Virus record (IMG/VR): IMGVR_UViG_3300027733_000056
Coordinates: 1 to 64,000 of that record
DNA from: a virus
Reading direction: 5' to 3' (one strand)
Length of the DNA: 64,000 bases
Shown: piece after piece, positions 1 through 64,000 of the stretch
Position numbering within the stretch: the stretch's first letter is position 1
How the letters are laid out: each line of letters starts with the position of its first letter
Made by a program: the position numbers and the translations under genes
The notes under the pieces: generated by a model
What the model was told of the DNA's origin: nothing
Seen by the model: the letters and a program-made list of their open reading frames with translations, nothing else
Databases searched by the model: none

Positions 1-121
1 GTTAGCTATGCAAGCACAATTATCTATGCCGGAAATTAGTTTAGTTATAAGCCAAGGGGATATAACAGTAAAAAAAGTTTGCGGAAGTTGTTATGAATGG
101 GCGGACATAATGCTCAAGGAG
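1..121. repeat. 121-nt exact direct repeat, copy 1
   Basis: Every base of 1-121 matches 32,978-33,098. After that the two copies diverge but stay recognisably homologous through the next gene. The repeat begins exactly at the first base of the window. That is what a de Bruijn assembly path, or a circular genome read past its start, would produce. It covers the 3' end of a small early gene and the ribosome-binding site of the next. Confidence 0.97.
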
Positions 122-133
122 CGTGCCAAATGA
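2..133 (+). CDS. 3' part of a small early phage protein (5' end missing)
   Basis: The reading frame enters from the left edge and ends at a TGA overlapping the next start (ATGA). The visible 43 residues match the C-terminal part of the complete 76-residue protein at 32,880-33,110 and differ only near the end (KERAK versus KERTK). It contains a CxxC pair (VCGSCYEW). If unit A is circular, the missing N-terminus is encoded at 32,880-32,977. Function unknown. Confidence 0.75.
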   Translation, partial: LAMQAQLSMPEISLVISQGDITVKKVCGSCYEWADIMLKERAK

Positions 134-351
134 CTAACTGTTGCGACGCTAATGGAAACTGCACCCAAGGCAAAGACTGCGCTATAAGAAAGCAGCACAG
201 GGAAACCACTAATCAGGCATACATTAACCACGGCAAGATTACTGACACTGACCCATATTCCGACACTATTGGCACTGTCAAGGCGCTTATATCCGTCTTG
301 GTTGTCTGCGTTGCTGTTACGCTGATTTCATTTTTTATTTGGAGTAAGTGA
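130..351 (+). CDS. small Cys-rich single-pass membrane protein (early)
   Basis: 73 residues. The N-terminus is Cys-rich (NCCDANGNCTQGKDC) and a hydrophobic C-terminal segment, about residues 48-71, looks like one membrane helix. I start it at ATG 130 rather than the in-frame ATG at 97, because AAGGAG at 116-121 sits 8 nt upstream of 130. It is a close homologue of the protein at 33,107-33,328, with the same length and Cys pattern. Function unknown; the placement in an early operon suggests a host-interaction protein (inference). Confidence 0.7.
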   Translation: MTNCCDANGNCTQGKDCAIRKQHRETTNQAYINHGKITDTDPYSDTIGTVKALISVLVVCVAVTLISFFIWSK

Positions 352-614
352 TGACAGGCTATCAAAGCAAGAAGGCAGCGGCGCTAGATGAGGACGGGAT
401 GTACCTTGTTCATCAAACAAAAAAAATTGAACAGATAAAAGACTATGCTTATCCCTGCATGATGGCAGAAAAGGCGCTTAAAAACGCTTACAACCTAATG
501 CTTGAAGGTAAAAAAGATCAAGCTATTGCGGAGTGCATTACCGCAATCCATGAAATTGAAGACATCATTACCGCTATACAAAATGAGAAAATCAAGGCAT
601 CAACTAATTCGTGA
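351..614 (+). CDS. hypothetical early protein
   Basis: 87 residues starting at ATG 351, which overlaps the upstream TGA (TGATG). Its first residues (MTGYQSKKAAA) match the start of the protein at 33,328-33,543 (MAGYESKKAAA), but the remainder is unrelated. This suggests a shared leader with a swapped body. The C-terminal half is predicted helical (EKALKNAYNLMLEGKKDQAI). Function unknown. Confidence 0.6.
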   Translation: MTGYQSKKAAALDEDGMYLVHQTKKIEQIKDYAYPCMMAEKALKNAYNLMLEGKKDQAIAECITAIHEIEDIITAIQNEKIKASTNS

Positions 615-819
615 CACTTTGTTGGAACATAAAGATGGCTTAACAAAAAGCCAAATTTGCAACATTACAAACATTAGCCCAAATTCAATAAAAAAGTCTT
701 TAGACGCAATGCCAGACGTTTACATTGATAGGTGGATAGTGCCCGCGAAGAAGGCCGTTACACCCGTTTATGTTGCAGTTGATGTGCCGGAGGATTGCCC
801 TATGCCGAGTAAATCCTAG
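583..819 (+). CDS. small winged-helix/HTH protein with VPxxCPxP tail
   Basis: 78 residues from ATG 583, overlapping the previous gene by 32 nt. The region HKDGLTKSQICNITNISPNSIKKSLD reads as a helix-turn-helix, followed by DVYIDRWI. It aligns with the protein at 34,226-34,471, which has [24 protein letters not shown], then AYIDRWI. The C-terminus ends in VPEDCPMP, a variant of the VPPxNCPKP tail seen in two unit B proteins. Its 3' end overlaps the convergent endolysin gene by 20 nt, so it marks the end of the plus-strand operon. Probably a DNA-binding regulator (inference). Confidence 0.65.
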   Translation: MRKSRHQLIRDTLLEHKDGLTKSQICNITNISPNSIKKSLDAMPDVYIDRWIVPAKKAVTPVYVAVDVPEDCPMPSKS

Positions 820-1231
820 TTCCTTTGTTATCAATAATTAACGTTTGACCCCTTGGCTTGCCCTTGGGGTCATTCGGAATGCTAACGTGTGTCCAGCGGT
901 CAAACTCACGGATTAGTTGGTCATAGGGTAAACCCTTGGACATGATTGTTTGCACTACTTGGTCAGGGGTCATGCCAGGGATGCGAAGGTCGGCGGCGCA
1001 ACCTACCCGATGTTGGCTTGTATCCTTGCTGCCTACTGCATCATTTACTTCTTTGCATCGAAACGCTGAGTTAACCATAACCGGCTTGCCGCCCAACGCA
1101 ACTTTGACTTGTTCCAAAAAGTTTGCAAGGCGTATAAGATTTGTTCTTTCACTAGGACTAGGTTCATTCTTAAACTCCCGATGGTCGGTTATGGTTAATT
1201 CCTCTAACGTGAAGTTTGGACTAAGGTTCAT
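800..1231 (-). CDS. endolysin, M15-type peptidase
   Basis: 143 residues matching the peptidase M15 (VanY-like) family, which cuts peptide cross-links in peptidoglycan. The zinc-ligand signature is present: SxHxxGxAxD at residues 72-81 (His74, Asp81), and a second His in WTHVS (His115), after SAFRC. There is no signal peptide, so it would depend on a holin. It is the last gene of the unit A late operon and overlaps the holin-like gene by 4 nt (ATGA). The length is normal for single-domain phage M15 endolysins. Confidence 0.88.
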   Translation of the reverse strand: MNLSPNFTLEELTITDHREFKNEPSPSERTNLIRLANFLEQVKVALGGKPVMVNSAFRCKEVNDAVGSKDTSQHRVGCAADLRIPGMTPDQVVQTIMSKGLPYDQLIREFDRWTHVSIPNDPKGKPRGQTLIIDNKGTRIYSA

Positions 1232-1635
1232 TTTGACGCTACGCCTTGCATTTTTTCGGCGGTACGCATACCACCAAGGCCAAGCATTCCCAAAAGCAAA
1301 GGCATCATTGTTCCGGTATCCATTGTGGGAAACTTAACAGGGTGACCAGCCAAAGCAGAACCCCACTCAGCCAGCGGGCCGATGACAAATTGGACAGCAA
1401 ATCCAGCGCCGCACACCCACCCAATAGCAGGCCGCCAGCCGGACACAAAAATACTATTGCTTGCTGCTTCAATCTTGTTAATGTCCATTTGCCCTGTAAT
1501 TTGGGCTAGTTCTCCATTCTGTTGTAGCTTGAGCAACTCTAACTTAGCAGCGGCCTGCTGGGCGGGGTCAGGCAAAACTCGGTCTAAGACTTTGCCGCCA
1601 ATCTCAAGCAGCGTTGATACAGGGTCAAGGGCCAT
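1228..1635 (-). CDS. holin, 3TM GTA-type
   Basis: 135 residues from an ATG at 1635 with a GGAG ribosome site 7 nt upstream; an ATG six codons further out lacks one. Three hydrophobic stretches (around WRPAIGWVCGAGFAVQFVIG and MMPLLLGMLGLGGM) and an N-terminal DPVSTLLEIGGKVLDRVLPDP match the family of three-TM holins first noted in gene transfer agents. It would form the membrane lesion that releases the M15 endolysin encoded immediately downstream. Confidence 0.75.
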   Translation of the reverse strand: MALDPVSTLLEIGGKVLDRVLPDPAQQAAAKLELLKLQQNGELAQITGQMDINKIEAASNSIFVSGWRPAIGWVCGAGFAVQFVIGPLAEWGSALAGHPVKFPTMDTGTMMPLLLGMLGLGGMRTAEKMQGVASK

Positions 1636-1867
1636 GCTTGATCTCCTCATCATGCGACAGCTTCACGCCAGCCAGCAGCCCAATAAAGCCGCCAATGATG
1701 GTTTGGAAGGCGGGCGACAACAGCTTAAAGATTTCAGCGTTATCCACTTCTTTTGACCACAGGCCAAGTAGAAAGGCCATAACCATGCCTAGCACCGAGA
1801 TGCAAAGGGTTGCGCTGACCATAAGCGTAACTGCAAAGGTCAACCTTGCTTTGATGTTGTCGTTCAC
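1625..1867 (-). CDS. small two-TM membrane protein, lysis cassette
   Basis: 80 residues from a GTG at 1867 that overlaps the preceding stop (GTGA). It has two hydrophobic segments (LTFAVTLMVSATLCISVLGMV and IIGGFIGLLAGV) joined by a short charged loop, and a charged C-terminus. It sits between an exported protein and the 3TM holin, so a second holin, antiholin or pinholin role is plausible but inferred. The open frame extends upstream, but that part overlaps the neighbouring gene and lacks a better start. Confidence 0.6.
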   Translation of the reverse strand: MNDNIKARLTFAVTLMVSATLCISVLGMVMAFLLGLWSKEVDNAEIFKLLSPAFQTIIGGFIGLLAGVKLSHDEEIKHGP

Positions 1868-2178
1868 TTTTTCCCCGCTTTCTCTATGATCTTTGCGCGT
1901 AGCAAAGGACTGTCTGATGTACCTGCCCATTCGGGCAAGGCGTTCCAAATAATCATGTAATCGTTTGAATTGCATGATGTTTTATCTAACCACTCCAACA
2001 TAGCTTTGTGGCGTTCCGCTGGGTCGTGCGTTGACCAGGCTATAACGTACAATTCTTGCACCGCGCAACTTGATTTGGGCGGCGGCTTCTTTGGCAAAGG
2101 CGGTTCCGTACTTAGGATTAGCTTGTCCTGGGCAACCGATACGGTCACCAGTACCAATAGAAGTACGGCCCAACGCAT
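1864..2178 (-). CDS. exported small protein in lysis cassette
   Basis: 104 residues beginning with a clear signal peptide (MRWAVLLLVLVTVSVAQ), then a Pro/Lys-rich stretch and two Cys residues (SSCAVQ and KTSCNSN) that could form a disulfide in the periplasm. No lipobox is visible, so it is not a standard Rz1-like spanin lipoprotein. Position within the lysis genes suggests an envelope role. Family not recognised. Confidence 0.6.
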   Translation of the reverse strand: MRWAVLLLVLVTVSVAQDKLILSTEPPLPKKPPPKSSCAVQELYVIAWSTHDPAERHKAMLEWLDKTSCNSNDYMIIWNALPEWAGTSDSPLLRAKIIEKAGKK

Positions 2179-2181
2179 ACA

Positions 2182-2415
2182 TTAGTTTTTACCCACCCAA
2201 TGGCTTAAATAGCCCAATATGCTGCCAATAGCAGACACCATAACCATACCAGCGTAAAACGAACCTTTGCCTTGATTTGCTATTTCAACTAGTTTGTCAA
2301 TGTTGGTTTCCAACTTGTCGATCTTGGCGCTCATCTCGTCAAACCGGCGCTCGTAGTCCTGCACTTTTTGCCAAAGCACACCATAACGAACAGGGTCAAT
2401 CTCAGGCGCGTTCAT
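2182..2415 (-). CDS. XhlA-like coiled coil plus single TM protein
   Basis: 77 residues: an N-terminal coiled coil (YERRFDEMSAKIDKLETNIDKLVEI) and one C-terminal membrane helix (FYAGMVMVSAIGSILGYL). This layout is that of haemolysin XhlA-type proteins, commonly encoded beside phage holins and endolysins. Starts 4 nt inside the end of the tail-fibre gene and opens the lysis cassette. Function by analogy only. Confidence 0.6.
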   Translation of the reverse strand: MNAPEIDPVRYGVLWQKVQDYERRFDEMSAKIDKLETNIDKLVEIANQGKGSFYAGMVMVSAIGSILGYLSHWVGKN

Positions 2416-2954
2416 GATTTTTGTATAAAAGCTAATGCGTAGTAAGTTGGAAGGTTAGTCCCTACATTACTTGTTACAGAAGATGTAAAGCCACCTGTGT
2501 TACCTACGGCGTAAGTGTTACCGGCCCCGACTACAAACGAATCTTTAAGGTTAGGCGTTCCATTAGACCCATCGCAAAGGTAATAACCGGATGGAACAGA
2601 ACTAATTGAACCAGACCACATGATGATGCCGCCACTAGGAACTGCGCTAACCGCCGAAGTTGTACCAATGATGCCGTATAAGTTGTCGTAAGTTTGGATT
2701 ACGTTGTTGCTTGAATCAGCCAGGACAAACTTGTAGTTAGTTCCCGAAGTAAGCCATATCTCATTAGGTGGTCGTCCATCCGTGCCTAACTGGATAGGAT
2801 TGGTGTTAGCTATTGTGCCTGCCAAAGTTGTGTAAGTAGCCGTAGGCGTTGTAGTGCCCGCTGCATAAGTGTAGATGTATCCCCCGTTAAGGGGAATGCC
2901 GGTGGTGGTAAAGAATTGGAATCCGTTACCTATGGGTGAAAGATTAACTGCCAT
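2412..2954 (-). CDS. tail fibre / collar-like receptor-binding protein
   Basis: 180 residues. The N-terminal part (NGFQFFTTTGIPLNGGYIYTY) resembles the starts of podovirus tail-associated proteins. The C-terminal part from about residue 105 (GGIIMWSGSISSVPSGYYLCDGS, then TPNLKDSFVVGAG) is the phage tail-collar signature. It would sit at the tip of the virion and contact the host surface. Transcribed after the ejection-protein genes and before the lysis genes. Confidence 0.75.
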   Translation of the reverse strand: MAVNLSPIGNGFQFFTTTGIPLNGGYIYTYAAGTTTPTATYTTLAGTIANTNPIQLGTDGRPPNEIWLTSGTNYKFVLADSSNNVIQTYDNLYGIIGTTSAVSAVPSGGIIMWSGSISSVPSGYYLCDGSNGTPNLKDSFVVGAGNTYAVGNTGGFTSSVTSNVGTNLPTYYALAFIQKS

Positions 2955-2956
2955 TT

Positions 2957-5125
2957 TTAGTCCTCAATTACACCGCTATATTTTGCAGCAGCGTTTCTGC
3001 CAAATTGCTCTTTTTGCTTGTTTGCAAACCATCCTTTACCCATTTGAACAATAGGAACTGACATACCTCCAGTGCCTTTTGCCGCCAATGCTTCAAGTCC
3101 TGTTGCACCTGCTTGCTTTGCCATTTCTGCAATTTGTCCTGACAAAGTATTGGAATAATTAAACACTTTTGTTTTTGGCTGTGCAATTTTGTTTGTTAAA
3201 AAATTAATTTCATTAAGATTTTTTGCGCCTTCAACGCCATGTAAATCTAATAATTTTTCTCTTTGATTGTATAAATAATCGTGCAGACCTTTAGGCGTAA
3301 GATTAAAAATGTCACCAGAAACGCCGCTTGCTTTTTTTAATGCTTCAATTTCACCGGCTTTCATTGCTTGGTGCGCTTCCGAATCTTGACCTAATTCACG
3401 AATCATGCGTTGTATGTCTGCGCGTGAACCTTTAGTTACATATTTACTATGAAACGTGTCAGCACCAGCACTACCAATTTCTTCTGCTGCATCTTTAGCA
3501 CTTACCGCTTCTTTAACAGATTGTTTGTAACCAGGCACATCACGAATCGTATCAAACCGTTCTTTTGCTAATGCAATTGCTTTATCAGCTAATGGTTTAA
3601 GTGTTGCAGCATCGCCTACCAATGGAATTTTTTGCAATTCTTGACGAATAACAAATGCGGCAGCACGTTCACTACCTTTGCCTTCTTTCATGTATTGACC
3701 AAGGCGTTGGTTCAATTTTAAAAATTTGTCAAATGTCATTTGCCCGTTTGCTTCTTCAATTTGCGTTAATGTTTTTTGCAATGATTCGGGCACATCATTA
3801 GACAACAATTCTTCTGAAAGTTTGTTTTTTGAATTTTCAATAAATTTTAAACCATCAACAGGAAATTGATCTGTTGGCGCTAATCCTTTTTCTTGGCGCA
3901 ATTCATTGTATTTATTTTTTAAATCTCCATAAGCGTTGCTAATGTTTTCTTGCCGAACAGCATCATTTTTAAGAAACCCATTAATTTCTGCTTGACCAAT
4001 ATCATTAGGCCCATAGTCTCTAATGTTAGGCGCTACTTCATCTCTTACTTTTTCCAATGCAGTTTTTACTTGTGCTGGTTGGTTTTCAAACAATGGGCCA
4101 ATAGTTTCTTGATGTGCACCTCGATTGTTCCATTCGTCCGCATAGCCTTGTCCAGTACGCTGGCCTCTTGAAAGATTAATGCCGTGTTTGTCTTCCAATA
4201 ATGCCGCTTGCCCAGCTTCTAAATTTACTTTATTAGGGTTAGAATTTTTAAGTATTTGAGATAATTCTGGACTAGCTTCTCCAGCTAAAGCATTTACTGC
4301 CGTAGGCTTGTCTACTGCGGCTGCACCTACGCTTCCACCCGTTCCAGGCGTTTTAGGCGCTCCAACTTCAACGGTGTACTCTGGCAAAGCCGCCTTAATT
4401 TTGGCAACACCTGTTTTTATAGGTTTAGCAGAAAATGGAGCCGCCATCATTGCAGCAGACACACCTTGTTCAATGTCGGTGGGACTAATGCCGGTGCGTT
4501 GGCCTACCGCTTCTGCGCCTTTTGCAATTACCCCGCCAATTGCTTGTTGGGCTTGTGTCGGCAATGAACCTTGATAACCTGGCGTTTCAACCGTTCCCGT
4601 AAGCCGACCAAACGGGTTAGCTAATGCTTGAGATACAGGCGCTGCCGCTGCGGTCGCTTCCTCTGGGTTAAGTCCAAATACTCGACCAGCACCATATCCA
4701 ACCGTTCCGGCAACCGCAGAAGGAATATTTCCAACCACATCAAGCACGGCGGCAGTTTCTCCACGGGCACGTTGTTTAAGTTGCAAAGCCCGCTGGAATG
4801 CTTGTGCAACCGGCCCCATCGGTGGCTGGTAAGACTGCAATTCTGCTGCCGTTGGCCCACCTTGACCGCCTCGACCACTTCCACCGCTTGCAGCCATAGG
4901 TGCAGGCATATCAAGAAAGTCGGCAAATGTGCCGGTTTGTGGTGTACTAGGGTTAGCTTGATAATATGATTGCAACATTGCGGCAACTTCGGGCTTTCCT
5001 TGTGCCGCTTGTGCTTCATATTGTTGTAGCAATTCTTTTGGAAGTTTGCCGCCCGTCCATTTCATGCCACTAGGCGCAGCAGTAGCTGCTTGATCGCCAC
5101 CAAGGAAATCAGCAAAAGTAGACAT
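2957..5125 (-). CDS. putative internal virion / DNA-ejection protein
   Basis: 722 residues. The N-terminus carries two copies of a TFADFL motif (residues 3-8 and about 65-70). Next comes a Pro/Gly/Ala-rich linker, an Ala/Gly-rich hydrophobic stretch (about 125-240) that could span a membrane, and a long helical C-terminal half. The order coat, gp4/gp10 connectors, three large low-complexity proteins, fibre is that of P22-like ejection proteins (gp7, gp20, gp16). The assignment rests on position and composition; I do not recognise a catalytic domain. Confidence 0.6.
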   Translation of the reverse strand: MSTFADFLGGDQAATAAPSGMKWTGGKLPKELLQQYEAQAAQGKPEVAAMLQSYYQANPSTPQTGTFADFLDMPAPMAASGGSGRGGQGGPTAAELQSYQPPMGPVAQAFQRALQLKQRARGETAAVLDVVGNIPSAVAGTVGYGAGRVFGLNPEEATAAAAPVSQALANPFGRLTGTVETPGYQGSLPTQAQQAIGGVIAKGAEAVGQRTGISPTDIEQGVSAAMMAAPFSAKPIKTGVAKIKAALPEYTVEVGAPKTPGTGGSVGAAAVDKPTAVNALAGEASPELSQILKNSNPNKVNLEAGQAALLEDKHGINLSRGQRTGQGYADEWNNRGAHQETIGPLFENQPAQVKTALEKVRDEVAPNIRDYGPNDIGQAEINGFLKNDAVRQENISNAYGDLKNKYNELRQEKGLAPTDQFPVDGLKFIENSKNKLSEELLSNDVPESLQKTLTQIEEANGQMTFDKFLKLNQRLGQYMKEGKGSERAAAFVIRQELQKIPLVGDAATLKPLADKAIALAKERFDTIRDVPGYKQSVKEAVSAKDAAEEIGSAGADTFHSKYVTKGSRADIQRMIRELGQDSEAHQAMKAGEIEALKKASGVSGDIFNLTPKGLHDYLYNQREKLLDLHGVEGAKNLNEINFLTNKIAQPKTKVFNYSNTLSGQIAEMAKQAGATGLEALAAKGTGGMSVPIVQMGKGWFANKQKEQFGRNAAAKYSGVIED

Positions 5126-6471
5126 TATTGAATAATCCCAAATTGTTTAGCCATTGCACGTTTTTGACGCAATGCAGTAAGTTCCGCAGGGCTCATTGCT
5201 TGCATCATCTTTTGCGCGTCTGCTTGCGACATTTCTTGGAAGAAACGTGGGTCAGCAGCGTTGTTCCATTGTAAAAGTTTGTTTTGATAAGTTGTTGGGT
5301 TTCCTATTGCGCTTTGCAAGAAATTAGATTTTGCTGCGTTAAACGATTCTTGACCAATCAATTGGTTAGTGACGCGCAACATACCTTCTTTTGTCATCTT
5401 GGTGTTGGGACTAGCCAATTCAGCAAGACCACGCGCAGCATCCGTATTACCACCGGCAAGTTGAAGCAATTTGGTGTTTTTTGCCAATTCGTCTGTAGAA
5501 GAACTTTCCAAAATGTTGTAAGGAATTCCAAGCGATTGTGCAAGATTAGCAGCAAATTGTTTCTTTTCTGACAATGCGCCAGTAAAAGATTCTGGAATAA
5601 GTTTTTTAATGTTTTGGTAAATGGCAATTTTTTGCGGTGCTTCACTAGCTTTTTGCGAAGTTGCAGCCCAATCACTACTCAAAGTTGTACCCAAGTTAGC
5701 TTGTATATTTGTTGTAGCTGGGCCTACTCCAGCTTGTACTGGCCCTGCCGGTCTTTGTGATTGTGGGCCAAGGTAAGTTGTCTCACCTAATGGCCCTGCA
5801 ACCGTTGTAGTAGGTGGCAATTGAGTTTCAATGCCTGCGCCCATTTGTTGCCCTGGCGCTTGTACCGCAAGAGCGCCGCCAGCAGTCATGGGCACAGTCG
5901 CCGCACCCGTAGAAATTGCTTGTGTTGCGGGGTACAACCTATCAATATGAGCCGATGCCTCTAAAGACTGAAGGCCATTGCGACCAAGCCATAAACGAAG
6001 TTCCGCAGGCGTTCCAGTTTTAGGAATTTGTGCTAAAGATTGTTTAATGGCATCTTCGCCAGCGCCACTATCTTTTAACGTTTTGCTCATTGAATCCGTA
6101 ATGTCTTGCACCGAAATATCTTCTTTAGTAGCAAGACCAAGCAATTGACGGGCTGCGTTTGATTGAAATTCTTTTAACGCTTGAACCCGTTTTACATCCG
6201 CATCGCTTATTGATGCCGATATACGGGATTGTTCTGTTCCAGCAGCAACATTGGCGTTTGCTTTTGCGCCTTGTAATTCTGCCTGCGCTCTTTGAAGTGC
6301 AAGCGGGTTTAATTGTTGGGCTTGCTGCAATTCCAATTGCTTGGCCTGCAAAGCTAACGGGTTAAGCTGCTGTGCTTGCTGGTAATTCTGCACACCCGAT
6401 GCCAAGTTCATCATGTCTGCCAGCGAAGTCTGCTGGACAGGGTTTGTGTAGCCGGTGAAAAAGTCTGCCAT
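5125..6471 (-). CDS. putative internal virion / ejection protein, Gln-rich
   Basis: 448 residues. The N-terminus has two copies of QQAQQLNPLALQ in a Gln/Ala-rich helical region (about 30-90); after this come helical segments and a Gly/Thr/Pro-rich stretch (about 190-260). It overlaps the next gene by one base (TAATG), indicating translational coupling. This is the second of three tandem candidate ejection proteins downstream of the connector genes. No enzymatic motif seen. Confidence 0.55.
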   Translation of the reverse strand: MADFFTGYTNPVQQTSLADMMNLASGVQNYQQAQQLNPLALQAKQLELQQAQQLNPLALQRAQAELQGAKANANVAAGTEQSRISASISDADVKRVQALKEFQSNAARQLLGLATKEDISVQDITDSMSKTLKDSGAGEDAIKQSLAQIPKTGTPAELRLWLGRNGLQSLEASAHIDRLYPATQAISTGAATVPMTAGGALAVQAPGQQMGAGIETQLPPTTTVAGPLGETTYLGPQSQRPAGPVQAGVGPATTNIQANLGTTLSSDWAATSQKASEAPQKIAIYQNIKKLIPESFTGALSEKKQFAANLAQSLGIPYNILESSSTDELAKNTKLLQLAGGNTDAARGLAELASPNTKMTKEGMLRVTNQLIGQESFNAAKSNFLQSAIGNPTTYQNKLLQWNNAADPRFFQEMSQADAQKMMQAMSPAELTALRQKRAMAKQFGIIQ

Positions 6472-6480
6472 ATTTATTCC

Positions 6481-8370
6481 TTACGGGGGTGGAGTTTTAA
6501 CACCTTGGTTTAGCAACGCCGCAAGGAATGCAGCATTAGCAGCAGCATTAGCACCGCCGCCCGCAGCTTGAGCTTGTCCAAGCATAGCAGCCGCAGTAGC
6601 GTTTCCAAGGCCAATATTAAGGTTAGAAATATTAGTTCCGTAAGACGTTCCCGCCGATGACGCTTGCTTATTAGCATCTGTGCCAATGCCCGCCATGTTT
6701 GACAGGTTGTTGTAAATGTTGTTACGCTGCGTTTGGTAATTTTGGAACGCATTTTGATATGCATTACCGGCGTAGTTTTGCGTGTAGTTTTGCAAGCCTT
6801 GTAACGTATTGCCCGACAATGCACCACCGCCCACGTTAGCTGCCCGTTGGTTAGCCATTTGACCCTGCTGAAGCATAAAGTCGTAGTTAGGGGCTAATCC
6901 AGAAGTAAGATCGTTTTTATCAAATTGATGTGTTAAGTACCCAGAGCCTGCGCCCATTGTGGTGGGTTGACCCGTAACGGGGTCATACATTTGATATGTA
7001 CCGCTACCAAGTTGCCCCATTTGATTCAGCGCATTTATGCCTGTGCCTTGGTATGGCTTTTGGAAACCTAATTGTGTGTCGTAAACACCTTTTAAAACGT
7101 CTTGAGAAGCCTTTGTAGCATCTTGTTGGGCTTTTAAACCCGCACCTATTGCGCCGGACGTATTTAATGCCGTAGCTGCGTTTACGCCGCCCGACAACAA
7201 TGCGGCAAGTTGCGTTCCCGTAAGGCCGGTAGCGTCTTTTAATTTTTGAAGTAGGCTTGGGTCTATTGGAACCGACGTTGGAATATTAGTTCCGGGCGGC
7301 CCTACGTCTGGTGGCGGTGGAGTGCCAGGCGTAGCTGTAGGTGGCAACGTAGGTGTTGGAGTTGGAATGTTAGACCCAGGAGGCCCAACATCAGGAGGAG
7401 GCGGTGTGCCAGGTGTGCTTGGTGGGCCACTAGGTATAGGAGGAACAACATCAGGCGTAGGCGGCAACGTAGGCGGGCCAACATTGGGAGGAGGCGGTGT
7501 TCCAGGCGTAGCCGTTGGCGGTAAAGTTGGAAAATCTGACAACGGAGTAGGCGGCCCAACATTTGGAGGTGGTGGAGTTCCAGGTGTAGCCGTAGGAGGT
7601 AATACAGGCTCTAAAGAATTAACATTAGAACCAGTTAAATTTGCAATATCTCCCAATGGCGTACCTGTGTTTGCAGGGTTAAATACGGCAGAAGTAGTTG
7701 CACCAGGTATTTGAGACAAAGCATTAGCGCCAACCGCTGAAGCTGGTATGCCAGCCGCCGCCGCTGCTTCTAAAGCAGAAGCGTTTACTCCATATCCCGC
7801 TGTGCCAACTAATGATTCAATAGCCGCAGGCGTTAATGCTGTCCCTGCTGCTCCTGCTCCAGCCAAACCTTCTGCTGCACCAGCCGCCACCGCACTTTTA
7901 CCAAACAATGAACCAATAACTGGGCCAAGGAAATATGCGCCACCTGCCAAAGCAGCTATTTTTAACAAATCACCAAAACCATGGTCACTGCTTCTATTTG
8001 CTGTGTTTTGATATTGCCCGTTTGCGTCAAAATTTACATACTGGCTGTGTCCATTGTCGTAACGATAGCCAATAGGAGGGCCATACTCTACTGATTCACC
8101 CCCCCCTCGTCTTCCACCGCCGCCTTCAGTATACGTTTGATAAAGAGGCTCCATTGTTGTGCCAAGTCTTTTTTCCTCGGCAAGTACACCGGCTGGTTTT
8201 GGCGCATCTTCTTTTTTTAATCCTGCCGCAATAGGGTTAAATTCATAACCTAAAAAAACAGGCGTGCCTCTCTCCCCTCCTCTACCCGTTTGTTGATCAT
8301 AAACGGGAACCATCCCGTACCCTTGGGTTTGAGAATATGTTTTACTTGGTTCTTGAATATCTCTTGGCAT
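6481..8370 (-). CDS. putative virion protein with Pro-rich tandem repeats
   Basis: 629 residues. An N-terminal region with DIQEPSKTYSQTQGYG is followed by a Gly/Ala-rich hydrophobic region (about 135-225). Residues about 250-370 contain several copies of a TATPGTPPPPNVGPP unit. The C-terminus is Gln/Asn/Ala-rich (NQRAANVGGGALSGNTLQG). The layout resembles internal virion proteins of aquatic podoviruses. It is transcribed just after the gp10-like gene. Role inferred from position. Confidence 0.6.
   Translation of the reverse strand: MPRDIQEPSKTYSQTQGYGMVPVYDQQTGRGGERGTPVFLGYEFNPIAAGLKKEDAPKPAGVLAEEKRLGTTMEPLYQTYTEGGGGRRGGGESVEYGPPIGYRYDNGHSQYVNFDANGQYQNTANRSSDHGFGDLLKIAALAGGAYFLGPVIGSLFGKSAVAAGAAEGLAGAGAAGTALTPAAIESLVGTAGYGVNASALEAAAAAGIPASAVGANALSQIPGATTSAVFNPANTGTPLGDIANLTGSNVNSLEPVLPPTATPGTPPPPNVGPPTPLSDFPTLPPTATPGTPPPPNVGPPTLPPTPDVVPPIPSGPPSTPGTPPPPDVGPPGSNIPTPTPTLPPTATPGTPPPPDVGPPGTNIPTSVPIDPSLLQKLKDATGLTGTQLAALLSGGVNAATALNTSGAIGAGLKAQQDATKASQDVLKGVYDTQLGFQKPYQGTGINALNQMGQLGSGTYQMYDPVTGQPTTMGAGSGYLTHQFDKNDLTSGLAPNYDFMLQQGQMANQRAANVGGGALSGNTLQGLQNYTQNYAGNAYQNAFQNYQTQRNNIYNNLSNMAGIGTDANKQASSAGTSYGTNISNLNIGLGNATAAAMLGQAQAAGGGANAAANAAFLAALLNQGVKTPPP
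7262..7620. repeat. degenerate tandem repeat encoding PPPPxVGPP units
   Basis: Imperfect copies of a unit of about 45-80 bp encode ATPGTPPPPNVGPP or PPPPDVGPP within the minus-strand virion gene. The copies vary in length and at third positions, so the array is not recent. It is Pro-rich and probably extended. Confidence 0.75.
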
Positions 8371-8379
8371 GATTTGTCC

Positions 8380-8610
8380 TTAAACGTTGTAGTATGGGAT
8401 TTTATAAGCGTTACCGTTAACGGTGACATTTATAAACCCAACCGGATTAGCGGGCAACGTTGCAGAGCCGGTGGTTGCTGTTGTGGCGCTAGAAAAATTC
8501 AACAAATTAAGAAAAAACTGTTGCCATGCGCGTGATGGACGGTTTGTGTTTGCATCCAAAAACGGCGCTTGTGGATACGGGTTTATTTGTTGAGTGTTAG
8601 ACAGTGCCAT
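8380..8610 (-). CDS. small conserved virion-region protein
   Basis: 76 residues with PFLDANTNRPSRAWQQFFLNLLNF near the N-terminus and a short beta-rich C-terminus (VGFINVTVNGNAYKIPYYNV). Start and upstream stop overlap by one base. Unit B has a protein of similar size and place (60,523-60,825) next to its own tail gene, with comparable NQLTNILRLYFNQL. This suggests a shared connector or tail-needle-like role, not proven. Confidence 0.6.
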   Translation of the reverse strand: MALSNTQQINPYPQAPFLDANTNRPSRAWQQFFLNLLNFSSATTATTGSATLPANPVGFINVTVNGNAYKIPYYNV

Positions 8611-10601
8611 TAGCTATCCCCATTCGTGGCTTTAAGATTTGCAGAAACAATGACCGCATTAACAGGGTCGCTAATAGACACTTCAAACACCCGATCACGG
8701 GCCATGCCCAAACGCCGCCAAATAGCACGGTTTTTGTATCTTCCTAATTGACCAATGTTTGCCCAATATTCCCGCGACCAAGTAGAGCCTCCGTCATTAG
8801 ACCAGCGCAACATTGCTTGTGGGTTAGTTGTTGTGTCCGTGTAGGAACTTGCCACATAACTTCCTATGATAAAAGTCATCAATGGGTCAATCGTAAAAGT
8901 AGCAGTCGGCGCAATAACATACGGGCTGCCTAAGTAGTTGCTTACAGGAATTGCGTTTACAGAAAGCCCCGTCGTGCCTACGCCAGGTTGAAATTGAAGC
9001 TGTAGTTCATCAAAGTATTGACGCTGAAAGTCTGTAACCAAATGAGGCGCACGGCGCAGCCTACGAACGTTTTGTCCGTTATCGGTGTAGTTTTGTCTAT
9101 CTAGGTAATACAGTTTTCCGTTTTGATAGTCGCCAACTAGAACTAAACCTTGGAAAGAAGCGGAACAATTACTGCGGTGACGCTGGTAAGTCCCATCCGA
9201 GGCCATTGACAACCATTTATGCCACATTCCCGTTGTTAAGTCATAAGCCCAGGTTAAGTTCAAAGTCGGAAAACTTGTAACGTAAACTTCATGGCCTTCT
9301 AGCTGATAAGTGTACGAAATTGCGTCATCAATGTATTGATTTGTAAGCGTGTTTTCCACCGCATGGTTAGAAATGCGTTTAGGAATGTAGCCTTCCATTT
9401 GCATAATTTGCGCTTGGCCTCGGTTGTTGCGAGATACATAAGCAAACGAATTACCTAGACGGGCTACCGAAAACTGAGCCGCAATGCCGTGCTGGGTAGA
9501 CGTGCCTGGAATACGCTGAAATGGAAAAGGCACTGCGCCCACATCGCTCCAAACTTCCGATGATGCCTCGCCCATCAAATAGACTTCGCGGTGGTCAACA
9601 ATCAAAGCCACTAATTTATCGGGAGCGCCATCTTTTAACGCATAGCTTGTAGATGCAGAAATGGTGCTTAGTAGGTTAGACGAACCCCATTGCTGTGTGC
9701 CTGGGTTGTTGTAGACAAAGTAATTGTCCATAATGTCTACCGATGTGCCACCACTAAACGCGCCATCCGTACTAGGCAAAACGCTAAAGTTAAGACCGTA
9801 CATTGTCTGACCAACCGCAATAGTCAAAGACGAACTGATTGTGTAAGTGCCCGTACTACCCGAACCTGTACCAAATGCGGTAACAATAGTCCCTGCGGTA
9901 ACGCCTGCGCCTTGTACTGTTTGCCCAAGGTAAATAGTGCCCGAGGCTACCGCCGAAACGGTCATGGTGGTCGCCGCAACAGTTGCCGTATATCTAGCGC
10001 CGACCGCAGCAGAGGCCATAGGCTCAGCCGCCACAGTTTGGCTAAGATTGATGGTGTAAGTGCCTACGCCACCCGACCCCGACCCCAAAGCAGTAATCAC
10101 CGTTTCTGCCGTAATCCCTATCCCCGTCAAGCCTTGGTTAGCCGTAATTGTGCCGCTGCTTACGTTAGTAACCGTTAGGGTAGTTCCGCTAATAGAACCC
10201 GTAAAAACGGCATTTGCGGGGCTAGAAATGCGCCATGTGTACCGATACGCTCCGTCAACAATATAGGCATTAATGCCGTTGTCAGAGATGCCCACCCGTC
10301 CCGATGACGAATTAAGTAGGCCAACAACCGTAGCGCTTAAATTAGACGTAAAGACGTAAACATAAGACCCGCAGACAACAACCATTTGGCTACCGCCCGA
10401 CAGGGTACGCATTCCGCGAACTTCTGCGTTGTTTAAAACGGCTTGAAGCGTTATCCCTGGCGTTGGATAAAGCGCAACCACGCCACGAACACCAGGCTGC
10501 TTGAGTGGGTCAATTTCGGGAAAGAAATTAATACACTCTTGCGCGTCTTGGTAGATCGACGGTGCTTCGTATGATGGGCCGACAAAGCCAAATTCTGGCA
10601 T
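8610..10601 (-). CDS. P22 gp10-like tail / packaged-DNA stabilisation protein
   Basis: 663 residues. The N-terminus ([27 protein letters not shown]) and the C-terminal [27 protein letters not shown], then [13 protein letters not shown], are typical of the gp10-like head-completion/tail-hub family that seals the portal after packaging. Residues about 133-196 and 204-266 hold two copies of a beta-rich insert ending in GTYTIN/GTYTIS. The same module occurs in the neighbouring gp4-like gene. It lies one base from the next gene. Confidence 0.8.
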
Positions 10602-10626
10602 TTTTAAACCTTAATAGCGGAAAACG

Positions 10627-11598
10627 TCACCTCAGGAAACCCCCACTCAAAATCCACCCAGCATCTTTAGACTTTCCAGTAAGCAGCGCATCTGCATACC
10701 TTGCGACCATTTGCGGGCGCATATTGGTGCGTTTGATTGTGGCTTTTGCTTCGCCTGCAAACTTTTGAATCATGCTAATTTGCACCGGACTAGCTTTGCC
10801 ATACATTGGCATTAGGCGTTCTGCTAGACACCAGCGCAGGGCGTTTACATAGCCTTGAGGGATGCGGATAATGTCATACATGGTTGTAAAACGGGCAAAA
10901 ATAGTGTCCGTAAACAAGTGCATTTCACCTTGGGATGGATTAGGCCAAACGCTAAGATTGCCCAAAGTATCGCCAGGGTTGTAGTACAAGGCTTTAGGCC
11001 ACGGGCCGTTAAGCGTCTTTAGACCGATCAAAGAATAGTCGTCTAAGGTTAGCACCGATATGGGATAGTCTAGGCCACCGCCGTAAATTGGCTGTCCATT
11101 GGACGTAGTGTTAATCCTTACAAAAGATGAATTTACCCGTAATGGCTTTTGATAGTAGGCCGTAATTGTTGTGCTTGCTACCGATTGGGAAATGTTTATT
11201 TGATACGTCCCAGCCTCTAAATTGTTGCCACCAGCCCCGCTAATGAACGACACAATGGACGTTCCTGGCGTAATTCCTGTGCCGGTTAGGGTTTGGTTTA
11301 AAGTAACAGCGCCGCTAGTAATGGCGGTTACTGTTAAAACATTGCCCGCAATTGAGCCTGTAAAACTTGCGCCTATTGACCCGCCTGGGCCTATTGTGTA
11401 TTGGGTTTGTCCGCTAACTATGGGAAAAATGATTTCCGTAAAGTTGTAGACCATCATGTCTTCGTTAGACCACTGATCTAACATATCGTTAAGCATGTCA
11501 AACGCATCTTGCGCCGCTTCGGGCGTTGGCGTTTCACCGGCCTCTAATGCGCCGATGTCCTTTAACGATCTAGAAACTATGTCGATTGGCTGTGCCAT
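10627..11598 (-). CDS. P22 gp4-like head-tail connector (tail accessory factor)
   Basis: 323 residues. The N-terminal SRSLKDIGALEAGETPTPEAAQDAFDMLNDMLDQWS is the hallmark of the gp4 tail accessory factor, which binds below the portal. Interrupting it at about residues 79-146 is a beta-rich insert (FTGSIAGNVLTVTAITSG, ending GTYQINISQSV), homologous to the two in the gp10-like protein. After the insert the connector sequence resumes (ALRWCLAERLMPMYGKASP). Overlaps its upstream neighbour by 22 nt. Confidence 0.82.
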   Translation of the reverse strand: MAQPIDIVSRSLKDIGALEAGETPTPEAAQDAFDMLNDMLDQWSNEDMMVYNFTEIIFPIVSGQTQYTIGPGGSIGASFTGSIAGNVLTVTAITSGAVTLNQTLTGTGITPGTSIVSFISGAGGNNLEAGTYQINISQSVASTTITAYYQKPLRVNSSFVRINTTSNGQPIYGGGLDYPISVLTLDDYSLIGLKTLNGPWPKALYYNPGDTLGNLSVWPNPSQGEMHLFTDTIFARFTTMYDIIRIPQGYVNALRWCLAERLMPMYGKASPVQISMIQKFAGEAKATIKRTNMRPQMVARYADALLTGKSKDAGWILSGGFLR

Positions 11599-11912
11599 TG
11601 TTGCTCCAAGGTAAACACAGGCGGTTTCCAGGGAGGCACAACAGATTTCGTCTTACCAAGAAGCGCCAATTGTTCCTCTAACCGTGATTCTATTACATTT
11701 TGCCCGTATTGGGTTGCACCTTCCTTTATCCAAGAAATCACCTGATTCTCTGTAACTTGGGCGTATGGGGTCTTTACGCTAAACTTGTCAAATTCCCAAT
11801 TTCCTTCGGTTTCAACTATGTTTTTGTCATCAGTAGCTAAAACGTGGTACTTGGCGTGCGTTATTGCCTCGCCATCCACGGAAATATCAAGAATCTTCCA
11901 AGTTGTAATCAT
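11577..11912 (-). CDS. conserved hypothetical virion-region protein
   Basis: 111 residues, soluble, starting VTTW-like (MITTWKILDISVDGEAITHAKYHV). It alternates beta-like and helical segments and ends in a Pro/Trp-rich part (VVPPWKPPVFTLEQQW). Small proteins of this type occur in podovirus structural operons, but I cannot assign a function. Coupled on both sides: ATGA with the upstream small gene and a 22-nt overlap downstream. Confidence 0.6.
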   Translation of the reverse strand: MITTWKILDISVDGEAITHAKYHVLATDDKNIVETEGNWEFDKFSVKTPYAQVTENQVISWIKEGATQYGQNVIESRLEEQLALLGKTKSVVPPWKPPVFTLEQQWHSQST

Positions 11913-12055
11913 TCCGGCTCTTTAACTTCGGCTTGTTGTTTAGCCTCTTTTTGCAAAGCCTCTACCAATTGGAAAACTTCTTGGTACGGCTTTGTGCCAA
12001 GGTAAGCCAACACGGCGTTAATCAAGTTTACGGATAGGTTTAGCTTGTCGTTCAT
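11909..12055 (-). CDS. 48-residue hypothetical protein
   Basis: A short frame, MNDKLNLSVNLINAVLAYLG, then KPYQEVFQLVEALQKEAKQQ. It fills the gap between the S74 fibre gene and the next gene exactly, overlapping both by 4 nt (ATGA at each end). This double coupling is strong evidence that it is translated. Mostly helical, no recognised domain. Confidence 0.65.
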   Translation of the reverse strand: MNDKLNLSVNLINAVLAYLGTKPYQEVFQLVEALQKEAKQQAEVKEPE

Positions 12056-13755
12056 TTTGCTTCCAGTGCCGTGATACGGGCGGTTAGGGATGTGATAAGT
12101 GCTTGCTGTTCTTGCATTGCTGCAACCAAATGCGGAATTAAAAAAGATGAATCAACAGCTTGATATACAGGTTTTCCATCAGCATCAATGGCATCTTTTT
12201 CCCCAGTTACTGCATGGGGAACAATGGCTTGTAATTCATGGGCAATGAATCCTTCAGAATATTGATTTCCTTCAATGTATTCAAAAGAACAAGGCTTTAA
12301 TTGAGAAATTAACGACAATGTGCTTGTCATTGGTTGCACATTTTGTTTTAGCCGGTAATCAGATGTAACGTTAAATGAGGTTACAGAACCACTAGAAGTA
12401 ATACTGCCAGCCGATACATAGGTTGTACCGTTGTCTGTGTAGCATTGAATATGGCTTCCAGATGTTCCGCTTACTCCGAGCGCCATATTGTTTGCACTAC
12501 GAGAAGTGATAAAACCTACGCCTCCTGTTGCAATGCCATTTACACGACTAGCAATTGGGTTTGTAACAGTACACCCCACCAGCAAGTTACCGCTGGAGTC
12601 GATACGCATACGTTCTGTGGCATTAGTCCCAAAAACTAACGGCATATTTTCATATTGATACAAGTATCCAGTAGTTGTATCTTGAATTAACTGCAAACCA
12701 TCCGTGTTTGCTACGCCAGTTGTTGAATTCTGTAACGCTAAATATGAATTGCTTGCACCGTAAACAACCAAAGGTCTTGATGGGGTAGTAGTCCCTATCC
12801 CTACGTTACCGCTGGAGTCGATACGCATACGCTCGGTATAACCACCAGTTTTAAACGTTAAAAATCCTGATGCTAAATTGTTAACAATATCGTAACTATT
12901 TGCCGCGCCTGCGTATCCTACATAGCCAACTTGACCGCTTGTATCATAAAAACTAATATAGTTATACCCTGTAGTTGTAACATCACCTGTTGACTCACTG
13001 CGTATACTTCCTAGTGCAAGACTACCTTTTATATGCAGTTTTGTAGCTGGAGAACTCGTCCCTATCCCTACGTTACCTGCGTTGTCAATTCTTACTTTTT
13101 CCGTTGGGATGTTTGTTACACCTCCCCCGTTAACACCTGTCTTAAAAGTCAGACTTCCACCAGATGAGCCGCTGTCTATCCAACCAATTGCAGCAAGTCC
13201 TGAAGTAGTATTGTTTGTGTAATACGAATTTCTAAAAAGAAGTGTTTGCTCATTAGCAGTTTGAGCGCCAACAACAATTATCTGTGCGCCATCTGCTGCT
13301 GTGTTTATTTGAAGTTTTGCTTGTGGAGATGTTTGTCCTATACCTACGTTCTGGCTTGCGTCTATATAGACAGCGTTTGTTCCTGCCGTAGAGATGCCTA
13401 CAGAGTTGGTAGCAGGCAAGTACATCCCGTTACCCGTAACAGATGTGCCGGTGGGGATTAGCTTTGTTGCCGTTGCCGTGCCGGTGGTGGCAAAGTTAGT
13501 CCCGTCAAAGGTCAAGCCCGCAGATTGGCTAAACGACCCGTAATGTATTTGGTTAGCCGTAAAAGACGTTAAACCCGTACCGCCGCCACCTATGCCTAAA
13601 GTAGCAAAAGAAAGCGTGCCGCTGCCGTTAGTCTGCAAAGCCTGGCCGCTAGTGCCGTCCGCGCTTGGCAATGTTAAATTTACCGTTGCTGCGGTGTTTG
13701 GGCCAAGCAAATTAACCGACCCGCCTAATGTTGCTTGAAAAGTTAAAGTTCCCAT
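12052..13755 (-). CDS. tail fibre with C-terminal S74 intramolecular chaperone
   Basis: 567 residues. The body has repeated IDSSGNVGIGT-type segments typical of trimeric beta-helical fibres. The last 100 or so residues (DYRLKQNVQPM, then FIAHELQAIVPHAV, then DSSFLIPHLVAAMQ and a terminal coiled coil) are the peptidase S74 chaperone domain, which helps trimer folding and then cleaves itself off. In the family the cleavage Ser lies just before the DYRLK-type motif; here the SDYRLK order fits. Likely a receptor-binding fibre. Confidence 0.88.
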   Translation of the reverse strand: MGTLTFQATLGGSVNLLGPNTAATVNLTLPSADGTSGQALQTNGSGTLSFATLGIGGGGTGLTSFTANQIHYGSFSQSAGLTFDGTNFATTGTATATKLIPTGTSVTGNGMYLPATNSVGISTAGTNAVYIDASQNVGIGQTSPQAKLQINTAADGAQIIVVGAQTANEQTLLFRNSYYTNNTTSGLAAIGWIDSGSSGGSLTFKTGVNGGGVTNIPTEKVRIDNAGNVGIGTSSPATKLHIKGSLALGSIRSESTGDVTTTGYNYISFYDTSGQVGYVGYAGAANSYDIVNNLASGFLTFKTGGYTERMRIDSSGNVGIGTTTPSRPLVVYGASNSYLALQNSTTGVANTDGLQLIQDTTTGYLYQYENMPLVFGTNATERMRIDSSGNLLVGCTVTNPIASRVNGIATGGVGFITSRSANNMALGVSGTSGSHIQCYTDNGTTYVSAGSITSSGSVTSFNVTSDYRLKQNVQPMTSTLSLISQLKPCSFEYIEGNQYSEGFIAHELQAIVPHAVTGEKDAIDADGKPVYQAVDSSFLIPHLVAAMQEQQALITSLTARITALEAK

Positions 13756-13764
13756 GATGCTTCC

Positions 13765-15798
13765 TTATGGTGCAATTATAAGTTGCGAGGCCCGTAATGC
13801 GCCTGTAGATGGCGTAAAACTAAGTTTAGTTGACGTTGTTTTTACAGGAAGATTTCCAGTATTTGCAGTTACCCAAGTGGGATAAACAGCCGTTGCGGTT
13901 GTTGTGTCTTCCGTAATTCCAACGTTTACTGCATTAACGTTTGTAAGGCTTGCGCCCGAGCCGCTAAACACGGTTGCCGACAATGTGCCCGTAGAAGGTA
14001 CATATTGGTATTTAGTAGAACTGGTGTACTCGGTAGATAACGTTCCGCTTGTGACCGCCGCAAAAAGTGGGTATCGCGTGGATGCGGTAGTTGTATCGTC
14101 CGTGACCGTGATTGCCGCCGTAGGGGTTGTCCAACTAGGAGCGCCCGAAGCGTTAGACGTTAAGACTTGCCCAGAAGTGCCCGCCGCAGTAAACGCATAA
14201 TCTGTACCCGTGCCATACGCCACCGTGCCCGCAGTTGGAGTCGCTGTGCCATTTGTGCCCCCGTTTGCAATTGGTAGCGTTCCCGTCACGCCAGTGGTTA
14301 AAGGCAAACCCGTAGCACTAGTTAATACAAGGGCTGTTGGAGTGCCCAAAGCAGGCGTTACCAATGTGGGGCTGGTAGACAATACAACCGAGCCTGTTCC
14401 CGTGCTACTTGTTACCCCCGTTCCACCCGATGCCACGGGCAAAGTGCCGGTGGTCAATGCCGAAGTTGACGTAGCGTAAACCGCGCCGCCCGATGTAAAT
14501 GTGGTTAACCCCGTGCCGCCGTTGCTTGTATTAAGCGTGCCCGCTAAAGTAACCACGCCATTAGTAGCTGAACTAGGGGTAAACCCTGTAGTGCCTGCGC
14601 TAAAACTTGTTACCGCAATGCTTGAAGTGGATGCCCACGAAGGTAAACCAACCGATACCGTAAGCACTTGGCCCGTTGAGCCGATGCCCAACATGGCAGT
14701 CGTAGCCGATGCGGATTGATAAGGAAGTGACCCCGCTACGCCGCCAGCAAGGTTTGTTGATGTTACTGCGGTAGTTGCCGAACCCGCCGTTGTAGCTGAA
14801 GTCGCGGTAGCCGCATTTCCACCAATAGACAAACCGCTTGCCGTGCCCGTTAAACCCGTGCCAGGGCCGCTAAACTGAGTCGATGCGGTGATAGTGCTAC
14901 CACCAACCGTAGAGCCGCTAATCGGCGTTCCTGTGATTGTGCCGCCCGTGATTGCTACGCTGTTTGCGTTCTGGGTGGACATTGTGCCCAAGCCCGTGAC
15001 TTGCGTATTTGCAATTGCAATGTTTGTATCTGCCAATGACGTTAACTGGCCTTGCGCGTTTACCGTTGCCGTAAGTGTTTTTGAAGCAGAACCATAAGAA
15101 GCCGCTGTAACTCCAGTATTGGTAATGGAAAAAGTGTTTCCAGTAAGGGTTAACCCTGTTCCTGCGGTGTATGAACCAGCAGCATTAAATTGCGTCCATG
15201 TTATTGCGGTAATGTCAATCGTGCCAATTTTTGTGGAAGTGCAAACCCATCCGGTTGTGGCCTGCGTCCCATAAAGGACAAGGGTATAAGCGCCTTGAAC
15301 TTCTGCCCATGTATCCATTTGCGGGGAACGTGTCCACGCCGTTGCGGATACAACATAAATTCCATTTTCAGCGGCAGCAGTTTGATTTTTTACTAAAACA
15401 TAGTCGCCAGCAATAACGGAAACCGTATCAATTGTTTGAAGCCCCGACAACGTGATATTTACGGTTGTACCCGCTTGGCAAGCGCTTTTGGGGTTTAACC
15501 CTTGAACAATTGCATCAGCGTATGCTTTATTGACAATATCGTTTGCGCTTGATGGGGCGGTTGAAATTGTGCCCGTTGTGGTCGCAATGTTTGTAAAAAC
15601 ACCCGTGGACGGGGTTGTAGCGCCGATTGTCGTGCTGTCAATCGTGCTGCTTGTTATGTGCAGACCCGACTGATTTGGGTTAATTGTTGCCGTAAATGGC
15701 TGACCCTGCCCGATAAACGTCTGGAACGTATTGTCCAAATTAAACAATGCCTGTACAGGCAGGATGTTTTGGTCTATCGTTTTGGCAGGGTCAGTCAT
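13765..15798 (-). CDS. long repetitive tail fibre protein
   Basis: 677 residues, nearly all Gly/Thr/Ser/Val. It has repeated fibre motifs such as SGGTGVTSSTGTGSVVLSTS, PTLVTPALGTPTALVL and TTGVTGTLPIANGGT. These are common in fibres of many phages and form stacked beta structure. The N-terminus (residues 1-100) is less repetitive and would attach to the virion. It ends 10 nt before the S74 fibre gene, and the two may assemble on the same appendage (inference). Confidence 0.82.
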   Translation of the reverse strand: MTDPAKTIDQNILPVQALFNLDNTFQTFIGQGQPFTATINPNQSGLHITSSTIDSTTIGATTPSTGVFTNIATTTGTISTAPSSANDIVNKAYADAIVQGLNPKSACQAGTTVNITLSGLQTIDTVSVIAGDYVLVKNQTAAAENGIYVVSATAWTRSPQMDTWAEVQGAYTLVLYGTQATTGWVCTSTKIGTIDITAITWTQFNAAGSYTAGTGLTLTGNTFSITNTGVTAASYGSASKTLTATVNAQGQLTSLADTNIAIANTQVTGLGTMSTQNANSVAITGGTITGTPISGSTVGGSTITASTQFSGPGTGLTGTASGLSIGGNAATATSATTAGSATTAVTSTNLAGGVAGSLPYQSASATTAMLGIGSTGQVLTVSVGLPSWASTSSIAVTSFSAGTTGFTPSSATNGVVTLAGTLNTSNGGTGLTTFTSGGAVYATSTSALTTGTLPVASGGTGVTSSTGTGSVVLSTSPTLVTPALGTPTALVLTSATGLPLTTGVTGTLPIANGGTNGTATPTAGTVAYGTGTDYAFTAAGTSGQVLTSNASGAPSWTTPTAAITVTDDTTTASTRYPLFAAVTSGTLSTEYTSSTKYQYVPSTGTLSATVFSGSGASLTNVNAVNVGITEDTTTATAVYPTWVTANTGNLPVKTTSTKLSFTPSTGALRASQLIIAP

Positions 15799-15799
15799 A

Positions 15800-16144
15800 T
15801 TAGCTTTGATCGCCTACAGGGGTTACATAAACCAATGAAGGGCCAGCCGCTGCACCAATCATGCGAACATAAAAGGGAATAGTTGGGCAAGCCAAAACAA
15901 TGGGAACAGTCATTGCCGCTGGAAGCAAAAAGTCACCAGGTGTACCAGACACCGGCAACACAGCAGCACCTACGTTAGCATCCCCCATTTTGACCGCAAC
16001 GGCGACAGCGCCGGTGTTTAAAAACGCCGCAAAGTTTACTTGGTCGTTCGTTTGGTCTTCAACAATGGTAGCCGTAGTAGATGATGCTGTCACAGAAATA
16101 GCGATTGTTTTACCCGCTAGTCGTAGGACAGTCGTGTTTGCCAT
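15800..16144 (-). CDS. small beta-rich virion protein
   Basis: 114 residues from ATG 16144; a longer open frame upstream overlaps the preceding gene and has no ribosome site. It is Ala/Val/Thr-rich (TTVLRLAGKTIAISVTASSTTATIVEDQ) with a predicted all-beta character. It lies between two other small beta-rich proteins and the fibre genes, downstream of the coat gene. A capsid decoration or fibre-anchor role is possible; not recognised. Confidence 0.6.
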   Translation of the reverse strand: MANTTVLRLAGKTIAISVTASSTTATIVEDQTNDQVNFAAFLNTGAVAVAVKMGDANVGAAVLPVSGTPGDFLLPAAMTVPIVLACPTIPFYVRMIGAAAGPSLVYVTPVGDQS

Positions 16145-16145
16145 A

Positions 16146-16472
16146 TTAAACAGCCGTAACGGGCAATGGGCCTTCAGCACGAACGATTTGAATGGTATAT
16201 GCGCCTTGTGCTGGTGTAGCACTTGCCGCAGTTGCATTCAAAAATTGTAAAGACAACACATTAGCCGTGTAGCAATCAGCTTCGCCTGGAATAATACCAG
16301 CAGTTTGTACTGCAACCGCACCAAAAACTTTAATAAAATCGGTGGTTTGAAGTCCAGGAACGGTAAACGTCTGCACCGCGCTAGTGTAAGAAGCAACAGC
16401 GGCAGGCGCAAGAACAGGGGCTATGTAAAAAGTTTCGTGGGAGTTTCCACGGGTAACAGTCGTAGATGACAT
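16146..16472 (-). CDS. small beta-rich virion protein
   Basis: 108 residues, beginning MSSTTVTRGNSHETFYIAP, with hydrophobic beta-type segments and no Lys or Trp cluster. AAGGA lies a suitable distance before the ATG. It is the first gene after a strong hairpin terminator that separates it from the coat-proximal genes, so it may be transcribed from read-through or its own promoter. Decoration-like role inferred only. Confidence 0.6.
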   Translation of the reverse strand: MSSTTVTRGNSHETFYIAPVLAPAAVASYTSAVQTFTVPGLQTTDFIKVFGAVAVQTAGIIPGEADCYTANVLSLQFLNATAASATPAQGAYTIQIVRAEGPLPVTAV

Positions 16473-16504
16473 GGTGAATTCCTTTTAGAAGGTGTTTAAA
16501 TTGT

Positions 16505-16541
16505 AACGAAAAAAGGCCACCCCTTTTCAGAGATGGCCTCT
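16505..16541 (-). terminator. rho-independent terminator downstream of coat genes
   Basis: On the minus strand, AGGCCA (16,534-16,539) pairs with TGGCCT (16,514-16,519) around a 14-nt loop. A run of T residues follows. It lies in the only noticeable gap of the late operon, just after the 147-residue protein gene, and would reduce transcription from the abundant coat genes into the fibre genes. Confidence 0.75.
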
Positions 16542-16556
16542 TTCGCTTACATCAGT

Positions 16557-17000
16557 TTAGAACGGTACGCTAAAGTCGTAGCCGTAAACATATACGTCAA
16601 ACGTAGCGCCAGTGACGACAGTTGTCAGTCCAGCGGTTACGTTCAAGTACAGGTTTTGCACGGTGTTAGCGGTAGTTGATGCAGTAGGAGCAACCAGCGA
16701 CACGCCTTGAGGGGTACTCAAGTTAGCGGCAGTGATTGCGCCGTACAGACTAGAACCACCCGAAGTAGCAGCAATGCCCATTGCCAATCCGGTAGGAGTG
16801 ACAGAAGCACCTGCGTTATTCAGATTGGTAACAATCAGACTTTGCAACAAATACACAGCGGAGTTAACCACTTGGATAGCATAATTGCCGGTAGTGTTTG
16901 CATTCACGTTTTTAATCGTGCCTACAAGACGCAAGGTTGTGCCGGTAGTAGCGCCTTGGGGATGAGCAGAAATGGTTACTGCTGGGCCTGGATTTGCCAT
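16557..17000 (-). CDS. putative capsid decoration or head protein
   Basis: 147 residues, Thr/Ala/Val-rich and beta-type (ANPGPAVTISAHPQGATTGT, ending FDVYVYGYDFSVPF), with a good AAGGAA ribosome site. It lies directly downstream of the coat gene and upstream of the terminator. It is probably made in high amounts with the coat protein. Decoration or head-fibre role is inferred from position; family not recognised. Confidence 0.6.
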   Translation of the reverse strand: MANPGPAVTISAHPQGATTGTTLRLVGTIKNVNANTTGNYAIQVVNSAVYLLQSLIVTNLNNAGASVTPTGLAMGIAATSGGSSLYGAITAANLSTPQGVSLVAPTASTTANTVQNLYLNVTAGLTTVVTGATFDVYVYGYDFSVPF

Positions 17001-17018
17001 GATAAGTTCCTTTATTGA

Positions 17019-18251
17019 TTAAGCTGCAATACGGCAAGCCAACTCAGGGTAGAGTGGAGCCCAACCATACAAGACATCAAGACGGGTAGGAATCGAGTCG
17101 TTATTAATGGTGTACTGACGCACAACACGCATAGACAAACCAATTTCCTTATCGCTTGCACGACCAGCAAAGTGCACACCATCCGGCAATTCCAAATCAG
17201 CGACTGCAAGCGTAAACGCATTGCGGTGCATCATCATATTTTGCGGAGAAGACACGCCGGTGTTGTTAAACGCCGTAATGTTTTGTGAACCGCTAGAAGT
17301 GATAACAACGTTCTGGAATTGACCAGCAGTAATAATTGCTGGAGAAATTTGAACGCTAGTAGCGCCAGTGCCGACAGAAGTGGTGGACAGAACTACGAAG
17401 TTACGCAGCTTGCCATACGACTGACGATTCTGTGGGTTAGCACCAAACACACCAGGAATAGTGAACACATCACCAGCATTCAAAGTAGAAGCCGAAGAAG
17501 CTGCCATCGACACGGTGCTGCTATATGCCCAGCCGGAAGTGAGGAAGCCGGTTGCCGTAGTTACGTTGATCGCAATAGTATTAGCGCTCCACGAACCAAA
17601 GGTTTGGCTTACCACGTTCTGGTCAAGTTTCCAGTTAACGCCAGCGGAATCACGACCCATCAAGCCCTTGCGATACTGTTCGCCGATAGCTTCTTGGGGC
17701 ACAAATAGACCCTTGAGGCTGTCAACAATAGTTGCAGAGGTAAACGGCTCAATAATGCAAGAACGGCGACCATCGCGCGGAGCGCCTTCGCTGTCCATGT
17801 AAGCACCAGCAGTCAGATAAGTAATCAGACCAGTGGGAGGCGTACCAGCAGTACCGACGATATTGGCGGTATTGAGGTTAGCCATAACCATACCATCGCG
17901 GTCAATCTTATTAGCGATTGCAGCGACAGCGGGCTTTAGAACACGGTCAGAGAACATATCCAAAGACAGAGCCAAGTCCTGAGTGGTGAACTGGGTATCA
18001 ACGTGAAACTGCGTGGACAGGGTAACTGGCACACTAGTTTCGTTAAAATCTTCAACATTCAGCGCAGGGCCGGTAGTACCAATAAAACGACCAGGCTTAC
18101 GGACGTTAACGGTGTTACCAATCTTTGCACCAACTACGGCGAACTGATCGTCATAGTTACGGTCTACTTCCGAAGTGAAAGTAAGCTCATTCTCCAAGAC
18201 CATCAGCGCTTCGTTGGTGATCTTGGAAATAGTTAGCAAATTATTTGCCAT
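17019..18251 (-). CDS. major capsid protein, P22 coat-like
   Basis: 410 residues. The start ANNLLTISKITNEALMVLENELTFTSEVDR and the following VRKPGRF, then SVPVTLSTQFHVDTQFT, match P22 gp5-type coat proteins (HK97 fold with an inserted domain). Normal family length is about 400-430. A strong AAGGAA ribosome site precedes the ATG. It sits directly after the scaffold gene as in P22-like phages. Confidence 0.9.
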   Translation of the reverse strand: MANNLLTISKITNEALMVLENELTFTSEVDRNYDDQFAVVGAKIGNTVNVRKPGRFIGTTGPALNVEDFNETSVPVTLSTQFHVDTQFTTQDLALSLDMFSDRVLKPAVAAIANKIDRDGMVMANLNTANIVGTAGTPPTGLITYLTAGAYMDSEGAPRDGRRSCIIEPFTSATIVDSLKGLFVPQEAIGEQYRKGLMGRDSAGVNWKLDQNVVSQTFGSWSANTIAINVTTATGFLTSGWAYSSTVSMAASSASTLNAGDVFTIPGVFGANPQNRQSYGKLRNFVVLSTTSVGTGATSVQISPAIITAGQFQNVVITSSGSQNITAFNNTGVSSPQNMMMHRNAFTLAVADLELPDGVHFAGRASDKEIGLSMRVVRQYTINNDSIPTRLDVLYGWAPLYPELACRIAA

Positions 18252-18273
18252 GATTTTTCCTTAAATATAAAAA

Positions 18274-19170
18274 CTATCGAATTCGACCAGCCTTACGCGC
18301 CGCTTTCCACGCTTGGTAACTTCCGTGAAATTGACCGTCTGAGCCAATCTCTACGTTGTTTGCGCTTCCAGCATTCCGAATAGGGCTAATCGGTGGTGGT
18401 GCTTTACTTTTGCCAACAGGATTACTCGGCCTAGTCTCAGGTTGCTTCTCAAACTTGGCCTCCAGTTTCCCAATCTCGCGTAGCGCAGCGTTTGGCGACA
18501 TTGAAGCAATCTTTCTTGCAAGATCGTCTTCTTTGGCTAAGTGATAAAGGATTTGTGGGCCTACGTCACTTTCCAAAATGGCATCCCGAATAGGGTCGCT
18601 TACCGCAACACCACTTGAGGCCACCATGTCATCGAAATCGGGTATCTCTGCCTTCGCTGTTGCCACTTTCTGCGCCCAACTAGAAATTACTTTCTGTTGC
18701 GCTTCGTCTGCCCTGCGCTGCAAATCTTCCCTATCCCGCCTTACCAATGCTTGCTCAGCCGACCAATCTGCTAATGCCTCTGCGTATTCAAAAGCATCGA
18801 CAAATTGACTTGGCTGTGGCTTTTCGTCAGCAGATTTAACCTGTTGGGGTTGTTGCTGCTGCCTAATCGCCGCTATCTCGGTTTCCAGCTTTTGCCTTGC
18901 CTCACGTTCCTGCGCCGCTTCTTGGCGGGCCTGTTCGCGTTGCTTAGTTATCTCTGAAAACCGCTTTTCAAGTTTCGGATTCTGTTTCCGTTCCTCTGTC
19001 GGTTTAGCGTCCTTGTTTTCGCTTGGTTCACTCTGATCTGCTTCCTCAACCGGCTCTGATGTTTCAGCCTCGGGAGTCTGGCTATTGTCAGCTAATCCAA
19101 GTTTATTCGAATAAAATTCCGCTGCATTCTCGCTAGTCAGTACCTGACCGGCTTCTTTTTCACTTGACAT
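18274..19170 (-). CDS. capsid scaffolding protein
   Basis: 298 residues, highly charged and Glu/Gln/Lys-rich. It has a long coiled coil (about 70-190, e.g. ITKQREQARQEAAQEREARQ) and a basic C-terminus (SYQAWKAARKAGRIR) that in P22-type scaffolds binds coat. I use ATG 19170 with AGGA 7 nt upstream; an ATG 12 codons further out has no ribosome site. Lies between portal and coat, the standard scaffold position. Confidence 0.83.
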   Translation of the reverse strand: MSSEKEAGQVLTSENAAEFYSNKLGLADNSQTPEAETSEPVEEADQSEPSENKDAKPTEERKQNPKLEKRFSEITKQREQARQEAAQEREARQKLETEIAAIRQQQQPQQVKSADEKPQPSQFVDAFEYAEALADWSAEQALVRRDREDLQRRADEAQQKVISSWAQKVATAKAEIPDFDDMVASSGVAVSDPIRDAILESDVGPQILYHLAKEDDLARKIASMSPNAALREIGKLEAKFEKQPETRPSNPVGKSKAPPPISPIRNAGSANNVEIGSDGQFHGSYQAWKAARKAGRIR

Positions 19171-19237
19171 GAGTTTCCTCAAGATTTTTGCCCAGTTGAA
19201 ACCCAACTGGTAAGGTTGTGTGGTTTATACCACAAAT

Positions 19238-21322
19238 TTATATAGCGCGTTCCGTTGTTTCCAATGAAGCAGCGTGTGCCGATGCCTTGTCCAAACTTGC
19301 CAACATTAGGGCAACTTCGGCCTTCATGCGTTCAATTTCCTTTTGGGTTTCGGTCTTAATCACAACTTCATGGGCCGATGCTTCCATCTTCATTTCCATT
19401 TCTTTATGGCGCTCGGCGTTTGTCAATTCCATTTCGTGGGCGCGATTGGTTTCTTTAATTAGCACCCGCTTAGTTTCTGCGTCCTGCCTGACCTGTTCTA
19501 TGTCCTGACGCTGCTTAATCATCATTTGCATTTGCTGCATTTGTTGCTGCATTTGCTGCATTTGCGCTTGGTTTTGCTTCAATTGCATCTGAACTTGCGG
19601 CGGCACGGGTGATTTATCGTCAATCTGGGCAAGCGGGTTAGCCGCTGCCAGCCGGTCAGCAATGACCTCTGCGCCAGGAAAGTCCATGTTCCTAAACACA
19701 AGGTCGCCAGCAATTTTAAACAATTCGGCGTTGCCCGTTACCAATGGCATCATGCTATCTACCGCTGCTTGGCGCTTAGAGTTAAAGCCTGGGCCGGTAT
19801 CCATTACCACATCATATTGTCCGACGGTCATGTCGTGCATAACTTTAAACACGCCATTTTCGTCTTGCTTGCCTTGGTTAATTGTCACCAAATCGGGCTT
19901 GCCATCATCCCCAATAATCCGCATTACGCGCTCGGAATCGTAAATGTGCGGGATAAGGTCTAGGATAATCTTGCCGGTATGCGATATAGATTTTGTCAGA
20001 TTGTCATAGAAATCGAAGTTTGTTAGGTCAACTTGCTGCTGTTGTCCGTTTAACGCTTTACCCGATATATTGCCTGGCAACTGTTGCGAAGGGTCAAAAA
20101 TGCCCATCAATGTTGCAATGTCTTGGTTTATTCCTGCGGCTGCTGCCATCACTCCGGCAGGCGGTGGCTCGGGCTGTAAACGCTGCGGGGGTGGCGCTGT
20201 CTGCCCATCAATGTCCGTTTGCTTGTAACGCAGCAATGGGAAAGACTTAACGTTAGCCGCTGCCCATTCGCTTTCGTGGCCTTCGTCTTGGCCTTCAGCC
20301 ATTATCCATTTGGCTTTTGGAGCCAAGGCAACAGACTCGGTAATGGTTGTCTGCCAAAAGTTATACATCCGTTGCGCGTCTTTAGCGTGGCGCACCATGC
20401 CAAACTTGTGGCGTTTATCCCCAATCACAACGTGCCGCCCATAAACAGGCACAACAGGAATGTAAGTGCCAGGCCAATCGCGCTCCTCGATGACTTCCAT
20501 CGCGGTCAGCTTTTTCCACTTGATCGTGCGCTTGAACGACTTACGCTCGTCAAGGATTTGGATGCCTGCTGCCTCTAAACGGGCGCGGAAGTCTTTACCT
20601 TCTGCAAATGTGGACGTTCCGTTAGACAACTGGTAAAGGGTAGCCGATTCGCGGTGGACGTAGAAATATTCGGCAATCCGAATGTCTTCCTTGGTTATCC
20701 ATTCCGACTGTGTATCACCCGTTCCTCGCTGGGTAAACGATGTTCCGTCATCATTATCGGGATACAACTTACGGAATTTGGCTTTGCTCATCATGGTGGT
20801 GATAAGGCAGCGCTCTGCGTCTGACCCGTCTACGCGCTCGGAATTGGGGTCAAAGTAAACGGTAAATGGGTTAGGAATAGCGTCGATATAAACTTCCTGA
20901 TCGAACGAATCCTCTTTAACGTAATTTGTGGTTACGCGCCAATAGCCCCAACCCATCCTTACAGCGTGGTCAAACCCCGTGTCGTATGCGGTATCCGCAT
21001 TGGAATTGACCTCAATATGCCTGGTCATGCCCTCAATCACTTGGGCGGTCTTAACGTCCGCTTCGTTGTTTGTGGCGTGTACTTTGATGCGTGGGCGCTG
21101 CTGACGCTGCTGATTGGTAACCTGTCGGCAGTACCCATCTAGCTTGTTAATGGTCAGGACGGGCCGCGATTCTAGATTGCGGGAGTTTTGTAGTTCAACG
21201 GGCCATTGGTCGCCATTGACAAACTTTAAATCCTCCAACCCTTCTTGGCGGTTATTGGTGTCTGCATCGTTGCAGAGTTTGAGGAAGTCAATCGCTTCGT
21301 CAATGATTGGGTCAATATCCAT
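19238..21322 (-). CDS. portal protein, P22-like
   Basis: 694 residues. Sequence features of P22-type portals include LEDLKFVNGDQWP, RPVLTINKLDGYCRQVTNQQRQQRP, FDHAVRMGWGYWRV and IDAIPNPFTVYFDPNS. The C-terminal third is a Gln/Glu/Lys coiled coil (from about 560, QLKQNQAQMQQMQQQMQQMQ) corresponding to the barrel that extends into the capsid. It forms the dodecameric DNA channel. The start codon follows the terminase stop directly. Confidence 0.92.
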   Translation of the reverse strand: MDIDPIIDEAIDFLKLCNDADTNNRQEGLEDLKFVNGDQWPVELQNSRNLESRPVLTINKLDGYCRQVTNQQRQQRPRIKVHATNNEADVKTAQVIEGMTRHIEVNSNADTAYDTGFDHAVRMGWGYWRVTTNYVKEDSFDQEVYIDAIPNPFTVYFDPNSERVDGSDAERCLITTMMSKAKFRKLYPDNDDGTSFTQRGTGDTQSEWITKEDIRIAEYFYVHRESATLYQLSNGTSTFAEGKDFRARLEAAGIQILDERKSFKRTIKWKKLTAMEVIEERDWPGTYIPVVPVYGRHVVIGDKRHKFGMVRHAKDAQRMYNFWQTTITESVALAPKAKWIMAEGQDEGHESEWAAANVKSFPLLRYKQTDIDGQTAPPPQRLQPEPPPAGVMAAAAGINQDIATLMGIFDPSQQLPGNISGKALNGQQQQVDLTNFDFYDNLTKSISHTGKIILDLIPHIYDSERVMRIIGDDGKPDLVTINQGKQDENGVFKVMHDMTVGQYDVVMDTGPGFNSKRQAAVDSMMPLVTGNAELFKIAGDLVFRNMDFPGAEVIADRLAAANPLAQIDDKSPVPPQVQMQLKQNQAQMQQMQQQMQQMQMMIKQRQDIEQVRQDAETKRVLIKETNRAHEMELTNAERHKEMEMKMEASAHEVVIKTETQKEIERMKAEVALMLASLDKASAHAASLETTERAI

Positions 21323-22603
21323 TTAGGCCATCCATGACTGTGGTACTTGGTAAGTCTGCTTTGCTACCCGTTTCTTAGGCTCATTGACAACTAACCCTAG
21401 CATTCTGAACGCATCCGCGCCGTGGCTGTACTCATCATGCAACGGGTTTTTGCTGAACGCCTTTGTGTCGGGGTCAACGTCAAACCTGTAATGTCGCAAA
21501 CATTGTAGCCCATCGGCGCAGTTTTCCCTATCAAACCAGCAATTGCGAAAAAGCGTCCTTGCGGCGTTAATACTATCAGGAATTGGCGTTCTTGGGATAA
21601 TTTTGGTTTTGTACCCTGCTGCCCGCACAATTTGGTCGATAGAACGGCCTGCCGCTGCGAGGGTTTTGTTCTCGGCATCATGCGGTAGCCAGAGTGTATC
21701 GTAGACGTAACCATAGGTTTGCATCTTAGCTAGGTACTCGGAAATCGTCTTTTGACTGTCCTCATGGTAGCGAATTAGGCGGGTTTCCATGCCAATCCAT
21801 TGGACAAACCATATTGCTGTAGCATCCGACCAACCCAAGTCAAAGACCGCATGGACGGGTTTGGACGGGTCGTAAGGCACTTTAGTGATGCGTTCCTCAA
21901 GGTCTGCCATTTGCATTTCACGGGCAAACACCGCACCATCTACGGATTGGCGGCAGATTCCTTCCCAAACGGTGTTGTACGATTCAATGTCCCTGTCCCG
22001 CAAAGAATTCTTTTCCAATTCCAGCGTTTCGGGAAACCACGGGTTATCCGACCAGTTAATCTTTTGGACTACAGAGTTTGCCGGTGGGTAAATCACAAAC
22101 CGCTGATAGGTTTCGTCAGATTCCAACTCGGGGTTAAACGTTACCCATATCTCGCTTGCATCCTTACGAATGGTAGGAATCAAGACGTTCCACGACAACC
22201 GGCTGGTCGTTTGGGCTTCTTCTACCCAACAAATGTCCACGCCTTCGTAGGATTTTACGTTAGCCACGTTGTTTTTAAGGCCAACAAATGAAAATTCCGT
22301 CCCGTTTTTGCCCCGTAGACTGCTTTGCGTAATCTCGTAAAACCCGTCCAGGCGCAGTTCTATAATTTGGTCGCACAATAATTTGTGGACGGAATCCCGA
22401 ATAGATGTCTGAAACTCACGGGCGCAAAGGATACGCAACGGCCTTTGTGCGCCTTTTATCAGCAAAGCCCTAGCTACCCCCCAAGACTTAGCGCCGCCCC
22501 GTCCACCGTACAAGATTCGGTAGCGTTTTTTCTCAGGCTGGAACAAACATTGCAGCTTCTGCGGGAACTGCGCGTTGGCTATTGCGCCTTGTACGTCAGT
22601 CAT
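21323..22603 (-). CDS. terminase large subunit
   Basis: 426 residues. The Walker A motif GGRGGAKS is at 33-40 and the Walker B motif VDICWVEEA at 122-130. The C-terminal nuclease core begins near VFDLGWSDATAIWF, with later acidic residues in DEYSHGADAFR. This is a PBSX-type (Terminase_3) ATPase-nuclease that packages DNA through the portal. It overlaps the small-subunit gene by 8 nt and directly precedes the portal gene. Confidence 0.92.
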   Translation of the reverse strand: MTDVQGAIANAQFPQKLQCLFQPEKKRYRILYGGRGGAKSWGVARALLIKGAQRPLRILCAREFQTSIRDSVHKLLCDQIIELRLDGFYEITQSSLRGKNGTEFSFVGLKNNVANVKSYEGVDICWVEEAQTTSRLSWNVLIPTIRKDASEIWVTFNPELESDETYQRFVIYPPANSVVQKINWSDNPWFPETLELEKNSLRDRDIESYNTVWEGICRQSVDGAVFAREMQMADLEERITKVPYDPSKPVHAVFDLGWSDATAIWFVQWIGMETRLIRYHEDSQKTISEYLAKMQTYGYVYDTLWLPHDAENKTLAAAGRSIDQIVRAAGYKTKIIPRTPIPDSINAARTLFRNCWFDRENCADGLQCLRHYRFDVDPDTKAFSKNPLHDEYSHGADAFRMLGLVVNEPKKRVAKQTYQVPQSWMA

Positions 22604-22934
22604 TAGGCTTTACAAAGCTAACCTGGATGCCTTGTAGCGGCTCGCCATCAGCGCCGGTCAGTTCCTGCTTAACCGTTTCCGACCACCGCATTTGAGCTTT
22701 TGTCCACCATATCAGGCTGGTTGTATCGCCAGCCAGTGCCTTAGAAAACAGCGTTTTGGCTATTTGCCCGTTTGCTTTGGCTTTGCCGGTGTCTAGTTCG
22801 TGCCGGTAGTGCTTGCGTAACGTCTTATCGTCTATCCCCACCAATATGCCTATTTGCTCATGGGGCAAGCCTAACCCGCTAGTGCTTTCAACTAAGCGGC
22901 GTGATTCATCTGTAGGCAAATGTTCGTGATTCAT
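22596..22934 (-). CDS. putative terminase small subunit
   Basis: 112 residues with an N-terminal helix-turn-helix (GLPHEQIGILVGIDDKTLRKHY) and a helical segment ahead of an acidic/hydrophobic tail. It precedes and overlaps the large-subunit gene. It would recognise the packaging site. I use ATG 22934; a TTG at 22967 would add 11 residues, and neither has a strong ribosome site. No pac or cos site identified. Confidence 0.7.
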   Translation of the reverse strand: MNHEHLPTDESRRLVESTSGLGLPHEQIGILVGIDDKTLRKHYRHELDTGKAKANGQIAKTLFSKALAGDTTSLIWWTKAQMRWSETVKQELTGADGEPLQGIQVSFVKPND

Positions 22935-22980
22935 TTTATTGAGGGGAATTTGGTTAAATTTAAGCAATTTTAATCATATA

Positions 22981-23781
22981 TTACCAGTATGCATTAAAAG
23001 CCTTGAGTGGATAAAATATCAAGCTATTGCGATATCCACCTTCCATGGTTGGCAAGATAGGTGTTACGCCATGCACATTTCGCCAAGCTGGATACACCAG
23101 CATCGAATTATCGCAGGAGTCCATCGTCACTCCGTAATCCGGCACATTTAGATTGCCACCTTTAGCGTTGTTTCTTTTGGTAATGATGACATTGGCGCAA
23201 CCCTCCAAATTACCTGCGTCTCGGTGATAACTCGCTGCGATGTTAAAATTACTAATGCTACTTGTAAATAATCTACCGAATCTCCATTTAGGTGGAACTT
23301 TTTCGGTAATGATGCTAAGTTGTTTTTTATATAGTTCTGGGGCAATTTCTTTAATTACATTTTCTGCTTCTGTACATGCCATTAACATTGCTTTTACGAA
23401 TGTTCGAGCATTTTTATCTTGATGTACCATCGCCATTCGCGGGTAAGGCAGTCTCATATGAGGTTTGGGTGCGCAACTTCCAAGAATCGTACTGTATTGG
23501 CTTACCCTTTTAATTCCCTGTTCTTCCTGCTTTTTTTTGTAATAGTTGCTACCAACAGGCCCACGGTTCATTGTTTCTTTAGGCACTCTATCGGTAAGGA
23601 ACTCCGCATTAGCGACGTTAATGAGTTTTTCTAGTTTTTCAGGCACTTTCTTTAGAAAAAATCCAACTATTTCCCCATTTACAGTAAAAATAGTGCTTTC
23701 AGTGATGTTGGGAGGAATGTTTCCACATACATCACCGACTTTTACATCGTTAGGAATGTTAATTAGTTCTATTGTTTTCAT
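22981..23781 (-). CDS. TET/JBP-like 2-oxoglutarate/Fe(II) dioxygenase
   Basis: 266 residues. The C-terminal half has the iron-binding His-x-Asp (YHRDAGN, His186 and Asp188), then GGNLNVPDYG, a distal His in VHGV (His237), and an Arg in YRNSLIFY (Arg251) that would bind 2-oxoglutarate. The order HxD...H...R, with the N after HRDAG and the GG-L-x-P-x-Y segment, is that of TET/JBP enzymes, which oxidise the methyl group of 5-methylcytosine or thymine in DNA. It overlaps the glycosyltransferase gene by 4 nt. The region is much more AT-rich than the terminase genes. The exact base substrate cannot be read from the sequence. Confidence 0.8.
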   Translation of the reverse strand: MKTIELINIPNDVKVGDVCGNIPPNITESTIFTVNGEIVGFFLKKVPEKLEKLINVANAEFLTDRVPKETMNRGPVGSNYYKKKQEEQGIKRVSQYSTILGSCAPKPHMRLPYPRMAMVHQDKNARTFVKAMLMACTEAENVIKEIAPELYKKQLSIITEKVPPKWRFGRLFTSSISNFNIAASYHRDAGNLEGCANVIITKRNNAKGGNLNVPDYGVTMDSCDNSMLVYPAWRNVHGVTPILPTMEGGYRNSLIFYPLKAFNAYW

Positions 23782-24491
23782 TTTTTAACAACGCAATGAC
23801 TGCCTGCTGGCTGACCGCTTTTACTCCTAATTTCAATGTTGTTAGGGAACAACTGTTTTAAAAGCGCAACATCTTTAATTTTTTGGCTGGCTCTTTGCTC
23901 TATTGTACCTATGCCTTTTTCAGAATATCTGGCGTATTCCATAAAAAAATGATTGTTGACAAGGTTCCCACCATATTTATTTAAATGATATGCGGTAGCA
24001 TAATAATCTGTTGCTGTGCATATATCTGAGTGAAATTTAAAATTGGTTTTTTTTATAGCGTATGTTCTGCCATCTACCAATCCAAATTTGCCATACTTGC
24101 TTTTGGCATAAAGAGCATTGCCTGTAGAATTTAATCCTACCAACTTCACTCCTGCTTTGTCCGCTAGTTCTATGGTTTTCTTTAATTCATTTAAAACATA
24201 ATCTATGCTGGCTGAGACGAATTGCCCTTTTTCGTATTTTTTAGAACGAATATAGTCATCACTCATAAAAATAGCCCATTCGCCATCTTTTAAAGAATTA
24301 AGTGCATAATTAAAATTGTTTTGTATGCCTTTTGGCTCTTTAGTCTCTATGAGAATGCCGTATTTAGAAATACAACTAAACTTATCCGCATTGTTATGAC
24401 ATAACACAATATGTTTCTCTTGATGCTCACCAAGCTCTAAAGAAGTTGTTGCCTCTTTAAATCTGTCGTAATACATTAAAAAAATTTTCAC
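23778..24491 (-). CDS. putative TET-associated glycosyltransferase
   Basis: 237 residues with GT-A-fold features: MKIFLMYYDR at the start, GIQNNFNYALNSL (55-67) and an EWAIFMSDDY segment (71-80) that supplies the acidic metal-binding motif. Further on, KFGLVDGRTYAIKK and DYYATAYHLNKYGG resemble glycosyltransferases found beside phage TET enzymes, which attach sugars to oxidised bases. It is translationally coupled (ATGA) to both the ParB-like and dioxygenase genes. Assignment is by motif recall plus context; a different nucleotide-sugar transferase remains possible. Confidence 0.65.
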   Translation of the reverse strand: MKIFLMYYDRFKEATTSLELGEHQEKHIVLCHNNADKFSCISKYGILIETKEPKGIQNNFNYALNSLKDGEWAIFMSDDYIRSKKYEKGQFVSASIDYVLNELKKTIELADKAGVKLVGLNSTGNALYAKSKYGKFGLVDGRTYAIKKTNFKFHSDICTATDYYATAYHLNKYGGNLVNNHFFMEYARYSEKGIGTIEQRASQKIKDVALLKQLFPNNIEIRSKSGQPAGSHCVVKK

Positions 24492-25081
24492 AGCTTGTTT
24501 TTTTCATTACGCAAATAGTTCATCAGCATCATGCCAATATAGGCTTTTTGCTCACGCCAAAATTTAACCAGTTCTTGCGCTTCCTCAAAATGCTCTGGCT
24601 CGAACTCAATTTGAATTGCTTTCCGAACACCGTTTGCCATTTCATCAAGTTGTTCTTCAATATCCTCGCCATCTAACACAGAATAATCCACCGCAGTGAA
24701 ATTAAATTCTGACGGGTCAAAACCCATTAATTCTAAATTAAAACCGAGTTTTTCAATCTCGCCAAGCTCCAGCTTTAACATTTCATTGTCCCAACCAGAA
24801 TTTAAAGCCAGTTTATTGTCGGCAATAATATATGCCTTGCGTTGGGTGTCGGTCAGGTCTGCCAGTTCAATGGTTGGCACTTCCTTAAACCCTAGCTTAC
24901 GGGCGGCAAGCAAGCGCCCATGCCCTGCAATGATGCCGTTTGATCCATCTACCAGGATTGGGTTAGTCCAGCCAAATTCCTTAATGCTCGCCGCAATCTG
25001 TGCCACTTGTTCGTCAGAGTGGGTGCGGCTATTGTTTACATAGGGAATTAGTTCTGTAACTTTCTTTTGGGTAATTTTCAT
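24488..25081 (-). CDS. ParB/Srx-like domain protein
   Basis: 197 residues. The ParB box is clear: NSRTHSDEQVAQIAASIKEFGWTNPILVD, then GIIAGHGRLLAARKLG (49-64), then DLTDTQRKAYIIADNKLAL. In phages this domain is often fused to a DNA methyltransferase; here the protein stops after a helical tail and no methyltransferase motif (DPPY or PCQ) follows. It is coupled to the glycosyltransferase and dioxygenase genes. Possible roles are DNA-site recognition or a nucleotide-dependent (CTP or ATP) switch for the modification genes (inference). Confidence 0.82.
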   Translation of the reverse strand: MKITQKKVTELIPYVNNSRTHSDEQVAQIAASIKEFGWTNPILVDGSNGIIAGHGRLLAARKLGFKEVPTIELADLTDTQRKAYIIADNKLALNSGWDNEMLKLELGEIEKLGFNLELMGFDPSEFNFTAVDYSVLDGEDIEEQLDEMANGVRKAIQIEFEPEHFEEAQELVKFWREQKAYIGMMLMNYLRNEKNKL

Positions 25082-25242
25082 TTTTTGGCGGTCTTAGCCG
25101 ATTGCTTAAATGCTGCCGCTGTGGGTGCGCCTTTAGCGCCAGGGCTACGCATACGTTCTACGGGTTTACCCTCAGCCTTCTCTTTGGCTATCCGTTCTTG
25201 CTTTTTGTGGATATTGGCATACAAGCCAGGTTTAGAAGCCAT
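25078..25242 (-). CDS. 54-residue basic protein
   Basis: A short frame reading MASKPGLYANIHKKQERIAK, with later VERMRSPGAKGAPTAAAFKQS. It exactly bridges its neighbours, with TAATG upstream and ATGA downstream. Very rich in Lys and Ala, so probably nucleic-acid or phosphate binding. Short proteins with this MASKPGLYANIHKK start are familiar from phage structural regions, but I know no function. Confidence 0.7.
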   Translation of the reverse strand: MASKPGLYANIHKKQERIAKEKAEGKPVERMRSPGAKGAPTAAAFKQSAKTAKK

Positions 25243-25511
25243 TAACAGTTCCAATTCTTTAATGATGCCTTGGCCCGTTCTGCTGGCCCTTTGGCGTTTT
25301 TAACCACACCTTCCATTCGGGCGCAAAAACTAGCCTTTCGTCCCGCATCCGCTTTTGTCTTAGGGTTTGGTGCTGGCGGCTTTAAATTGCTGCCGTTCTT
25401 TGCGTTGTACTCTGCGCGGCCTTTAGCATTCATTCCCGCCCCCTTGTCTGTAGGGTTGTAGGTTTTACCCTTCCCCGTGGTTTTATGGGCTATTGGCTTA
25501 TCGTGCTTCAT
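25242..25511 (-). CDS. basic protein, DUF6321-like
   Basis: 89 residues from ATG 25511, which lies inside the end of the co-chaperonin gene. The motifs KGKTYNPTDKGAGMNAKGRAEYN, then SNLKPPAPNPKT, GRKASFCARMEGV and AERAKASLKNWNC are those of a small conserved family found in phages and some bacteria (DUF6321 as I recall). Function unknown; very basic. Confidence 0.7.
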   Translation of the reverse strand: MKHDKPIAHKTTGKGKTYNPTDKGAGMNAKGRAEYNAKNGSNLKPPAPNPKTKADAGRKASFCARMEGVVKNAKGPAERAKASLKNWNC

Positions 25512-25767
25512 CTTCCACCACCGCACAAATGTCGGCCTCTTGGATTACCTGGTAGTCCTGCCCGTCAATCTTGTGGGTAGGCCATTTCAGATAGTCCCCG
25601 TTGCCGTATTTAATAAAATCCCCAACTTTTACCTCGTAAACATCAGGGCCACAAGCAACAATTGTTCCCTCGTTGAAAGGCTCTTTGTTGTTCACGATTA
25701 TGATATCAGATAAATTTCTAACCTGGGGTTTGACCACAACCCTGTTTTGTAGGGGCGATAAGTTCAT
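25498..25767 (-). CDS. GroES-like co-chaperonin (Cpn10)
   Basis: 89 residues. It follows the Cpn10 pattern: LSPLQNRVVVKPQVRNLSDIII, then EPFNEGTIVACGPDVYEVKVGDFIKYGNGDY, then GQDYQVIQEADICAVVEDE. These are the beta-barrel, mobile loop and C-terminal strand of GroES. Bacterial GroES is about 95 residues, so the size is close. It would cap the host GroEL, as T4 gp31 does, to fold virion proteins such as the coat. It lies upstream of the terminase and coat genes in the same operon. Confidence 0.85.
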   Translation of the reverse strand: MNLSPLQNRVVVKPQVRNLSDIIIVNNKEPFNEGTIVACGPDVYEVKVGDFIKYGNGDYLKWPTHKIDGQDYQVIQEADICAVVEDEAR

Positions 25768-26003
25768 TCTACGTCCCCTTTCACGGTTAGCGGAACAAGC
25801 ACCCGTGGCGGCCTGCCGCGCTTTTTATGCTCTGTAACCGTAATTGTGTCGTTTGTAACTACGGTGGTCAAGATTACCGGCGACCTGTGTTCCCCGCACC
25901 ATTCCGTTTTATGCCGGTTTTGGTATAGAGGGAAACGCCTGCACTGGCCCATCATGTGATGGTCAATAAAGTACAGGCAATTGCTACAATGCGAATCAGC
26001 CAT
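25764..26003 (-). CDS. small four-Cys putative metal-binding protein
   Basis: 79 residues. The N-terminal half carries Cys at 6, 9, 21 and 36 (HCSNCLYF, GQCRRFP, EWCGEH), a spacing suited to a zinc knuckle or iron-sulfur site. The C-terminal half is a basic tail (EHKKRGRPPRVLVP) with an AT-hook-like GRPPR. AAGGAG precedes the ATG. It overlaps the co-chaperonin start by 4 nt. DNA binding is plausible, not shown. Confidence 0.65.
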   Translation of the reverse strand: MADSHCSNCLYFIDHHMMGQCRRFPLYQNRHKTEWCGEHRSPVILTTVVTNDTITVTEHKKRGRPPRVLVPLTVKGDVE

Positions 26004-26065
26004 GCCAAATTCTCCTTGGTTTGGTTAGGGAGGGTCAGGGCTGTTTCCCTGATTCCTCCCGCCTA

Positions 26066-26278
26066 TTATTGGTACGAACTACGGTTGTGAGTGTAGCAAA
26101 CGGCCTCTTTAGAGCCGCCTTTTAACTCTTTATTCATGTGGGCGTCTTGCTTGCCCATGCCTACGCCGCCTACGACTTTGCCACGGCGTTCGCCGGATTC
26201 GTCGCTTGCCAACACGCCTTTAGGCATTTTTTCTCCAGAAGCGCCAGACTTATAAACTTCTTTGTCCATTTTTCCCAT
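26066..26278 (-). CDS. small hypothetical protein
   Basis: 70 residues from ATG 26278 with AAGGAA about 5 nt upstream. Gly/Lys-rich, with KSGASGEKMPKGVLASDESGER and GGVGMGKQDAHMNKELKGG. I do not recognise the family. The 62-nt gap to the next gene shows no clear hairpin. Confidence 0.6.
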   Translation of the reverse strand: MGKMDKEVYKSGASGEKMPKGVLASDESGERRGKVVGGVGMGKQDAHMNKELKGGSKEAVCYTHNRSSYQ

Positions 26279-26343
26279 GATAGTTCCTTGCAAGGTTTAC
26301 GGGTGACATTACAATGTCCAAGTCATTATAGGAGATTTTTTCC

Positions 26344-26544
26344 ATGGCTACAAACTTTACCCTTAAACGTGAAAAAGCTGTTCACACAACCCCCGCTGTC
26401 TATGAAATGGAACGCGAACACAAGTCCGAACAACGCAAAATAATGGCTTTGGCAAAAGAATTGCACAAGCATGAGCAAACCGATATGGCCCATGCCCATC
26501 CTAAATCTCAAAAGACTGCTCCCCTTCCGTCAATGCGGAAATAG
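26344..26544 (+). CDS. small plus-strand protein inside the minus operon
   Basis: 66 residues, charged and His-rich (HTTPAVYEMEREHKSEQRKI, then HKHEQTDMAHAHPKSQK). AGGAG lies 9 nt before the ATG. It is the only likely plus-strand gene between 0.8 and 28.9 kb and overlaps the convergent HNH-like gene by 44 nt. It would need its own promoter, and none is obvious upstream. Not recognised. Confidence 0.5.
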   Translation: MATNFTLKREKAVHTTPAVYEMEREHKSEQRKIMALAKELHKHEQTDMAHAHPKSQKTAPLPSMRK

Positions 26545-26851
26545 GCAATTTGTCGGGCCACTTTCGGGTGGTCAAAAGGATTAAAACAGTCTTGCGGTGG
26601 GCTTTTAGCCACAATTCCTGCCGTTGTTCCTTATCCATGTCCGCGCCCTGGTCTAAGGCTGCGTGGCAAGTAAAGCACAAGCTGGCGACCAAGTTATCGT
26701 CCGCTTTTATGGCTTTCCCCTTGCCGCCGCCCCAATTTATATGCGCGGCGCAGACCGTCCCATCCTCTATCCCGCAATGTTGGCAGGCAATTGTCCGGCA
26801 GGCTTCAAGCAAAGCCTTAGACCGGACGTATTTATGTTTCGGGTAAAGCAC
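26501..26851 (-). CDS. HNH-type nuclease, DUF1364/YbcO-like
   Basis: 116 residues. CxxC (ACQHCG), then CAAHINWGGGKGKAIKADD, then LCFTCHAALDQG match the lambdoid YbcO/DUF1364 family, a zinc-binding DNA nuclease found among nin-type genes. The catalytic His would be the one in AAHIN. It sits beside NinB and a resolvase-like nuclease, forming a recombination cluster. Some family members are annotated only as hypothetical. Confidence 0.78.
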   Translation of the reverse strand: MLYPKHKYVRSKALLEACRTIACQHCGIEDGTVCAAHINWGGGKGKAIKADDNLVASLCFTCHAALDQGADMDKEQRQELWLKAHRKTVLILLTTRKWPDKLPISALTEGEQSFEI

Positions 26852-27113
26852 GGAATTTAACCCCTTGTTGTGTCCCGAAGGCTGTGGATAACTCTATCAT
26901 TTCGGTCATTTCGGCTACGGTCATATTGCTTGTTCTAGCACCCAAGACCACAAACCCGCCTTCGATGCCAGGCACAACTTTTTGTTGTTTTAAGGCGGCG
27001 GTAAGCACATCCTTCCACTCTTCCTTGTGCAATTTGTTGCCGTACCAATCCACTTGTTCGGAAATGTCGGTTAAGTTTGCCCACATTAAGCGGTTTTGCT
27101 CAAGGCTTCGCAT
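26832..27113 (-). CDS. NinB-like recombination mediator
   Basis: 93 residues. RSLEQNRLMWANLTDISEQVDWYG, then EEWKDVLTAALKQQ, and VAEMTEMIELSTAFGTQQGV are the core features of NinB (lambda Orf). Orf binds ssDNA and helps load annealing proteins. In unit A the matching annealase (ERF) lies on the divergent early operon. Family members run to about 140 residues, so this is a compact version. Confidence 0.82.
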   Translation of the reverse strand: MRSLEQNRLMWANLTDISEQVDWYGNKLHKEEWKDVLTAALKQQKVVPGIEGGFVVLGARTSNMTVAEMTEMIELSTAFGTQQGVKFRALPET

Positions 27114-27375
27114 CTATTATCTTCAAAGCGTTTAAAGCTGCTTCCGGCCCGTCAACCCGTGCCAGCGTACCACCAACCCAATTTGCAAAAAAAGCGTGCT
27201 GTAGGGCCGTTAAAGGCTTTTTAGGGCCGGTTTTAACTTCCATCAACATAGTGCGCCCTTTGTATCCCACAAGTAAGTCTACCGGCAAGCCAATTATCCA
27301 AACGTAAGCGCCAGCCGCCCGTAACGCTTCAATTACTTGGTCTTGGTTAGCGTCCACCCTTGCCGCCCGTCTCAT
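27100..27375 (-). CDS. PD-(D/E)XK nuclease, Holliday-resolvase/VRR-NUC-like
   Basis: 91 residues. Asp33 (PVDLLVG) followed by Glu46-x-Lys48 (LMEVKTG) and a Gln in LTALQHAFF form a PD-(D/E)XK active site. The N-terminal RVDANQDQVIEALRAAGAYVW is typical of this group. It probably cuts branched or nicked DNA during recombination and replication. It overlaps NinB and the helicase-loader gene. Confidence 0.75.
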   Translation of the reverse strand: MRRAARVDANQDQVIEALRAAGAYVWIIGLPVDLLVGYKGRTMLMEVKTGPKKPLTALQHAFFANWVGGTLARVDGPEAALNALKIIDAKP

Positions 27376-27815
27376 GCTGACATCCTCAACGCATCTCGCG
27401 CCATTTGAACCACGGCAGGCGACTTTTTCACTCCACCGGCATAGTCACCCAATATTTTCCGCGCCCAATCCTTTGGGTCAACTTTTGGCTTATCCATTCG
27501 CAAAGATGCCAATTTTTCCAATTCTTTTCGCACTCGTACCGGGTCGGCAGGCGGCGCGTCCAATTGCGGTTTTTCAATGGCTGGGGCTTGATAGCAAAGA
27601 TTTTTAAACTGCACCAAGTTCGGCGGGCGTTCCGGCAAATGGTTAAGTGCCCATGAAATTGCCATCATGGATTCCTTGCTTTGCATAAAACCTGACAACT
27701 CATGCAGCCAAAACGACTTGATTTCGTTTAGCGGGGCCATTCCGATGGAATTGTCCCAAGCAATCCCGTAGGTCATAGACAAACGCTCAAACAAGCGGTC
27801 AATTGGTTGTGTCAT
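27372..27815 (-). CDS. replication protein P-like helicase loader
   Basis: 147 residues. RLFERLSMTYGIAWDNSIG, ALNHLPERPPNLVQFKNLC and later basic segments resemble lambda P-like proteins, which bring host DnaB helicase to the origin. It lies directly after a DUF1376 initiator-like gene with a 17-nt overlap, the O-P arrangement of lambdoid phages. Shorter than lambda P (about 230), similar to compact homologues. Confidence 0.72.
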   Translation of the reverse strand: MTQPIDRLFERLSMTYGIAWDNSIGMAPLNEIKSFWLHELSGFMQSKESMMAISWALNHLPERPPNLVQFKNLCYQAPAIEKPQLDAPPADPVRVRKELEKLASLRMDKPKVDPKDWARKILGDYAGGVKKSPAVVQMARDALRMSA

Positions 27816-28578
27816 CTTCTAACTCCAAAAATGGTTTCATTTCTTCGCCTTGTGTCCGTCCGGTCATCGCTTCCCATCTTGCACGTTTGAAATCGTAGTC
27901 CTTCTCAGCAAAGGATTTCTGCTCTCCTTTGTCTTTCAGCCAATCGGCCTTAAAGCCTGTCCAGCCCCTTGCACAGCACGTTTCCAAGGCTGACTGTAGG
28001 CTTACCCCTGCTTTGCGTGCTTCGCGCTCTATTCCGTCAATGGCGGTCTGGGTGACTGCTGCTCGTTTGGCTTTACGCAAACTTATCCAATCTTGCCAAA
28101 CAGAATCCGTCACGCCGCTAGGCGGGGCGACTGTATTCTTCTTTGTAGTTGTAGATATAGATGAAGGTGAAGGTGAAGGTGAAGAGCTATCTGTCAAGCA
28201 TTGCTCAAGCATTGCTCCAACTATGCTCGGACTATCCTTTTTACCCCATCTAGCCTGTGCGCCAGCCTTGCCACGCTCTATGTTGGCTTTTTTGTTGTGG
28301 TTGGCCTTTTCCATTTCAGACTCAACCCTGTTTTGAATCCACTGCTTTTCTGATACTTCAAAGAATGGCTCAAGCATAGTCCGAGCATTACTCCAAGCAT
28401 CTGGCGATAACTTGGTGATCTGCGCTAAAACTGCATCATTGTTTGGGGGAGCGCCGTTTTTCCAGTAGTCCATCAGCAGCAGTAGGTAAGCCCCATGCTG
28501 CTCTGTAGTCAATCGGGAAGTAGCGGAAAGATAGTCTGCCACGTATAGCGGCATCCAAATATCGACTTTATTAGCCAT
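27799..28578 (-). CDS. DUF1376 (YdaU-like) replication initiation protein
   Basis: 259 residues from ATG 28578; upstream in-frame codons lack a ribosome site. The N-terminal DUF1376 domain (WMPLYVADYLSATSRLTTEQHGAYLLLLMDYW) is a winged-helix DNA-binding unit. It is followed by a basic segment (IERGKAGAQARWGKK), a Ser/Pro linker and a C-terminal domain. DNA at 28,160-28,200 encodes the SSPSPSPSS linker. It would bind a replication origin, perhaps within its own gene (inference from lambdoid O). Confidence 0.78.
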   Translation of the reverse strand: MANKVDIWMPLYVADYLSATSRLTTEQHGAYLLLLMDYWKNGAPPNNDAVLAQITKLSPDAWSNARTMLEPFFEVSEKQWIQNRVESEMEKANHNKKANIERGKAGAQARWGKKDSPSIVGAMLEQCLTDSSSPSPSPSSISTTTKKNTVAPPSGVTDSVWQDWISLRKAKRAAVTQTAIDGIEREARKAGVSLQSALETCCARGWTGFKADWLKDKGEQKSFAEKDYDFKRARWEAMTGRTQGEEMKPFLELEDDTTN

Positions 28579-28676
28579 TTCAACCTCACATCGTCGGTTC
28601 GCATCACTGAAAAGAAGCATCGGCAGGACGGTGATGAATCGTCTTTTCCCCCGCTAAAGGTAGCCGTGCCCTAACT

Positions 28677-28856
28677 TTACCCCAATTTTTCCGCTTCGGC
28701 AATTTGTTTTACAAACTTGTAGCGCAGCACTTGCTTCCAGCCCTTGGGCACACCACGCTGCCGCCAGTTGCTAACCACGTTCTGTTTTACGTCCAGGATG
28801 TAGGCCAGGCGACCCGTGCCGCCTGCTGCCTTGATTGCGATTTCTAAGATGTCCAT
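28677..28856 (-). CDS. Cro/YdaS-like repressor
   Basis: 59 residues. MDILEIAIKAAGGTGRLAYI, then a recognition helix in LDVKQNVVSNWRQRGVPKGW, match small Cro/YdaS-type helix-turn-helix proteins. It lies at the divergence point between the minus-strand operon and the plus-strand early operon. A palindrome overlaps its own -10 box, so it probably represses itself and the early promoter. No CI-like partner or integrase is visible. The 98 nt between it and the DUF1376 gene hold no further gene I can support. Confidence 0.8.
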   Translation of the reverse strand: MDILEIAIKAAGGTGRLAYILDVKQNVVSNWRQRGVPKGWKQVLRYKFVKQIAEAEKLG

Positions 28857-28864
28857 CCCATAGA

Positions 28865-28870
28865 ATTATA
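28865..28870 (-). promoter_or_regulatory. -10 box of the repressor/late-side promoter
   Basis: On the minus strand the hexamer is a perfect TATAAT, placed 9 nt before the repressor ATG, so the transcript would be almost leaderless. No good -35 hexamer is visible. The box overlaps the palindrome at 28,869-28,882. Confidence 0.6.
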
Positions 28871-28882
28871 CACGATTGTGTA
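28869..28882. promoter_or_regulatory. operator candidate 1, TACACGATTGTGTA
   Basis: A perfect inverted repeat with arms TACAC/GTGTA and a 4-nt centre, overlapping the -10 of the repressor gene. The same TACAC half-site recurs in two near-identical sites at 28,956 and 30,403, each next to a TATAAT. It is the natural binding site for the adjacent Cro-like protein (inference). Confidence 0.65.
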
Positions 28883-28946
28883 GTCATTGCTCATTGTAAA
28901 AAACTATCAAAAACGCAAAACCCATAAATTTATATTTTTAAAAGAC

Positions 28947-28976
28947 TTATAAAATTACACAAATGTGATTTATAAT
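28947..28976 (+). promoter_or_regulatory. early promoter 1 with embedded operator
   Basis: TATAAT at 28,971-28,976, 18 nt after a weak -35 (TTATAA). The spacer contains TACACAAATGTGAT (28,956-28,969), the second operator-like site. It drives the gene at 29,023 and probably the whole plus-strand operon. A second promoter at 30,394 repeats the operator, -10 and following leader almost exactly. Confidence 0.65.
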
Positions 28977-28982
28977 TTAGCC

Positions 28983-29012
28983 ATGCCCTGAATCCCTTGG
29001 GGTCTTTTAAGA
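28983..29012 (+). promoter_or_regulatory. repeated early leader, copy 1
   Basis: Contains ATGCCCTGA, then CCC paired with GGG across a 10-nt loop, then TCTTTT and an A-rich ribosome-site region before the ATG at 29,023. Close copies lie at 30,430, and shortened forms at 29,327 and 30,645. Confidence 0.55.
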
Positions 29013-29022
29013 AAGAAAGAAG

Positions 29023-29295
29023 ATGAAAGAGAAAAAAATTACCAGACAAGAACTTGCGTCGGGTATGCTGATTGCATTAACCAGCCATACAGATGCAACG
29101 GTTTACATCCTTGGTAATCAACATGAAGATACGGGTTTTGTGTGGCAGCTTATGCGCCATGAGCGCGGGATGATTACAAGCTGCGGATGGGCTGATTACT
29201 CTAGTTTTTTGCATCCTACCAAAGAGCAATTGAACAGCATTTACAACGCTCCCATGATTGCTCGCTATCAAGCAACATTGACTGAAACCATCTAA
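29023..29295 (+). CDS. hypothetical early protein
   Basis: 90 residues (MKEKKITRQELASGMLIALT at the start), soluble, with one Cys and a hydrophobic core in TDATVYILGNQ. First gene of the plus-strand early operon; a hairpin terminator follows immediately. First-expressed small phage proteins often act on the host, but no family is recognised. Confidence 0.65.
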   Translation: MKEKKITRQELASGMLIALTSHTDATVYILGNQHEDTGFVWQLMRHERGMITSCGWADYSSFLHPTKEQLNSIYNAPMIARYQATLTETI

Positions 29296-29303
29296 CCAAC
29301 CAC

Positions 29304-29326
29304 GGGGGCTTTGTCCCCCATTTTTT
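29304..29326 (+). terminator. intrinsic terminator after the first early gene
   Basis: GGGGG (29,304-29,308) pairs with CCCCC (29,315-29,319), followed by ATTTTTT. It ends the first early transcript or attenuates read-through to the DUF932 gene. Confidence 0.75.
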
Positions 29327-29350
29327 CCCTAACGGGTCTTTTAAAAGGAA
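29327..29350 (+). promoter_or_regulatory. repeated early leader, short form, copy 2
   Basis: CCC-TAAC-GGG hairpin followed by TCTTTT and AAAAGGAAA, leading to the ATG at 29,357. The same CCCTAACGGGTCTTTT string occurs at 30,645-30,660. Confidence 0.55.
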
Positions 29351-29356
29351 ATCAAA

Positions 29357-30316
29357 ATGGCACATTTAATTGAAACTACAAACGGCAAAGCAGAAATTGC
29401 TTATGCAGGACAGACACCTTGGCATGGGCTTGGTCAGCAGCTTACAGCAGATGCATCTATCGATGTATGGCGCAAAGAGGCGGGGCTGGATTGGGAGGCA
29501 AAATTAGCACCTATCATGTTTACCTGTGACGGGCAAAACTACAATGAAATGCCTAATCAAAACGTTATCTATCGCAGTGACACAAATACAGCTTTAGGTG
29601 TAGTGACAGACCGATACAAAGTGCATCAACCTGCTGAAGTGTTGGACTTCTTTAATACACTTGTACAAAGTGCTGGATTCACATTAGAAGTTGCTGGTGC
29701 AATCAAAGGAGGCAAGCGAATTTGGGCATTGGCAAATGTCAATCGGGAAGCAGTTGTTCTACAAGATGATGCTGTGCGAGGGTACTTGCTACTCAGCACT
29801 TCATTTGATGGGTCGGCGGCAACTGTAGGACAGTTCACAAGCATTCGAGTTGTATGCAATAACACACTATCAGCAGCAGACCGTGAAAATGCATTAAGCA
29901 GGGTAAACCTTACCCATGGTGCAAAGTTTGATGCAAGCATCATGCGCGACAAACTTGGTTTGATTGTTGGCGGGTTTGATGGGATTATGGACAACTATCG
30001 TCGCCTAGCCCGTCAAGGTGTAAGCAGCGAATACGCCAAGCAATTCACTAATGAGCTTTACCCTGCTGCATACAACCAGCAGACCAATACATTTAAAGAA
30101 TCACGGGGCTTTAAACGTGTAATGGAATTGTTTGATGGTGCTGGAATGGGCGCTAACAATTCTGGCGTGTATGGCACTAAATGGGGATTGCTCAATGCTG
30201 TAACGCAATACATTGACCATGAGCGTGGACACAACGTAGATACGCGAATGAACAATGCTTGGTTCGGCAATGGTGACCGCATGAAAACCCAAGCCGAGTC
30301 ACTCTTACTTGCTTAA
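29357..30316 (+). CDS. DUF932 phage/plasmid protein
   Basis: 319 residues. TPWHGLGQQL near the N-terminus, GVVTDRYKVHQPAEVLDFF, GYLLLSTSFDGS, RVVCNNTLSAA and NNAWFGNGDRMK are the conserved blocks of DUF932, a family widespread on phages and plasmids and often encoded beside recombination genes. Biochemical role unknown; a DNA recombination or replication accessory role is the usual guess. Its own terminator follows. Confidence 0.85.
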   Translation: MAHLIETTNGKAEIAYAGQTPWHGLGQQLTADASIDVWRKEAGLDWEAKLAPIMFTCDGQNYNEMPNQNVIYRSDTNTALGVVTDRYKVHQPAEVLDFFNTLVQSAGFTLEVAGAIKGGKRIWALANVNREAVVLQDDAVRGYLLLSTSFDGSAATVGQFTSIRVVCNNTLSAADRENALSRVNLTHGAKFDASIMRDKLGLIVGGFDGIMDNYRRLARQGVSSEYAKQFTNELYPAAYNQQTNTFKESRGFKRVMELFDGAGMGANNSGVYGTKWGLLNAVTQYIDHERGHNVDTRMNNAWFGNGDRMKTQAESLLLA

Positions 30317-30323
30317 ACAAAAC

Positions 30324-30343
30324 GGGGGCTTAGCCCCCATTTA
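30324..30343 (+). terminator. intrinsic terminator after DUF932
   Basis: GGGGGC (30,324-30,329) and GCCCCC (30,333-30,338) form a tight hairpin with a 3-nt loop, followed by ATTTA. The short U tract makes it weaker than the one at 29,304. Confidence 0.65.
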
Positions 30344-30393
30344 AAAAAGCTATCGGCAACACAAACATGATAAATTTATTTATTAAAAAAAGA

Positions 30394-30423
30394 TTGCACA
30401 GCTACACAAATGTGATTTATAAT
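30394..30423 (+). promoter_or_regulatory. early promoter 2 with operator
   Basis: -35 TTGCAC (30,394-30,399), an 18-nt spacer and -10 TATAAT (30,418-30,423). The spacer contains TACACAAATGTGAT (30,403-30,416), identical to the site in early promoter 1. Better -35 than promoter 1. It drives the recombination genes. Confidence 0.72.
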
Positions 30424-30429
30424 TCAACC

Positions 30430-30460
30430 ATGCCCTGAACTTCTTGGGGTCTTTTTAGGA
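30430..30460 (+). promoter_or_regulatory. repeated early leader, copy 3
   Basis: ATGCCCTGA, CCC-(10 nt)-GGGG, then TCTTTTTAGGA. It repeats the leader at 28,983 at the same distance from its -10 box. Confidence 0.55.
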
Positions 30461-30466
30461 AACAAA

Positions 30467-30616
30467 ATGAGCAAAAGTGAAATTTATAAAGTTCGCAGCC
30501 AAACTCATGGAGCATTGGCAAATGCAGACAAAAACAAAACTCCGTACAGCCCGCTGATTCGTATGGAGTGGAAAAAGTACGGTTACATACCAGTTTCAGC
30601 AAGGCACTTAATTTAA
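30467..30616 (+). CDS. 49-residue hypothetical early protein
   Basis: Starts MSKSEIYKVRSQTHGALANA and ends YIPVSARHLI. TTTAGGAAAC provides a ribosome site 7 nt upstream. It lies directly behind early promoter 2 and in front of another hairpin. Basic, soluble, not recognised. Its support is the promoter-leader-ORF-hairpin layout shared with its neighbours. Confidence 0.6.
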   Translation: MSKSEIYKVRSQTHGALANADKNKTPYSPLIRMEWKKYGYIPVSARHLI

Positions 30617-30624
30617 ACCACAAC

Positions 30625-30660
30625 GGGGCTTTGGCCCCATTAATCCCTAACGGGTCTTTT
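30625..30660 (+). terminator. hairpin GGGGC/GCCCC plus short leader, copy 4
   Basis: GGGGCTTTGGCCCC (30,625-30,638) followed by ATTAAT is a weak terminator or processing hairpin. It is immediately followed by the CCCTAACGGGTCTTTT leader (30,645-30,660) and AAGGAG before the ATG at 30,672. Confidence 0.5.
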
Positions 30661-30671
30661 AAGGAGTAAAC

Positions 30672-30884
30672 ATGAGAGACATACACATTTTGTTAGCTGA
30701 ATTCCGCGAAGCACTATTGCGCGGCTTTATCCCCCCCCTTGAAATTGCAAAGTTATTAAACGACATGAACTGGTCATTGACTAAAAACTTCCCTGACATT
30801 CACAACGGCCTGTCCGACAACCTGGACGATGTGAGCGACAACCTTTGGACATCAATTCAACAATTTGGAGAGCATGATGAATAA
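30672..30884 (+). CDS. hypothetical early protein
   Basis: 70 residues, acidic, helical (IHILLAEFREALLRGF and LEIAKLLNDMNWSL), with a strong AAGGAG. Not recognised. It is followed by an overlapping small membrane-protein gene. Confidence 0.6.
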   Translation: MRDIHILLAEFREALLRGFIPPLEIAKLLNDMNWSLTKNFPDIHNGLSDNLDDVSDNLWTSIQQFGEHDE

Positions 30885-30963
30885 AAAATTAGCAGACATT
30901 TCGCTTGCCGTGTTTATCGGCATATCTTTGGCTTGGGTTTTAGTTTACGGATGGTCACTATGA
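30877..30963 (+). CDS. 28-residue single-TM protein
   Basis: MNKKLADISLAVFIGISLAW plus eight residues: a two-Lys start and one membrane helix. ATG 30877 has GGAG 6 nt upstream. Its TGA overlaps the ERF start (ATGA), so translation coupling supports it. Too short for homology judgement. Confidence 0.5.
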   Translation: MNKKLADISLAVFIGISLAWVLVYGWSL

Positions 30964-31532
30964 AAAACATTGCATCAGCATTAGTCAAGGCCCAGCGCGG
31001 CTTTGCACCGGCGTTAAAAACGTCTACAAACCCGCATTTCCGCAGCAAATACGTTGACCTTGCCGGTTGCGTGGAGGCGGTTGTAGATAGCTTAAACGCC
31101 GCAGGGATAGCCCTTATACAGCGCACTAGCCAGGACGATACAGGCGTGACCGTGGAAACGGTCTTTGTCCACGAATCAGGCGAGATGCTGGAGTGCGGCA
31201 AGCTGCACGTTCCCGCTAGTAAACAAGACCCGCAGGGTTACGGCTCTGCGCTAACTTACGCTAGACGCTATTCTTTGATGGCGGCTTGTGGCATAGCGCC
31301 GGAGGATGATGACGGTAATGCAGCATCACGCAAACGTGAAATTGTTGAAAAGTCAGAACCAAACGTAAAGTTTATTGAAGAACAATTAAAGGTCATGGCT
31401 AATTGTGCAACCGTAGACGAATTGAAACTTGCTTACAACGGCGCTTACGCTTGCTGTGATGGTGACCAGGCGTGGCAAGCCAAAGTTATTACCGCTAAAA
31501 ACAAACGCTACAAGGAGATTACAAATGCTTGA
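30960..31532 (+). CDS. ERF-family single-strand annealing protein
   Basis: 190 residues from ATG 30960. FAPALKTSTNPHFRSKYVDLAG, then VVDSLNAAGIALIQRT and QGYGSALTYARRYSLMAACGIAPEDDDGN are the ERF signature (P22 Erf). It anneals complementary ssDNA to circularise or recombine phage genomes. It works with the exonuclease encoded directly downstream and with NinB. The C-terminal third is a helical tail. Confidence 0.92.
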   Translation: MKNIASALVKAQRGFAPALKTSTNPHFRSKYVDLAGCVEAVVDSLNAAGIALIQRTSQDDTGVTVETVFVHESGEMLECGKLHVPASKQDPQGYGSALTYARRYSLMAACGIAPEDDDGNAASRKREIVEKSEPNVKFIEEQLKVMANCATVDELKLAYNGAYACCDGDQAWQAKVITAKNKRYKEITNA

Positions 31533-32175
31533 TTTACCTAACGCATGGCCTGGCCTTATGGAACAAGGGACAGACGCATGGTTTACCGCCCGCATAGGCA
31601 AGGTAACCGCCAGCAGGGTTGCCGACCTAATGGCTAAGACCAAGACCGGCTATTCGGCATCACGCGACAACTACATGGCGCAATTGGTCTGTGAAAACCT
31701 GACCAAAACAAAAGCGGAAGGATTTACCAACGCCGCTATGGAATGGGGTACTGAGCAAGAACCATTCGCTAGAGCAGCGTATGAAGCCAAAACCGGCGTG
31801 ATGGTTGAGGAAGTGGGGTTTGTGCCCCACCCGCTAATTGAGTGGGCTGGAGCCTCGCCTGATGGCCTTGTCGGGCCTGATGGCCTAGTGGAAATCAAAT
31901 GCCCAAACACGGCGACCATGATTGACACGTTATTAACCGGCAAAGTGCCTGGCAAGTACAACATACAAATGCAATTCCAAATGGCTTGCACGGGCCGCCA
32001 TTGGTGCGACTATGTTGTGTTTGACCCCAGGATGCCAGCTAAAGCGCAACTATTTGTTAAACGGGTTTCCCGTGATGATGCTTTTATTCAAGAAATGGAA
32101 TCGGAAATTGTCAATTTTTTATCCGAAGTAAACGTTCAAATTCAACAACTTAACTCAATCATTGAAGGTAATTAA
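31525..32175 (+). CDS. YqaJ-type exonuclease (lambda Exo-like)
   Basis: 216 residues from ATG 31525 with AAGGAG. WFTARIGKVTASRVADLMAK, then AMEWGTEQEPFARAAYE and GASPDGLVGPDGLVEIKCPN give the PD-(D/E)XK catalytic set (D...E-x-K) of the YqaJ family. It degrades one strand to expose ssDNA for the ERF annealase. The gene overlaps ERF by 8 nt, the usual two-gene recombination unit. Confidence 0.92.
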   Translation: MLDLPNAWPGLMEQGTDAWFTARIGKVTASRVADLMAKTKTGYSASRDNYMAQLVCENLTKTKAEGFTNAAMEWGTEQEPFARAAYEAKTGVMVEEVGFVPHPLIEWAGASPDGLVGPDGLVEIKCPNTATMIDTLLTGKVPGKYNIQMQFQMACTGRHWCDYVVFDPRMPAKAQLFVKRVSRDDAFIQEMESEIVNFLSEVNVQIQQLNSIIEGN

Positions 32176-32177
32176 TC

Positions 32178-32414
32178 ATGTCCAAAATCAAAAAAGAAAT
32201 TTCTGTAATTAGCGGCAAATACACAAATGCCCAAGGAGTAGCCAAAAACCGTTACGCCCGCATTGGGTCAATCATTGAAACCAAGTCCGGCGATATGCTA
32301 AAAATTGACAACGTGCCATTAGTCGCTGGCGGCTGGGACGGATGGGCTTACATCAATGAGCCACGACCAAAGGATGATGGATTTCCTAAAGATGATGATT
32401 CCGTACCCTTTTAA
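32178..32414 (+). CDS. small protein with SSB-like acidic C-tip
   Basis: 78 residues, beta-rich (KEISVISGKYTNAQGVAKNR, then YARIGSIIETKSGDMLKID). It ends in DDDSVPF, very like the DDDIPF tip by which bacterial SSB binds partner proteins. It is placed right after the ERF-exonuclease pair. A minimal ssDNA-binding or SSB-mimic role is likely but inferred. Confidence 0.65.
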   Translation: MSKIKKEISVISGKYTNAQGVAKNRYARIGSIIETKSGDMLKIDNVPLVAGGWDGWAYINEPRPKDDGFPKDDDSVPF

Positions 32415-32423
32415 GGAAAAATC

Positions 32424-32705
32424 ATGGAACATTATCGCGCTAGAAACCTTGACCCGATAACGAGCTGGCAAGCGGCTGACCAAGCAAAAGACCTTGCCAA
32501 AGCCCATGCCGCTTTAATACTTAAAACTTTGCAGGAGCAAGGCCCGTTAGGTAAAGACGGGATTGCTTTCTTTGCGGTGCTTGATGGCAATCAGGTAGCC
32601 AGGCGCTTGCCCGAAATGGAGCGTGAAGGTTTAGTTGGGTTGACAGGTAAGACCGTAAAGTCCATGGCTAAACGTGCGGAAAGGGAGTGGTATGCGATTT
32701 CTTAA
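32424..32705 (+). CDS. winged-helix-like early protein
   Basis: 93 residues. DPITSWQAADQAKDLAKAHA, then a helix-turn-helix/wing region (KDGIAFFAVLDGNQVARRLPEMEREGLVG). This looks like a MarR/winged-helix fragment used by phages as a regulator or replication accessory. No closer family seen. Confidence 0.6.
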   Translation: MEHYRARNLDPITSWQAADQAKDLAKAHAALILKTLQEQGPLGKDGIAFFAVLDGNQVARRLPEMEREGLVGLTGKTVKSMAKRAEREWYAIS

Positions 32706-32883
32706 ATTTTTAAAGGATTATTACCGAGAGTTAACGCCAGCCGAAGTAATCCAACGTGAGCTTGCGTGCGCCCATTTAGACCGCCTTGAGGCAGAGGCCG
32801 CAGTCGAGTACGCTGCGGCAGTGCTCGACATGAATATGAACCGCATTGAGCGTTTGAATACACGTTTAGGAGAGTACAAATGA
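32692..32883 (+). CDS. small helical early protein
   Basis: 63 residues from ATG 32692 with GGGAG 4 nt upstream. LTPAEVIQRELACAHLDRLE is followed by Ala-rich helix. Similar small coiled proteins occur in many phage early operons; role unknown. Overlaps the previous gene by 14 nt. Confidence 0.6.
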   Translation: MRFLKFLKDYYRELTPAEVIQRELACAHLDRLEAEAAVEYAAAVLDMNMNRIERLNTRLGEYK

Positions 32884-33110
32884 AAGACAACGTAGAGATA
32901 GCAAAAGAGTACACCGACTGGATGGTCAAGACAGGCGGCTTTGCGCGGGATATGACCATGCGGGATTATTACGCAGGGTTAGCTATGCAAGCACAATTAT
33001 CTATGCCGGAAATTAGTTTAGTTATAAGCCAAGGGGATATAACAGTAAAAAAAGTTTGCGGAAGTTGTTATGAATGGGCGGACATAATGCTCAAGGAGAG
33101 AACAAAATGA
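32880..33110 (+). CDS. small early protein spanning the unit A/B join
   Basis: 76 residues with WMVKTGGFARDMTMRDYYAG and VCGSCYEWAD. Its last 40 codons are the 121-nt repeat, and its last two codons and stop differ from the window-start copy. If the join is an assembly error, the true unit A version would end as at 2-133. Overlaps the next gene by 4 nt. Function unknown. Confidence 0.65.
   Translation: MKDNVEIAKEYTDWMVKTGGFARDMTMRDYYAGLAMQAQLSMPEISLVISQGDITVKKVCGSCYEWADIMLKERTK
32978..33098. repeat. 121-nt exact direct repeat, copy 2
   Basis: Identical to 1-121. Left of 32,978 are unit A early genes. Right of 33,098 the sequence is a diverged homologue of 122-351, then unit B genes. Confidence 0.97.
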
Positions 33111-33328
33111 CTAACTGTTGCGATGCAAATGGCAACTGCACCCAAGGCAAAGACTGCGCTATAAGAAAGCAGCACAGGGAAGCCACTAATCAGGCTTACA
33201 TTAACCACGGCAGGACTACTAACACTGACCCATATTCCGACACTATTGGCACTGTCAAGGCGCTTATGTCTGTGCTGGTTGTGTGCGTTGCTGTGACGCT
33301 GATGGCTTACTTTATTTGGGGGAAGTGA
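33107..33328 (+). CDS. small Cys-rich single-pass membrane protein (unit B copy)
   Basis: 73 residues, highly similar to the protein at 130-351 (same NCCDANGNCTQGKDC start, one C-terminal TM). Most DNA differences I checked are third-position or conservative, so both copies look functional. The next gene starts at its stop (TGATG). Confidence 0.7.
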   Translation: MTNCCDANGNCTQGKDCAIRKQHREATNQAYINHGRTTNTDPYSDTIGTVKALMSVLVVCVAVTLMAYFIWGK

Positions 33329-33543
33329 TGGCAGGCTACGAATCAAAGAAAGCAGCAGCGCGGGACAAGCTGGACGATGACGATATTCAAGTCTACAAGC
33401 GCCCGTGGGTAGACCTGACGGACAGTCAGATTGAAAAGATTTACTACGACCTTGCAAAAATCCATCGTGGTGCGCCTATGCCGTGGGGTCAAATTCAATT
33501 TGGCAAGGTATTGCAAGCCGCTATTAAGGAGAAGAACACATGA
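33328..33543 (+). CDS. WxxLT-IEAKLKEKN array member 1
   Basis: 71 residues. After the MAGYESKKAAA leader it has RPWVDLTDSQIEKIYYDLAK and ends LQAAIKEKNT. The motif W-x-x-L-T-D-x-x-I plus a terminal AIKEKN helix is shared with the next three genes. Overlaps the next gene by 4 nt. Function unknown. Confidence 0.65.
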   Translation: MAGYESKKAAARDKLDDDDIQVYKRPWVDLTDSQIEKIYYDLAKIHRGAPMPWGQIQFGKVLQAAIKEKNT

Positions 33544-33773
33544 CACCGGAACAAGAAAAGATTTACGAAGATGGATTCATTGCAGGAATGCAAAAACAAA
33601 TGCAGTCCAGCGTAGACAAAGCGGTCAATAGGATGGCGCAGCGCACATGGGTAGGGCTAACCGACGATGATATAAAAGAAATCGTCGGGCCGTATGGGGA
33701 CATGCCCATCAAGGGCTACACACGCAAACTGTTTGACCAAATTGAAGCCAAGCTGAAGGAGATGAACACATGA
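33540..33773 (+). CDS. WxxLT-IEAKLKEKN array member 2
   Basis: 77 residues. An N-terminal extra part (TPEQEKIYEDGFIAGMQKQM) precedes TWVGLTDDDIKEIVG and the terminal FDQIEAKLKEMNT. Paralogue of its neighbours, coupled by ATGA on both sides. Confidence 0.65.
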   Translation: MTPEQEKIYEDGFIAGMQKQMQSSVDKAVNRMAQRTWVGLTDDDIKEIVGPYGDMPIKGYTRKLFDQIEAKLKEMNT

Positions 33774-34009
33774 CATGGGTATTTTTAACTGATTCAGAGC
33801 GAGACAAAATCTCCCACAAGGCAGGCCCGTACATTGTGAATAGCTACGAACCGCATGAAGCCGCAGTGCGGCAACGTAACCCCCGCGACAACTGGAAAGG
33901 GCTTACAGAAGAACAGCGCAGCGCAATTGCAATTGAAATACCAAAGCCGTTCTTTGTGAAAGAGGTGTTTGCTGCTATCGAAGCCAAACTCAAGGAGAAA
34001 AACGCATGA
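33770..34009 (+). CDS. WxxLT-IEAKLKEKN array member 3
   Basis: 79 residues: an N-terminal TWVFLTDSERDKI (a degenerate first copy of the motif), then NWKGLTEEQRSAIAIE and FAAIEAKLKEKNA. It therefore seems to hold one and a half copies of the module. Function unknown. Confidence 0.65.
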   Translation: MTWVFLTDSERDKISHKAGPYIVNSYEPHEAAVRQRNPRDNWKGLTEEQRSAIAIEIPKPFFVKEVFAAIEAKLKEKNA

Positions 34010-34233
34010 CTATCGCATGGTACGACCCCACTAACCACCACGTTAGTACGGACAAGAACGACCCCCTGTTTACACCGCTTGGTCAGTTGTGGCCTTTGGA
34101 TGTAAAGCGTGAGTGGGTAGACCTGACTTTTGACGAGAAACAGCATGCGCTTTATATTAGTGATTGGAAGACTTCTTATATGGAAGCGGTCATTGAATAC
34201 ATTGAAGCCAAACTCAAGAAGCGCAATGCATAA
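34006..34233 (+). CDS. WxxLT-IEAKLKEKN array member 4
   Basis: 75 residues with EWVDLTFDEKQHALYISDW and the terminal [13 protein letters not shown]. Last member of the array; it overlaps the wHTH gene by 8 nt. Confidence 0.65.
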   Translation: MTIAWYDPTNHHVSTDKNDPLFTPLGQLWPLDVKREWVDLTFDEKQHALYISDWKTSYMEAVIEYIEAKLKKRNA

Positions 34234-34471
34234 ATCCAACCACCACGCTATACGGATGGCGCTACAAAAATATCCCGATGGGCTGACTGTAGCTGAAATA
34301 GTTGAGCGCACCGAAAAAGAACGACAGGCAATAAACCGTGCGTTGCTTGACATGTCCGATGCCTACATCGACAGATGGATTTCCAACAGAGAACATAGAA
34401 AGCAATGGGCTGCGGTGTGGTGCGTAATAGTGCCTCCACAGAACTGCCCCAAACCCACGGAGAAGCCGTAG
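34226..34471 (+). CDS. small winged-helix/HTH protein with VPPQNCPKP tail
   Basis: 81 residues from ATG 34226. [20 protein letters not shown], then [17 protein letters not shown] is a winged-helix DNA-binding unit. It is homologous to the unit A protein at 583-819. The tail reads [15 protein letters not shown], shared with the sigma-like protein that follows. Probable transcription regulator (inference). Confidence 0.68.
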
Positions 34472-34473
34472 TT

Positions 34474-34929
34474 ATGGCGACTGTTAAAAGATCGCGGTAC
34501 GGGCGCGTGGAGAGTGGCAGGTACACACCTTATGGAGCTATGGCAGGAGTGAGTCTTGAGCTAAGAACCGCGTATTATTACTATGGGTGGGTACATGATG
34601 CGGACATACCAGAGCTACCGCAAACCAAATGGAACCCTGATACACCTGTTACGCCGGACGAGGTGTTGGCAGAACAGCAAACCGTAGTTGAAATCAGAAC
34701 CTTACTAGATGGTTTAACACCACGGCAAGCAAAGGTACTTCGGTTACGGTTTGGTTTTAATTGCCATGAATTTACCTTAGAAGAAGTAGGTAACATATTT
34801 GATCTCAGTCGTGAACGCATTCGGCAGATTGAGAAAGCGGCCCTGCGTAAACTTCGTGTAGTAGTACCACCTGAGAACTGCCCCAAACCAAAGGACACAC
34901 ATGACCGAGCACGAACAAAACCTACGTGA
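34474..34929 (+). CDS. sigma-70 region 4-like protein
   Basis: 151 residues from ATG 34474. Residues 78-128 match sigma region 4: [15 protein letters not shown], then [20 protein letters not shown] and EKAALRKLR. Regions 2 and 3 are absent; the N-terminal 75 residues contain no recognisable core-binding domain. The C-terminus carries VPPENCPKP (131-139). It may recognise -35 boxes or interact with host RNA polymerase to redirect transcription, rather than act as a full sigma factor (inference). Confidence 0.82.
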
Positions 34930-35098
34930 CCTAGCAGCGATGTTTGCTATGGCAGCGCTGCTAACGCGTAATAGCCCAAAGGAAGCGATTGTTTCCCTTG
35001 CGTTTGAAATGGCCGACATGTTTATGGAAGCACGTACCAGTACCCCCGAAGATGGCATAGCCGCAATCAAACCCAAACGAAGGAAAACAAATGAGTAA
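34901..35098 (+). CDS. hypothetical protein
   Basis: 65 residues, helical and Ala/Met-rich ([20 protein letters not shown]), with a basic end (KPKRRKTNE). AAGGA precedes the ATG, which lies within the end of the sigma-like gene. Not recognised. Confidence 0.6.
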
Positions 35099-35270
35099 CA
35101 ATAAAGACATCCCCAACTTCGCAGCTTGGTCAAACAAAAACCTAGCTGACTTCTGCACTGAGGCGTACATGCGTATGCAAGAGATGCAGGAGGAGAACGA
35201 ACACTTGAAGCTGGACGCCAAGGCCGCGCTGGAAGCGGCGCGTAGGGCAATGGTGGAGGGGAGCAAGTGA
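35091..35270 (+). CDS. 59-residue coiled-coil protein
   Basis: Starts [20 protein letters not shown], followed by a Glu/Lys/Ala-rich helix (MQEMQEENEHLKLDAKAALE). The start overlaps the upstream stop and its TGA overlaps the nuclease GTG start, so both ends are coupled. Role unknown. Confidence 0.6.
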   Translation: MSNNKDIPNFAAWSNKNLADFCTEAYMRMQEMQEENEHLKLDAKAALEAARRAMVEGSK

Positions 35271-35578
35271 CGCCAGAGGGTCTTGTAAAAAAGACAATCA
35301 AGGCGGTGCTGTCGCACCACAAGGTCTACTACACCATGCCCCTTGGGGCAGGTTTTGGAGTGGCCGGTGTGCCTGACTTCTTGTGCTGCGTCGATGGTGT
35401 GTTCCTAGCGGTGGAAGCCAAGGCAGGCAAGGGTAAGACCACAGCGCTGCAAGACCGGCAGCTTGCTGCAATACAAGCGGCGGGGGGCCACGCCTTGGTT
35501 ATCCGCGAGACAAACATAAACGAACTAGAGGAGAAACTGATATGGATAACACAGAATTTAACCGCATTGCGCAGGTAG
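35267..35578 (+). CDS. VRR-NUC nuclease
   Basis: 103 residues with a GTG start in GTGA. Asp37 (GVPDFL), Glu50-x-Lys52 (AVEAKAG) and the Gln in ALQDRQLAAIQAAGG form the VRR-NUC variant of the PD-(D/E)XK fold, including the late VIRE segment. Such phage enzymes act on branched DNA. A VRR-NUC gene beside a family A polymerase and SNF2 helicase is a well-known phage replication arrangement. Confidence 0.88.
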   Translation: MTPEGLVKKTIKAVLSHHKVYYTMPLGAGFGVAGVPDFLCCVDGVFLAVEAKAGKGKTTALQDRQLAAIQAAGGHALVIRETNINELEEKLIWITQNLTALRR

Positions 35579-35826
35579 TAGAGGAGTGCATTGAGGGCAT
35601 GTCCGCTACGCGGGTAACCGCCATGCTGCAAATGTTTGAGCGCGTGGCCTTGGCGTTTGCTAAGCAAAACGGCGGCATGCTTACGCTGGAAGTGGTGGAG
35701 GATGGCGTGATGCTCTCTGCCATTGACCTTGACGAAGCCGAAGTTATGGAGATGGTCAGCATGCTAGCCATCAAGATGCACGGGGAGCTTATGGCAGGCG
35801 CACCCGCCAAGGAGATGTTCAATTGA
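35542..35826 (+). CDS. hypothetical protein between nuclease and polymerase
   Basis: 94 residues, acidic, helical (NRIAQVVEECIEGMSATRVT, then EAEVMEMVSMLAIKMHGEL). It overlaps the nuclease gene by 37 nt and the polymerase gene by 4 nt. No family recognised; may be a replication accessory by position. Confidence 0.6.
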   Translation: MDNTEFNRIAQVVEECIEGMSATRVTAMLQMFERVALAFAKQNGGMLTLEVVEDGVMLSAIDLDEAEVMEMVSMLAIKMHGELMAGAPAKEMFN

Positions 35827-37808
35827 CTGCCCCGTATGACCGCATACTGACCATTGACTTTGAAACGTATTGGGACAGTAAAAGCTACACGCTATCAAAG
35901 ATGACAACCGAGGAGTACATACGTGATAAAAAGTTCATACCTTTCGGCGCTTGTGTCCATGAGTTCGGAAGCGACAGCGACACTCAATGGATTCGAGGAG
36001 ACGACTTACCTGAGTTCCTATCTGGAATCAATTGGGGACGAACCGCCGTGCTTGCACATAACGCCCAATTCGATATTGCCATCCTCTCTTGGCGGTATAA
36101 CGTCCGACCCACTTTTATCTTCGACACACTATCAATGGCGCGAGCTTTACGAGGCGTGGAGGTTGGCAACAGTCTTGCCAGACTCGCACTGGAATTTTCT
36201 CTCCCCCCAAAAGGTACTGCTGTTCACTCCACTGATGGATTATTGGAGCTTACCCCCGCCGGGGAGAGTGAACTTGCTAGTTATTGCGCCCATGACGTAC
36301 ACCTGTGTGAAGAAATATTCAAGCGTCTCGTTGTTGGATACCCTACTTCGGAACTACGCCTCATCGACATGACGCTCAAAATGTACACCGAGCCGGTGTT
36401 GCAGCTTGACCAACTCATGCTGGTCAATGCGTTGGAGGAGGAGAAAGAAAAGCGCGAAGAGCTACTGACAAGGCTGGGTGTGACTGACGCTGCGCTTGCA
36501 AGCAACGGGCAATTTGCTGAGCTGCTGCGCACCCTCAATGTGGAGCCGCCGACCAAGAAGAAAAAGCCCACGGCAAAAACCCCTCACCCCAAGGGTGTCA
36601 ACTTTGCCTTCGCCAAGACGGATGCGATGTTCCAAGCCATGCTCAACGGGGACAACGAGGATGTGGCCTCACTGTGCGAGGCTAGGCTCAAGGTCAAGTC
36701 CACCACCGAGCGCACACGGGCGCAGCGATTCTTGGAGATTTCCCAACGCGGCCCACTACCTGTACCCCTGTCGTACTACGGCGCTCTATCGGGGCGCTGG
36801 ACAGCCAGCAAGGGCAGCGCCATCAACATGCAGAACCTAAAGCGCAAGTCGTTCCTGCGCAATGCCATCATGGCCCCCAAGGGGTATCAGTTGGTAGTGG
36901 GTGACTTGTCGCAGATCGAGCCGCGTGTGCTGGCGTGGTACTCAGACTACGAAGAGATGCTGGACATCTTTAGATCAGGCGCTGACCCGTATGCTGCCTT
37001 TGGAGCGCAGATGTTTAACATCCCCGGCATGGACAAGGAGAGCCACCCCGACTTGCGTCAGAGCGCCAAGAGCGCGTTGCTGGGTGCGGGGTATGGGCTA
37101 GGCTGGGCATCGTTTGCGCAGCAGCTTCTGACAGGGTTCCTTGGCGCACCGCCCGTGCGCTACAACAAGGACTTTGCCCGCAAGCTGGGGGTGGATTCGG
37201 TGTACGTGCAGAAGTTTGTGGACTGGGAGGACAACCTCAAGAAGATGGCAGAGATTCCCCACACCTGCACAACCAAAGAACTACTTATCCACTGCGTTGC
37301 TGCCAAGAAGATCATCGACATCTATCGCAGCACGGCGCACCCCGTGGTATCCTTTTGGGACATGTGCAGCGGCCTGATTGACTCGGCACTTGCGCAGGGG
37401 CGGGAGTTCAGGTATAAATGCATTGTGTTCAGGAAGGGCGAGATCGAGTTGCCCAACGGCATGAAGCTCCTGTACCCTGACCTGCGCCAAGTCAAAGACG
37501 ATAAGGGCAGAAACCAGTGGGTGTACGGGCAGGATGCCACCAAGCTGTATGCTGGTAAAATAACGAACAACGTAGTGCAGGCAACTGCACGGATTGTGAT
37601 GACCGATGGGATGCTCCGCGTAGCAAAAAGCTATCCCATCAAAGGTACAGTGCATGACGAGCTTATTGCCGTTGTGCCCGATACCGAAGTTGAAAACGCT
37701 AAGACTTGGGTCTTGGCGCAAATGACTATGGAGCCACGGTATATGCCGGGGATTCCGTTAAGCGCTGACGGTGGTGCGCACCGTAGATATGGACTAGCAA
37801 AAGGATAG
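35823..37808 (+). CDS. family A DNA polymerase with 3'-5' exonuclease
   Basis: 661 residues. The exonuclease motifs are TIDFETYW (Asp12, Glu14), LAHNAQFDIAIL and YCAHDVHLC. Polymerase motif A is VVGDLSQIEPR (Asp361). Motif B is RQSAKSALLGAGYG near residue 415. Motif C is VHDE (Asp612-Glu613). All catalytic carboxylates are present, so it should be an active replicative enzyme with proofreading. There is no 5' nuclease domain. It starts with TTG-like spacing: the frame opens ATTGACT and overlaps the previous stop (TTGA). Confidence 0.93.
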   Translation: MTAPYDRILTIDFETYWDSKSYTLSKMTTEEYIRDKKFIPFGACVHEFGSDSDTQWIRGDDLPEFLSGINWGRTAVLAHNAQFDIAILSWRYNVRPTFIFDTLSMARALRGVEVGNSLARLALEFSLPPKGTAVHSTDGLLELTPAGESELASYCAHDVHLCEEIFKRLVVGYPTSELRLIDMTLKMYTEPVLQLDQLMLVNALEEEKEKREELLTRLGVTDAALASNGQFAELLRTLNVEPPTKKKKPTAKTPHPKGVNFAFAKTDAMFQAMLNGDNEDVASLCEARLKVKSTTERTRAQRFLEISQRGPLPVPLSYYGALSGRWTASKGSAINMQNLKRKSFLRNAIMAPKGYQLVVGDLSQIEPRVLAWYSDYEEMLDIFRSGADPYAAFGAQMFNIPGMDKESHPDLRQSAKSALLGAGYGLGWASFAQQLLTGFLGAPPVRYNKDFARKLGVDSVYVQKFVDWEDNLKKMAEIPHTCTTKELLIHCVAAKKIIDIYRSTAHPVVSFWDMCSGLIDSALAQGREFRYKCIVFRKGEIELPNGMKLLYPDLRQVKDDKGRNQWVYGQDATKLYAGKITNNVVQATARIVMTDGMLRVAKSYPIKGTVHDELIAVVPDTEVENAKTWVLAQMTMEPRYMPGIPLSADGGAHRRYGLAKG

Positions 37809-37817
37809 GAGAAACAA

Positions 37818-38156
37818 ATGACAGAATTAAACACACATGCAGGCTTAGCAATAGGCCATGCAAGAGCAAACGATGCAGCTATGCACGCAGGAGATAGTTG
37901 GGTCTCAACAGCTATTGAGGCCTTCAGATCGTACGCAACCATCAACCGATGGTTTACAACAGAACAAGTGCGGCAAGCATTTCCAAATTTGCCTGAACCG
38001 CCGGACAGACGTGCGTGGGGTGCAGTGCCCCGCATTGCGCAAAAAGAAGGCATTGTTGTACCGCACGGATGGGTGCGCGCTAACAGCCCAACAGTGCATG
38101 GCATGGTGGTGACTCGCTGGGAGTCAAAAATATACAAAGGAGAAACAACGCAATGA
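37818..38156 (+). CDS. hypothetical protein, possible winged helix
   Basis: 112 residues. INRWFTTEQVRQAFPNLPEP, then RRAWGAVPRIAQKEGIVVPHG suggests a winged-helix-like domain, followed by a short beta tail. GGAG precedes the ATG. Proteins of this form often lie next to phage polymerases; function unknown. Confidence 0.6.
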   Translation: MTELNTHAGLAIGHARANDAAMHAGDSWVSTAIEAFRSYATINRWFTTEQVRQAFPNLPEPPDRRAWGAVPRIAQKEGIVVPHGWVRANSPTVHGMVVTRWESKIYKGETTQ

Positions 38157-38470
38157 CAGCAAAAGAAAGAACCCCAATCCCACGGCGTATGCGTGTGGGC
38201 AAGCGGATGTACTCGGTAGAGGTGGTCGAGGCTTTGATCGACAAGAACTGTATGGGCCGGGTCAACTACCAGAACCGCAACATACAGATTGCAACGCATC
38301 ATTCCCCCGGACGTAGGATTGCAGGCGCTGACATCCGCGATTCGTTTTGGCACGAGACTATTCATGCCATCTTGCACGACATGGGCAGGGACAACCTGAA
38401 CCGTGACGAAGCGTTTGTACGTGGGTTTGCATCCCGGCTTTCCCATGCAATTGACACAGCGAGGTTCTAA
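38153..38470 (+). CDS. HExxH metalloprotease-like protein
   Basis: 105 residues. FWHETIHAILHDMG gives His67-Glu68-x-x-His71, followed by EAFVRGFASRL, which could supply the third ligand Glu. The N-terminal half is beta-rich. This resembles compact ImmA/SprT-like zincins. Possible target is a host regulator; not determinable here. Confidence 0.65.
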   Translation: MTAKERTPIPRRMRVGKRMYSVEVVEALIDKNCMGRVNYQNRNIQIATHHSPGRRIAGADIRDSFWHETIHAILHDMGRDNLNRDEAFVRGFASRLSHAIDTARF

Positions 38471-39136
38471 ATGAAAGTAGTGTCGTGGAGTCATAGTGCT
38501 CTGAAGGATTACGAGGGATGTCCCAAGCGGTATCAAGAGATCAAGGTCTTAAAGAACTACCCGTTCACTGAGACTGAGGCCACAAGGTACGGCAACCAAG
38601 TCCACGAAGCCATTGAGCTATACATCCGCGACAACACGCCCGTGCCTGATGCCTATGCGCAGTTTGTTCCCGTGGTCGATGAGTTACTCAAAAAGCCCGG
38701 ACGCAAGCTAGCGGAGCAGCAGATGGCGCTGACCAAGGAACTCAAACCCTGCGATTGGAAAGCAAAAGATGTGTGGGTACGCGGCATTGCGGACTTACTT
38801 ATCATTGACGATGACAACATGACCGCATGGGTTGTGGATTGGAAGACGGGCTCGGATAGATACCCTGACCGCGACCAACTAAAACTCATGTCGATCATGG
38901 TGTTCGCACACTATCCGCATATCCGCAAGGTCAACTCAGCGCTGTTGTTTATCGTCAAAGGCAGCATGACCAAACACAGCATGACTTTTGACCAAGCCGA
39001 GTCGCACTGGTGGGACTATCGTGAGCGTGCTGCGCGCATCGAGCAAGCCCATGAGACAGGCGTGTGGAACGCCAAGCCTTCGCCGTTATGTCCGTGGTGT
39101 CCGGCCACCACTTGTGTACATCACCCCAAGCACTAA
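38471..39136 (+). CDS. Cas4/RecB-like PD-(D/E)XK exonuclease
   Basis: 221 residues. SWSHSALKDYEGCPKRY at the start, GNQVHEAIELYI, RGIADLLIIDD, VVDWKTG and QLKLMSIMVF give the RecB-type nuclease motifs. One Cys near the N-terminus (17) and three near the C-terminus (207, 210, 215; CPWCPATTC) match the Cas4/AddB iron-sulfur pattern. It probably processes ends for recombination, the unit B counterpart of the YqaJ enzyme in unit A. Confidence 0.85.
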   Translation: MKVVSWSHSALKDYEGCPKRYQEIKVLKNYPFTETEATRYGNQVHEAIELYIRDNTPVPDAYAQFVPVVDELLKKPGRKLAEQQMALTKELKPCDWKAKDVWVRGIADLLIIDDDNMTAWVVDWKTGSDRYPDRDQLKLMSIMVFAHYPHIRKVNSALLFIVKGSMTKHSMTFDQAESHWWDYRERAARIEQAHETGVWNAKPSPLCPWCPATTCVHHPKH

Positions 39137-39147
39137 AAGGATTGAAT

Positions 39148-39432
39148 ATGTCTTTACATAGTCCCAACGACTTTACGATGTATCCCTGCAAATGCCATAT
39201 TTGCTACAAAGATATTGACGAACAGCATTACGCCATTGAACACTCGGGTCACGGGCAAATGATGCAAGAAAAACTTTTGGAAAGCTACGTTACAGTTTGG
39301 ATGCACCCCGAATGCGCGACTATTATGATGCTGCGCTTGGCACACGATGTCATGAGAATAAGAAACACGCCAAATCAACCACGGCGCGTTGTTGACTTAT
39401 TGCAAGATACAGTCAAACGCAATAAACTTTAA
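39148..39432 (+). CDS. Cys/His-rich hypothetical protein
   Basis: 94 residues from ATG 39148. YPCKCHICYKDIDEQHYAIEH and later WMHPECATIM supply Cys and His residues that could form a treble-clef zinc site. Helical C-terminus. Not recognised; may be a nucleic-acid-binding finger. Confidence 0.6.
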   Translation: MSLHSPNDFTMYPCKCHICYKDIDEQHYAIEHSGHGQMMQEKLLESYVTVWMHPECATIMMLRLAHDVMRIRNTPNQPRRVVDLLQDTVKRNKL

Positions 39433-39444
39433 GAAGGAAACATC

Positions 39445-39681
39445 ATGGCAACAAAACGTGACTACAAAAAAGAATACAAGCAAGACATCAAGACCGGCAA
39501 GTCCGGCCCTGATTCTGACCAGCATGAACGACAACGAGCGCGGCGTGCATACGATGCCAAAGGCGTTGACCGCGCTGGCAAAGACATTGACCACATCAAG
39601 CCCCTGCGCAAGGGTGGTAAGTCAACACCGGGCAACCTGAGACTACGAAGTAAGAGTGCCAACCAAGGCGACAACAAATAA
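39445..39681 (+). CDS. HNH-like endonuclease
   Basis: 78 residues. A basic N-terminus is followed by DIDHIKPLRKGGKS (Asp49, His50), then PGNLRLRSKSANQGDN, the compact HNH pattern D-H...N...N. No zinc-knuckle cysteines. May be a nicking enzyme used in replication or packaging; the exact role is not known. Confidence 0.72.
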   Translation: MATKRDYKKEYKQDIKTGKSGPDSDQHERQRARRAYDAKGVDRAGKDIDHIKPLRKGGKSTPGNLRLRSKSANQGDNK

Positions 39682-39696
39682 CTACATGAGAAGCAA

Positions 39697-41256
39697 ATGC
39701 AAATCGTTGAAGACAAAGCAATACTCCTAAAGACACGAAACCCAGACAAATACGCCATCATCCCCAAGCACAAAGTCGTTAGCGAAAGCAACGGCACGTA
39801 CGAGGTGTTGGTGTACTGGGGGCTGGAGGAGGTCAAGGTACTACGCAACTTGGGTGTGAAGGATGCGCCCTCACCAATCGTCAGGCGCTATGGTTGGCCC
39901 GGACGATACAAGCCAATGGATCACCAGCGGGTCACCTCTGAGTTCCTGACGCTAAACCGCAAAGCCTTCGTGTTCTCTGAGCCGGGTACGGGCAAGACAC
40001 TATCGGCGCTGTGGGCTGCGGACTACCTGATGGGTATCGGCAAGGTACGCCGCGTACTTATCCTGTGCCCCCTGTCGATCATGCAGTCAGCTTGGCTGGG
40101 AGACTTGAGCAACAGCATCATCCACCGATCTGCCGTTGTAGCGCACCATGCGCAGTCTAGCCGCCGTATCGAGATGGTGCAGCAGAACTATGAGTTTGTC
40201 ATCACCAACTACGATGGGCTGAACCTGATCGCTGACGAGGTGCGCAAGGACGGGCGCTTTGACTTGGTGATTGTGGATGAGGCCAACGCATACAAGACGC
40301 AGACCACGCGGCGCTGGAAGGCGCTGGCCGCCGTCCTGACCCCGGACACCTACTTGTGGATGATGACGGGCACACCGGCCTCACAGTCCCCAGCGGATGC
40401 GTACGGGCTGGCTAAGCTGGTCAACCCCAACAACGTGCCTAAGTTTTACACTGCATGGCGCGACATGGTGATGAACAAAGTGACCATGTTCAAGTGGGCC
40501 GCTAAGCCCAACGCCGCTGACACCGTACACGTTGCGCTCCAGCCAGCCATCCGGTTCACCAAAGCACAGTGCTTGGACTTGCCTGATGTGCTGACCACCA
40601 CCCGCCTAGTACCCCTGACCTCGCAGCAAGCCAAGTACTACAACTTGCTCAAAGAGCGCATGACCGCCATTGCCGCAGGGGAGACGATCACGGCGGTCAA
40701 CGCCGCTGCCAACCTCAGCAAGCTGTTGCAAATATCGTGTGGTGCGGTGTACACCGATGACAAAGACGTTGTGCAGTTCGATGCTGCCCCGCGTCTGTCG
40801 GTGCTTGAAGAGATACTGGACGAGACAGATAGGAAGGTCATCATCTTTGCGTTGTTTCGCTCCAGCATCGACACCATCCACCAGCACCTGCTCAAGAAGG
40901 GCGTAGCGGTGGAGTGCATCCACGGCGGGGTCACGCCCAACAAACGCGCTGACATCATCCGCCGGTTTCAAAACGAGAAAGACCCACGGGTCTTGGTGCT
41001 GCAACCGCAAGCATCGGCCCACGGGATAACCCTAACAGCCGCTGACACTGTGGTGTTCTTTGGCCCCTTGATGAGCGTGGAGCAGTACATCCAGTGCATT
41101 GCCCGTGCTGACCGCAAGGGGCAGAACTCCGATAAGGTCACAGTTATCCACATAGAAGGTAGCCCGGTGGAGAAGAAGATGTTCACAGCTTTGGCCTCCA
41201 AGGTTGTGGATAACTCGCTGCTCACCCGTATGTTTGAAAGTGAAATAAATTCTTAA
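39697..41256 (+). CDS. SNF2-type DEAD/DEAH helicase
   Basis: 519 residues. YKPMDHQRVTSEFL (Q-like motif), SEPGTGKT (Lys100), VIVDEANAYK (DEAN, 194-197), MMTGTPAS, and the second RecA domain with VIIFALFRSSIDTI, VLVLQPQASAHGITL and QYIQCIARADRKGQNSDKV. All helicase motifs are present. It acts on dsDNA, probably remodelling or assisting replication. Part of the polymerase-nuclease-SNF2 replication cassette. Confidence 0.92.
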   Translation: MQIVEDKAILLKTRNPDKYAIIPKHKVVSESNGTYEVLVYWGLEEVKVLRNLGVKDAPSPIVRRYGWPGRYKPMDHQRVTSEFLTLNRKAFVFSEPGTGKTLSALWAADYLMGIGKVRRVLILCPLSIMQSAWLGDLSNSIIHRSAVVAHHAQSSRRIEMVQQNYEFVITNYDGLNLIADEVRKDGRFDLVIVDEANAYKTQTTRRWKALAAVLTPDTYLWMMTGTPASQSPADAYGLAKLVNPNNVPKFYTAWRDMVMNKVTMFKWAAKPNAADTVHVALQPAIRFTKAQCLDLPDVLTTTRLVPLTSQQAKYYNLLKERMTAIAAGETITAVNAAANLSKLLQISCGAVYTDDKDVVQFDAAPRLSVLEEILDETDRKVIIFALFRSSIDTIHQHLLKKGVAVECIHGGVTPNKRADIIRRFQNEKDPRVLVLQPQASAHGITLTAADTVVFFGPLMSVEQYIQCIARADRKGQNSDKVTVIHIEGSPVEKKMFTALASKVVDNSLLTRMFESEINS

Positions 41257-41264
41257 GAAAGGAG

Positions 41265-41292
41265 TTGCAGGCCCAGAAAATTCGTGTAGACT
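41265..41292 (+). promoter_or_regulatory. candidate promoter before the SSB-like pair
   Basis: TTGCAG (41,265-41,270), a 16-nt spacer and TAGACT (41,287-41,292) lie in the 69-nt gap after the helicase gene. A short inverted repeat GACT...AGTC follows. This is one of the larger gaps in the operon, and extra expression of the binding proteins would make sense. Confidence 0.4.
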
Positions 41293-41325
41293 GTCAAGTC
41301 TTAGACAAAACAACAGGAGAAGTAA

Positions 41326-41730
41326 ATGACTGAAATCACCGTCCCTATGGACAAGCTAGCCCGGATTTATCGTAAGATAAAAACCGAAATTGACACGCTA
41401 ACTCAGGAGTACGACAACAAGTTGGAAACTTTGAAAGCGCAACAAGACGAACTCAAGTTCGCTATGAAAGATCAGATGCAGGCGCTTGGCGTCAAGTCTG
41501 TGCAGACTGCCTTCGGAACTGTAGCCATGATCCACAAGACGCGCTACTCCACACAAGACTGGGACTCGTTCAAGAAATTTATTGTTGAACATGATGTCGT
41601 AGACCTGTTGGAGAAGCGTATCGCGCAGACCAATATGGCAAGGTTTTTGGAGGAGAACCCCGGTTCAGTGCCCCCTGGCCTGAATTCGTTTTCGGATTTT
41701 GAAATCCGCGTAACTAAACCAAGTAAGTGA
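41326..41730 (+). CDS. coiled-coil protein upstream of putative ssDNA-binding protein
   Basis: 134 residues. An N-terminal coiled coil (IKTEIDTLTQEYDNKLETLKAQQDELK) precedes ALGVKSVQTAFGTVAMIHKTRYS and a helical end. The layout is reminiscent of small Gam/host-nuclease-inhibitor-like or siphovirus Gp157-like proteins, but no signature is conclusive. AGGAGAAGTAA precedes the ATG. Confidence 0.6.
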   Translation: MTEITVPMDKLARIYRKIKTEIDTLTQEYDNKLETLKAQQDELKFAMKDQMQALGVKSVQTAFGTVAMIHKTRYSTQDWDSFKKFIVEHDVVDLLEKRIAQTNMARFLEENPGSVPPGLNSFSDFEIRVTKPSK

Positions 41731-41740
41731 GGTATGTACC

Positions 41741-42736
41741 ATGAGTAATGTTTCTATTTTTTCCGCCTCGAAAGTCCCCGCTTTCGCCCGCAACAACGCA
41801 ATGTCTGACACTGCCCGTGCCCTCACTGGCGGCGGTGCTATCGGCTCCACAGGCAAGCGCATCTCCATCAAAGGCGGCGTGTTTCGTTTGATCGACGGCG
41901 GCAAAGAACTTGCCGCCATTGACGAGCGCCATTTGGATGTGGTCATCATCAAGGCAGCGCCTGAAGTGAGCCGCCAGTTCTACGCCGCAGCGTACAACGC
42001 CGATACTGTGTCGGCCCCTGACTGCACCAGCAATGACGGCAAGACCCCTGATGCTTCGTCCAAGAACAAGCAAGCTGAGACCTGCATGGCCTGCGCACAG
42101 AACCAAGCGGGCTCGGGTCAAGGCAATAGCCGCGCCTGTCGCTACTTGCAGCGTATGGCTGTGGTGCTGGCTAACGACATGGATGGCTCGGTGATGCAGT
42201 TGACGCTGCCCGCTACGTCGATCTTTGGTAAGGAGCAAGGTGACAAGCGTGCCCTGCAAGCCTACGCCCGTTACTTGGCAGCGCAGAACCCGCCGGTTAA
42301 CCCTGAGCAGATCGTGACCCGCATGAAGTTTGACACGACTTCAGAAGCGCCCAAACTGCTGTTCGCGGCAACCCGCTGGCTGACCGATGACGAGTACGAC
42401 ACTGTGCAGACGCAGGCCGAGACAGACGATGCCAAGAAGGCCATCGTTGCTTTGGGTGCTAGCGCACCGACTGCGGCTCCGCTGCAACTGACGGGCGCAA
42501 AGCCGATGGGCCAACTCGTGAATGAGGAACATGCTGCCGCCTATGAACCCATTGCTGCAAAGGCTGCAAAGGCTGCAAAGGCTGCAAAGGCCAAGCCAGC
42601 CCCTGTGGTGGTCGAGGAAGAGGAGGACACTGCTCCTGAGCCCGAGGTGCGCAAGGCCACTGCCAAGCCAACGGCTGTGCCTGCTTCCAAAGGCAAGCTG
42701 GCTGACATCGTGTCCGCTTGGGACGACGAGGAGTAA
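41741..42736 (+). CDS. putative ssDNA-binding protein
   Basis: 331 residues. The N-terminal 230 residues are beta-rich (ISIKGGVFRLIDGGKELAAI, LDVVIIKAAPEVSRQFY). They include a Cys cluster (DCTSND, TCMACAQNQ, RACRYL) likely to bind zinc. Then come a low-complexity AAKAAKAAKAAKAK linker and an acidic tail (EEEEDTAPEPEV and the end AWDDEE) as in SSB proteins. Position between helicase and primase supports a replication ssDNA-binding role. Assignment is inferred, not from a named family. Confidence 0.6.
   Translation: MSNVSIFSASKVPAFARNNAMSDTARALTGGGAIGSTGKRISIKGGVFRLIDGGKELAAIDERHLDVVIIKAAPEVSRQFYAAAYNADTVSAPDCTSNDGKTPDASSKNKQAETCMACAQNQAGSGQGNSRACRYLQRMAVVLANDMDGSVMQLTLPATSIFGKEQGDKRALQAYARYLAAQNPPVNPEQIVTRMKFDTTSEAPKLLFAATRWLTDDEYDTVQTQAETDDAKKAIVALGASAPTAAPLQLTGAKPMGQLVNEEHAAAYEPIAAKAAKAAKAAKAKPAPVVVEEEEDTAPEPEVRKATAKPTAVPASKGKLADIVSAWDDEE
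42554..42589. repeat. four tandem 9-bp units GCTGCAAAG
   Basis: Perfect short tandem repeat encoding the AAKAAKAAKAAK linker of the putative ssDNA-binding protein. Copy number is likely to vary by slippage in steps of three residues. Confidence 0.9.
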
Positions 42737-42742
42737 TTAAAT

Positions 42743-42802
42743 CGGGGGGAAAGCGGATGCTGTGTAAACCGTAAAGCGTAGCAGTGCAGCGAGTACCCCC
42801 AC
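42743..42802 (+). promoter_or_regulatory. structured intergenic element
   Basis: CGGGGGG at 42,743-42,749 can pair with CCCCC at 42,796-42,800, enclosing about 46 nt with internal complementarity (TGCT...AGCA). It fills the gap between the ssDNA-binding protein gene and the HTH gene. It could be an attenuator, processing site or leader; no rho-independent T run directly follows the closing stem. Confidence 0.35.
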
Positions 42803-42818
42803 CTTTTACAGAGACGAT

Positions 42819-43097
42819 ATGGCTTACTCACAAAAAATTATTGACATGGTGGCATCGTCGCCTAAAACGCCGGGTAACCAGCTTGGGCGGTGGGCCATCC
42901 ATCTCAACTTTCCCGTTACAAAAATCGCCTACGCATTGGGTGTTACCCGCCAGACCGTGTACAACTGGTTTGAGGGTAAGGATGTCTTTGTGGCATATCA
43001 AAATCGCGTAGACCTACTGTTATCAATTATGTCCACATCGGCTACGGCCAATGAGGCTTGGAGAAGAATATGCAAAGCCTACAACCTCAATCCCTGA
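42819..43097 (+). CDS. HTH DNA-binding protein
   Basis: 92 residues. SQKIIDMVASSPKTPGNQLG, then FPVTKIAYALGVTRQTVYNW FEGK is a clear helix-turn-helix of the Cro/XRE or resolvase type. Probably a regulator of the late genes or of primase expression (inference). The upstream gap contains a structured element. Confidence 0.7.
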   Translation: MAYSQKIIDMVASSPKTPGNQLGRWAIHLNFPVTKIAYALGVTRQTVYNWFEGKDVFVAYQNRVDLLLSIMSTSATANEAWRRICKAYNLNP

Positions 43098-43246
43098 CAA
43101 ACGACGAGCTTGAGCGCCTGATCTACATCACCAAACCGAGCGAGCTATCCGCTGAGTGGGTAGCGGAGTTGCTGCGCCGCACGCAGGGTGACTGGAGTGA
43201 AACAAAACCCAAAGACCCCGCGCAGCTAGAACTCGACCTGTCTTAA
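43070..43246 (+). CDS. 58-residue hypothetical protein
   Basis: Starts at ATG 43070 inside the HTH gene with GAGAAG upstream. MQSLQPQSLTNDELERLIYI, then LSAEWVAELLRR is helical. It is similar in style to short phage proteins that start with SLTNDELERLIYI. Function unknown. Confidence 0.6.
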   Translation: MQSLQPQSLTNDELERLIYITKPSELSAEWVAELLRRTQGDWSETKPKDPAQLELDLS

Positions 43247-43266
43247 ACCATTTCCCAAGGATACCT

Positions 43267-46218
43267 ATGGAACCGCTTGAGTTTCTAGCGGAGGTACTGC
43301 CACCCCCCGGAAATGGTAAGTACTGTGTTGTTGAACTATCAAAGAACAAGGAGCATTTTTATGTAGACACACTAGAACAGGCGCAGCCAAAGATAGACGC
43401 GTGGAAACAGCGTGGGCTGGATGTCTATTTTGCGCTGGGGACTTTTGGGGATTTGAAGCGCCGTATTGCAACCAATGTGCGGATGGTGCGCTGCATCGCA
43501 GTGGATGTGGACTGCAATCACCCCAAGGACATCCCCGACTCAACGGGTGTCATTTCCCCCAAAGCGTACCCATCGGCCCAAGCCGCTGCCCGCGCAATCA
43601 TGCAGTTTGCCGAAGAGGTCGGGTTGTCCGGGTTGGGTAGCCCTTGGCTAGTGGCTTCAGGCGGTGGTGTGCACGCATACTGGCCATTCAAAGACGCTGT
43701 GGACATCAACGAGTGGAAGCCGGTGGCCGAGGGGTTCAAGCGCCTGTGCTTTCAAAAGAAGCTGGACATTGACCAAACGATTACGGCAGATGCATCAAGG
43801 GTGCTGCGCGTCTTTGACACGATCAATACCGGCATCAAGAATAACAAAAAGGTACGTGAAGTCACCGATGTCAAGTTTAAAAATGCTGGCGATCACTTTG
43901 ACTTTGACGACATCCGAGCGTTGGTCGAGCGCAACCTGATCGGCACAGCCTATGCGGTCAAGACGGTTGAGCCGAGCAACGCGCTGGTACTACCCGGACA
44001 GCGCCCTACCAAGGAGGGTAAACCCTTAGTAGTACAGCTTTACGCCAATAGCATCACCAAGTTTGGCAACATCTTTAAGGCTACCCGCGCAGGCAATGGT
44101 TGCGACCAGCTTCGCTATTACGTCGAGCATGCTGATGAGGATGGCATGGAGCCACTGTGGCGGGCGCATCTGAGCATTGCCAAGAAGTGCGAAGACGGGG
44201 AGAAGGCTGCGGCGTGGCTCAGTGGGTTGCACCCGTATGACGAAGACCGGATGCACAGGAAGCTGGCCGAGATCAAAGGGCCGTACCCCTGCACCAAGTT
44301 TGACTCCGAGAACCCCGGCGTGTGTATCTCTTGCAAGCACTGGGGCAAGATAACCAACCCCCTAGCCCTTGGTCGGGATGTGGCGCTGTCCAACGAGGCC
44401 AAGCAGGTGGAGGTGGTTGAGCCTGCGGTGTCTGATGAGGTGCGCCAAGTGCTGCGCCCTGAGCCGCCAAGGGGTTACTCCTACGGCGCAAACGGAGGTG
44501 TCTTTGTTGTCAAGGACGATGAGGATGCCAACGGCAATAAGGTGCAGCGCAAGATCATGCTGCTGGCGTACGACTTGTTTCCCGTGGACATACTGGTCAC
44601 GAACAAGGAGCACACCATCCACATGGTAGCCCTGCGCCCCGAGGGTGGGCAGACAGTAACACTGCCCCAAAAATCCGTTGTCAGTAAAGAGGAAACGCTA
44701 AAGAGCCTTGCCAATCAAAACGTCTTGGCTACCTTTGGTGCTCTCAATGACGTTAACCTGTTCAATTACATACGAGCAAGTGTTGAAAAAATGAGTAACG
44801 AAAAATCCCCTGTGCGTGTACCTGAAAGCTATGGCTGGCAAAACGATGACACTTTTGTCTTTGCTGGGCGTATCTACTCCAAAGGCAAGCCAATTGATGT
44901 GCCTATGGCTGGTCTGGAGAACATCATCAACAACACCAAACCCACCGGTACGCTGGAGGGTTGGCGGGCATGCGTCAACATGTTGATACGCCGCGAGTTG
45001 TACGACATCTTGGCAGTTTTCCTTGCCGGTGCTGGCTCCCCATTGATGCGCTTTACTGGCCTGTACGGAATGACGTACCACTGTGCAGCGCGGGCTTCGG
45101 GTACTGGCAAGTCACTGGCGCTTGAGGCGGCGGCGTCTATTTGGGGGCATCCAGCGCACTACCGCACCGGCAAGAGCACCTCGATGGTCGCCATGCAACA
45201 ACGCCTTGGCCTGCTGCATAGCCTGCCCTTGGTGACTGATGAGATCACTTCCAAAAACCGCGAGTCACCTGAGTGGTTCTCCGAGTTCCTACTGGACATG
45301 ACTGAGGGGCGGGGCAAGGAGCGTATGGAGTCCGGCGCTAACAAAGAGCGTCTGAACAACTCGACATGGGCGGGGCATGCCATCATGTCATCGAACACTT
45401 ATGTGGTGGACAGTCTGACTGGGACACGCAAGGTTGGCTCGGAGGGTGAGCTTCGCCGGGTGCTGGAGTTCCGCATGAACGAGGTGCTGACTTGGACGCG
45501 GGAGGAGATTGCAATCATCAAGTCCCTGTCCCAAAACTATGCTGTAGCTGGTGAGGTGATGGCTGATTACTTTGCCAAGAACGTGCCGTTTTTAAAAGAG
45601 TTTGTGCCTGAGTTGGTGAACAAGATGCACGATGAGTACAACGCCACCAACGACGAACGTTTTTGGATAGGCAGCGTGGGCTGCAACATTGCTGCCGGAA
45701 TCATCATGAGCGATGCCCACACAGGGCTGGTCAACTTGCCTTTGGACAAAATCATTGATGCGTACCGCAAGCGCATTGAGTACCAGCGTGTAGCTATAAA
45801 AGGCAACAAGCGCAGCACAGAGGATGTGCTCAACGAGTTCATCCGCGAGAACTGGGGCCAGTTTGTGGTGGTCAACTACGGCACTACAGGCGGTGTGTTG
45901 GCGCAGATGGGTGACGGGGGCAGCATCGACAAGAGTACAACCCGCAAGGAGGTCAAGGGCCGGGTGGAGAACGGTGCTGCTGAGGGGTACGTTGACTTTT
46001 ACCTTGAGGAGCGAGTGCTCAAATCGTTCTGCGCCACTATGAATTTTGGTTACGTGGAATTCAAAGAGCAGCTTGAAAGGATGTTCGTTGTCCAGTACAT
46101 ACCCCGCAAAGACTTGATGTCTAAGACAAGCGGGCCACCGTTGCGCACGGCAGTCATCAAGATAACGAGGCCGCTAGATGAAGAACTTGAAAGTCATCTA
46201 TCCGTGGAAAAAAACTAG
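43267..46218 (+). CDS. primase-helicase (AEP-like plus DUF927-like P-loop)
   Basis: 983 residues. The N-terminal 250 or so residues have an archaeo-eukaryotic-primase-like site: AVDVDCNH (Asp80, Asp82), SGGGVHAYWPF (Ser131, His136) and ASRVLRVFDT. The C-terminal half has a P-loop, RASGTGKSLAL (Lys615), and Walker B LPLVTDEI, with the DUF927-style VFLAGAGSPLMRFTGL ahead of it. A Cys set (CTKFDSENPGVCISCKHWG, about 340) may bind zinc. It would unwind DNA and make primers for the family A polymerase. Confidence 0.85.
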   Translation: MEPLEFLAEVLPPPGNGKYCVVELSKNKEHFYVDTLEQAQPKIDAWKQRGLDVYFALGTFGDLKRRIATNVRMVRCIAVDVDCNHPKDIPDSTGVISPKAYPSAQAAARAIMQFAEEVGLSGLGSPWLVASGGGVHAYWPFKDAVDINEWKPVAEGFKRLCFQKKLDIDQTITADASRVLRVFDTINTGIKNNKKVREVTDVKFKNAGDHFDFDDIRALVERNLIGTAYAVKTVEPSNALVLPGQRPTKEGKPLVVQLYANSITKFGNIFKATRAGNGCDQLRYYVEHADEDGMEPLWRAHLSIAKKCEDGEKAAAWLSGLHPYDEDRMHRKLAEIKGPYPCTKFDSENPGVCISCKHWGKITNPLALGRDVALSNEAKQVEVVEPAVSDEVRQVLRPEPPRGYSYGANGGVFVVKDDEDANGNKVQRKIMLLAYDLFPVDILVTNKEHTIHMVALRPEGGQTVTLPQKSVVSKEETLKSLANQNVLATFGALNDVNLFNYIRASVEKMSNEKSPVRVPESYGWQNDDTFVFAGRIYSKGKPIDVPMAGLENIINNTKPTGTLEGWRACVNMLIRRELYDILAVFLAGAGSPLMRFTGLYGMTYHCAARASGTGKSLALEAAASIWGHPAHYRTGKSTSMVAMQQRLGLLHSLPLVTDEITSKNRESPEWFSEFLLDMTEGRGKERMESGANKERLNNSTWAGHAIMSSNTYVVDSLTGTRKVGSEGELRRVLEFRMNEVLTWTREEIAIIKSLSQNYAVAGEVMADYFAKNVPFLKEFVPELVNKMHDEYNATNDERFWIGSVGCNIAAGIIMSDAHTGLVNLPLDKIIDAYRKRIEYQRVAIKGNKRSTEDVLNEFIRENWGQFVVVNYGTTGGVLAQMGDGGSIDKSTTRKEVKGRVENGAAEGYVDFYLEERVLKSFCATMNFGYVEFKEQLERMFVVQYIPRKDLMSKTSGPPLRTAVIKITRPLDEELESHLSVEKN

Positions 46219-46384
46219 GCGGGGGCAGGGGTTTTTCGTCCCCTGCCTCGACCCCGAACCCGTCCGCACCGAGGGTTTAAAGCGGGCGCTTGACCTGCGC
46301 CTGTTTGATGCCAAAGCGCAAGCCGGTATCCGCAGCGGCCTTACTGGGGTGTGGTTCTACCGCTTGCCGCCTCGGCCCGTTTGA
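46178..46384 (+). CDS. small conserved protein, VIYPWKK...VWFYR
   Basis: 68 residues starting within the primase end. VIYPWKKTRRGQGFFVPCLD, then EGLKRALDLRLFDAKAQAG and GLTGVWFYRL form a pattern I have seen in phages as a small basic protein next to primase genes. It overlaps the primase by 41 nt and the convergent giant gene by 44 nt. A GC-rich hairpin lies inside it. Function unknown. Confidence 0.6.
   Translation: MKNLKVIYPWKKTRRGQGFFVPCLDPEPVRTEGLKRALDLRLFDAKAQAGIRSGLTGVWFYRLPPRPV
46224..46247. terminator. perfect 8-bp hairpin at the convergent gene junction
   Basis: GGCAGGGG (46,224-46,231), an 8-nt loop, and CCCCTGCC (46,240-46,247). It lies where the plus early operon meets the minus late operon. 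Neither side has a proper T run after the stem, so it may act as a bidirectional pause or RNA end stabiliser rather than a standard terminator. Confidence 0.4.
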
Positions 46385-49300
46385 TTGCCTGCACGTAGCG
46401 TTCAGACTGTAACTGACGTTGCTTGTTAAGCTGGTCGATGCGCTCTTGTTTTTTATCCGCTGGTATGTTGGAGCCCCGGATAATTTCTTCTTGCTTGCGC
46501 AGCGTGCCCATGAACTTCTCATACTGCATTGCCATCGGAGCCACCATGATTTCAGCGCGGTGGTCGGCAAGGAACTCTTTGGCATCTTCGAGCTTGCCGG
46601 TCTTGCGGTAGTTATCAAATGTCGCTTTCTTTTGCAACGCATCGGTAGCCAGCTTGTACACCACATCAGCATCCTCCCCGCCGTACTTGCGTTGGAAAGA
46701 ACTACCAATCAACGGCATCTCCGATGGCCTGCGGGTAGGCGCTTCAACGGTTTCGCCAGTTTTAAATAGGCTGTCGGTAGCCGCTGCTGCCATCAAAGGC
46801 AAAGAGCCAAGGTAGCCAGACACAAGGTGCTCGATCTGAATTGGCGACAGGACAGGGGCTATCTTGCTCAGTTGCTTGGCAAGCTCAGTCGTGTTGGCGT
46901 AGTAGCGTGCTTCAGGGGACAGCTTTTGCAACCGCGCAGACTCCAACGGCGTTGCTTCAAACCCCGAGAAAAAGTTTTTGTTTGTGTAAACTTCTGCCAA
47001 TGGCTTGACGATCTGCGGCACGCCCAAAGACGAGGAGCCGGGGATAGCGCCCACAAACATATCACGCAGCGCCCGTAGCTGCTGTGGCCCATCTGTCTCA
47101 GCCTTCATAGCATCCGCAGCCGCCACGGCAGCGGAGAAAAACCAACCAAACTCGTACGGAATTGGTAGCTTCAGCGGCTCTTCCATGCCGGGTACATGCA
47201 CAAAGAAGTTGCTGTACTTGTCTCTAGGCTTGGCGTTTCTGAAGTACTCGTCGTCGTCCATCAGCATGGCGTAGGCAAGGCCAGTACCCATGAGCAGCAT
47301 GGCGTTGTTGTAGAACTTTTGTTTAATCTTCAGTTGCTCGTTAAAAGGCATGTTGCCCGAGGCTGCTTTGAACAACACGTTCAAGCCTTGGATTTGTGAG
47401 TTGAAGAAAGGTATCAGGCGGCTGGCGTATTGGATGCCGGGGGCCATGCCGCGCTTGTGAAAGTTCATCGACTCCATGACGGCAAAGTCAGCTTCGACTT
47501 CGGACAAGCCATTGGCAATTGCGTTGTCGTATACCAACGCTCGTGTAGCGGCGTCTGCTTTCATTGCTTGGCGGTCAGCCATTGCAAAGAATTTTTCAAA
47601 CGCATTCATGTCTTTGCCACTTGCAAGCTGCAAGGCAAACTTGGAAAGGTCATCCGGGTCGCCAGTGAAGATGCCGCTTTGTATCAAACCCTTTTCCAAC
47701 AGCTTGGCGGCAGTTTCGCTCTGCCCGGTGTTCATCTTCAGGTACTCACTACCCGCCTTGTAGATGGCTTTGAGTGGGCCGTAGTCCAAACCAGCGGTAG
47801 CCGCAGCCGCAAACGGGTCACGGAACAACTGGCGCAACAGATAGACCGGGGTGCGCGTCACACCAGCGCGAAGGAAGTCCCCGGCTATGGAGCCCAGCTT
47901 CAGAAACGCGGGCAGCGTCAAGCTTGCGCCCTCAAGGCTCTTGACAATAAGCTCAGCGGGGATGCCACCAAATACTGTGTCATTAGTCTGCACCCGCAGC
48001 CAACGCTTACCGTTGTCGTCGGGCTTGTTGGGGTCAGCTTCTTGTTTCCAGCGAATAACGCTGGGGTCAGTTGGCCCATCGCCCCGGTTGATTGACATCA
48101 AGTCCGTGACCTTACCTGTACGGGCGCTAAACTCCCCTTGGCCTTTACCCGCAGCTTGCATAGCGTAGGCTACATTGCGGGTAGCCATGTTGGTCATAGC
48201 CATGTCCACCAATAGCATGGTGTTGCGCGGTAGTGACTTGTCCAGCGGCAGTATTTTGGTTTCGCCGCCTTTGAGTTCGGCAAGGTACGGCTGGTGGCGG
48301 ATGTCGCCAATGGTGATGGTCTTGTCCCCACCAAGCACAAGCTGCGCAATACCGTTGTCGTTGACGCGGTAGTAAGGAACGTAGTCACCTTCTTTCAGGT
48401 AACTGTCGGCCTCCTTCTTGGTGATAGCGCCTGTCGATGCCAAGAAGCGGATCATGCCTTCGTTGTACTTGTTGTACAGATTGCGGGTTCGCTCCAGTGC
48501 ATTTTTAAGCTGCTTGTCGGAGTCCACTTGCCGCATGGCAGCATCCAATTTTTCTTGCGTAACCCCCAGCGCCCCCAAGTCCAGCTTGGTCAACCCTTTG
48601 TTGGCAGCACGTTGCGCAATCATGTAAGCCGTTGCCAGCCCCATCTTGGCTTTCCCGTCGCCGTAACGGTCAGGGATGTCAGAGACAGATGCAAAGATAT
48701 CCTTGGCGCTGTTGGCGTTGGTGGTACGCACACCCTTGAAACCCTTGTCATCGGTGTACGTCTCCAACGGGCCATCGCTCAGAGCCGCCAGCACAAGCGG
48801 CATCTTCTGGTCAGCTTTGCGCACGCTGTACATAGCTTGCTGGAACAGGCGAGAGTCGCCAAGCTGCTTGGCCCCAAGCTCCATAGCCTTACTCAACCCC
48901 GCACGCATATCGACTGTGTTCTGTTCAAACTGGAGCATCTTGTTGCCGCCAAGTTTTTCAAAGAAGGTCTTGTCCTGCGCAACGGTATTCCGCGCCAGTT
49001 CGGACAGGGCATCGTCCGAGGCGTAATCTGGCGCGTTAAGTACTTCGTTGGTCTCCCTTGTTTTTTGCCACCGTTGCATTTCATTTAACGGTTTGTTTTC
49101 CGCAAACGCTTCTTCGGTAATTTCCAAAGCATCGTTGAGCAAAGATCGTTCTTTAGGTTTGGAGAACCGGAAGAAACCAGCAAAAACATCAACCAGACGC
49201 GACAACACAGATTTATTGGGTGTTTCAGAAGGAATCTGGTCAAGTAAATCTTGAAAACCTTTGTGCGAAAAAGTTTCTGCTAAAAACTCGTGCGTATTAG

Positions 49301-52300
49301 TAAGTCCGTACACGCCTTTAGTAGTAAACCCAACCAACGCAACTTTATTAGCGCGGAAATATTTTTTTCCTTCTGGTGTTTGCAACCACTTTTCTACGGT
49401 ATTTTTTAAATGCTCAACCCGTGCATTAAAAGCGTTGTTTGTGTATAACCCACGAGATGTTGCAGCGTGCAATAACTCATGCAACAAAATTTTGGTTGCG
49501 TGCGGTGATCCTGCTGTAGAAATAGTTAAAACGTAGTTTTGTGCGGGGTTGTAGTGCCCCGCTACAGGGCGTTCTTTTCCGTCGGCTGATTTTTCAATGC
49601 CTTTTTTTGACGTCACGTATACGCGCCCATGCATGTCATCCGAGTAAGCGTTACCGAGGACTTCCGCAAGGATGTCAAACAATTTTTTGCTAAGTGGGTT
49701 GCGTGCTTTTTCTGCGGCAATACGCGCTGCTTCGGCGTATGTCTTTCCGTGGTATGGACTAGATGTGTCCATTTCTGTGCCATATTTTTTGTCGATCTGC
49801 CTACCTTTAGCTGCAACCGCATCGTCAATATCTTGTTGAGAAAGTTTTGGGCTTTCTTTGGCAGTTTTCTTAACAGTGGGTGAAAGAACCGCTGGAGTCT
49901 TTTTTGGGATAGGGTTGCTTTCGCTTGAGTCAAGACGCTCGTTTGTTACGTTTTCAAACGTTTGAGTAGCTTCAGATACTGCACCAAGTTTTTCCTGTTG
50001 CTCTTTTGTAATGTCTTCGGCTTCAAGCAGTGCTTTTGCTGCATCAAGATTACTGCGGCTAATTTCCAACCTGTTGTCCGCTGCTTCGTACGCAGCCTTT
50101 GCGTCTTCCCTAACTTGCGCAGGCTGGCCTTTTGATGCTTCATACGCCTCGGTTGCTTTTTTCCAGTTAATTGCTGCCTCGTTGGCTTTTATCTGCGCCG
50201 CGTCTATGTTGGCTTGCAACCGTTCTAGTTGTTGCTGCCTATTGCTTATTGGTCTGCCTGAGCGCTTGCTCTCGGTCAGTTTAGCCACGTTGCTGGTTAC
50301 GCCGCGTGTCACGGGGCCAGTGCGCGTCACACTTGATGGGGCTACGTTGCCGCGCTCCGATGCTTTGCGTTGAGGCGCTTGTGTCTCTGTTTCTTCAGCC
50401 GTTTTACCTTGGCGCTCCAAGGCTTCCACTTGCTCTATCCGCTGCGCAACTGAGTCGCGTTTGAGCCGGAGTATTTCCGTTTGCCGGAAAGCAGCGCCCT
50501 GCCCTTTAAAAGCAAAGACGGGGCTGGAACGTGCGCCCCCCGGTGTTTTGTTACGTTCACTTGGTATCAACTGCGATACTTTTACTTTGCTGACTTCAGG
50601 GTACTTGCCGGGTGGCAGGCTGGCAAACGTAACTAGCCCTGCTTCTTTAGCCTTTTGTTTTTCAAAATGAGACAGAGACTCCGCCCGCGCTGCTTTAACT
50701 TTGTCTTCCAACGCATTGGCTTGGTTTTCCAGCGTGCCCAATTCCAGCTTCAACTTCTTTAAAGGCCACGCAAGGATTTGTTTTGCGTACTCTTTGTTGG
50801 ACTTGGCAATACCTTCGGTCTTTAGTTGCTCGTTGTAAAACTCGTTGGCTTCTTGCAGCGCAGATTCCAAACGCATAATTTGCATTTGCTGTGGCTTGCC
50901 GGGAAGACCTTCTTTTTGTTTGTCTTCTAGTTCTTGTTTTAGCTCGTTAATTTCTTTTTCAATCGCGTCAATGTTGTCCATTGCCGCATTGGTGATTTGG
51001 TTTTGTACTTTGCCTGCGTACGTTGTTGACGTTATTGGCGCTACAGAAATGCCGCCCGGCAAAGCAGTTTTTTGTTTTGCTCCATACAGTCGGACGTTTT
51101 CTTCTTTTGTGCGCTGTGCCCGTGCTTGGTCACGCAGCGTAGCAAGTTGAGCCTCAATACCTGCACGGCGTTTTTTAACCGCAGCGGCAGCTTGTTCGTA
51201 TGCTTTAGTGGAAGGGCTCTTGGCAGCTTCTTTACTTGCTGCGTCTGCTTCCTCTTTGGCAACAACGGCATTACGCAAGTCAACCTGCGCTTGAGCAATT
51301 TCCTTTTTCAACACTTCGGGGTCTTTGCCACTATGTTCTAAATCCCACAGGGTCTTTTGTGCATCCATGACCGCAGGTATCTTGTCAATGTTGTCTTGCG
51401 TTTTAGACACGCTATTTAGCGTGCTGCGCAAGTCTGCCAGCATTGCCTGTGTGTTTTCTGCCGTTGTGCGCAGCTTACTAAACTGCGACATCTCTTGCCG
51501 TAGTTTTTTGTTTTGCCGCTGAAGCGTGTCTACCAAGACGCGGTTGTCTTTAATTTTTTTAAGCGCTGCCTCAAACATCACTATTGTTTGGGTGTCTTCC
51601 TGCCCAAAAACAAACGCGGGGGCTTCATACCCAATCTCACCAAACCCAAGTTTGGACTCTATCTGGCGTTTGAGACTTGCAATTTCGTTTTTGTACGCTT
51701 GCGTTTTCTCTGGTGCGGGTGCGGCTCCCTTTTTCTGAAGCTCCCTTAATTGCGCAGTTGCCGCTTCCAGTTTTGTTTCCAGCGGGGCAACGCCTGACAG
51801 CATTTTATTTAGTCTGTCAATTTGCTCTTTACGTTTAGCAACCGCTTGCCTTGCCTCAGCAGCTTGTTTGTCCAACTCAGCCAGAGTCTTTGTGTATACG
51901 GCTACATCTTGGGTGAGCGCTTTGATTTCTTTTTCGTTGTCCACCGATGTCATAGCAAGTATGCTGCTGAACATCGGGTCGGCTTTAAGTTTGCCGTACT
52001 GCTGGAGCAAGGCTACAACGTCGTCGTTGTCTTTGAGGATACTCTTGGCTGTGCCGCGCAAGTCAGATTCTGTAACCAATGCGTTGAGCTTGGCTTCCAG
52101 TTCATTGATTAAGCCAAAGTAGTACGTGACCTTTGGCGCTTGCTGCTTATGTACTTTGGTGCGTGCTTCAGCTTCGCGCATCTCTTTAACAATTTTGCTG
52201 TCAAGAAAACGGCGGAACATACCGGGGGTAGCGCGGCCCAGTGCGGTTGTGGGTACTTCCTTCTCAGGAAAAAGGGACATCTGGTCAATGTCTTTTTCTG

Positions 52301-55268
52301 ACTGCGCTAGTTCTTCTTTAACCCGCAGGTGCGTTTCCAGTTCTCGTGGCAGAGACAGTGGTTTGGCTTTGGCGCTTGGCCCGCGCATTGTTCCGATATT
52401 TTCAAGTTGCTTTGCTGCTCTTTGGACATTAGCTTGCTGTGCGGCTTTAGGGTTTGCTGCTATAGCTGCTTTGAGCGCTTGGTCAGCATTCATTGCGGGG
52501 GCCGTTTCAGCACGACCCCGTACGCCCACAACAGTTGGCCCGGCGCTAGTCATAACGCCTTGTGCAACATCTTCTTGCTTAATTAAACTGGCTCGACGCG
52601 CCGCTTCATTTTTAGGAACGCCTTCGCCAACAAGCTGTTCATATTTTTCTTTTCTAACTTTAGCAAGCGCTTTAGTTCTTTCACTATCACTGAGGTTGTA
52701 CGTTCTTCCAGCAAAACCGCTACTAACTTTTTCCGCCGCCGTAGGCGTAGTTACGCTACCGGGAAGTCCCGTAACCGTAGAAGGCAAAGCTGCGCCTGAC
52801 TCGCGTAAAGCCTCAGCCATAGCGCCCTTACCTTCTCCACCACGAGCGGTAGTTTCAGCACGTTTAGTCGGAGCCCCTTCACCGTATACCCCTTCCTCAC
52901 CGCGCTCAATCTTGCCAAGTTGCTCGTCGAGCATAGTGAACAGGGACGCTTCGTTGCCAATTGCCGTGTCTTTCTCACCGATGTTGGCGTCTGCTCGGCG
53001 CAGGAATGCGTAAGCCTCATCACTTAAGTCTTCACGCAGTTGAAGCTGGTTAACCCGATCACGCAGCGCTGCTGCTGCTGTTACTGGCTCTGCCGTACCT
53101 TCTTGGCGAGGGCGCAGTTTGAATGGGGCTGGCCCGCCGCGTTGGGGCTGAGGTTGCCCTGCGGGTTGTGTTTCTTCCGCAGTAGGTAATTCTTCGCCTT
53201 GCGTCAAAACTTTTTTGACTTGGTTTAATGCAGTGGACGCGCCCGTGTTTGGGTAAGGCTGCTCAAACAAATCAAATTGTGGTGATGCAGAAATAGCCCC
53301 CGCTGGGCGTGCACCAATACGTTGAAGCGCTTGTGACTCGCCTAATTTGCGGGTGTGTTCTGCATATGCGGCGTCATATTCTGCGTCAAGACGAGCCAAA
53401 GTTTCTGCACGTTGGTCGCCCAGTTCTTTGCTGCGACGATCACGAAATTGTTCCCGCGTTTCAGATGTTGCTTGAAACGGCTGCATTTCAAACTCTTGCT
53501 GCGTCTTGGGAACAACGCGGCTTTGCAGGTCTTTTAGTTTTATACGAAGTGCAATTTGCGCATCAATATCGCCGTTTGTTTCCGCGTTTGCCAATTGCTT
53601 TTGTGCTACGGCAATTTGTTGTTCTTCCGGTTTTGGTAATTTTTTTACAGCCTCACGGGCTTGCGCTAAAGCATCAACGGCTTGCGCAAATTTTGGTTGC
53701 GCTGTTTGAAGCTGTTCTAACGTAAGTGTTGGGGCCTGTGTCTGGAACTGCGCAACCAGTTGCTCCAGCATGCGTACTTGCTGGCGGGGGTCATTCTGAG
53801 CCAGTAGCGTTTCTGGCGCATTGAACTTGCCCCGGTTACCAACCGTTGCATCGTACATGTCAAACGTCTGCTGCAACTGGGCTTGCTTACTTTCGGGGCC
53901 ATACAGGTTGTCTTGCTTTTCTCTTGCAAGAACGTCTTCAGCAGTCCCCGTGCGCTCCACCGGTTTGCCTTGGAGATCCAACTCCGGAGTCTTGGGCGTT
54001 GGCAGGTTGCCAAACATATCCACTTGCTGGAGCTGTTCTGTGTTTTTAATTGCCTCGGGCGCAGGTGCAGGCTCTTTCGGCAGGAACTGGCGGTACTGGC
54101 GGTACTCTTTGTTTGTATCTTTGAGCACCGTAGCGTGCTCGGCAAGTGCCTGCTGCGTCTCGCGGTTGTCTTGCTTCTGATCCTCAGTGAGCTTGTTGCC
54201 CTTGCTGGCCTTGTGAATCTGGCCTTCCAATTCTTTCTGTCTTTGCTCAGCAGCAACGTAGTCGGCTTGTGCTTTTTGGGCGTACTCAGGCGTTTGTTTT
54301 GTGGCTAGGGTAGCTGCGTCTAGCTTGTCCTGCTCGACTCGGGCTACGTCAGCTTGTTTCTTTTGCTCTTCGCGTTGCTGTTTGTCAAACCGGCTTTGCT
54401 CCGCACCGCGCTCCACACGGCGACCCACAGGGGCCAAGATGCCGCCAAGCACCGCGCCGCCAATGAAATTGTCAAAGTATTCCTTGCGTGCTTCGGGGTC
54501 GTTGATATTTAACCCGGCTTGCATGCGCTCAAACACCTGCTGACCGGCTTCGGTCAGACCCTCAACCCCCATCGTTCTACCAGTAGTGAGCAAGTAATCC
54601 GCAGCGGTTTTCTTCAAGCCTTCCTTGGCTAAGTCCTGCGCAGCTTTCTCTGATAGGTTAAAGCCCAGCTTGCCAAACATCTTACCCATGCCGGGGATCA
54701 TGCCTAAGCTCACTGTGTCCAGCGCAGCCATAGGGATAGCGGCTAGTGCTGCATTAACTACATCTGTCTCGCCCAGCTTCTTGCCCTCTTGGACTTGGCG
54801 GGATATGTTCGACCCGGTGAACTGCGCAGCAGAAGCAAGACCCGCCGCACCCGCAGCCGCTAAACCTTCAGGAGCCAAAAATGCCGCAGCAGCCGGAGCC
54901 ACCATGTATGGCAGGGAGCCGCCTGCCAACTCACCAATCTTGGTAAACGGGGCTTCTAAGAAACCTTCTTGGGTTGGTGCAAAGGTTTTCTTTTGGTAGG
55001 CTTCTTGTTCAGCTCGGTACTTTTCCGCAGCAGGCAAATCCATGATGCCCGCACGCCCAGCTAAACCGGCAATGTCCCCCTTGAGAGAAGAAACGCCTGC
55101 TTTGAGCGCGGGCATGAACCCAGACTTGGGCTGTTCTTCGGGGGCTTTCTGCGTTAACCCAAAAGCTTGAGGATATAGTTTTTCTGCTGCGCTTAACGCC
55201 GATGCGGGGTCTTCGCCCTCTTTTAGCGGAAACAAATTACCATCAGGAAGTCTCACGTATTGGGGCAT
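46341..55268 (-). CDS. giant polyvalent virion protein with zincin and LPD38-like region
   Basis: 2,975 residues (8.9 kb). The N-terminal 300 residues contain Ala/Gly-rich hydrophobic segments. Long coiled-coil regions (about 300-1,800) follow, rich in Gln, Glu, Lys and Ala. His1930-Glu-Leu-Leu-His1934 within LLHELLHAATSRGLY, plus downstream THEFLAETFS, is a zincin metallopeptidase. The C-terminal third (LKLGSIAGDFLRAGVTRTPVYLLRQLFRDP, PFFNSQIQGLNVLF) matches the large-polyvalent-protein domain LPD38. Such proteins are packaged and injected with DNA. Shares the ejection slot with three unit A genes. Confidence 0.85.
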   Translation of the reverse strand: MPQYVRLPDGNLFPLKEGEDPASALSAAEKLYPQAFGLTQKAPEEQPKSGFMPALKAGVSSLKGDIAGLAGRAGIMDLPAAEKYRAEQEAYQKKTFAPTQEGFLEAPFTKIGELAGGSLPYMVAPAAAAFLAPEGLAAAGAAGLASAAQFTGSNISRQVQEGKKLGETDVVNAALAAIPMAALDTVSLGMIPGMGKMFGKLGFNLSEKAAQDLAKEGLKKTAADYLLTTGRTMGVEGLTEAGQQVFERMQAGLNINDPEARKEYFDNFIGGAVLGGILAPVGRRVERGAEQSRFDKQQREEQKKQADVARVEQDKLDAATLATKQTPEYAQKAQADYVAAEQRQKELEGQIHKASKGNKLTEDQKQDNRETQQALAEHATVLKDTNKEYRQYRQFLPKEPAPAPEAIKNTEQLQQVDMFGNLPTPKTPELDLQGKPVERTGTAEDVLAREKQDNLYGPESKQAQLQQTFDMYDATVGNRGKFNAPETLLAQNDPRQQVRMLEQLVAQFQTQAPTLTLEQLQTAQPKFAQAVDALAQAREAVKKLPKPEEQQIAVAQKQLANAETNGDIDAQIALRIKLKDLQSRVVPKTQQEFEMQPFQATSETREQFRDRRSKELGDQRAETLARLDAEYDAAYAEHTRKLGESQALQRIGARPAGAISASPQFDLFEQPYPNTGASTALNQVKKVLTQGEELPTAEETQPAGQPQPQRGGPAPFKLRPRQEGTAEPVTAAAALRDRVNQLQLREDLSDEAYAFLRRADANIGEKDTAIGNEASLFTMLDEQLGKIERGEEGVYGEGAPTKRAETTARGGEGKGAMAEALRESGAALPSTVTGLPGSVTTPTAAEKVSSGFAGRTYNLSDSERTKALAKVRKEKYEQLVGEGVPKNEAARRASLIKQEDVAQGVMTSAGPTVVGVRGRAETAPAMNADQALKAAIAANPKAAQQANVQRAAKQLENIGTMRGPSAKAKPLSLPRELETHLRVKEELAQSEKDIDQMSLFPEKEVPTTALGRATPGMFRRFLDSKIVKEMREAEARTKVHKQQAPKVTYYFGLINELEAKLNALVTESDLRGTAKSILKDNDDVVALLQQYGKLKADPMFSSILAMTSVDNEKEIKALTQDVAVYTKTLAELDKQAAEARQAVAKRKEQIDRLNKMLSGVAPLETKLEAATAQLRELQKKGAAPAPEKTQAYKNEIASLKRQIESKLGFGEIGYEAPAFVFGQEDTQTIVMFEAALKKIKDNRVLVDTLQRQNKKLRQEMSQFSKLRTTAENTQAMLADLRSTLNSVSKTQDNIDKIPAVMDAQKTLWDLEHSGKDPEVLKKEIAQAQVDLRNAVVAKEEADAASKEAAKSPSTKAYEQAAAAVKKRRAGIEAQLATLRDQARAQRTKEENVRLYGAKQKTALPGGISVAPITSTTYAGKVQNQITNAAMDNIDAIEKEINELKQELEDKQKEGLPGKPQQMQIMRLESALQEANEFYNEQLKTEGIAKSNKEYAKQILAWPLKKLKLELGTLENQANALEDKVKAARAESLSHFEKQKAKEAGLVTFASLPPGKYPEVSKVKVSQLIPSERNKTPGGARSSPVFAFKGQGAAFRQTEILRLKRDSVAQRIEQVEALERQGKTAEETETQAPQRKASERGNVAPSSVTRTGPVTRGVTSNVAKLTESKRSGRPISNRQQQLERLQANIDAAQIKANEAAINWKKATEAYEASKGQPAQVREDAKAAYEAADNRLEISRSNLDAAKALLEAEDITKEQQEKLGAVSEATQTFENVTNERLDSSESNPIPKKTPAVLSPTVKKTAKESPKLSQQDIDDAVAAKGRQIDKKYGTEMDTSSPYHGKTYAEAARIAAEKARNPLSKKLFDILAEVLGNAYSDDMHGRVYVTSKKGIEKSADGKERPVAGHYNPAQNYVLTISTAGSPHATKILLHELLHAATSRGLYTNNAFNARVEHLKNTVEKWLQTPEGKKYFRANKVALVGFTTKGVYGLTNTHEFLAETFSHKGFQDLLDQIPSETPNKSVLSRLVDVFAGFFRFSKPKERSLLNDALEITEEAFAENKPLNEMQRWQKTRETNEVLNAPDYASDDALSELARNTVAQDKTFFEKLGGNKMLQFEQNTVDMRAGLSKAMELGAKQLGDSRLFQQAMYSVRKADQKMPLVLAALSDGPLETYTDDKGFKGVRTTNANSAKDIFASVSDIPDRYGDGKAKMGLATAYMIAQRAANKGLTKLDLGALGVTQEKLDAAMRQVDSDKQLKNALERTRNLYNKYNEGMIRFLASTGAITKKEADSYLKEGDYVPYYRVNDNGIAQLVLGGDKTITIGDIRHQPYLAELKGGETKILPLDKSLPRNTMLLVDMAMTNMATRNVAYAMQAAGKGQGEFSARTGKVTDLMSINRGDGPTDPSVIRWKQEADPNKPDDNGKRWLRVQTNDTVFGGIPAELIVKSLEGASLTLPAFLKLGSIAGDFLRAGVTRTPVYLLRQLFRDPFAAAATAGLDYGPLKAIYKAGSEYLKMNTGQSETAAKLLEKGLIQSGIFTGDPDDLSKFALQLASGKDMNAFEKFFAMADRQAMKADAATRALVYDNAIANGLSEVEADFAVMESMNFHKRGMAPGIQYASRLIPFFNSQIQGLNVLFKAASGNMPFNEQLKIKQKFYNNAMLLMGTGLAYAMLMDDDEYFRNAKPRDKYSNFFVHVPGMEEPLKLPIPYEFGWFFSAAVAAADAMKAETDGPQQLRALRDMFVGAIPGSSSLGVPQIVKPLAEVYTNKNFFSGFEATPLESARLQKLSPEARYYANTTELAKQLSKIAPVLSPIQIEHLVSGYLGSLPLMAAAATDSLFKTGETVEAPTRRPSEMPLIGSSFQRKYGGEDADVVYKLATDALQKKATFDNYRKTGKLEDAKEFLADHRAEIMVAPMAMQYEKFMGTLRKQEEIIRGSNIPADKKQERIDQLNKQRQLQSERYVQAIKRAEAASGRTTPQ

Positions 55269-55327
55269 ATATCACTCAACAGAAAGTGCGGCAGCGACCC
55301 GCGTTACGCTAAAAACATTATGCCTTA

Positions 55328-57097
55328 TTAGGGCCGTGCCAGAACTCCGGTTGTAATAGGCTCTTTGGTTGTAACCACAGACGCGCCCTGCGGAGCCATT
55401 GCCGCCATAACCCCTTTAATTTGTTTTGCAAACTCTACTGGCGGTACTGGGTCAACGCCCATTTTGCTGGCGTTATTTGTATAGTCAAGGTACATTTTGG
55501 CGTACACCTGACCCGTCTTGTCTGCGGTAATTTCTTGCATTTTTCTAAGACCTGTTTCGTAATTGCCGCCGCCTAACAGGTTTGTAATTGCTCGAACTTC
55601 TGGCGGCATCGCATTTGCTTGATACAGCGCTCGGGCATTTGCCCCAGCTTGTTCCATACCAGTACGTTTATTTTGTTGCTCTTGCTCGAAGACGGTTTTA
55701 CGGTTAGACGCCATCGTGGTAAATGTAGTTTCGGCTTCCTTGCGCCCAAGTTTTCCGTCTTCCATAAGCGCACTGAGGCCTAACTCTTTAGCTTTGACGT
55801 AAGTTTGCGCAATGCCTTTGCTCATCTGGCGCAGGTCTTTATCGTTGGCTATGCCTTCTGAACGGCGCAATTCTTCAACTTTGGCAAAAGAATCGTCCAG
55901 CTTATCCCGCGCTTCGGCAAGTTTGTCCAAGCCAGCTTTGTAGGATTTAACCCCGGTCTGAGCGCCAGCGCCAATATTAGCCAGCGCGTTAGGGGATGTG
56001 CCTGACATGATCGCCAAGCCAGCCTCCATGATAGACATACCTGACAAATCGGATTCTTGTTTGGACAGGCGTTCTTCCCGGCCTTTAAGGCGTGTCTCAT
56101 AACCCGCCATTGCGGGGCCACGTTTTTCAATGTCGGCTATGGCTTGCGTTTTTTCTTGCTCAAGCGCTGTCCGCTCAGCAGTAGTTAATTCACCAATCTC
56201 TTTACCAAAACGGTTTTGAGGTGTGTACGCATCCCGAACTTTTGCGTACTCCGCAGCTATTTTGGTCGGGTCTGTTTCGGGAGCCCCAGCTTGGCTGGTG
56301 CGCGTGTCAGTTTTCAAAAGGCTTTGCAAGCCTGAGTCTGCTTTGGCTGCTGCCGCATCGCGTTCACTTAATGGGGCGCTTACAGAGGTCAGTTGTTTTG
56401 CTGGGGGGTTACCGCGCCCTGCACCTGCGTCTGTAGGCGGAAGTACTGCGGGTTTTACTGTAGATACTGTAGGCGTAGCAACTGCTTCGGGGGAGTTTTG
56501 GTACGTTTTATCTACTTCTTTAAGCCGTTGCTTTTGCCGGTTTTTTACGCCCTCATCGGACATAAACATTTCCATGTACTTGTCAAACAATGAATTTTGA
56601 ACTGCTTGCGGTTTTCTTTGCACATTACCAAAAGGCATTGCATCACTCTCCGGTAGCGGTTTCATAACCCCTGTAGCGGGGTCTTTATACATATTACCCA
56701 TAATGATTGCGCCTTCAGGAACGCCACCAACAGCATACCCCGCAATTCCGCCGTCAGCCATACCCTGCATATTAGGCGCAGGTAGCTGCGCGATGCCTTG
56801 TTGCTCAGGCAGTTGACCCTGTGCTTGGGGCATGCCCTGTGGGGGCGGCATTGCCTGTGGAGGCGGTGCTGGGGGCGGGTTGATGGACTGAATTGCCTGA
56901 TCGACCACCTTGGGCTGAGGCATCTGCCCAGCCTGCCCCTGCTGCGCGGTGCGCAGTTTCTGGCGGCGGTTGTTCTCGCTCATAGCCAAGGACATGATGT
57001 ACGGATCGTCCTTGTTCATCATTGCGTATTTTTGCAATGCTGCGTCCGGCATCAGCGCTAGGCTGTCCGTTACGTCTTGTATTTGACCGATGTCCAT
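55328..57097 (-). CDS. putative internal virion protein with GGIAGYAVGG motif
   Basis: 589 residues. N-terminal helix, a Pro/Gln-rich segment (INPPPAPPPQAMPPPQGM) and MADGGIAGYAVGG near residue 115. A long coiled coil (about 310-470, EKTQAIADIEKRGPAMAGYE) and a helical C-terminus follow. The ADGG motif recurs in two adjacent genes. Probably part of the internal ejection machinery or tail hub; no enzyme motif. Confidence 0.65.
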   Translation of the reverse strand: MDIGQIQDVTDSLALMPDAALQKYAMMNKDDPYIMSLAMSENNRRQKLRTAQQGQAGQMPQPKVVDQAIQSINPPPAPPPQAMPPPQGMPQAQGQLPEQQGIAQLPAPNMQGMADGGIAGYAVGGVPEGAIIMGNMYKDPATGVMKPLPESDAMPFGNVQRKPQAVQNSLFDKYMEMFMSDEGVKNRQKQRLKEVDKTYQNSPEAVATPTVSTVKPAVLPPTDAGAGRGNPPAKQLTSVSAPLSERDAAAAKADSGLQSLLKTDTRTSQAGAPETDPTKIAAEYAKVRDAYTPQNRFGKEIGELTTAERTALEQEKTQAIADIEKRGPAMAGYETRLKGREERLSKQESDLSGMSIMEAGLAIMSGTSPNALANIGAGAQTGVKSYKAGLDKLAEARDKLDDSFAKVEELRRSEGIANDKDLRQMSKGIAQTYVKAKELGLSALMEDGKLGRKEAETTFTTMASNRKTVFEQEQQNKRTGMEQAGANARALYQANAMPPEVRAITNLLGGGNYETGLRKMQEITADKTGQVYAKMYLDYTNNASKMGVDPVPPVEFAKQIKGVMAAMAPQGASVVTTKEPITTGVLARP

Positions 57098-57100
57098 GTT

Positions 57101-58645
57101 TTACCCCCGGCTCATTTGATACATTGCCAAGTCATTTAGACCCGCGCCGCGTTGCGCGTGGATAGCTCCGCCTGCGGCTTTTTTTGGTTGGCCCATTTGG
57201 TACATCCCATACGCCGCAGTCCCCGCGCCTGCCAACTGACTTACCAACGACGGAGCAGGCTGCGTTACAGTGGAACCAAGGTTACCAATGGGTTGCCTAT
57301 TAACAATGTCAGACATAAAACCAAGTTGTTTGTATGGGTAGTTCTGTTCATTCGCGTAGTTTTGCTGACTTGTATCTATTAAGTTTTGCTCTTGCTGCTG
57401 TTTCTGCGTACCAAACGCATTTTGTAATTGCAAATTGCCAGTTGTTTGCCCATACAAATTCTGGCCTTGGGAGCCCAACGCGCCGTAGCCTTGCATGCCT
57501 GCTTGCAGACCTTGCAAACCCAAGTTGGCACCGAACTGTTTAGAGCGTTCGGATTCTTGTTGCCCTGCTAGTCCATACTGCGCCCCCAAAGAGGCGGCTT
57601 GCATTCCCTGTCCAGCACCGAACTGACGGGATTGCTCTTGCTGTTGCTGCGTTGTCAGGCCCGCCTGCTGGTTTGCCAGTGCCGCTTGCATAGCTTGCTG
57701 GGCGCTCATGCCCTGCATTTGAAGTTGAGCCGCTTGGTTCTGCACAGCAGATTGCTGCTGATTAGATAGATTTGCCAATGATGTCTGAAGGCCAATCTGC
57801 CCCGCTCCAAGCTGCTGAACACCAAGATTTGCAGCTAAGTTCTGCGACCCAGTAGTTAAGCCTGCTTGCTGGTTGGCCTGCTGGGCCTGTAAACGCGCTT
57901 GTTGCTCCGCATTAAATTGTTGCTGGGCTTGCTGATATGCCGCCTGCGAACCTTGAGCTTGGATATCCCCCATCTGCTGACCAAGATTGCGCTCACGCTC
58001 AGCACGCATAATGGCATCTCGACCACCGCCAAAAGCGCCAGCTTGAGCGGCTTGTGCTTGTTGTTGAGTTCCTTGAATGCCAGACTGACGCGCCGCCTCG
58101 CGCTTTTGTACATCCACCACATTCTGCATGTAGGGGGACATGTATGCATCTGCGGATCCGGGCTGTGCAAAACTTTGTGTGTTTACACGTTCCGCTGGCC
58201 CCATCTGGTAGTTTTGCAGTTGTGGGTTATACCCGGTCTGCGCGGCATCCATCTTAGGTGCGTTCTGGGCCTGTGAGTTTACTTGTTGGTAATTAAACTG
58301 ACCGGGCTGATATGCGCCGGGAGCTTGGAACTGATTGCCAAATTGTGTTGGGTTATAAGCTGTATTACCCGCCCGCTGAGCTAAACCTTCAAGACCGGCG
58401 GCTGCGTTTTGCGAATATTGATTTTGCTTAAGGTCTCCTGCGCCAGCAAATGCATCTGTTTGCAGCTTATTAAAACCGGCTACTTGGTCACCTTGCAAGC
58501 CGTGTTCTTTTGCCCAGTCTGCGTAGCTTTTATAGTTTCTACCGGCAAGTTCTTCCGCACGACCCATTGCGCTTTCAGAATACTTTTTTATTGTCTCTGT
58601 CGGATAACCCTGTATGTTTGTCGTTGTTACGGTTTGATCAGCCAT
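57101..58645 (-). CDS. Gln-rich putative internal virion protein
   Basis: 514 residues, about a quarter Gln, with Ala and Gly (AAYQQAQQQFNAEQQARLQAQ). The N-terminus (TIKKYSESAMGRAEELAGRN) is helical. The C-terminus contains KKAAGGAIHAQRGAG, a form of the short GG motif found in its neighbours. Analogous in composition and place to the Gln-rich protein at 5,125-6,471. Likely an ejection protein (inference). Confidence 0.62.
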   Translation of the reverse strand: MADQTVTTTNIQGYPTETIKKYSESAMGRAEELAGRNYKSYADWAKEHGLQGDQVAGFNKLQTDAFAGAGDLKQNQYSQNAAAGLEGLAQRAGNTAYNPTQFGNQFQAPGAYQPGQFNYQQVNSQAQNAPKMDAAQTGYNPQLQNYQMGPAERVNTQSFAQPGSADAYMSPYMQNVVDVQKREAARQSGIQGTQQQAQAAQAGAFGGGRDAIMRAERERNLGQQMGDIQAQGSQAAYQQAQQQFNAEQQARLQAQQANQQAGLTTGSQNLAANLGVQQLGAGQIGLQTSLANLSNQQQSAVQNQAAQLQMQGMSAQQAMQAALANQQAGLTTQQQQEQSRQFGAGQGMQAASLGAQYGLAGQQESERSKQFGANLGLQGLQAGMQGYGALGSQGQNLYGQTTGNLQLQNAFGTQKQQQEQNLIDTSQQNYANEQNYPYKQLGFMSDIVNRQPIGNLGSTVTQPAPSLVSQLAGAGTAAYGMYQMGQPKKAAGGAIHAQRGAGLNDLAMYQMSRG

Positions 58646-58654
58646 GATTGTTCC

Positions 58655-60526
58655 TTATGCTGGAAGGTATTTATCTGCGCGGCTATTAGCCGCAACTTTG
58701 TCTTTGCCCGTAGTCTTAGAGCGGGACTTCTGAACTCTATCCATCATTGCGTACAGCTTACGTGCGCCAGCCTCTGTAGAGCCGTTGCCCAACTCAGAAA
58801 CAATACGCGCCGGTACTACAAACTCGCCATCAGCTAAACGGGCGGGTTGCTTTTCCCCGATTGTGGCAGGAATATCGTCAGACACACCATCGCCCGGGCC
58901 GCGCAGTAGTCTGCCGCCATCAGAGTAGGAGCCAAGGTTATACATGCCGCCGTCAGCCAGTGCAGCAATACCGCCGCCGTCAGCGTAGCGTTGGTTTAAA
59001 TAACCGCCGCGAGCAAAACTACCGGTTCCGTCATGGCTGTCATGAGCCTCTCCAGAAGGATCACGCCCAGTGTCTGGGCCAAAAGAACCACGATCCATTC
59101 CAGAAAAATCAGTGTTGTTTATTCTGTCTTGTACTTCTTTAGTAGCCGGAGTTGACGGTGCATTACTTACAGATCCTCTGTCCATTCCAGAAAAATCAGT
59201 GTTGTTTATTCTGTCTTGTACTTCTTTAGTAGCCGGAGTTGACGGTGCATTACTTACAGATCCTCTGTCCATTCCAGAAAAATCAGTGTTGTTAATTGCA
59301 TTTAATACTTTTGCCCTTTGCCCCGCTTCTGCCTCCGCAACGCTTCCATATCCTGTGGTGTCCACAATAGGCGCATTATTTGCAACAGGGTTAAGTAATG
59401 CGTGAACCAGCCCATTTGAGTAGCTGTTTACGTCTGGGGCATAGTTACTTACGGAAGAACCCATAGCAGCAGCCCGATCAGCCGGATCACCACCGCCATA
59501 GCGTTTCTGATCTTCTTTAATTTCTTCTTGCAGAGTCTTGGTAGCTTCTGCGGCCTTTGCAACTGAGCTTGGGGCAGGGGGTGCATGGTAAAACAGGAAC
59601 GGGTTTGGCCCTTTACCCATTAAATAGTCTTGTGCCCTTTCGGAGTCGCTACGTGTTTCGTTTGTGGTAGGAAGAATTGGGTTACCATTTACGTCAACTG
59701 CTTGCGTAACATTGCCAAAACGAACTGGTTCTTTTAAAAAATCTCTAGGAACGCTCCCACCCTCGTCATAGTGCTGCATTAAGCCGCCATTGGCATTGCC
59801 AAAACGAACTGGCGGTGAATCTTTTATTTCATCCCCGGTGTAAGTTTTGTAAGCATAAGACTGCCCTGTTGCGGGGTCTACTTTATACATGTACCGGTTT
59901 CCCACCTGTTGTTTGGGTGCCGTCGTTTCTTCTTCGTTACCAAAAGCATCCGCCACTACTGGTGCGGAGGCAAGTCCAAGGTTCATTAAATTACTTTTTA
60001 CAAAGTCTGTGGGCGCACCCATTGCTATATTAGCGCCTGCCTGTAAGCGATCTACTGTTCCTATTGGGCTTGATGGTGAAGGAGCGCCGGGAATCCCAGA
60101 GGCACTAACCGGGGGGCCCATCGTAGCGGCTTCGCCCGCAGCACTTAAACTACCTTCCAAACCTGCGCCGCCATAACCGCCTAGTCCAGCCATCAAACCT
60201 TTTTCCAAACTTCCTGTGGCTAGTCCTGTAATGCCGCCAACCAAAAGCCCTGTACCGGCTGCGCCGCCCAAACCAAACATGCTGCCCACCGCAGTGCCAA
60301 CACCGGGTGCAAATGCGTTTAAAGCAAATCCTGCAAGAGCGGGGAGTAGGCTGTCCAAGAACCCAGCTTCAGGCAAACCAGTCTGAGGATTAATGGTTAA
60401 AGACCCACCATTTGCCATAGCCAAAGCCTGTAGCCCCTGTACCTCACGGGGTGACATATGAACAAGGGTCGAGTCTGGGCCGCGCCCTGTTGCTGCCATG
60501 TGGTTGGCAAGTGTGTGTAGGCTCAT
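58655..60526 (-). CDS. putative virion protein with DGEFVVPA module and 29-aa repeats
   Basis: 623 residues. The N-terminal Gly/Ala-rich hydrophobic region (about 60-150) may span a membrane. In the middle, tandem units containing NNTDFSGMDRGSVSNAPSTP are encoded by an 87-bp repeat. The C-terminus has RYADGGGIAALADGGMYNLG, then GPGDGVSDDIPATIGEKQPARLADGEFVVPARIV, a module common in virion proteins of marine and freshwater podoviruses. Probably a structural or ejection protein; function of the module unknown. Confidence 0.7.
   Translation of the reverse strand: MSLHTLANHMAATGRGPDSTLVHMSPREVQGLQALAMANGGSLTINPQTGLPEAGFLDSLLPALAGFALNAFAPGVGTAVGSMFGLGGAAGTGLLVGGITGLATGSLEKGLMAGLGGYGGAGLEGSLSAAGEAATMGPPVSASGIPGAPSPSSPIGTVDRLQAGANIAMGAPTDFVKSNLMNLGLASAPVVADAFGNEEETTAPKQQVGNRYMYKVDPATGQSYAYKTYTGDEIKDSPPVRFGNANGGLMQHYDEGGSVPRDFLKEPVRFGNVTQAVDVNGNPILPTTNETRSDSERAQDYLMGKGPNPFLFYHAPPAPSSVAKAAEATKTLQEEIKEDQKRYGGGDPADRAAAMGSSVSNYAPDVNSYSNGLVHALLNPVANNAPIVDTTGYGSVAEAEAGQRAKVLNAINNTDFSGMDRGSVSNAPSTPATKEVQDRINNTDFSGMDRGSVSNAPSTPATKEVQDRINNTDFSGMDRGSFGPDTGRDPSGEAHDSHDGTGSFARGGYLNQRYADGGGIAALADGGMYNLGSYSDGGRLLRGPGDGVSDDIPATIGEKQPARLADGEFVVPARIVSELGNGSTEAGARKLYAMMDRVQKSRSKTTGKDKVAANSRADKYLPA
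59095..59293. repeat. 87-bp tandem repeat, 2.3 copies
   Basis: Two complete identical 87-bp units begin at 59,095 and 59,182, and a partial third begins at 59,269 and matches for about 25 nt. The length is a multiple of three, so the virion reading frame stays open (29 residues per unit). Perfect identity means recent duplication. Confidence 0.95.
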
Positions 60527-60825
60527 GTTTTTACTTTCAAAACGTTACTAGCCGAGGTATCGTAGTATATATCGCCCACCCTCAAATAGGCTAAATCAGC
60601 TTCGGTTGGCAAGCTGGGAGTGGTAGTGTTACCTGTGGGAAAAAAACTAAGGCCAGCAATAATGTCTGTACCGTTTCGCTGGGTGCTGGCTGTCATTGGG
60701 GCAGGGTTGTCTAGCTGGTTAAAGTACAGCCGCAATATGTTGGTTAGCTGATTTATAAGCGCCGGGTCGTATTTATCCCCTGTTGCAGCAGGCATCTTGG
60801 GGGCGACTACGTTCTTCTGTGCCAT
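60523..60825 (-). CDS. small virion-region protein (unit B)
   Basis: 100 residues from ATG 60825 with AGGTG upstream; a longer frame overlaps the tail gene. LINQLTNILRLYFNQLDNPA, later LSFFPTGNTT, and a C-terminal AYLRVGDIYYDTSASN. It occupies the same place relative to a tail protein as the 76-residue gene in unit A. Likely a connector or tail part (inference). Overlaps the next gene by 4 nt. Confidence 0.6.
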   Translation of the reverse strand: MAQKNVVAPKMPAATGDKYDPALINQLTNILRLYFNQLDNPAPMTASTQRNGTDIIAGLSFFPTGNTTTPSLPTEADLAYLRVGDIYYDTSASNVLKVKT

Positions 60826-60826
60826 A

Positions 60827-63169
60827 TCACCTACGTCCGTCAGGTCTGAGGTCAATTCTAGGAGCGCCAAGCTGCCACTGTACGCCTATGGTGTTAGAGG
60901 TAATCTTCATCTGCATCTGCCGCCCACGAATACGGATGTAAAGCTGTCCCGTAAACTCATCTACGTTAATTACAGAAGGTGCAGGCCCGCTATTCACCAC
61001 ATTGGCATTGCCCGTCTGCGTAACCCCGGAGCCTGAGTTGTTTAAACCCTGTAGGTACATGGTGACTTGCGGGGTTGTGCCAGAAGTTGATCCACGGAAC
61101 GTTAGGTCAGGAATCATGCGGTACACAAAGGCAAAATTATTTCCGTCCCCAATGTCGTATTGAGAGGAAGTAATGGACGCTTCAATAGGCAGTGTAGTGC
61201 CTGTTTCGTTATCGTCTACGCCATCTTCATGGTTAACAATGTTATAGCTGTAAGTAGCCGCAAGTGGAAAGTTTCTTAGCCCGGTATCTAGCCAAGCTGT
61301 GCGCGCCATTGAGCCATACTGCCAGATGTCTTCTGCGTAGTTATAAATAACGTACTTATCAATGGTTGTGCTTGAGGATGAGCAGTAGAACCACCAGACT
61401 TCGTTAAAGCCTTCGTTGGTACTACCAAATATCTGGTCATATTGCGAGGCGTTAATGTCGCTGTAAACATATTGGCGCAGATCACAACGCAAGGTTTGAA
61501 CCCGCCCATCGTATTTATAGAACTTGTCTATGCCCATCCAGTAGGTAATGCCAGAAGCCATAGCCGCTGCGTTGGGGCCAGCAATGGAAACATTGTCTGC
61601 AAGAAGCTGAGAACCCCACACATAGGGCGGGCCAAGGTACTGGAGTGAATAGATGGCTTGGTCAGTCCACACCAAAATCTCTTGGCGGCTTTGCAGGGTA
61701 GTAACAATTTTGGAACCATGCGACAGGCGAACACTACCGGCTTGATTGGTCACCGCTGGGAACCATGTAGTCAAGGACTCTTGATCTGACCAGCGAATCA
61801 ACATGGGATCAAGGATGGAACTGCCGTAGTCATTTGTACCAAACACAATCACAAACCGGCTGGCATCGGAAATATTAAATGTGTTTTGGAATAAAGGCGT
61901 GTAGCCATCTGCCCCTGATAGAGAAGACAGCAACATGCCGCGCACAGAAATGTTTTGCGTGCCTGACTGAGTGCCGGATGTGTTTAGGGTTGTTGATAAC
62001 GTGTAAGTAAGGCCGGTTGGCGTACCTGCCGTGGTTGTGACCCCTGAACCACCAGCGGTGGTGGATAAAGTAAATGTTGTAGAACCGTTAGTGGCAATGA
62101 TGTAATACGTTGTTGGATTGACGTACCCCGTAATAGACCCTGTACCGCCGTATGCGCCACTGAGTACTAACGACTGACCAACCGCCAAAGTAAGACTTGC
62201 GGTGGTGCAGCTAAACTGACCCGCCACTCCGGTAATAACTACACTTGATAGCGTTGCACTTGAAGTAGCAGATGTTGCCAAATTAAATGTAACGCCGCTG
62301 GTATTTGCAACGTAGTACGTTATCCCCGGTATTAAGCCCGTTGGCAAAGCCCCGGTTGTAGTTAGGGTAAGGGGAGTTCCGTTTACCAGCGTTACAGAGG
62401 TAGCGGTAACCACACATGGGGACGCAATGGTTAAAGTAATTTCAGGCTGACGGTAGCCAATAGCTGCATCCCAGTAATACAGCGGCGCTCCACGGGGGCC
62501 GTAAACTAGGTTCTGCCCCCAATTAACTTGGTTCCAGATACGCAATGCATCAGTAGCGGAAACCCCAAGACCCCATGTTCCAGAACCCCAAGTACTTGCA
62601 CCCCAGCCACTTAAAGGTGTTGAATAAGACGGGCCAGTATTAACTTGGTAGACAGCATAGACTGTTCCACCACCAGTAGCCGCAGTAGCTGCTGAAGCGA
62701 TTGTGATGGTGTAAGAATTAGCGTTAATTCTGGTAAGTTGGTATTCACCAGTAATAAGCTGCCCACCTACAGATGTGCCGCCATAGTAGGTAACGTAGTC
62801 ACCATTAAGAAAACCACCAGCGGTATGGGTTACTGTAACGGTGGTTGTCCCGTTTGTAGTGAACGGGTTGGTCAGGGTGTACTCACCCCGAATAGGGGTA
62901 ATGTCGTAGTACGCCCCGCCGTTTTCAATGTAGAACTTTAAGTTTGTGCCAACGCCAAGCAGGTTTTGGGAGGTTAGGGTTACCCAGTTCCAAAGGGAAC
63001 GACATACCCCAAGAAAAGTATTACCTGAAATGCGTTGCCATCCGCCAACTTTCTCAGGCGTGCCTTGACGGAACCGTACTTTATCGGACTCATACCAACC
63101 ACCTTCATTGGTATACCGAGTGTTTTCCCGGTTAACCCCCGGCTTGAGTTGAAGCTTTTGTAAAGGCAT
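60827..63169 (-). CDS. tail protein with beta-rich insert domains
   Basis: 780 residues. The start LKPGVNRENTRYTNEGGWYESDKVRFRQGTPEKVGGWQRIS and RDMLIRWSDQESL-like segment (PMLIRWSDQESLTTWFP) are those of podovirus tail-tube or hub proteins that resemble gp10/TTPB-like factors. Inserted between about 100-180 and 240-400 are Thr/Ser/Gly-rich beta modules (e.g. LTLAVGQSLVLSGAYGGTGS, ITYYVANTSGVTFNLA), not homologous to the unit A inserts. Two base pairs separate its stop from the small gene start. Confidence 0.72.
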   Translation of the reverse strand: MPLQKLQLKPGVNRENTRYTNEGGWYESDKVRFRQGTPEKVGGWQRISGNTFLGVCRSLWNWVTLTSQNLLGVGTNLKFYIENGGAYYDITPIRGEYTLTNPFTTNGTTTVTVTHTAGGFLNGDYVTYYGGTSVGGQLITGEYQLTRINANSYTITIASAATAATGGGTVYAVYQVNTGPSYSTPLSGWGASTWGSGTWGLGVSATDALRIWNQVNWGQNLVYGPRGAPLYYWDAAIGYRQPEITLTIASPCVVTATSVTLVNGTPLTLTTTGALPTGLIPGITYYVANTSGVTFNLATSATSSATLSSVVITGVAGQFSCTTASLTLAVGQSLVLSGAYGGTGSITGYVNPTTYYIIATNGSTTFTLSTTAGGSGVTTTAGTPTGLTYTLSTTLNTSGTQSGTQNISVRGMLLSSLSGADGYTPLFQNTFNISDASRFVIVFGTNDYGSSILDPMLIRWSDQESLTTWFPAVTNQAGSVRLSHGSKIVTTLQSRQEILVWTDQAIYSLQYLGPPYVWGSQLLADNVSIAGPNAAAMASGITYWMGIDKFYKYDGRVQTLRCDLRQYVYSDINASQYDQIFGSTNEGFNEVWWFYCSSSSTTIDKYVIYNYAEDIWQYGSMARTAWLDTGLRNFPLAATYSYNIVNHEDGVDDNETGTTLPIEASITSSQYDIGDGNNFAFVYRMIPDLTFRGSTSGTTPQVTMYLQGLNNSGSGVTQTGNANVVNSGPAPSVINVDEFTGQLYIRIRGRQMQMKITSNTIGVQWQLGAPRIDLRPDGRR

Positions 63170-63172
63170 CGG

Positions 63173-63649
63173 TCATCCTAAAAATAGGGCACGTTCATCA
63201 ATGCGGCGGTTTTGCAACCCTTTAAGGATTTTACCCCCGCCCATGCAATACTTCAAGAATTCTTCAGCAGCGCCCGCTTTATCCCCGCGAAGTAGTTTCT
63301 GGCGAAGCGTTGAACGTTGGAGTGTTCCCAAACCGCAGTTAAATGAAAAGCTAGTAAGGCCATCAAACATACCCTGTGTAAGAGGGACAGGGCAGAATCG
63401 TTCCACGCCAAGCTCAAAACGCTGTAGGTCTGCTGCAAGAATTCCATTGACTTCCTCCATGCTGAACTTACGATCATCCTCTAGGCGCAGGGGAAAGGCA
63501 TCGCGCTCCTCTAGCTTTAAACGCCCTTGTTCTGCATAGATTACATGCCCGACTCCAACAGTCCAAAGGCGTGCGGGGCATCGGTATGGGCGTTGGCGTA
63601 CACCTTCATGGTGGCGGATGACTCCAAGGGCTTTATCAGAGACTTTCAT
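63173..63649 (-). CDS. lysozyme, GH24 (T4-type)
   Basis: 158 residues from ATG 63649 with GGTGAAG upstream. The catalytic pattern Glu15-x8-Cys24-x5-Thr30 (HHEGVRQRPYRCPARLWTVGVGH) is that of P1/P22-like GH24 endolysins. TQGMFDGLTSFSFNCGLGTL and NRRIDERALFL complete the family. It cleaves peptidoglycan glycan strands. A small membrane-protein pair lies upstream, so this is the unit B lysis cassette. Confidence 0.92.
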   Translation of the reverse strand: MKVSDKALGVIRHHEGVRQRPYRCPARLWTVGVGHVIYAEQGRLKLEERDAFPLRLEDDRKFSMEEVNGILAADLQRFELGVERFCPVPLTQGMFDGLTSFSFNCGLGTLQRSTLRQKLLRGDKAGAAEEFLKYCMGGGKILKGLQNRRIDERALFLG

Positions 63650-63798
63650 TTCTTCACCGTCTGAACGCAGCCTACCTTGTACCCCAGATCGCGCCAGTCC
63701 TTTGCCGCTTTTTGGCAAGCGGCCTCGTACTCAAAGTAGCCAACAACTAGGATTGAGTTCATATTAATGCCTGTGACCAACACAAGTGTCCAAATCAT
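63646..63798 (-). CDS. small protein with N-terminal hydrophobic segment
   Basis: 50 residues from ATG 63798, coupled by ATGA at both ends. MIWTLVLVTGINMNSILVVG is followed by YFEYEAACQKAAKDWRDLGY and a basic end. The hydrophobic start could be a signal anchor, so a spanin-like or antiholin role is possible. Not recognised. Confidence 0.5.
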   Translation of the reverse strand: MIWTLVLVTGINMNSILVVGYFEYEAACQKAAKDWRDLGYKVGCVQTVKK

Positions 63799-64000
63799 TT
63801 GCCAAACGCTCGGCCCCCGAAATGGAACGCGATTATGCTTGCAAACAAGGCTTGGGTATTGCTGTTCCACAGCTTCTCAGCAAGATCAGGGAATGCAACG
63901 CCGTTGTTGTAGCCGTAGATAAACAGGCCAACATCCACAAACACCAGCAACAAAAAGAAGCCTAAAGTGATAAAGCTACGCACACCGGCCCGCAGGTTCT
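63795..64000 (-). CDS. small membrane protein, holin-like (5' end beyond window)
   Basis: At least 62 residues: SFITLGFFLLLVFVDVGLFIYGY, then a charged loop and TQALFASIIAFHFGGRAFGK, so two membrane helices. A GTG at 63983 is the first possible start inside the window, but the frame stays open to the edge, so the true start may lie outside. It sits before the lysozyme, the usual place of a holin. Confidence 0.55.
   Translation of the reverse strand, partial: NLRAGVRSFITLGFFLLLVFVDVGLFIYGYNNGVAFPDLAEKLWNSNTQALFASIIAFHFGGRAFGK

Follow-up and report, generated by a model that had tools for sequence, protein, structure and literature searches.

A beta-rich module inserted in two head-tail connector proteins of a P22-type phage recurs in unrelated phage virion proteins

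Two head-tail connector proteins encoded by the virus record IMGVR_UViG_3300027733_000056 share a segment of about 70 residues, which raises the question whether this segment belongs to the connectors proper or is a separate domain that has entered them, and what it might contribute to the phage particle. We analyzed positions 1 to 64,000 of this record (hereafter the window), which cover most of its 64,697 bases (IMG/VR). The phage encodes a portal, a coat protein and a terminase of the P22 type. Its gp10-like head-closure/tail hub protein (8610..10601, minus strand; 663 amino acids) comprises a beta-propeller core and two inserted modules, and matches phrog_578 (Hc3; 2e-95) in two stretches. 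The gp4-like head-tail adaptor (10627..11598, minus strand; 323 amino acids) carries one inserted module and matches the SU10_adaptor family (PF24175; 2.8e-8) with 34.9 bits, above the gathering cut-off of 27. The cores of both proteins fall into the same families as those of P22 gp10 and gp4 (phrog_578 and SU10_adaptor PF24175). AlphaFold2 models, computed from alignments of 57 gp4 and 55 gp10 sequences (pLDDT 82.6 and 88.2, respectively), are consistent with these assignments: the gp10-like model superimposes on P22 gp10 (8eap_D; VIA Z 37.8, 447 residues aligned, rmsd 2.5), and the gp4-like model has the adaptor fold of P22 gp4 (9pgg_Ax; VIA Z 14.6, 112 residues aligned, rmsd 2.3). The window also encodes a DNA-ejection-like protein (6481-8370, minus strand; phrog_598 at residues 393-615), the middle of which is a proline-rich run of near-repeats (PTATPGTPPPPNVGPP). 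A giant protein of the polyvalent type is encoded at 46341-55268 (minus strand; 2975 amino acids), with an LPD38 domain at its C-terminal end (residues 2680-2854); no Pfam match was found for the four large reading frames that follow on the same strand.

The initial annotation of this locus had described two copies of a repeated unit in the gp10-like protein and one copy in the gp4-like protein. A profile sets the limits of these units at residues ~129-199 and ~200-272 of the former and ~75-150 of the latter; on the minus strand of the window they occupy 10005..10211 (copy 1; residues ~131-199), 9786..10004 (copy 2) and 11149..11376 (gp4 copy). Smith-Waterman alignment yielded scores of 162 for copy 1 and copy 2, 167 for copy 1 and the gp4 copy, and 136 for copy 2 and the gp4 copy, while the scores of 2000 composition-preserving shuffles for each pair averaged 43-47 and peaked at 83, 71 and 76, in the same order. 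Since the observed scores lie 12-17 standard deviations above the shuffles, the similarity exceeds what the common Thr/Gly/Ser composition of the units would produce; these alignments bear out the repeat and argue that the three ~70-residue units are homologous. The sequence motif quoted for the unit fits copy 1 and the gp4 copy well. Copy 2 deviates from it, reading YTATVAA, MTVSAVASG and GAGVT and departing from FTGSI(S/A)G, GTGIT and SQ(T/S)VA; the element LTxTxITSG is found literally in the gp4 copy only. A search of all six frames of the window with a profile of the three units revealed no further copy.

When the gp10-like protein is aligned with P22 gp10, its residues 131 and 271 fall opposite residues 125 and 126 of the P22 protein; the alignment jumps residues 132-270 without the loss of a single P22 residue, and the core is continuous on both sides of the tandem pair. 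When nine gp10 proteins were aligned, all eight others showed one unbroken gap where the units lie. Named gp10 relatives mostly align from residue ~280 onward, or in two blocks that omit the units, and in a structural comparison the gp10 proteins of P22, Pan3 and Pam1 align to the model over nearly their full length without the units. The unit of the gp4-like protein is placed between YTIGPGG and the next strand; it is absent from P26218 and MW202557, PBR31 has a divergent insert instead, and P22 gp4 is devoid of the entire beta region 53-157. The P22 connectors thus lack the unit, as had been proposed, by alignment for both proteins and by structural comparison as well for gp10. Sister phages, the P22 alignment and the structural comparison all present the unit as an inserted module lying outside the connector core.

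In the models, each unit begins and ends with a long strand stretch, with a pair of short strands in between (gp10 copy 1: residues 131-150, 156-160, 168-171 and 180-199; gp10 copy 2: 202-221, 228-231, 239-243 and 251-270; gp4 copy: 76-95, 103-105, 114-120 and 131-148). As we read them, the long stretches are hairpins, and the unit would be a compact beta domain. Confidence within the units is high (pLDDT of 84 to 96 in ten-residue blocks), with the exception of one block of the gp4 unit (64). The gp4 unit (residues 76-150) resembles residues 9-77 of chain 1 of the Arthrobacter phage Bridgette entry 8eci (Z 6.8, rmsd 2.1, 64 residues aligned, 27% identity), and EF1A/SelB-type barrels, which are like domain II of EF-Tu (Z 6.7-7.2, rmsd 2.3-2.6, 72-74 residues aligned, 4-14% identity), although Z scores below 8 are middling and can reflect merely a common arrangement. 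Profiles of 9 and 19 modules searched against the PDB did not list the Bridgette chain (E up to 1 and 10, respectively), and we regard a relationship between the two as a lead that the model provides. Other matches of the module profile to PDB sequences (antibody light chains, titin, unrelated enzymes) were rejected as chance matches, as was a match to alpha-latrotoxin, which is confined to short stretches with E values of 0.14 or worse. An Ig- or lectin-like fold had been envisaged for the unit. A Pfam scan of all nine module variants with E values up to 5 listed five families, none of them Ig, Big or lectin; neither Pfam nor NCBIfam holds a model for the module; and the fold matches listed comprise the Bridgette chain and the EF-Tu-like barrels, with no Ig or lectin chain among them. 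These results lend that expectation no support, and the fold of the unit probably differs from that of Ig domains.

The sets of close relatives were collected with module-containing queries and are biased toward carriers, so that the following counts, made among the matches listed, are not population frequencies: 134 of 152 gp10 reading frames with both ends have two units, eight have three, one has four and nine have none; 141 of 144 gp4 reading frames with both ends have one unit and three have none; and among unique full-length close relatives, 124 of 128 gp10 and 137 of 137 gp4 proteins are carriers. Some gp10 reading frames are long (713-835 amino acids in L161, L188, L197, L202, L214 and L225); four modules were detected in L161, three each in L197, L214 and L225, and two in L188 and L202 despite their length. 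Unique full-length proteins related to those of P26218 and PBR31 are free of the unit, both for gp10 (0/73 and 0/12) and, as judged with the module profile, for gp4 (0/61 and 0/11). An intermediate pattern is seen in MW202520, MW202674, L123, L127 and L142, where the gp10 insert is absent and the gp4 unit is kept. In a tree of 75 gp10 cores, built after the units had been cut out, one branch (100/98) splits 39 unit-less from 36 unit-bearing rows; presence or absence is hence a single change on the sampled gp10 tree. Because the nearest unit-less gp10 clade (L004, L005, L123, L127, L132 and L142) has the unit in gp4, the simplest reading is that gp10 gained its units later than gp4. The GenBank records of L004 and L005 (MW202520 and MW202674) annotate the gp4-like adaptor as 'portal protein'.

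Duplication of the unit had also been suggested. On a tree of the modules, which is built from few columns and poorly supported at its deep forks, the first gp10 copy, the second gp10 copy and the gp4 copy fall into lineages of their own (1, 2 and 1 changes), each clustering with its own orthologues, and copies within one protein are no more alike (0.508) than copies from different proteins (0.502). These separate lineages argue against a recent duplication of the gp10 pair, and the proposal, if meant for recent times, is not upheld. Gene conversion in recent times between the gp10 and gp4 copies was likewise rejected: copies from the same genome are no closer than copies from different genomes, both for the first gp10 module and gp4 (0.488 vs. 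0.484) and for the second (0.475 vs. 0.475).

Estimates from 150 pairs of close relatives per protein gave dN/dS values of 0.075-0.114 for the modules and 0.052-0.069 for the flanking cores. The units are maintained by purifying selection, slightly looser than that on the cores. Their composition sets them apart, with 55-60% T+S+G+A vs. 29-31% in the cores, 1.3-3.5% charged residues vs. 13.5-18.2%, and 2-4% Trp/Tyr vs. 4-8%. Mean entropies of strands and loops (0.80 and 0.90 in the first gp10 module, 0.94 and 0.87 in the second, 0.90 and 0.66 in the gp4 unit) revealed no hypervariable patch or binding loop in any of the three. Few aromatic residues, low charge and no variable patch are a poor fit with a specific glycan receptor and lend such a role no support.

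A search of a bacterial genome collection with a natural variant of the module uncovered 22 loci, and two further variants added viral contigs. With gp10 and gp4 excluded, 79 module-bearing reading frames were grouped by their non-module sequence into 36 clusters, 27 of which were scanned for the family of the host protein. Fourteen of these matched a virion family outside the module, two matched families of unknown function and 11 matched nothing besides the module; a clear match to a non-virion family occurred in none of the 27. The hosts include tail sheath proteins (phrog_205/DUF3383), a major capsid protein (Phage_capsid_4), lambda gpD-type decoration proteins (HDPD), cement proteins (XM1 gp53/E217 gp24), a neck terminator (PF23961), the head protein phrog_1912, baseplate J and the baseplate wedge protein phrog_438, DUF2612/phrog_587, phrog_3287 and phrog_3645, a tail spike, a tail fiber (weak match), and the head decoration protein phrog_9703, which also has a Pfam match to GDSL lipase. 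In this last case (L431:1799-3379), the module is fused to the lipase-like domain and the PHROGs match is to head decoration. Across the module families, length is similar and the Gly/Thr positions and the GTY motif are conserved. On the module tree, neither sheath modules (8 changes among 8 rows) nor cement modules (6 among 6) cluster according to the protein that carries them, which suggests that modules have been exchanged between host proteins. Together with the 14 clusters, this supports the earlier view of a mobile unit that occurs in other phage virion proteins.

A prophage-like contig of a Sulfuritalea metagenome-assembled genome (L366, 5644-15047) carries seven modules in five reading frames within 9 kb, among them a sheath protein with two copies, a neck terminator and a head protein. 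Recent spread inside this contig is not supported, as its modules share 32-63% identity with each other and one of the sheath modules has 76% identity to the module of a cement protein from a different genome. Among bacterial genomes, the module was found in two of 299 genomes of the phylum of the seed, which is itself one of the two. Among 50,697 named phage records, one query returned two records at 1e-5, a second variant six at 0.01 and a third none, where the low-complexity filter of BLAST may conceal some. In the proteins scanned here, phrog_38233 ('tail fiber protein') and phrog_21413 match through the module itself. Calls of 'tail fiber protein' that are based on phrog_38233 can therefore mislabel sheath, capsid and connector proteins, and a dedicated module profile would correct such annotation.

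Taken by itself, and with any adhesive role left out of this judgment, the interpretation of the unit as a mobile, dispensable domain inserted in virion proteins is one that we hold with good confidence. Many virion proteins that are unrelated to each other would have received an independently folding beta domain of ~70 residues within a loop or hairpin. In the lineage studied here, the gp4 adaptor would have received one copy first, and the gp10 hub would afterwards have acquired the tandem pair at the site equivalent to P22 gp10 125/126; the unit would face outward and serve as an accessory display domain. Two readings would do without insertion or without common descent. If the unit belonged to the connector core itself in this group of phages, its presence in all listed close gp4 relatives and nearly all listed close gp10 relatives would be expected; the nearly full-length alignment of unit-less gp10 from P22, Pan3 and Pam1, the unit-less gp10 of the sister clade and the occurrence of the unit in dozens of unrelated protein clusters contradict such a role in all relatives and make it highly improbable for the group. 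That Thr/Gly/Ser-rich beta segments converged in composition without common descent could draw on the 55-60% T+S+G+A of the modules, yet the margin of the alignment scores over composition-preserving shuffles and the likeness of length, Gly/Thr positions and GTY motif across families leave this idea scarcely credible.

What the inserted domain does is a matter of more guarded judgment. A generic, weak and multivalent contact between the particle surface and cells or extracellular polymer is our first guess, with reinforcement second, given that the domain works on unlike host proteins; we advance it tentatively, at somewhat below even chances. The same domain sits on sheaths, capsids, decoration proteins and connectors, for which a generic surface property is easier to conceive than a fitted cement. 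Stabilization would have the units pack on neighboring neck subunits, from the gp4 ring to the gp10 ring, and reinforce the particle. Proteins gp4 and gp10 are neighbors in P22-type tails, and both are carriers here; the unit also occurs in cement proteins of the XM1 gp53/E217 gp24 type, gpD-like decoration proteins and minor head proteins, a chain of the Bridgette entry is among the listed fold matches, and a hypervariable patch is absent. Cementing needs fitted contacts, however, whereas the unit is found in sheath, baseplate, spike and capsid proteins of differing geometry, the tree mixes sheath modules with cement modules, and the gp10 of sister phages copes without it; we consider this role rather unlikely. 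A classical carbohydrate-binding domain, lectin- or Ig-like, that chooses hosts appears more doubtful still. Its promiscuity would parallel the spread of the Ig-like domains of phages, which have been proposed to bind glycans weakly (PMC9230969), a proposal tested in phage Douge (PMC13033339), but none of the nine variants has a Pfam match to Ig, Big or lectin families, Trp and Tyr are scarce, charge is nearly nil and variability in the loops does not clearly exceed that in the strands.

Relatives of Xanthomonas phage PBR31 carry their insert at the same gp4 site as the module, and the two have a common core around GASVSGSGIPAGATV. Comparison by hhalign gave an E value of 4.8e-5 and a probability of 68 over 23 columns only; the middle alone aligns and the GTGTGG/GTY segment is absent from the insert. 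Single-profile matches of the insert were weak (0.011 to 0.3), and none was significant with the module profile. The PBR31-type insert is thus a probable distant relative of the module, on the strength of this short shared stretch.

Domain mosaicism of phage proteins is well documented (PMC10684548), and the closest parallel is given by the Ig-like domains of tailed phages (Fraser et al. 2006, as cited in PMC9230969 and PMC13033339). According to the two citing papers, such domains occur as inserts in sheath, capsid, decoration and tail proteins and are thought to have an accessory role in weak glycan binding or stabilization; glycan binding was tested in phage Douge (PMC13033339). The module is likewise small, beta-rich and present in unrelated virion proteins. 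Unlike them, it has no Ig or Big match in Pfam, consists of ~70 residues with two long hairpins, and has EF-Tu-domain-II-like barrels among its listed fold matches. A keyword search of the literature found no paper on the module, which may be worded differently in print.

On balance we lean slightly toward the view that the module represents a further class of promiscuous surface domain in phages, one whose fold is probably not that of Ig. It would be a small barrel of neutral character, rich in Thr, Ser and Gly, that moves among the head, neck, sheath, baseplate and fiber proteins of environmental phages and may dress the particle at several levels with a common surface property. Several hosts are occupied at once in two cases, namely in the five reading frames of the prophage-like contig and in gp4 plus gp10 here. 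For virion domains that spread between unrelated proteins while their function is uncertain, the Ig-like domains of phages are the standard example. A second such domain, probably of another fold and unusually neutral, would provide an independent test of their purpose, since placements and effects common to both classes cannot stem from the Ig fold. The gp10 clade, whose related members have the same connector either with the insert or lacking it, makes effects on particle stability, adsorption and ejection directly testable.

Follow-up and report, generated by a model that had tools for sequence, protein, structure and literature searches.

The Ea22 and DUF551 proteins of lambdoid phages are mosaic early proteins with portable C-terminal domains (PMC10834534). 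Recombination at short conserved gene-boundary sequences has previously been proposed, and the mycobacteriophage Island3 offers a case involving adjacent genes, in which genes 67 and 68 have 18 C-terminal residues in common and recombination was inferred between about 50 bp (PMC3029335). Moreover, ATGA overlaps with an intragenic Shine-Dalgarno (SD) sequence are a general form of translational coupling (PMC6728339). The early genes of phages are mostly small and unique and lack an explanation, and the way in which tightly overlapping operons acquire or exchange them without being wrecked is an open question.

We analyzed a whole stretch of 64,000 nt (hereafter referred to as the window), which is part of a 64,697-base virus record. 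On its plus strand, positions 33328-34233 hold an array of four ORFs joined by consecutive 4-nt ATGA stop/start overlaps. Judged from sequence, this array is a local instance of a mosaic family and not a simple paralog array. Its proteins carry different N-terminal parts (N-parts) and a common module of ~40 C-terminal residues ([PTEN]WVGLTDEEI, variable loop, IEAKLKEKN[TA]), in which a conserved head (WVGLTDEE), a loop mostly of 15-40 residues and a conserved tail (EAKLKEKN) can be distinguished. The members and their modules are as follows.

33328..33543, + strand: member 1, 71 aa; N-part MAGYESKKAAARDKLDDDDIQVYKR plus module
33403..33540, + strand: C-terminal module of member 1 (HMM match, E = 1.1e-17)
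33540..33773, + strand: member 2, 77 aa; N-part (..FIAGMQKQMQSSVDKAVNRMAQR) plus module
33645..33770, + strand: C-terminal module of member 2 (HMM match, E = 1.9e-16)
33770..34009, + strand: member 3, 79 aa; N-part with a degenerate module head, then module
33773..33829, + strand: degenerate copy of the head (WVFLTDSERDKI...) opening member 3 (HMM, E = 0.005)
33893..34006, + strand: C-terminal module of member 3 (HMM match, E = 2.2e-15)
34006..34233, + strand: member 4, 75 aa; N-part MTIAWYDPTNHHVSTDKNDPLFTPLGQLWPL plus module
34111..34230, + strand: C-terminal module of member 4 (HMM match, E = 1.5e-14)

For a test within the window, an HMM was made from the modules of other phages, with the window sequences left out. 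This HMM picked exactly the four array members from 660 window ORFs (E = 3.6e-14, 1.2e-11, 2.2e-8 and 9.7e-8; next-best window ORF, E = 1.3), and reversed-protein decoys from all loci reached E = 3.2 at best. Pairwise BLASTP between C-terminal halves gave E = 7e-7 and 3e-6, genes 1 and 2 matched at E = 4e-4 via the head only, and the residues invariant in the alignment of members were W, L, T and N. The original prediction of four coupled paralogous genes with a common module was thus borne out by BLASTP and the HMM, and the refutation it had named, a lack of similarity among the four proteins, failed when similarity was found. Its terminal IEAKLKEKN helix stands as a common tail but not in the exact wording, given that member 1 reads LQAAIKEKNT and member 4 also deviates. 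The degenerate WVFLT copy said to open member 3 was detected, albeit faintly (9.1 bits with the HMM built without window sequences), and is probably real but weak. Structure prediction of the common module, which had been suggested as a check, yielded a helical hairpin: AlphaFold placed it confidently in member 1 (residues 32-46 and 53-69; block-mean pLDDT about 89-98) behind a low-confidence N-part, and with lower confidence in member 4, where the same hairpin follows a small three-stranded N-part.

We then considered the family beyond the window. A scan of viral contigs, which gives a lower bound, brought together 215 sequences (the window and loci designated by L-numbers), most loci being fragments and all collected via the tail and head motifs. 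Among these sequences we counted at least 298 non-identical modules in at least 194 loci, and the module ended no more than 2 residues from the protein C-terminus in 279 of the 298. Tandem runs of two, three and four modules numbered 38, 7 and 2, respectively, compared with 177 singletons, and the 35 longer records held 1-5 modules each. The sources were mostly freshwater betaproteobacterial phages; likewise, bacterial contigs carrying the module belonged mostly to freshwater Betaproteobacteria and Comamonadaceae bins, and none was found in the plasmids searched. Annotated phages with the module amounted to a handful of Dishui Lake and Manatee Spring assemblies, in which the module genes were annotated as hypothetical or left uncalled, and the window DNA itself gave only a short match to annotated phages, in a sigma-like gene. 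Pfam and PHROGs assigned no common family to the four proteins or to 69 diverse members, and matched no N-part to a family of known function, these libraries covering few inhibitors. Foldseek returned nothing meaningful from the PDB; its best match among viral models had E = 0.0024 (none at 0.001 or below), and several of the viral matches, unnamed proteins of uncultured Caudovirales, had a hairpin like that of the module. No description of the module was found in the literature searched, a search that most subscription papers lay outside.

For comparison between phages, each protein was split into N-part, loop and two blocks, block A being the head (TGGGTNGGGCTGACGGATGAG) and block B the tail together with the next start (GAAGCCAAACTCAAGGAGAAGAACACATGA). 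Loops were less than 40% identical in 53 of the 59 N-similar pairs (random loops average 17%), and 20 of 25 loop families included unrelated N-parts, as expected of a portable C-terminal domain. The N-part TGRPMVAWDNAKDIKLGDKLYAAPK, for example, stands before four unrelated loops, and the loop INSVRYKRDWTAPWTDTTFARAIE was found behind several different N-parts. Within the array, member 1 has an N-part class common to L005, L006 and L021 and a loop class common to L003/L004, which have other N-parts. N-part relatives of member 2 occur in L197, L178 and L189, and L211 is a relative of member 3 (66% identical) with a different loop. The N-part of member 4 recurs with other loops in L059, L030, L015 and L212, in the last of these near-exactly.

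The DNA placed the breakpoints more closely. Pairs with the same N-part kept their identity up to the head codons and were random by about codon 9 after W, while in pairs with the same loop identity climbed just before W and, on the 3' side, similarity ended at the next ATG. Among pairs with the same downstream gene start, 43 of 47 had different loops, with similarity beginning at EAKLKE. On both sides of blocks A and B, then, similarity switches inside short conserved DNA, as a boundary joint predicts, and N-parts and loops have been freely exchanged between phages with junctions within these two blocks. Even where the loops were unrelated, synonymous sites in both blocks varied far less than background (block A: Gly GGG, 178/227; Leu CTG, 199/256), although the apparent conservation of the blocks is inflated by the collection of loci through head and tail motifs. 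Since block A lacks an SD, its uniformity is kept by something besides the SD; recombination through the block is the simplest reading, with recent spread as the alternative. Within families, pN/pS was 0.24 for loops and 0.31 for N-parts, values that indicate purifying selection and are biased low because the pairs were preselected by protein identity. The earlier suggestion that the proteins were diversified under changing selection is therefore unsupported at the sequence level.

The common tail also contains a ribosome-binding site (RBS), which the original prediction overlooked. In the array, it occupies the following positions.

33526..33531, + strand: AAGGAG within the member 1 tail; 8-nt spacer to the ATG of member 2 (33540)
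33756..33761, + strand: AAGGAG within the member 2 tail; 8-nt spacer to the ATG of member 3 (33770)
33992..33997, + strand: AAGGAG within the member 3 tail; 8-nt spacer to the ATG of member 4 (34006)
34216..34221, + strand: degenerate AAGAAG within the member 4 tail, preceding the next-gene ATG (34226; 8-nt overlap)

Across the family, the Lys-Glu codons of the tail were AAGGAG in 208 of 249 cases (84%). Outside the tail, Lys-Glu pairs of these ORFs used the same codons in 8 of 157 cases (5%), and those of ORFs of at least 200 aa did so in 186 of 1194. The next gene started at -4 in 216 of 289 modules, an ATGA share inflated by a DNA search pattern that demanded TGA, and at -8 in 40 of 289. 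The spacer between AAGGAG and ATG was 7-9 nt in 241 of 260 cases and was still 7 nt where proteins ending in, for example, NNG or NHG had the overlap shifted to -8, which indicates that the conserved quantity is the SD-to-start distance and not the position of the stop. Furthermore, AAGGAG preceded 76% of the 177 module ATGA starts; for the remaining 1351 ATGA overlaps of these loci, some of which are non-genes, the figure was 9%. The hallmark of ATGA coupling, a 4-nt stop/start overlap with a properly spaced SD in the upstream gene, is present in the family, and we infer that translation is actually coupled at the module junctions. Block B appears to serve a dual purpose, encoding the C-terminal helix as well as the SD and start codon of the next gene, and the tail codons come under a second constraint because the SD AAGGAG lies at a fixed distance from the next ATG. 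An origin of the tail as a mere convergent RBS artefact was rejected, as the head block is common too, the loops are under purifying selection and the hairpin of member 1 is confident.

Around the array, the window holds recombination genes and genes that serve as syntenic anchors.

30960..31532, + strand: ERF single-strand annealing protein (PF04404, E = 1.5e-22), ~1.8 kb upstream of the array
31429..32175, + strand: YqaJ-like recombination exonuclease (PF09588, E = 5.8e-29)
32880..33110, + strand: syntenic anchor upstream of the array, phrog_2201-like; its MLKERTK end likewise has an AAGGAG embedded in it and an ATGA
33107..33328, + strand: upstream syntenic anchor MTNCCDANGNCTQGKDC..., 73 aa, based on synteny
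34226..34471, + strand: syntenic anchor downstream of the array, 81 aa, winged-HTH/MarR-like (Pfam MarR_2 at E = 9e-4, which falls short of the family cut-off)

Upstream and downstream anchors have counterparts in L212, L012 and L007, and the interval between them varies in length and gene content; the 34226..34471 anchor is kept after this variable interval in all three. ERF was detected in 5, RecT in 1 and YqaJ in 5 of the 35 module-bearing records, and a Sak4-type ATPase above cut-off in 0 of 35. With ERF, RecT and YqaJ each in at most 5 of 35 records, no single phage recombinase explains the shuffling generally and any link is local; the ERF/YqaJ pair was accordingly rejected as a general driver, despite its presence in the window genome. 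Several further observations were made. The 67,367-base L078 contig holds two diverged ERF-YqaJ-module segments (ERF at 20.3 and 54.3 kb, YqaJ at 21.9 and 55.4 kb, module at 23.5 and 57.0 kb), which reflect a genuine duplication or else an assembly that fused two related phages. The winged-HTH-like gene (34226-34471) and the adjacent, different sigma-70 region 4 gene (34405-34929) have the C-terminal peptide VPP[QE]NCPKP in common, a second repeated gene-end peptide directly after the array, and the first of these genes is also found in L212 and L012. On the minus strand, a single ORF of 2975 codons spans window positions 46341-55268.

Other gene ends showed a like habit. These phages have a second C-terminal module, EREACAKVC...IRARG, which was found in 68 ORFs with varied N-parts (e.g., L150:2988-3257, L017:4529-4753 and L007:4088-4357). 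An ATGA overlap occurs in 57 of the 68, and the final codons contain a purine-rich SD that is typically AAGGGG; four members tested matched no Pfam or PHROG family above cut-off. This module resembles the WVGLT module in its C-terminal position behind varied N-parts and in the SD within its end, whereas the sequences are unrelated. A third end, KPLTDEEI...EAAHGIKE (FARAIEAAHGIKE), substitutes for the WVGLT module behind related N-parts (L035:3625-4677, L090 and L206), with AAGGAG within the GIKE codons in L035, and some proteins that lack the head also carry the EAKLKEKN tail. These unrelated ends (EAKLKEKN, IRARG and AAHGIKE) may have converged on the same multiple use. Immediately upstream of the anchor preceding the array, the 32880-33110 gene, of the unrelated phrog_2201 family, likewise ends in LKER.., encoded by CTCAAGGAG, with an ATGA overlap.

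Our main reading, to which we give a probability of roughly 0.7, is that the array consists of four early-gene cassettes of a mosaic family, whose common end brings both the RBS of the next gene and a recombination joint. Each protein would join a variable N-terminal part to the C-terminal helical hairpin that all members have in common, and blocks A and B would act as homology joints for recombination, with the ERF/YqaJ pair as candidate joining enzymes in the window genome and host or other enzymes possibly taking this role elsewhere. Because every cassette carries the RBS of whatever gene follows, translation of the operon could survive the insertion, deletion or exchange of cassettes. The hairpin is a putative common docking or dimerisation piece, and the N-parts are putative carriers of specific early functions that differ from phage to phage. 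More broadly, and tentatively, at somewhat short of even odds, phages may keep a pool of early genes as interchangeable cassettes, in which the gene end is jointly selected as domain, RBS and joint, the inner joint shuffles N-parts and loops independently, and several unrelated ends may converge.

A different account, which we regard as a real possibility though not a probable one, holds that a functional domain, for example one binding a single host or phage partner, has spread in the manner of DUF551, and that the RBS and codon homogeneity are by-products of gene overlap and recent spread. The confidently predicted hairpin of member 1 and the low pN/pS of the loops (0.24) are consistent with such a domain, prokaryotic ATGA overlaps commonly have an intragenic SD (PMC6728339) and lambdoid early proteins provide a precedent for portable C-terminal domains (PMC10834534). 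Mere by-products, however, sit poorly with SDs that, in strength and position, far surpass what the other gene overlaps of these loci show, or with the codon homogenisation of block A, which lacks an SD; moreover, the breakpoints separate head from loop within the module, contrary to what whole-domain shuffling predicts. Illegitimate recombination followed by selection for working fusions could also put junctions at a conserved domain boundary.

A host-takeover or anti-defence role, as originally proposed, would be compatible with the early-gene position. That each N-part inhibits a different host system is nonetheless unlikely: the array lies in the early region beside recombination genes, in a hypervariable interval between conserved anchors, but no N-part matched a family of known function and selection within families is purifying. 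Ordinary tandem duplication of one phage gene with copies drifting in place is very improbable and is largely refuted by the incongruence of N-parts and loops, since, despite four adjacent coupled genes with the same module, the weak second head in member 3 and the existence of runs of two to four, the members are little alike outside the blocks, a gene's N-part leads to other partners than its loop does, close partners of N-parts or loops lie in other phages (member 1, 64-67%; member 2, 65%; member 3, 66%; member 4, 63%) and most copies elsewhere are single. The recombination origin suggested by the original prediction is thus strongly supported, but with parts drawn from a pool common to many phages and not mainly from local duplication.

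Returning to the mosaic cassettes, their nearest analogues are the Ea22/DUF551 mosaics and the boundary sequences of lambdoid phages. The cassettes and Ea22/DUF551 are both early-region mosaics with C-terminal domains that recur behind unrelated N-terminal regions, and the position of the array just downstream of an ERF/exonuclease pair is reminiscent of lambda, where ea22 lies between exo and xis. Pfam DUF551 and Ead_Ea22 gave no match to the four proteins (E up to 1) or to 69 diverse members (E up to 0.001), and, unlike DUF551/Ea22, the array module is a 40-residue hairpin split by a variable loop, in tandem overlapping genes, with the next RBS in its last codons. The Island3 boundary and block B are both short gene-end DNA that joins unrelated genes and encodes a common C-terminal peptide; in contrast to Island3, the module joint occurs in hundreds of genes, includes the RBS and start of the next gene and is accompanied by a second, in-gene joint (block A). 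With such joints in plain view and recurring hundreds of times, the long-standing idea that phage mosaicism arises at boundary sequences can be put to a direct test, and the module offers a handle for finding and grouping small unannotated phage proteins missed by the family libraries searched. Similarly, the module has the 4-nt overlap and the SD inside the upstream coding region of ATGA coupling, but whereas the SD usually lies in whatever gene is upstream, here it is part of a mobile protein module. Targets of diversity-generating retroelements undergo point variation, while the module loops instead differ in length and whole sequence. What is new relative to these systems is the union of protein module, RBS and joint in one small module, hundreds of times, together with an in-gene joint.
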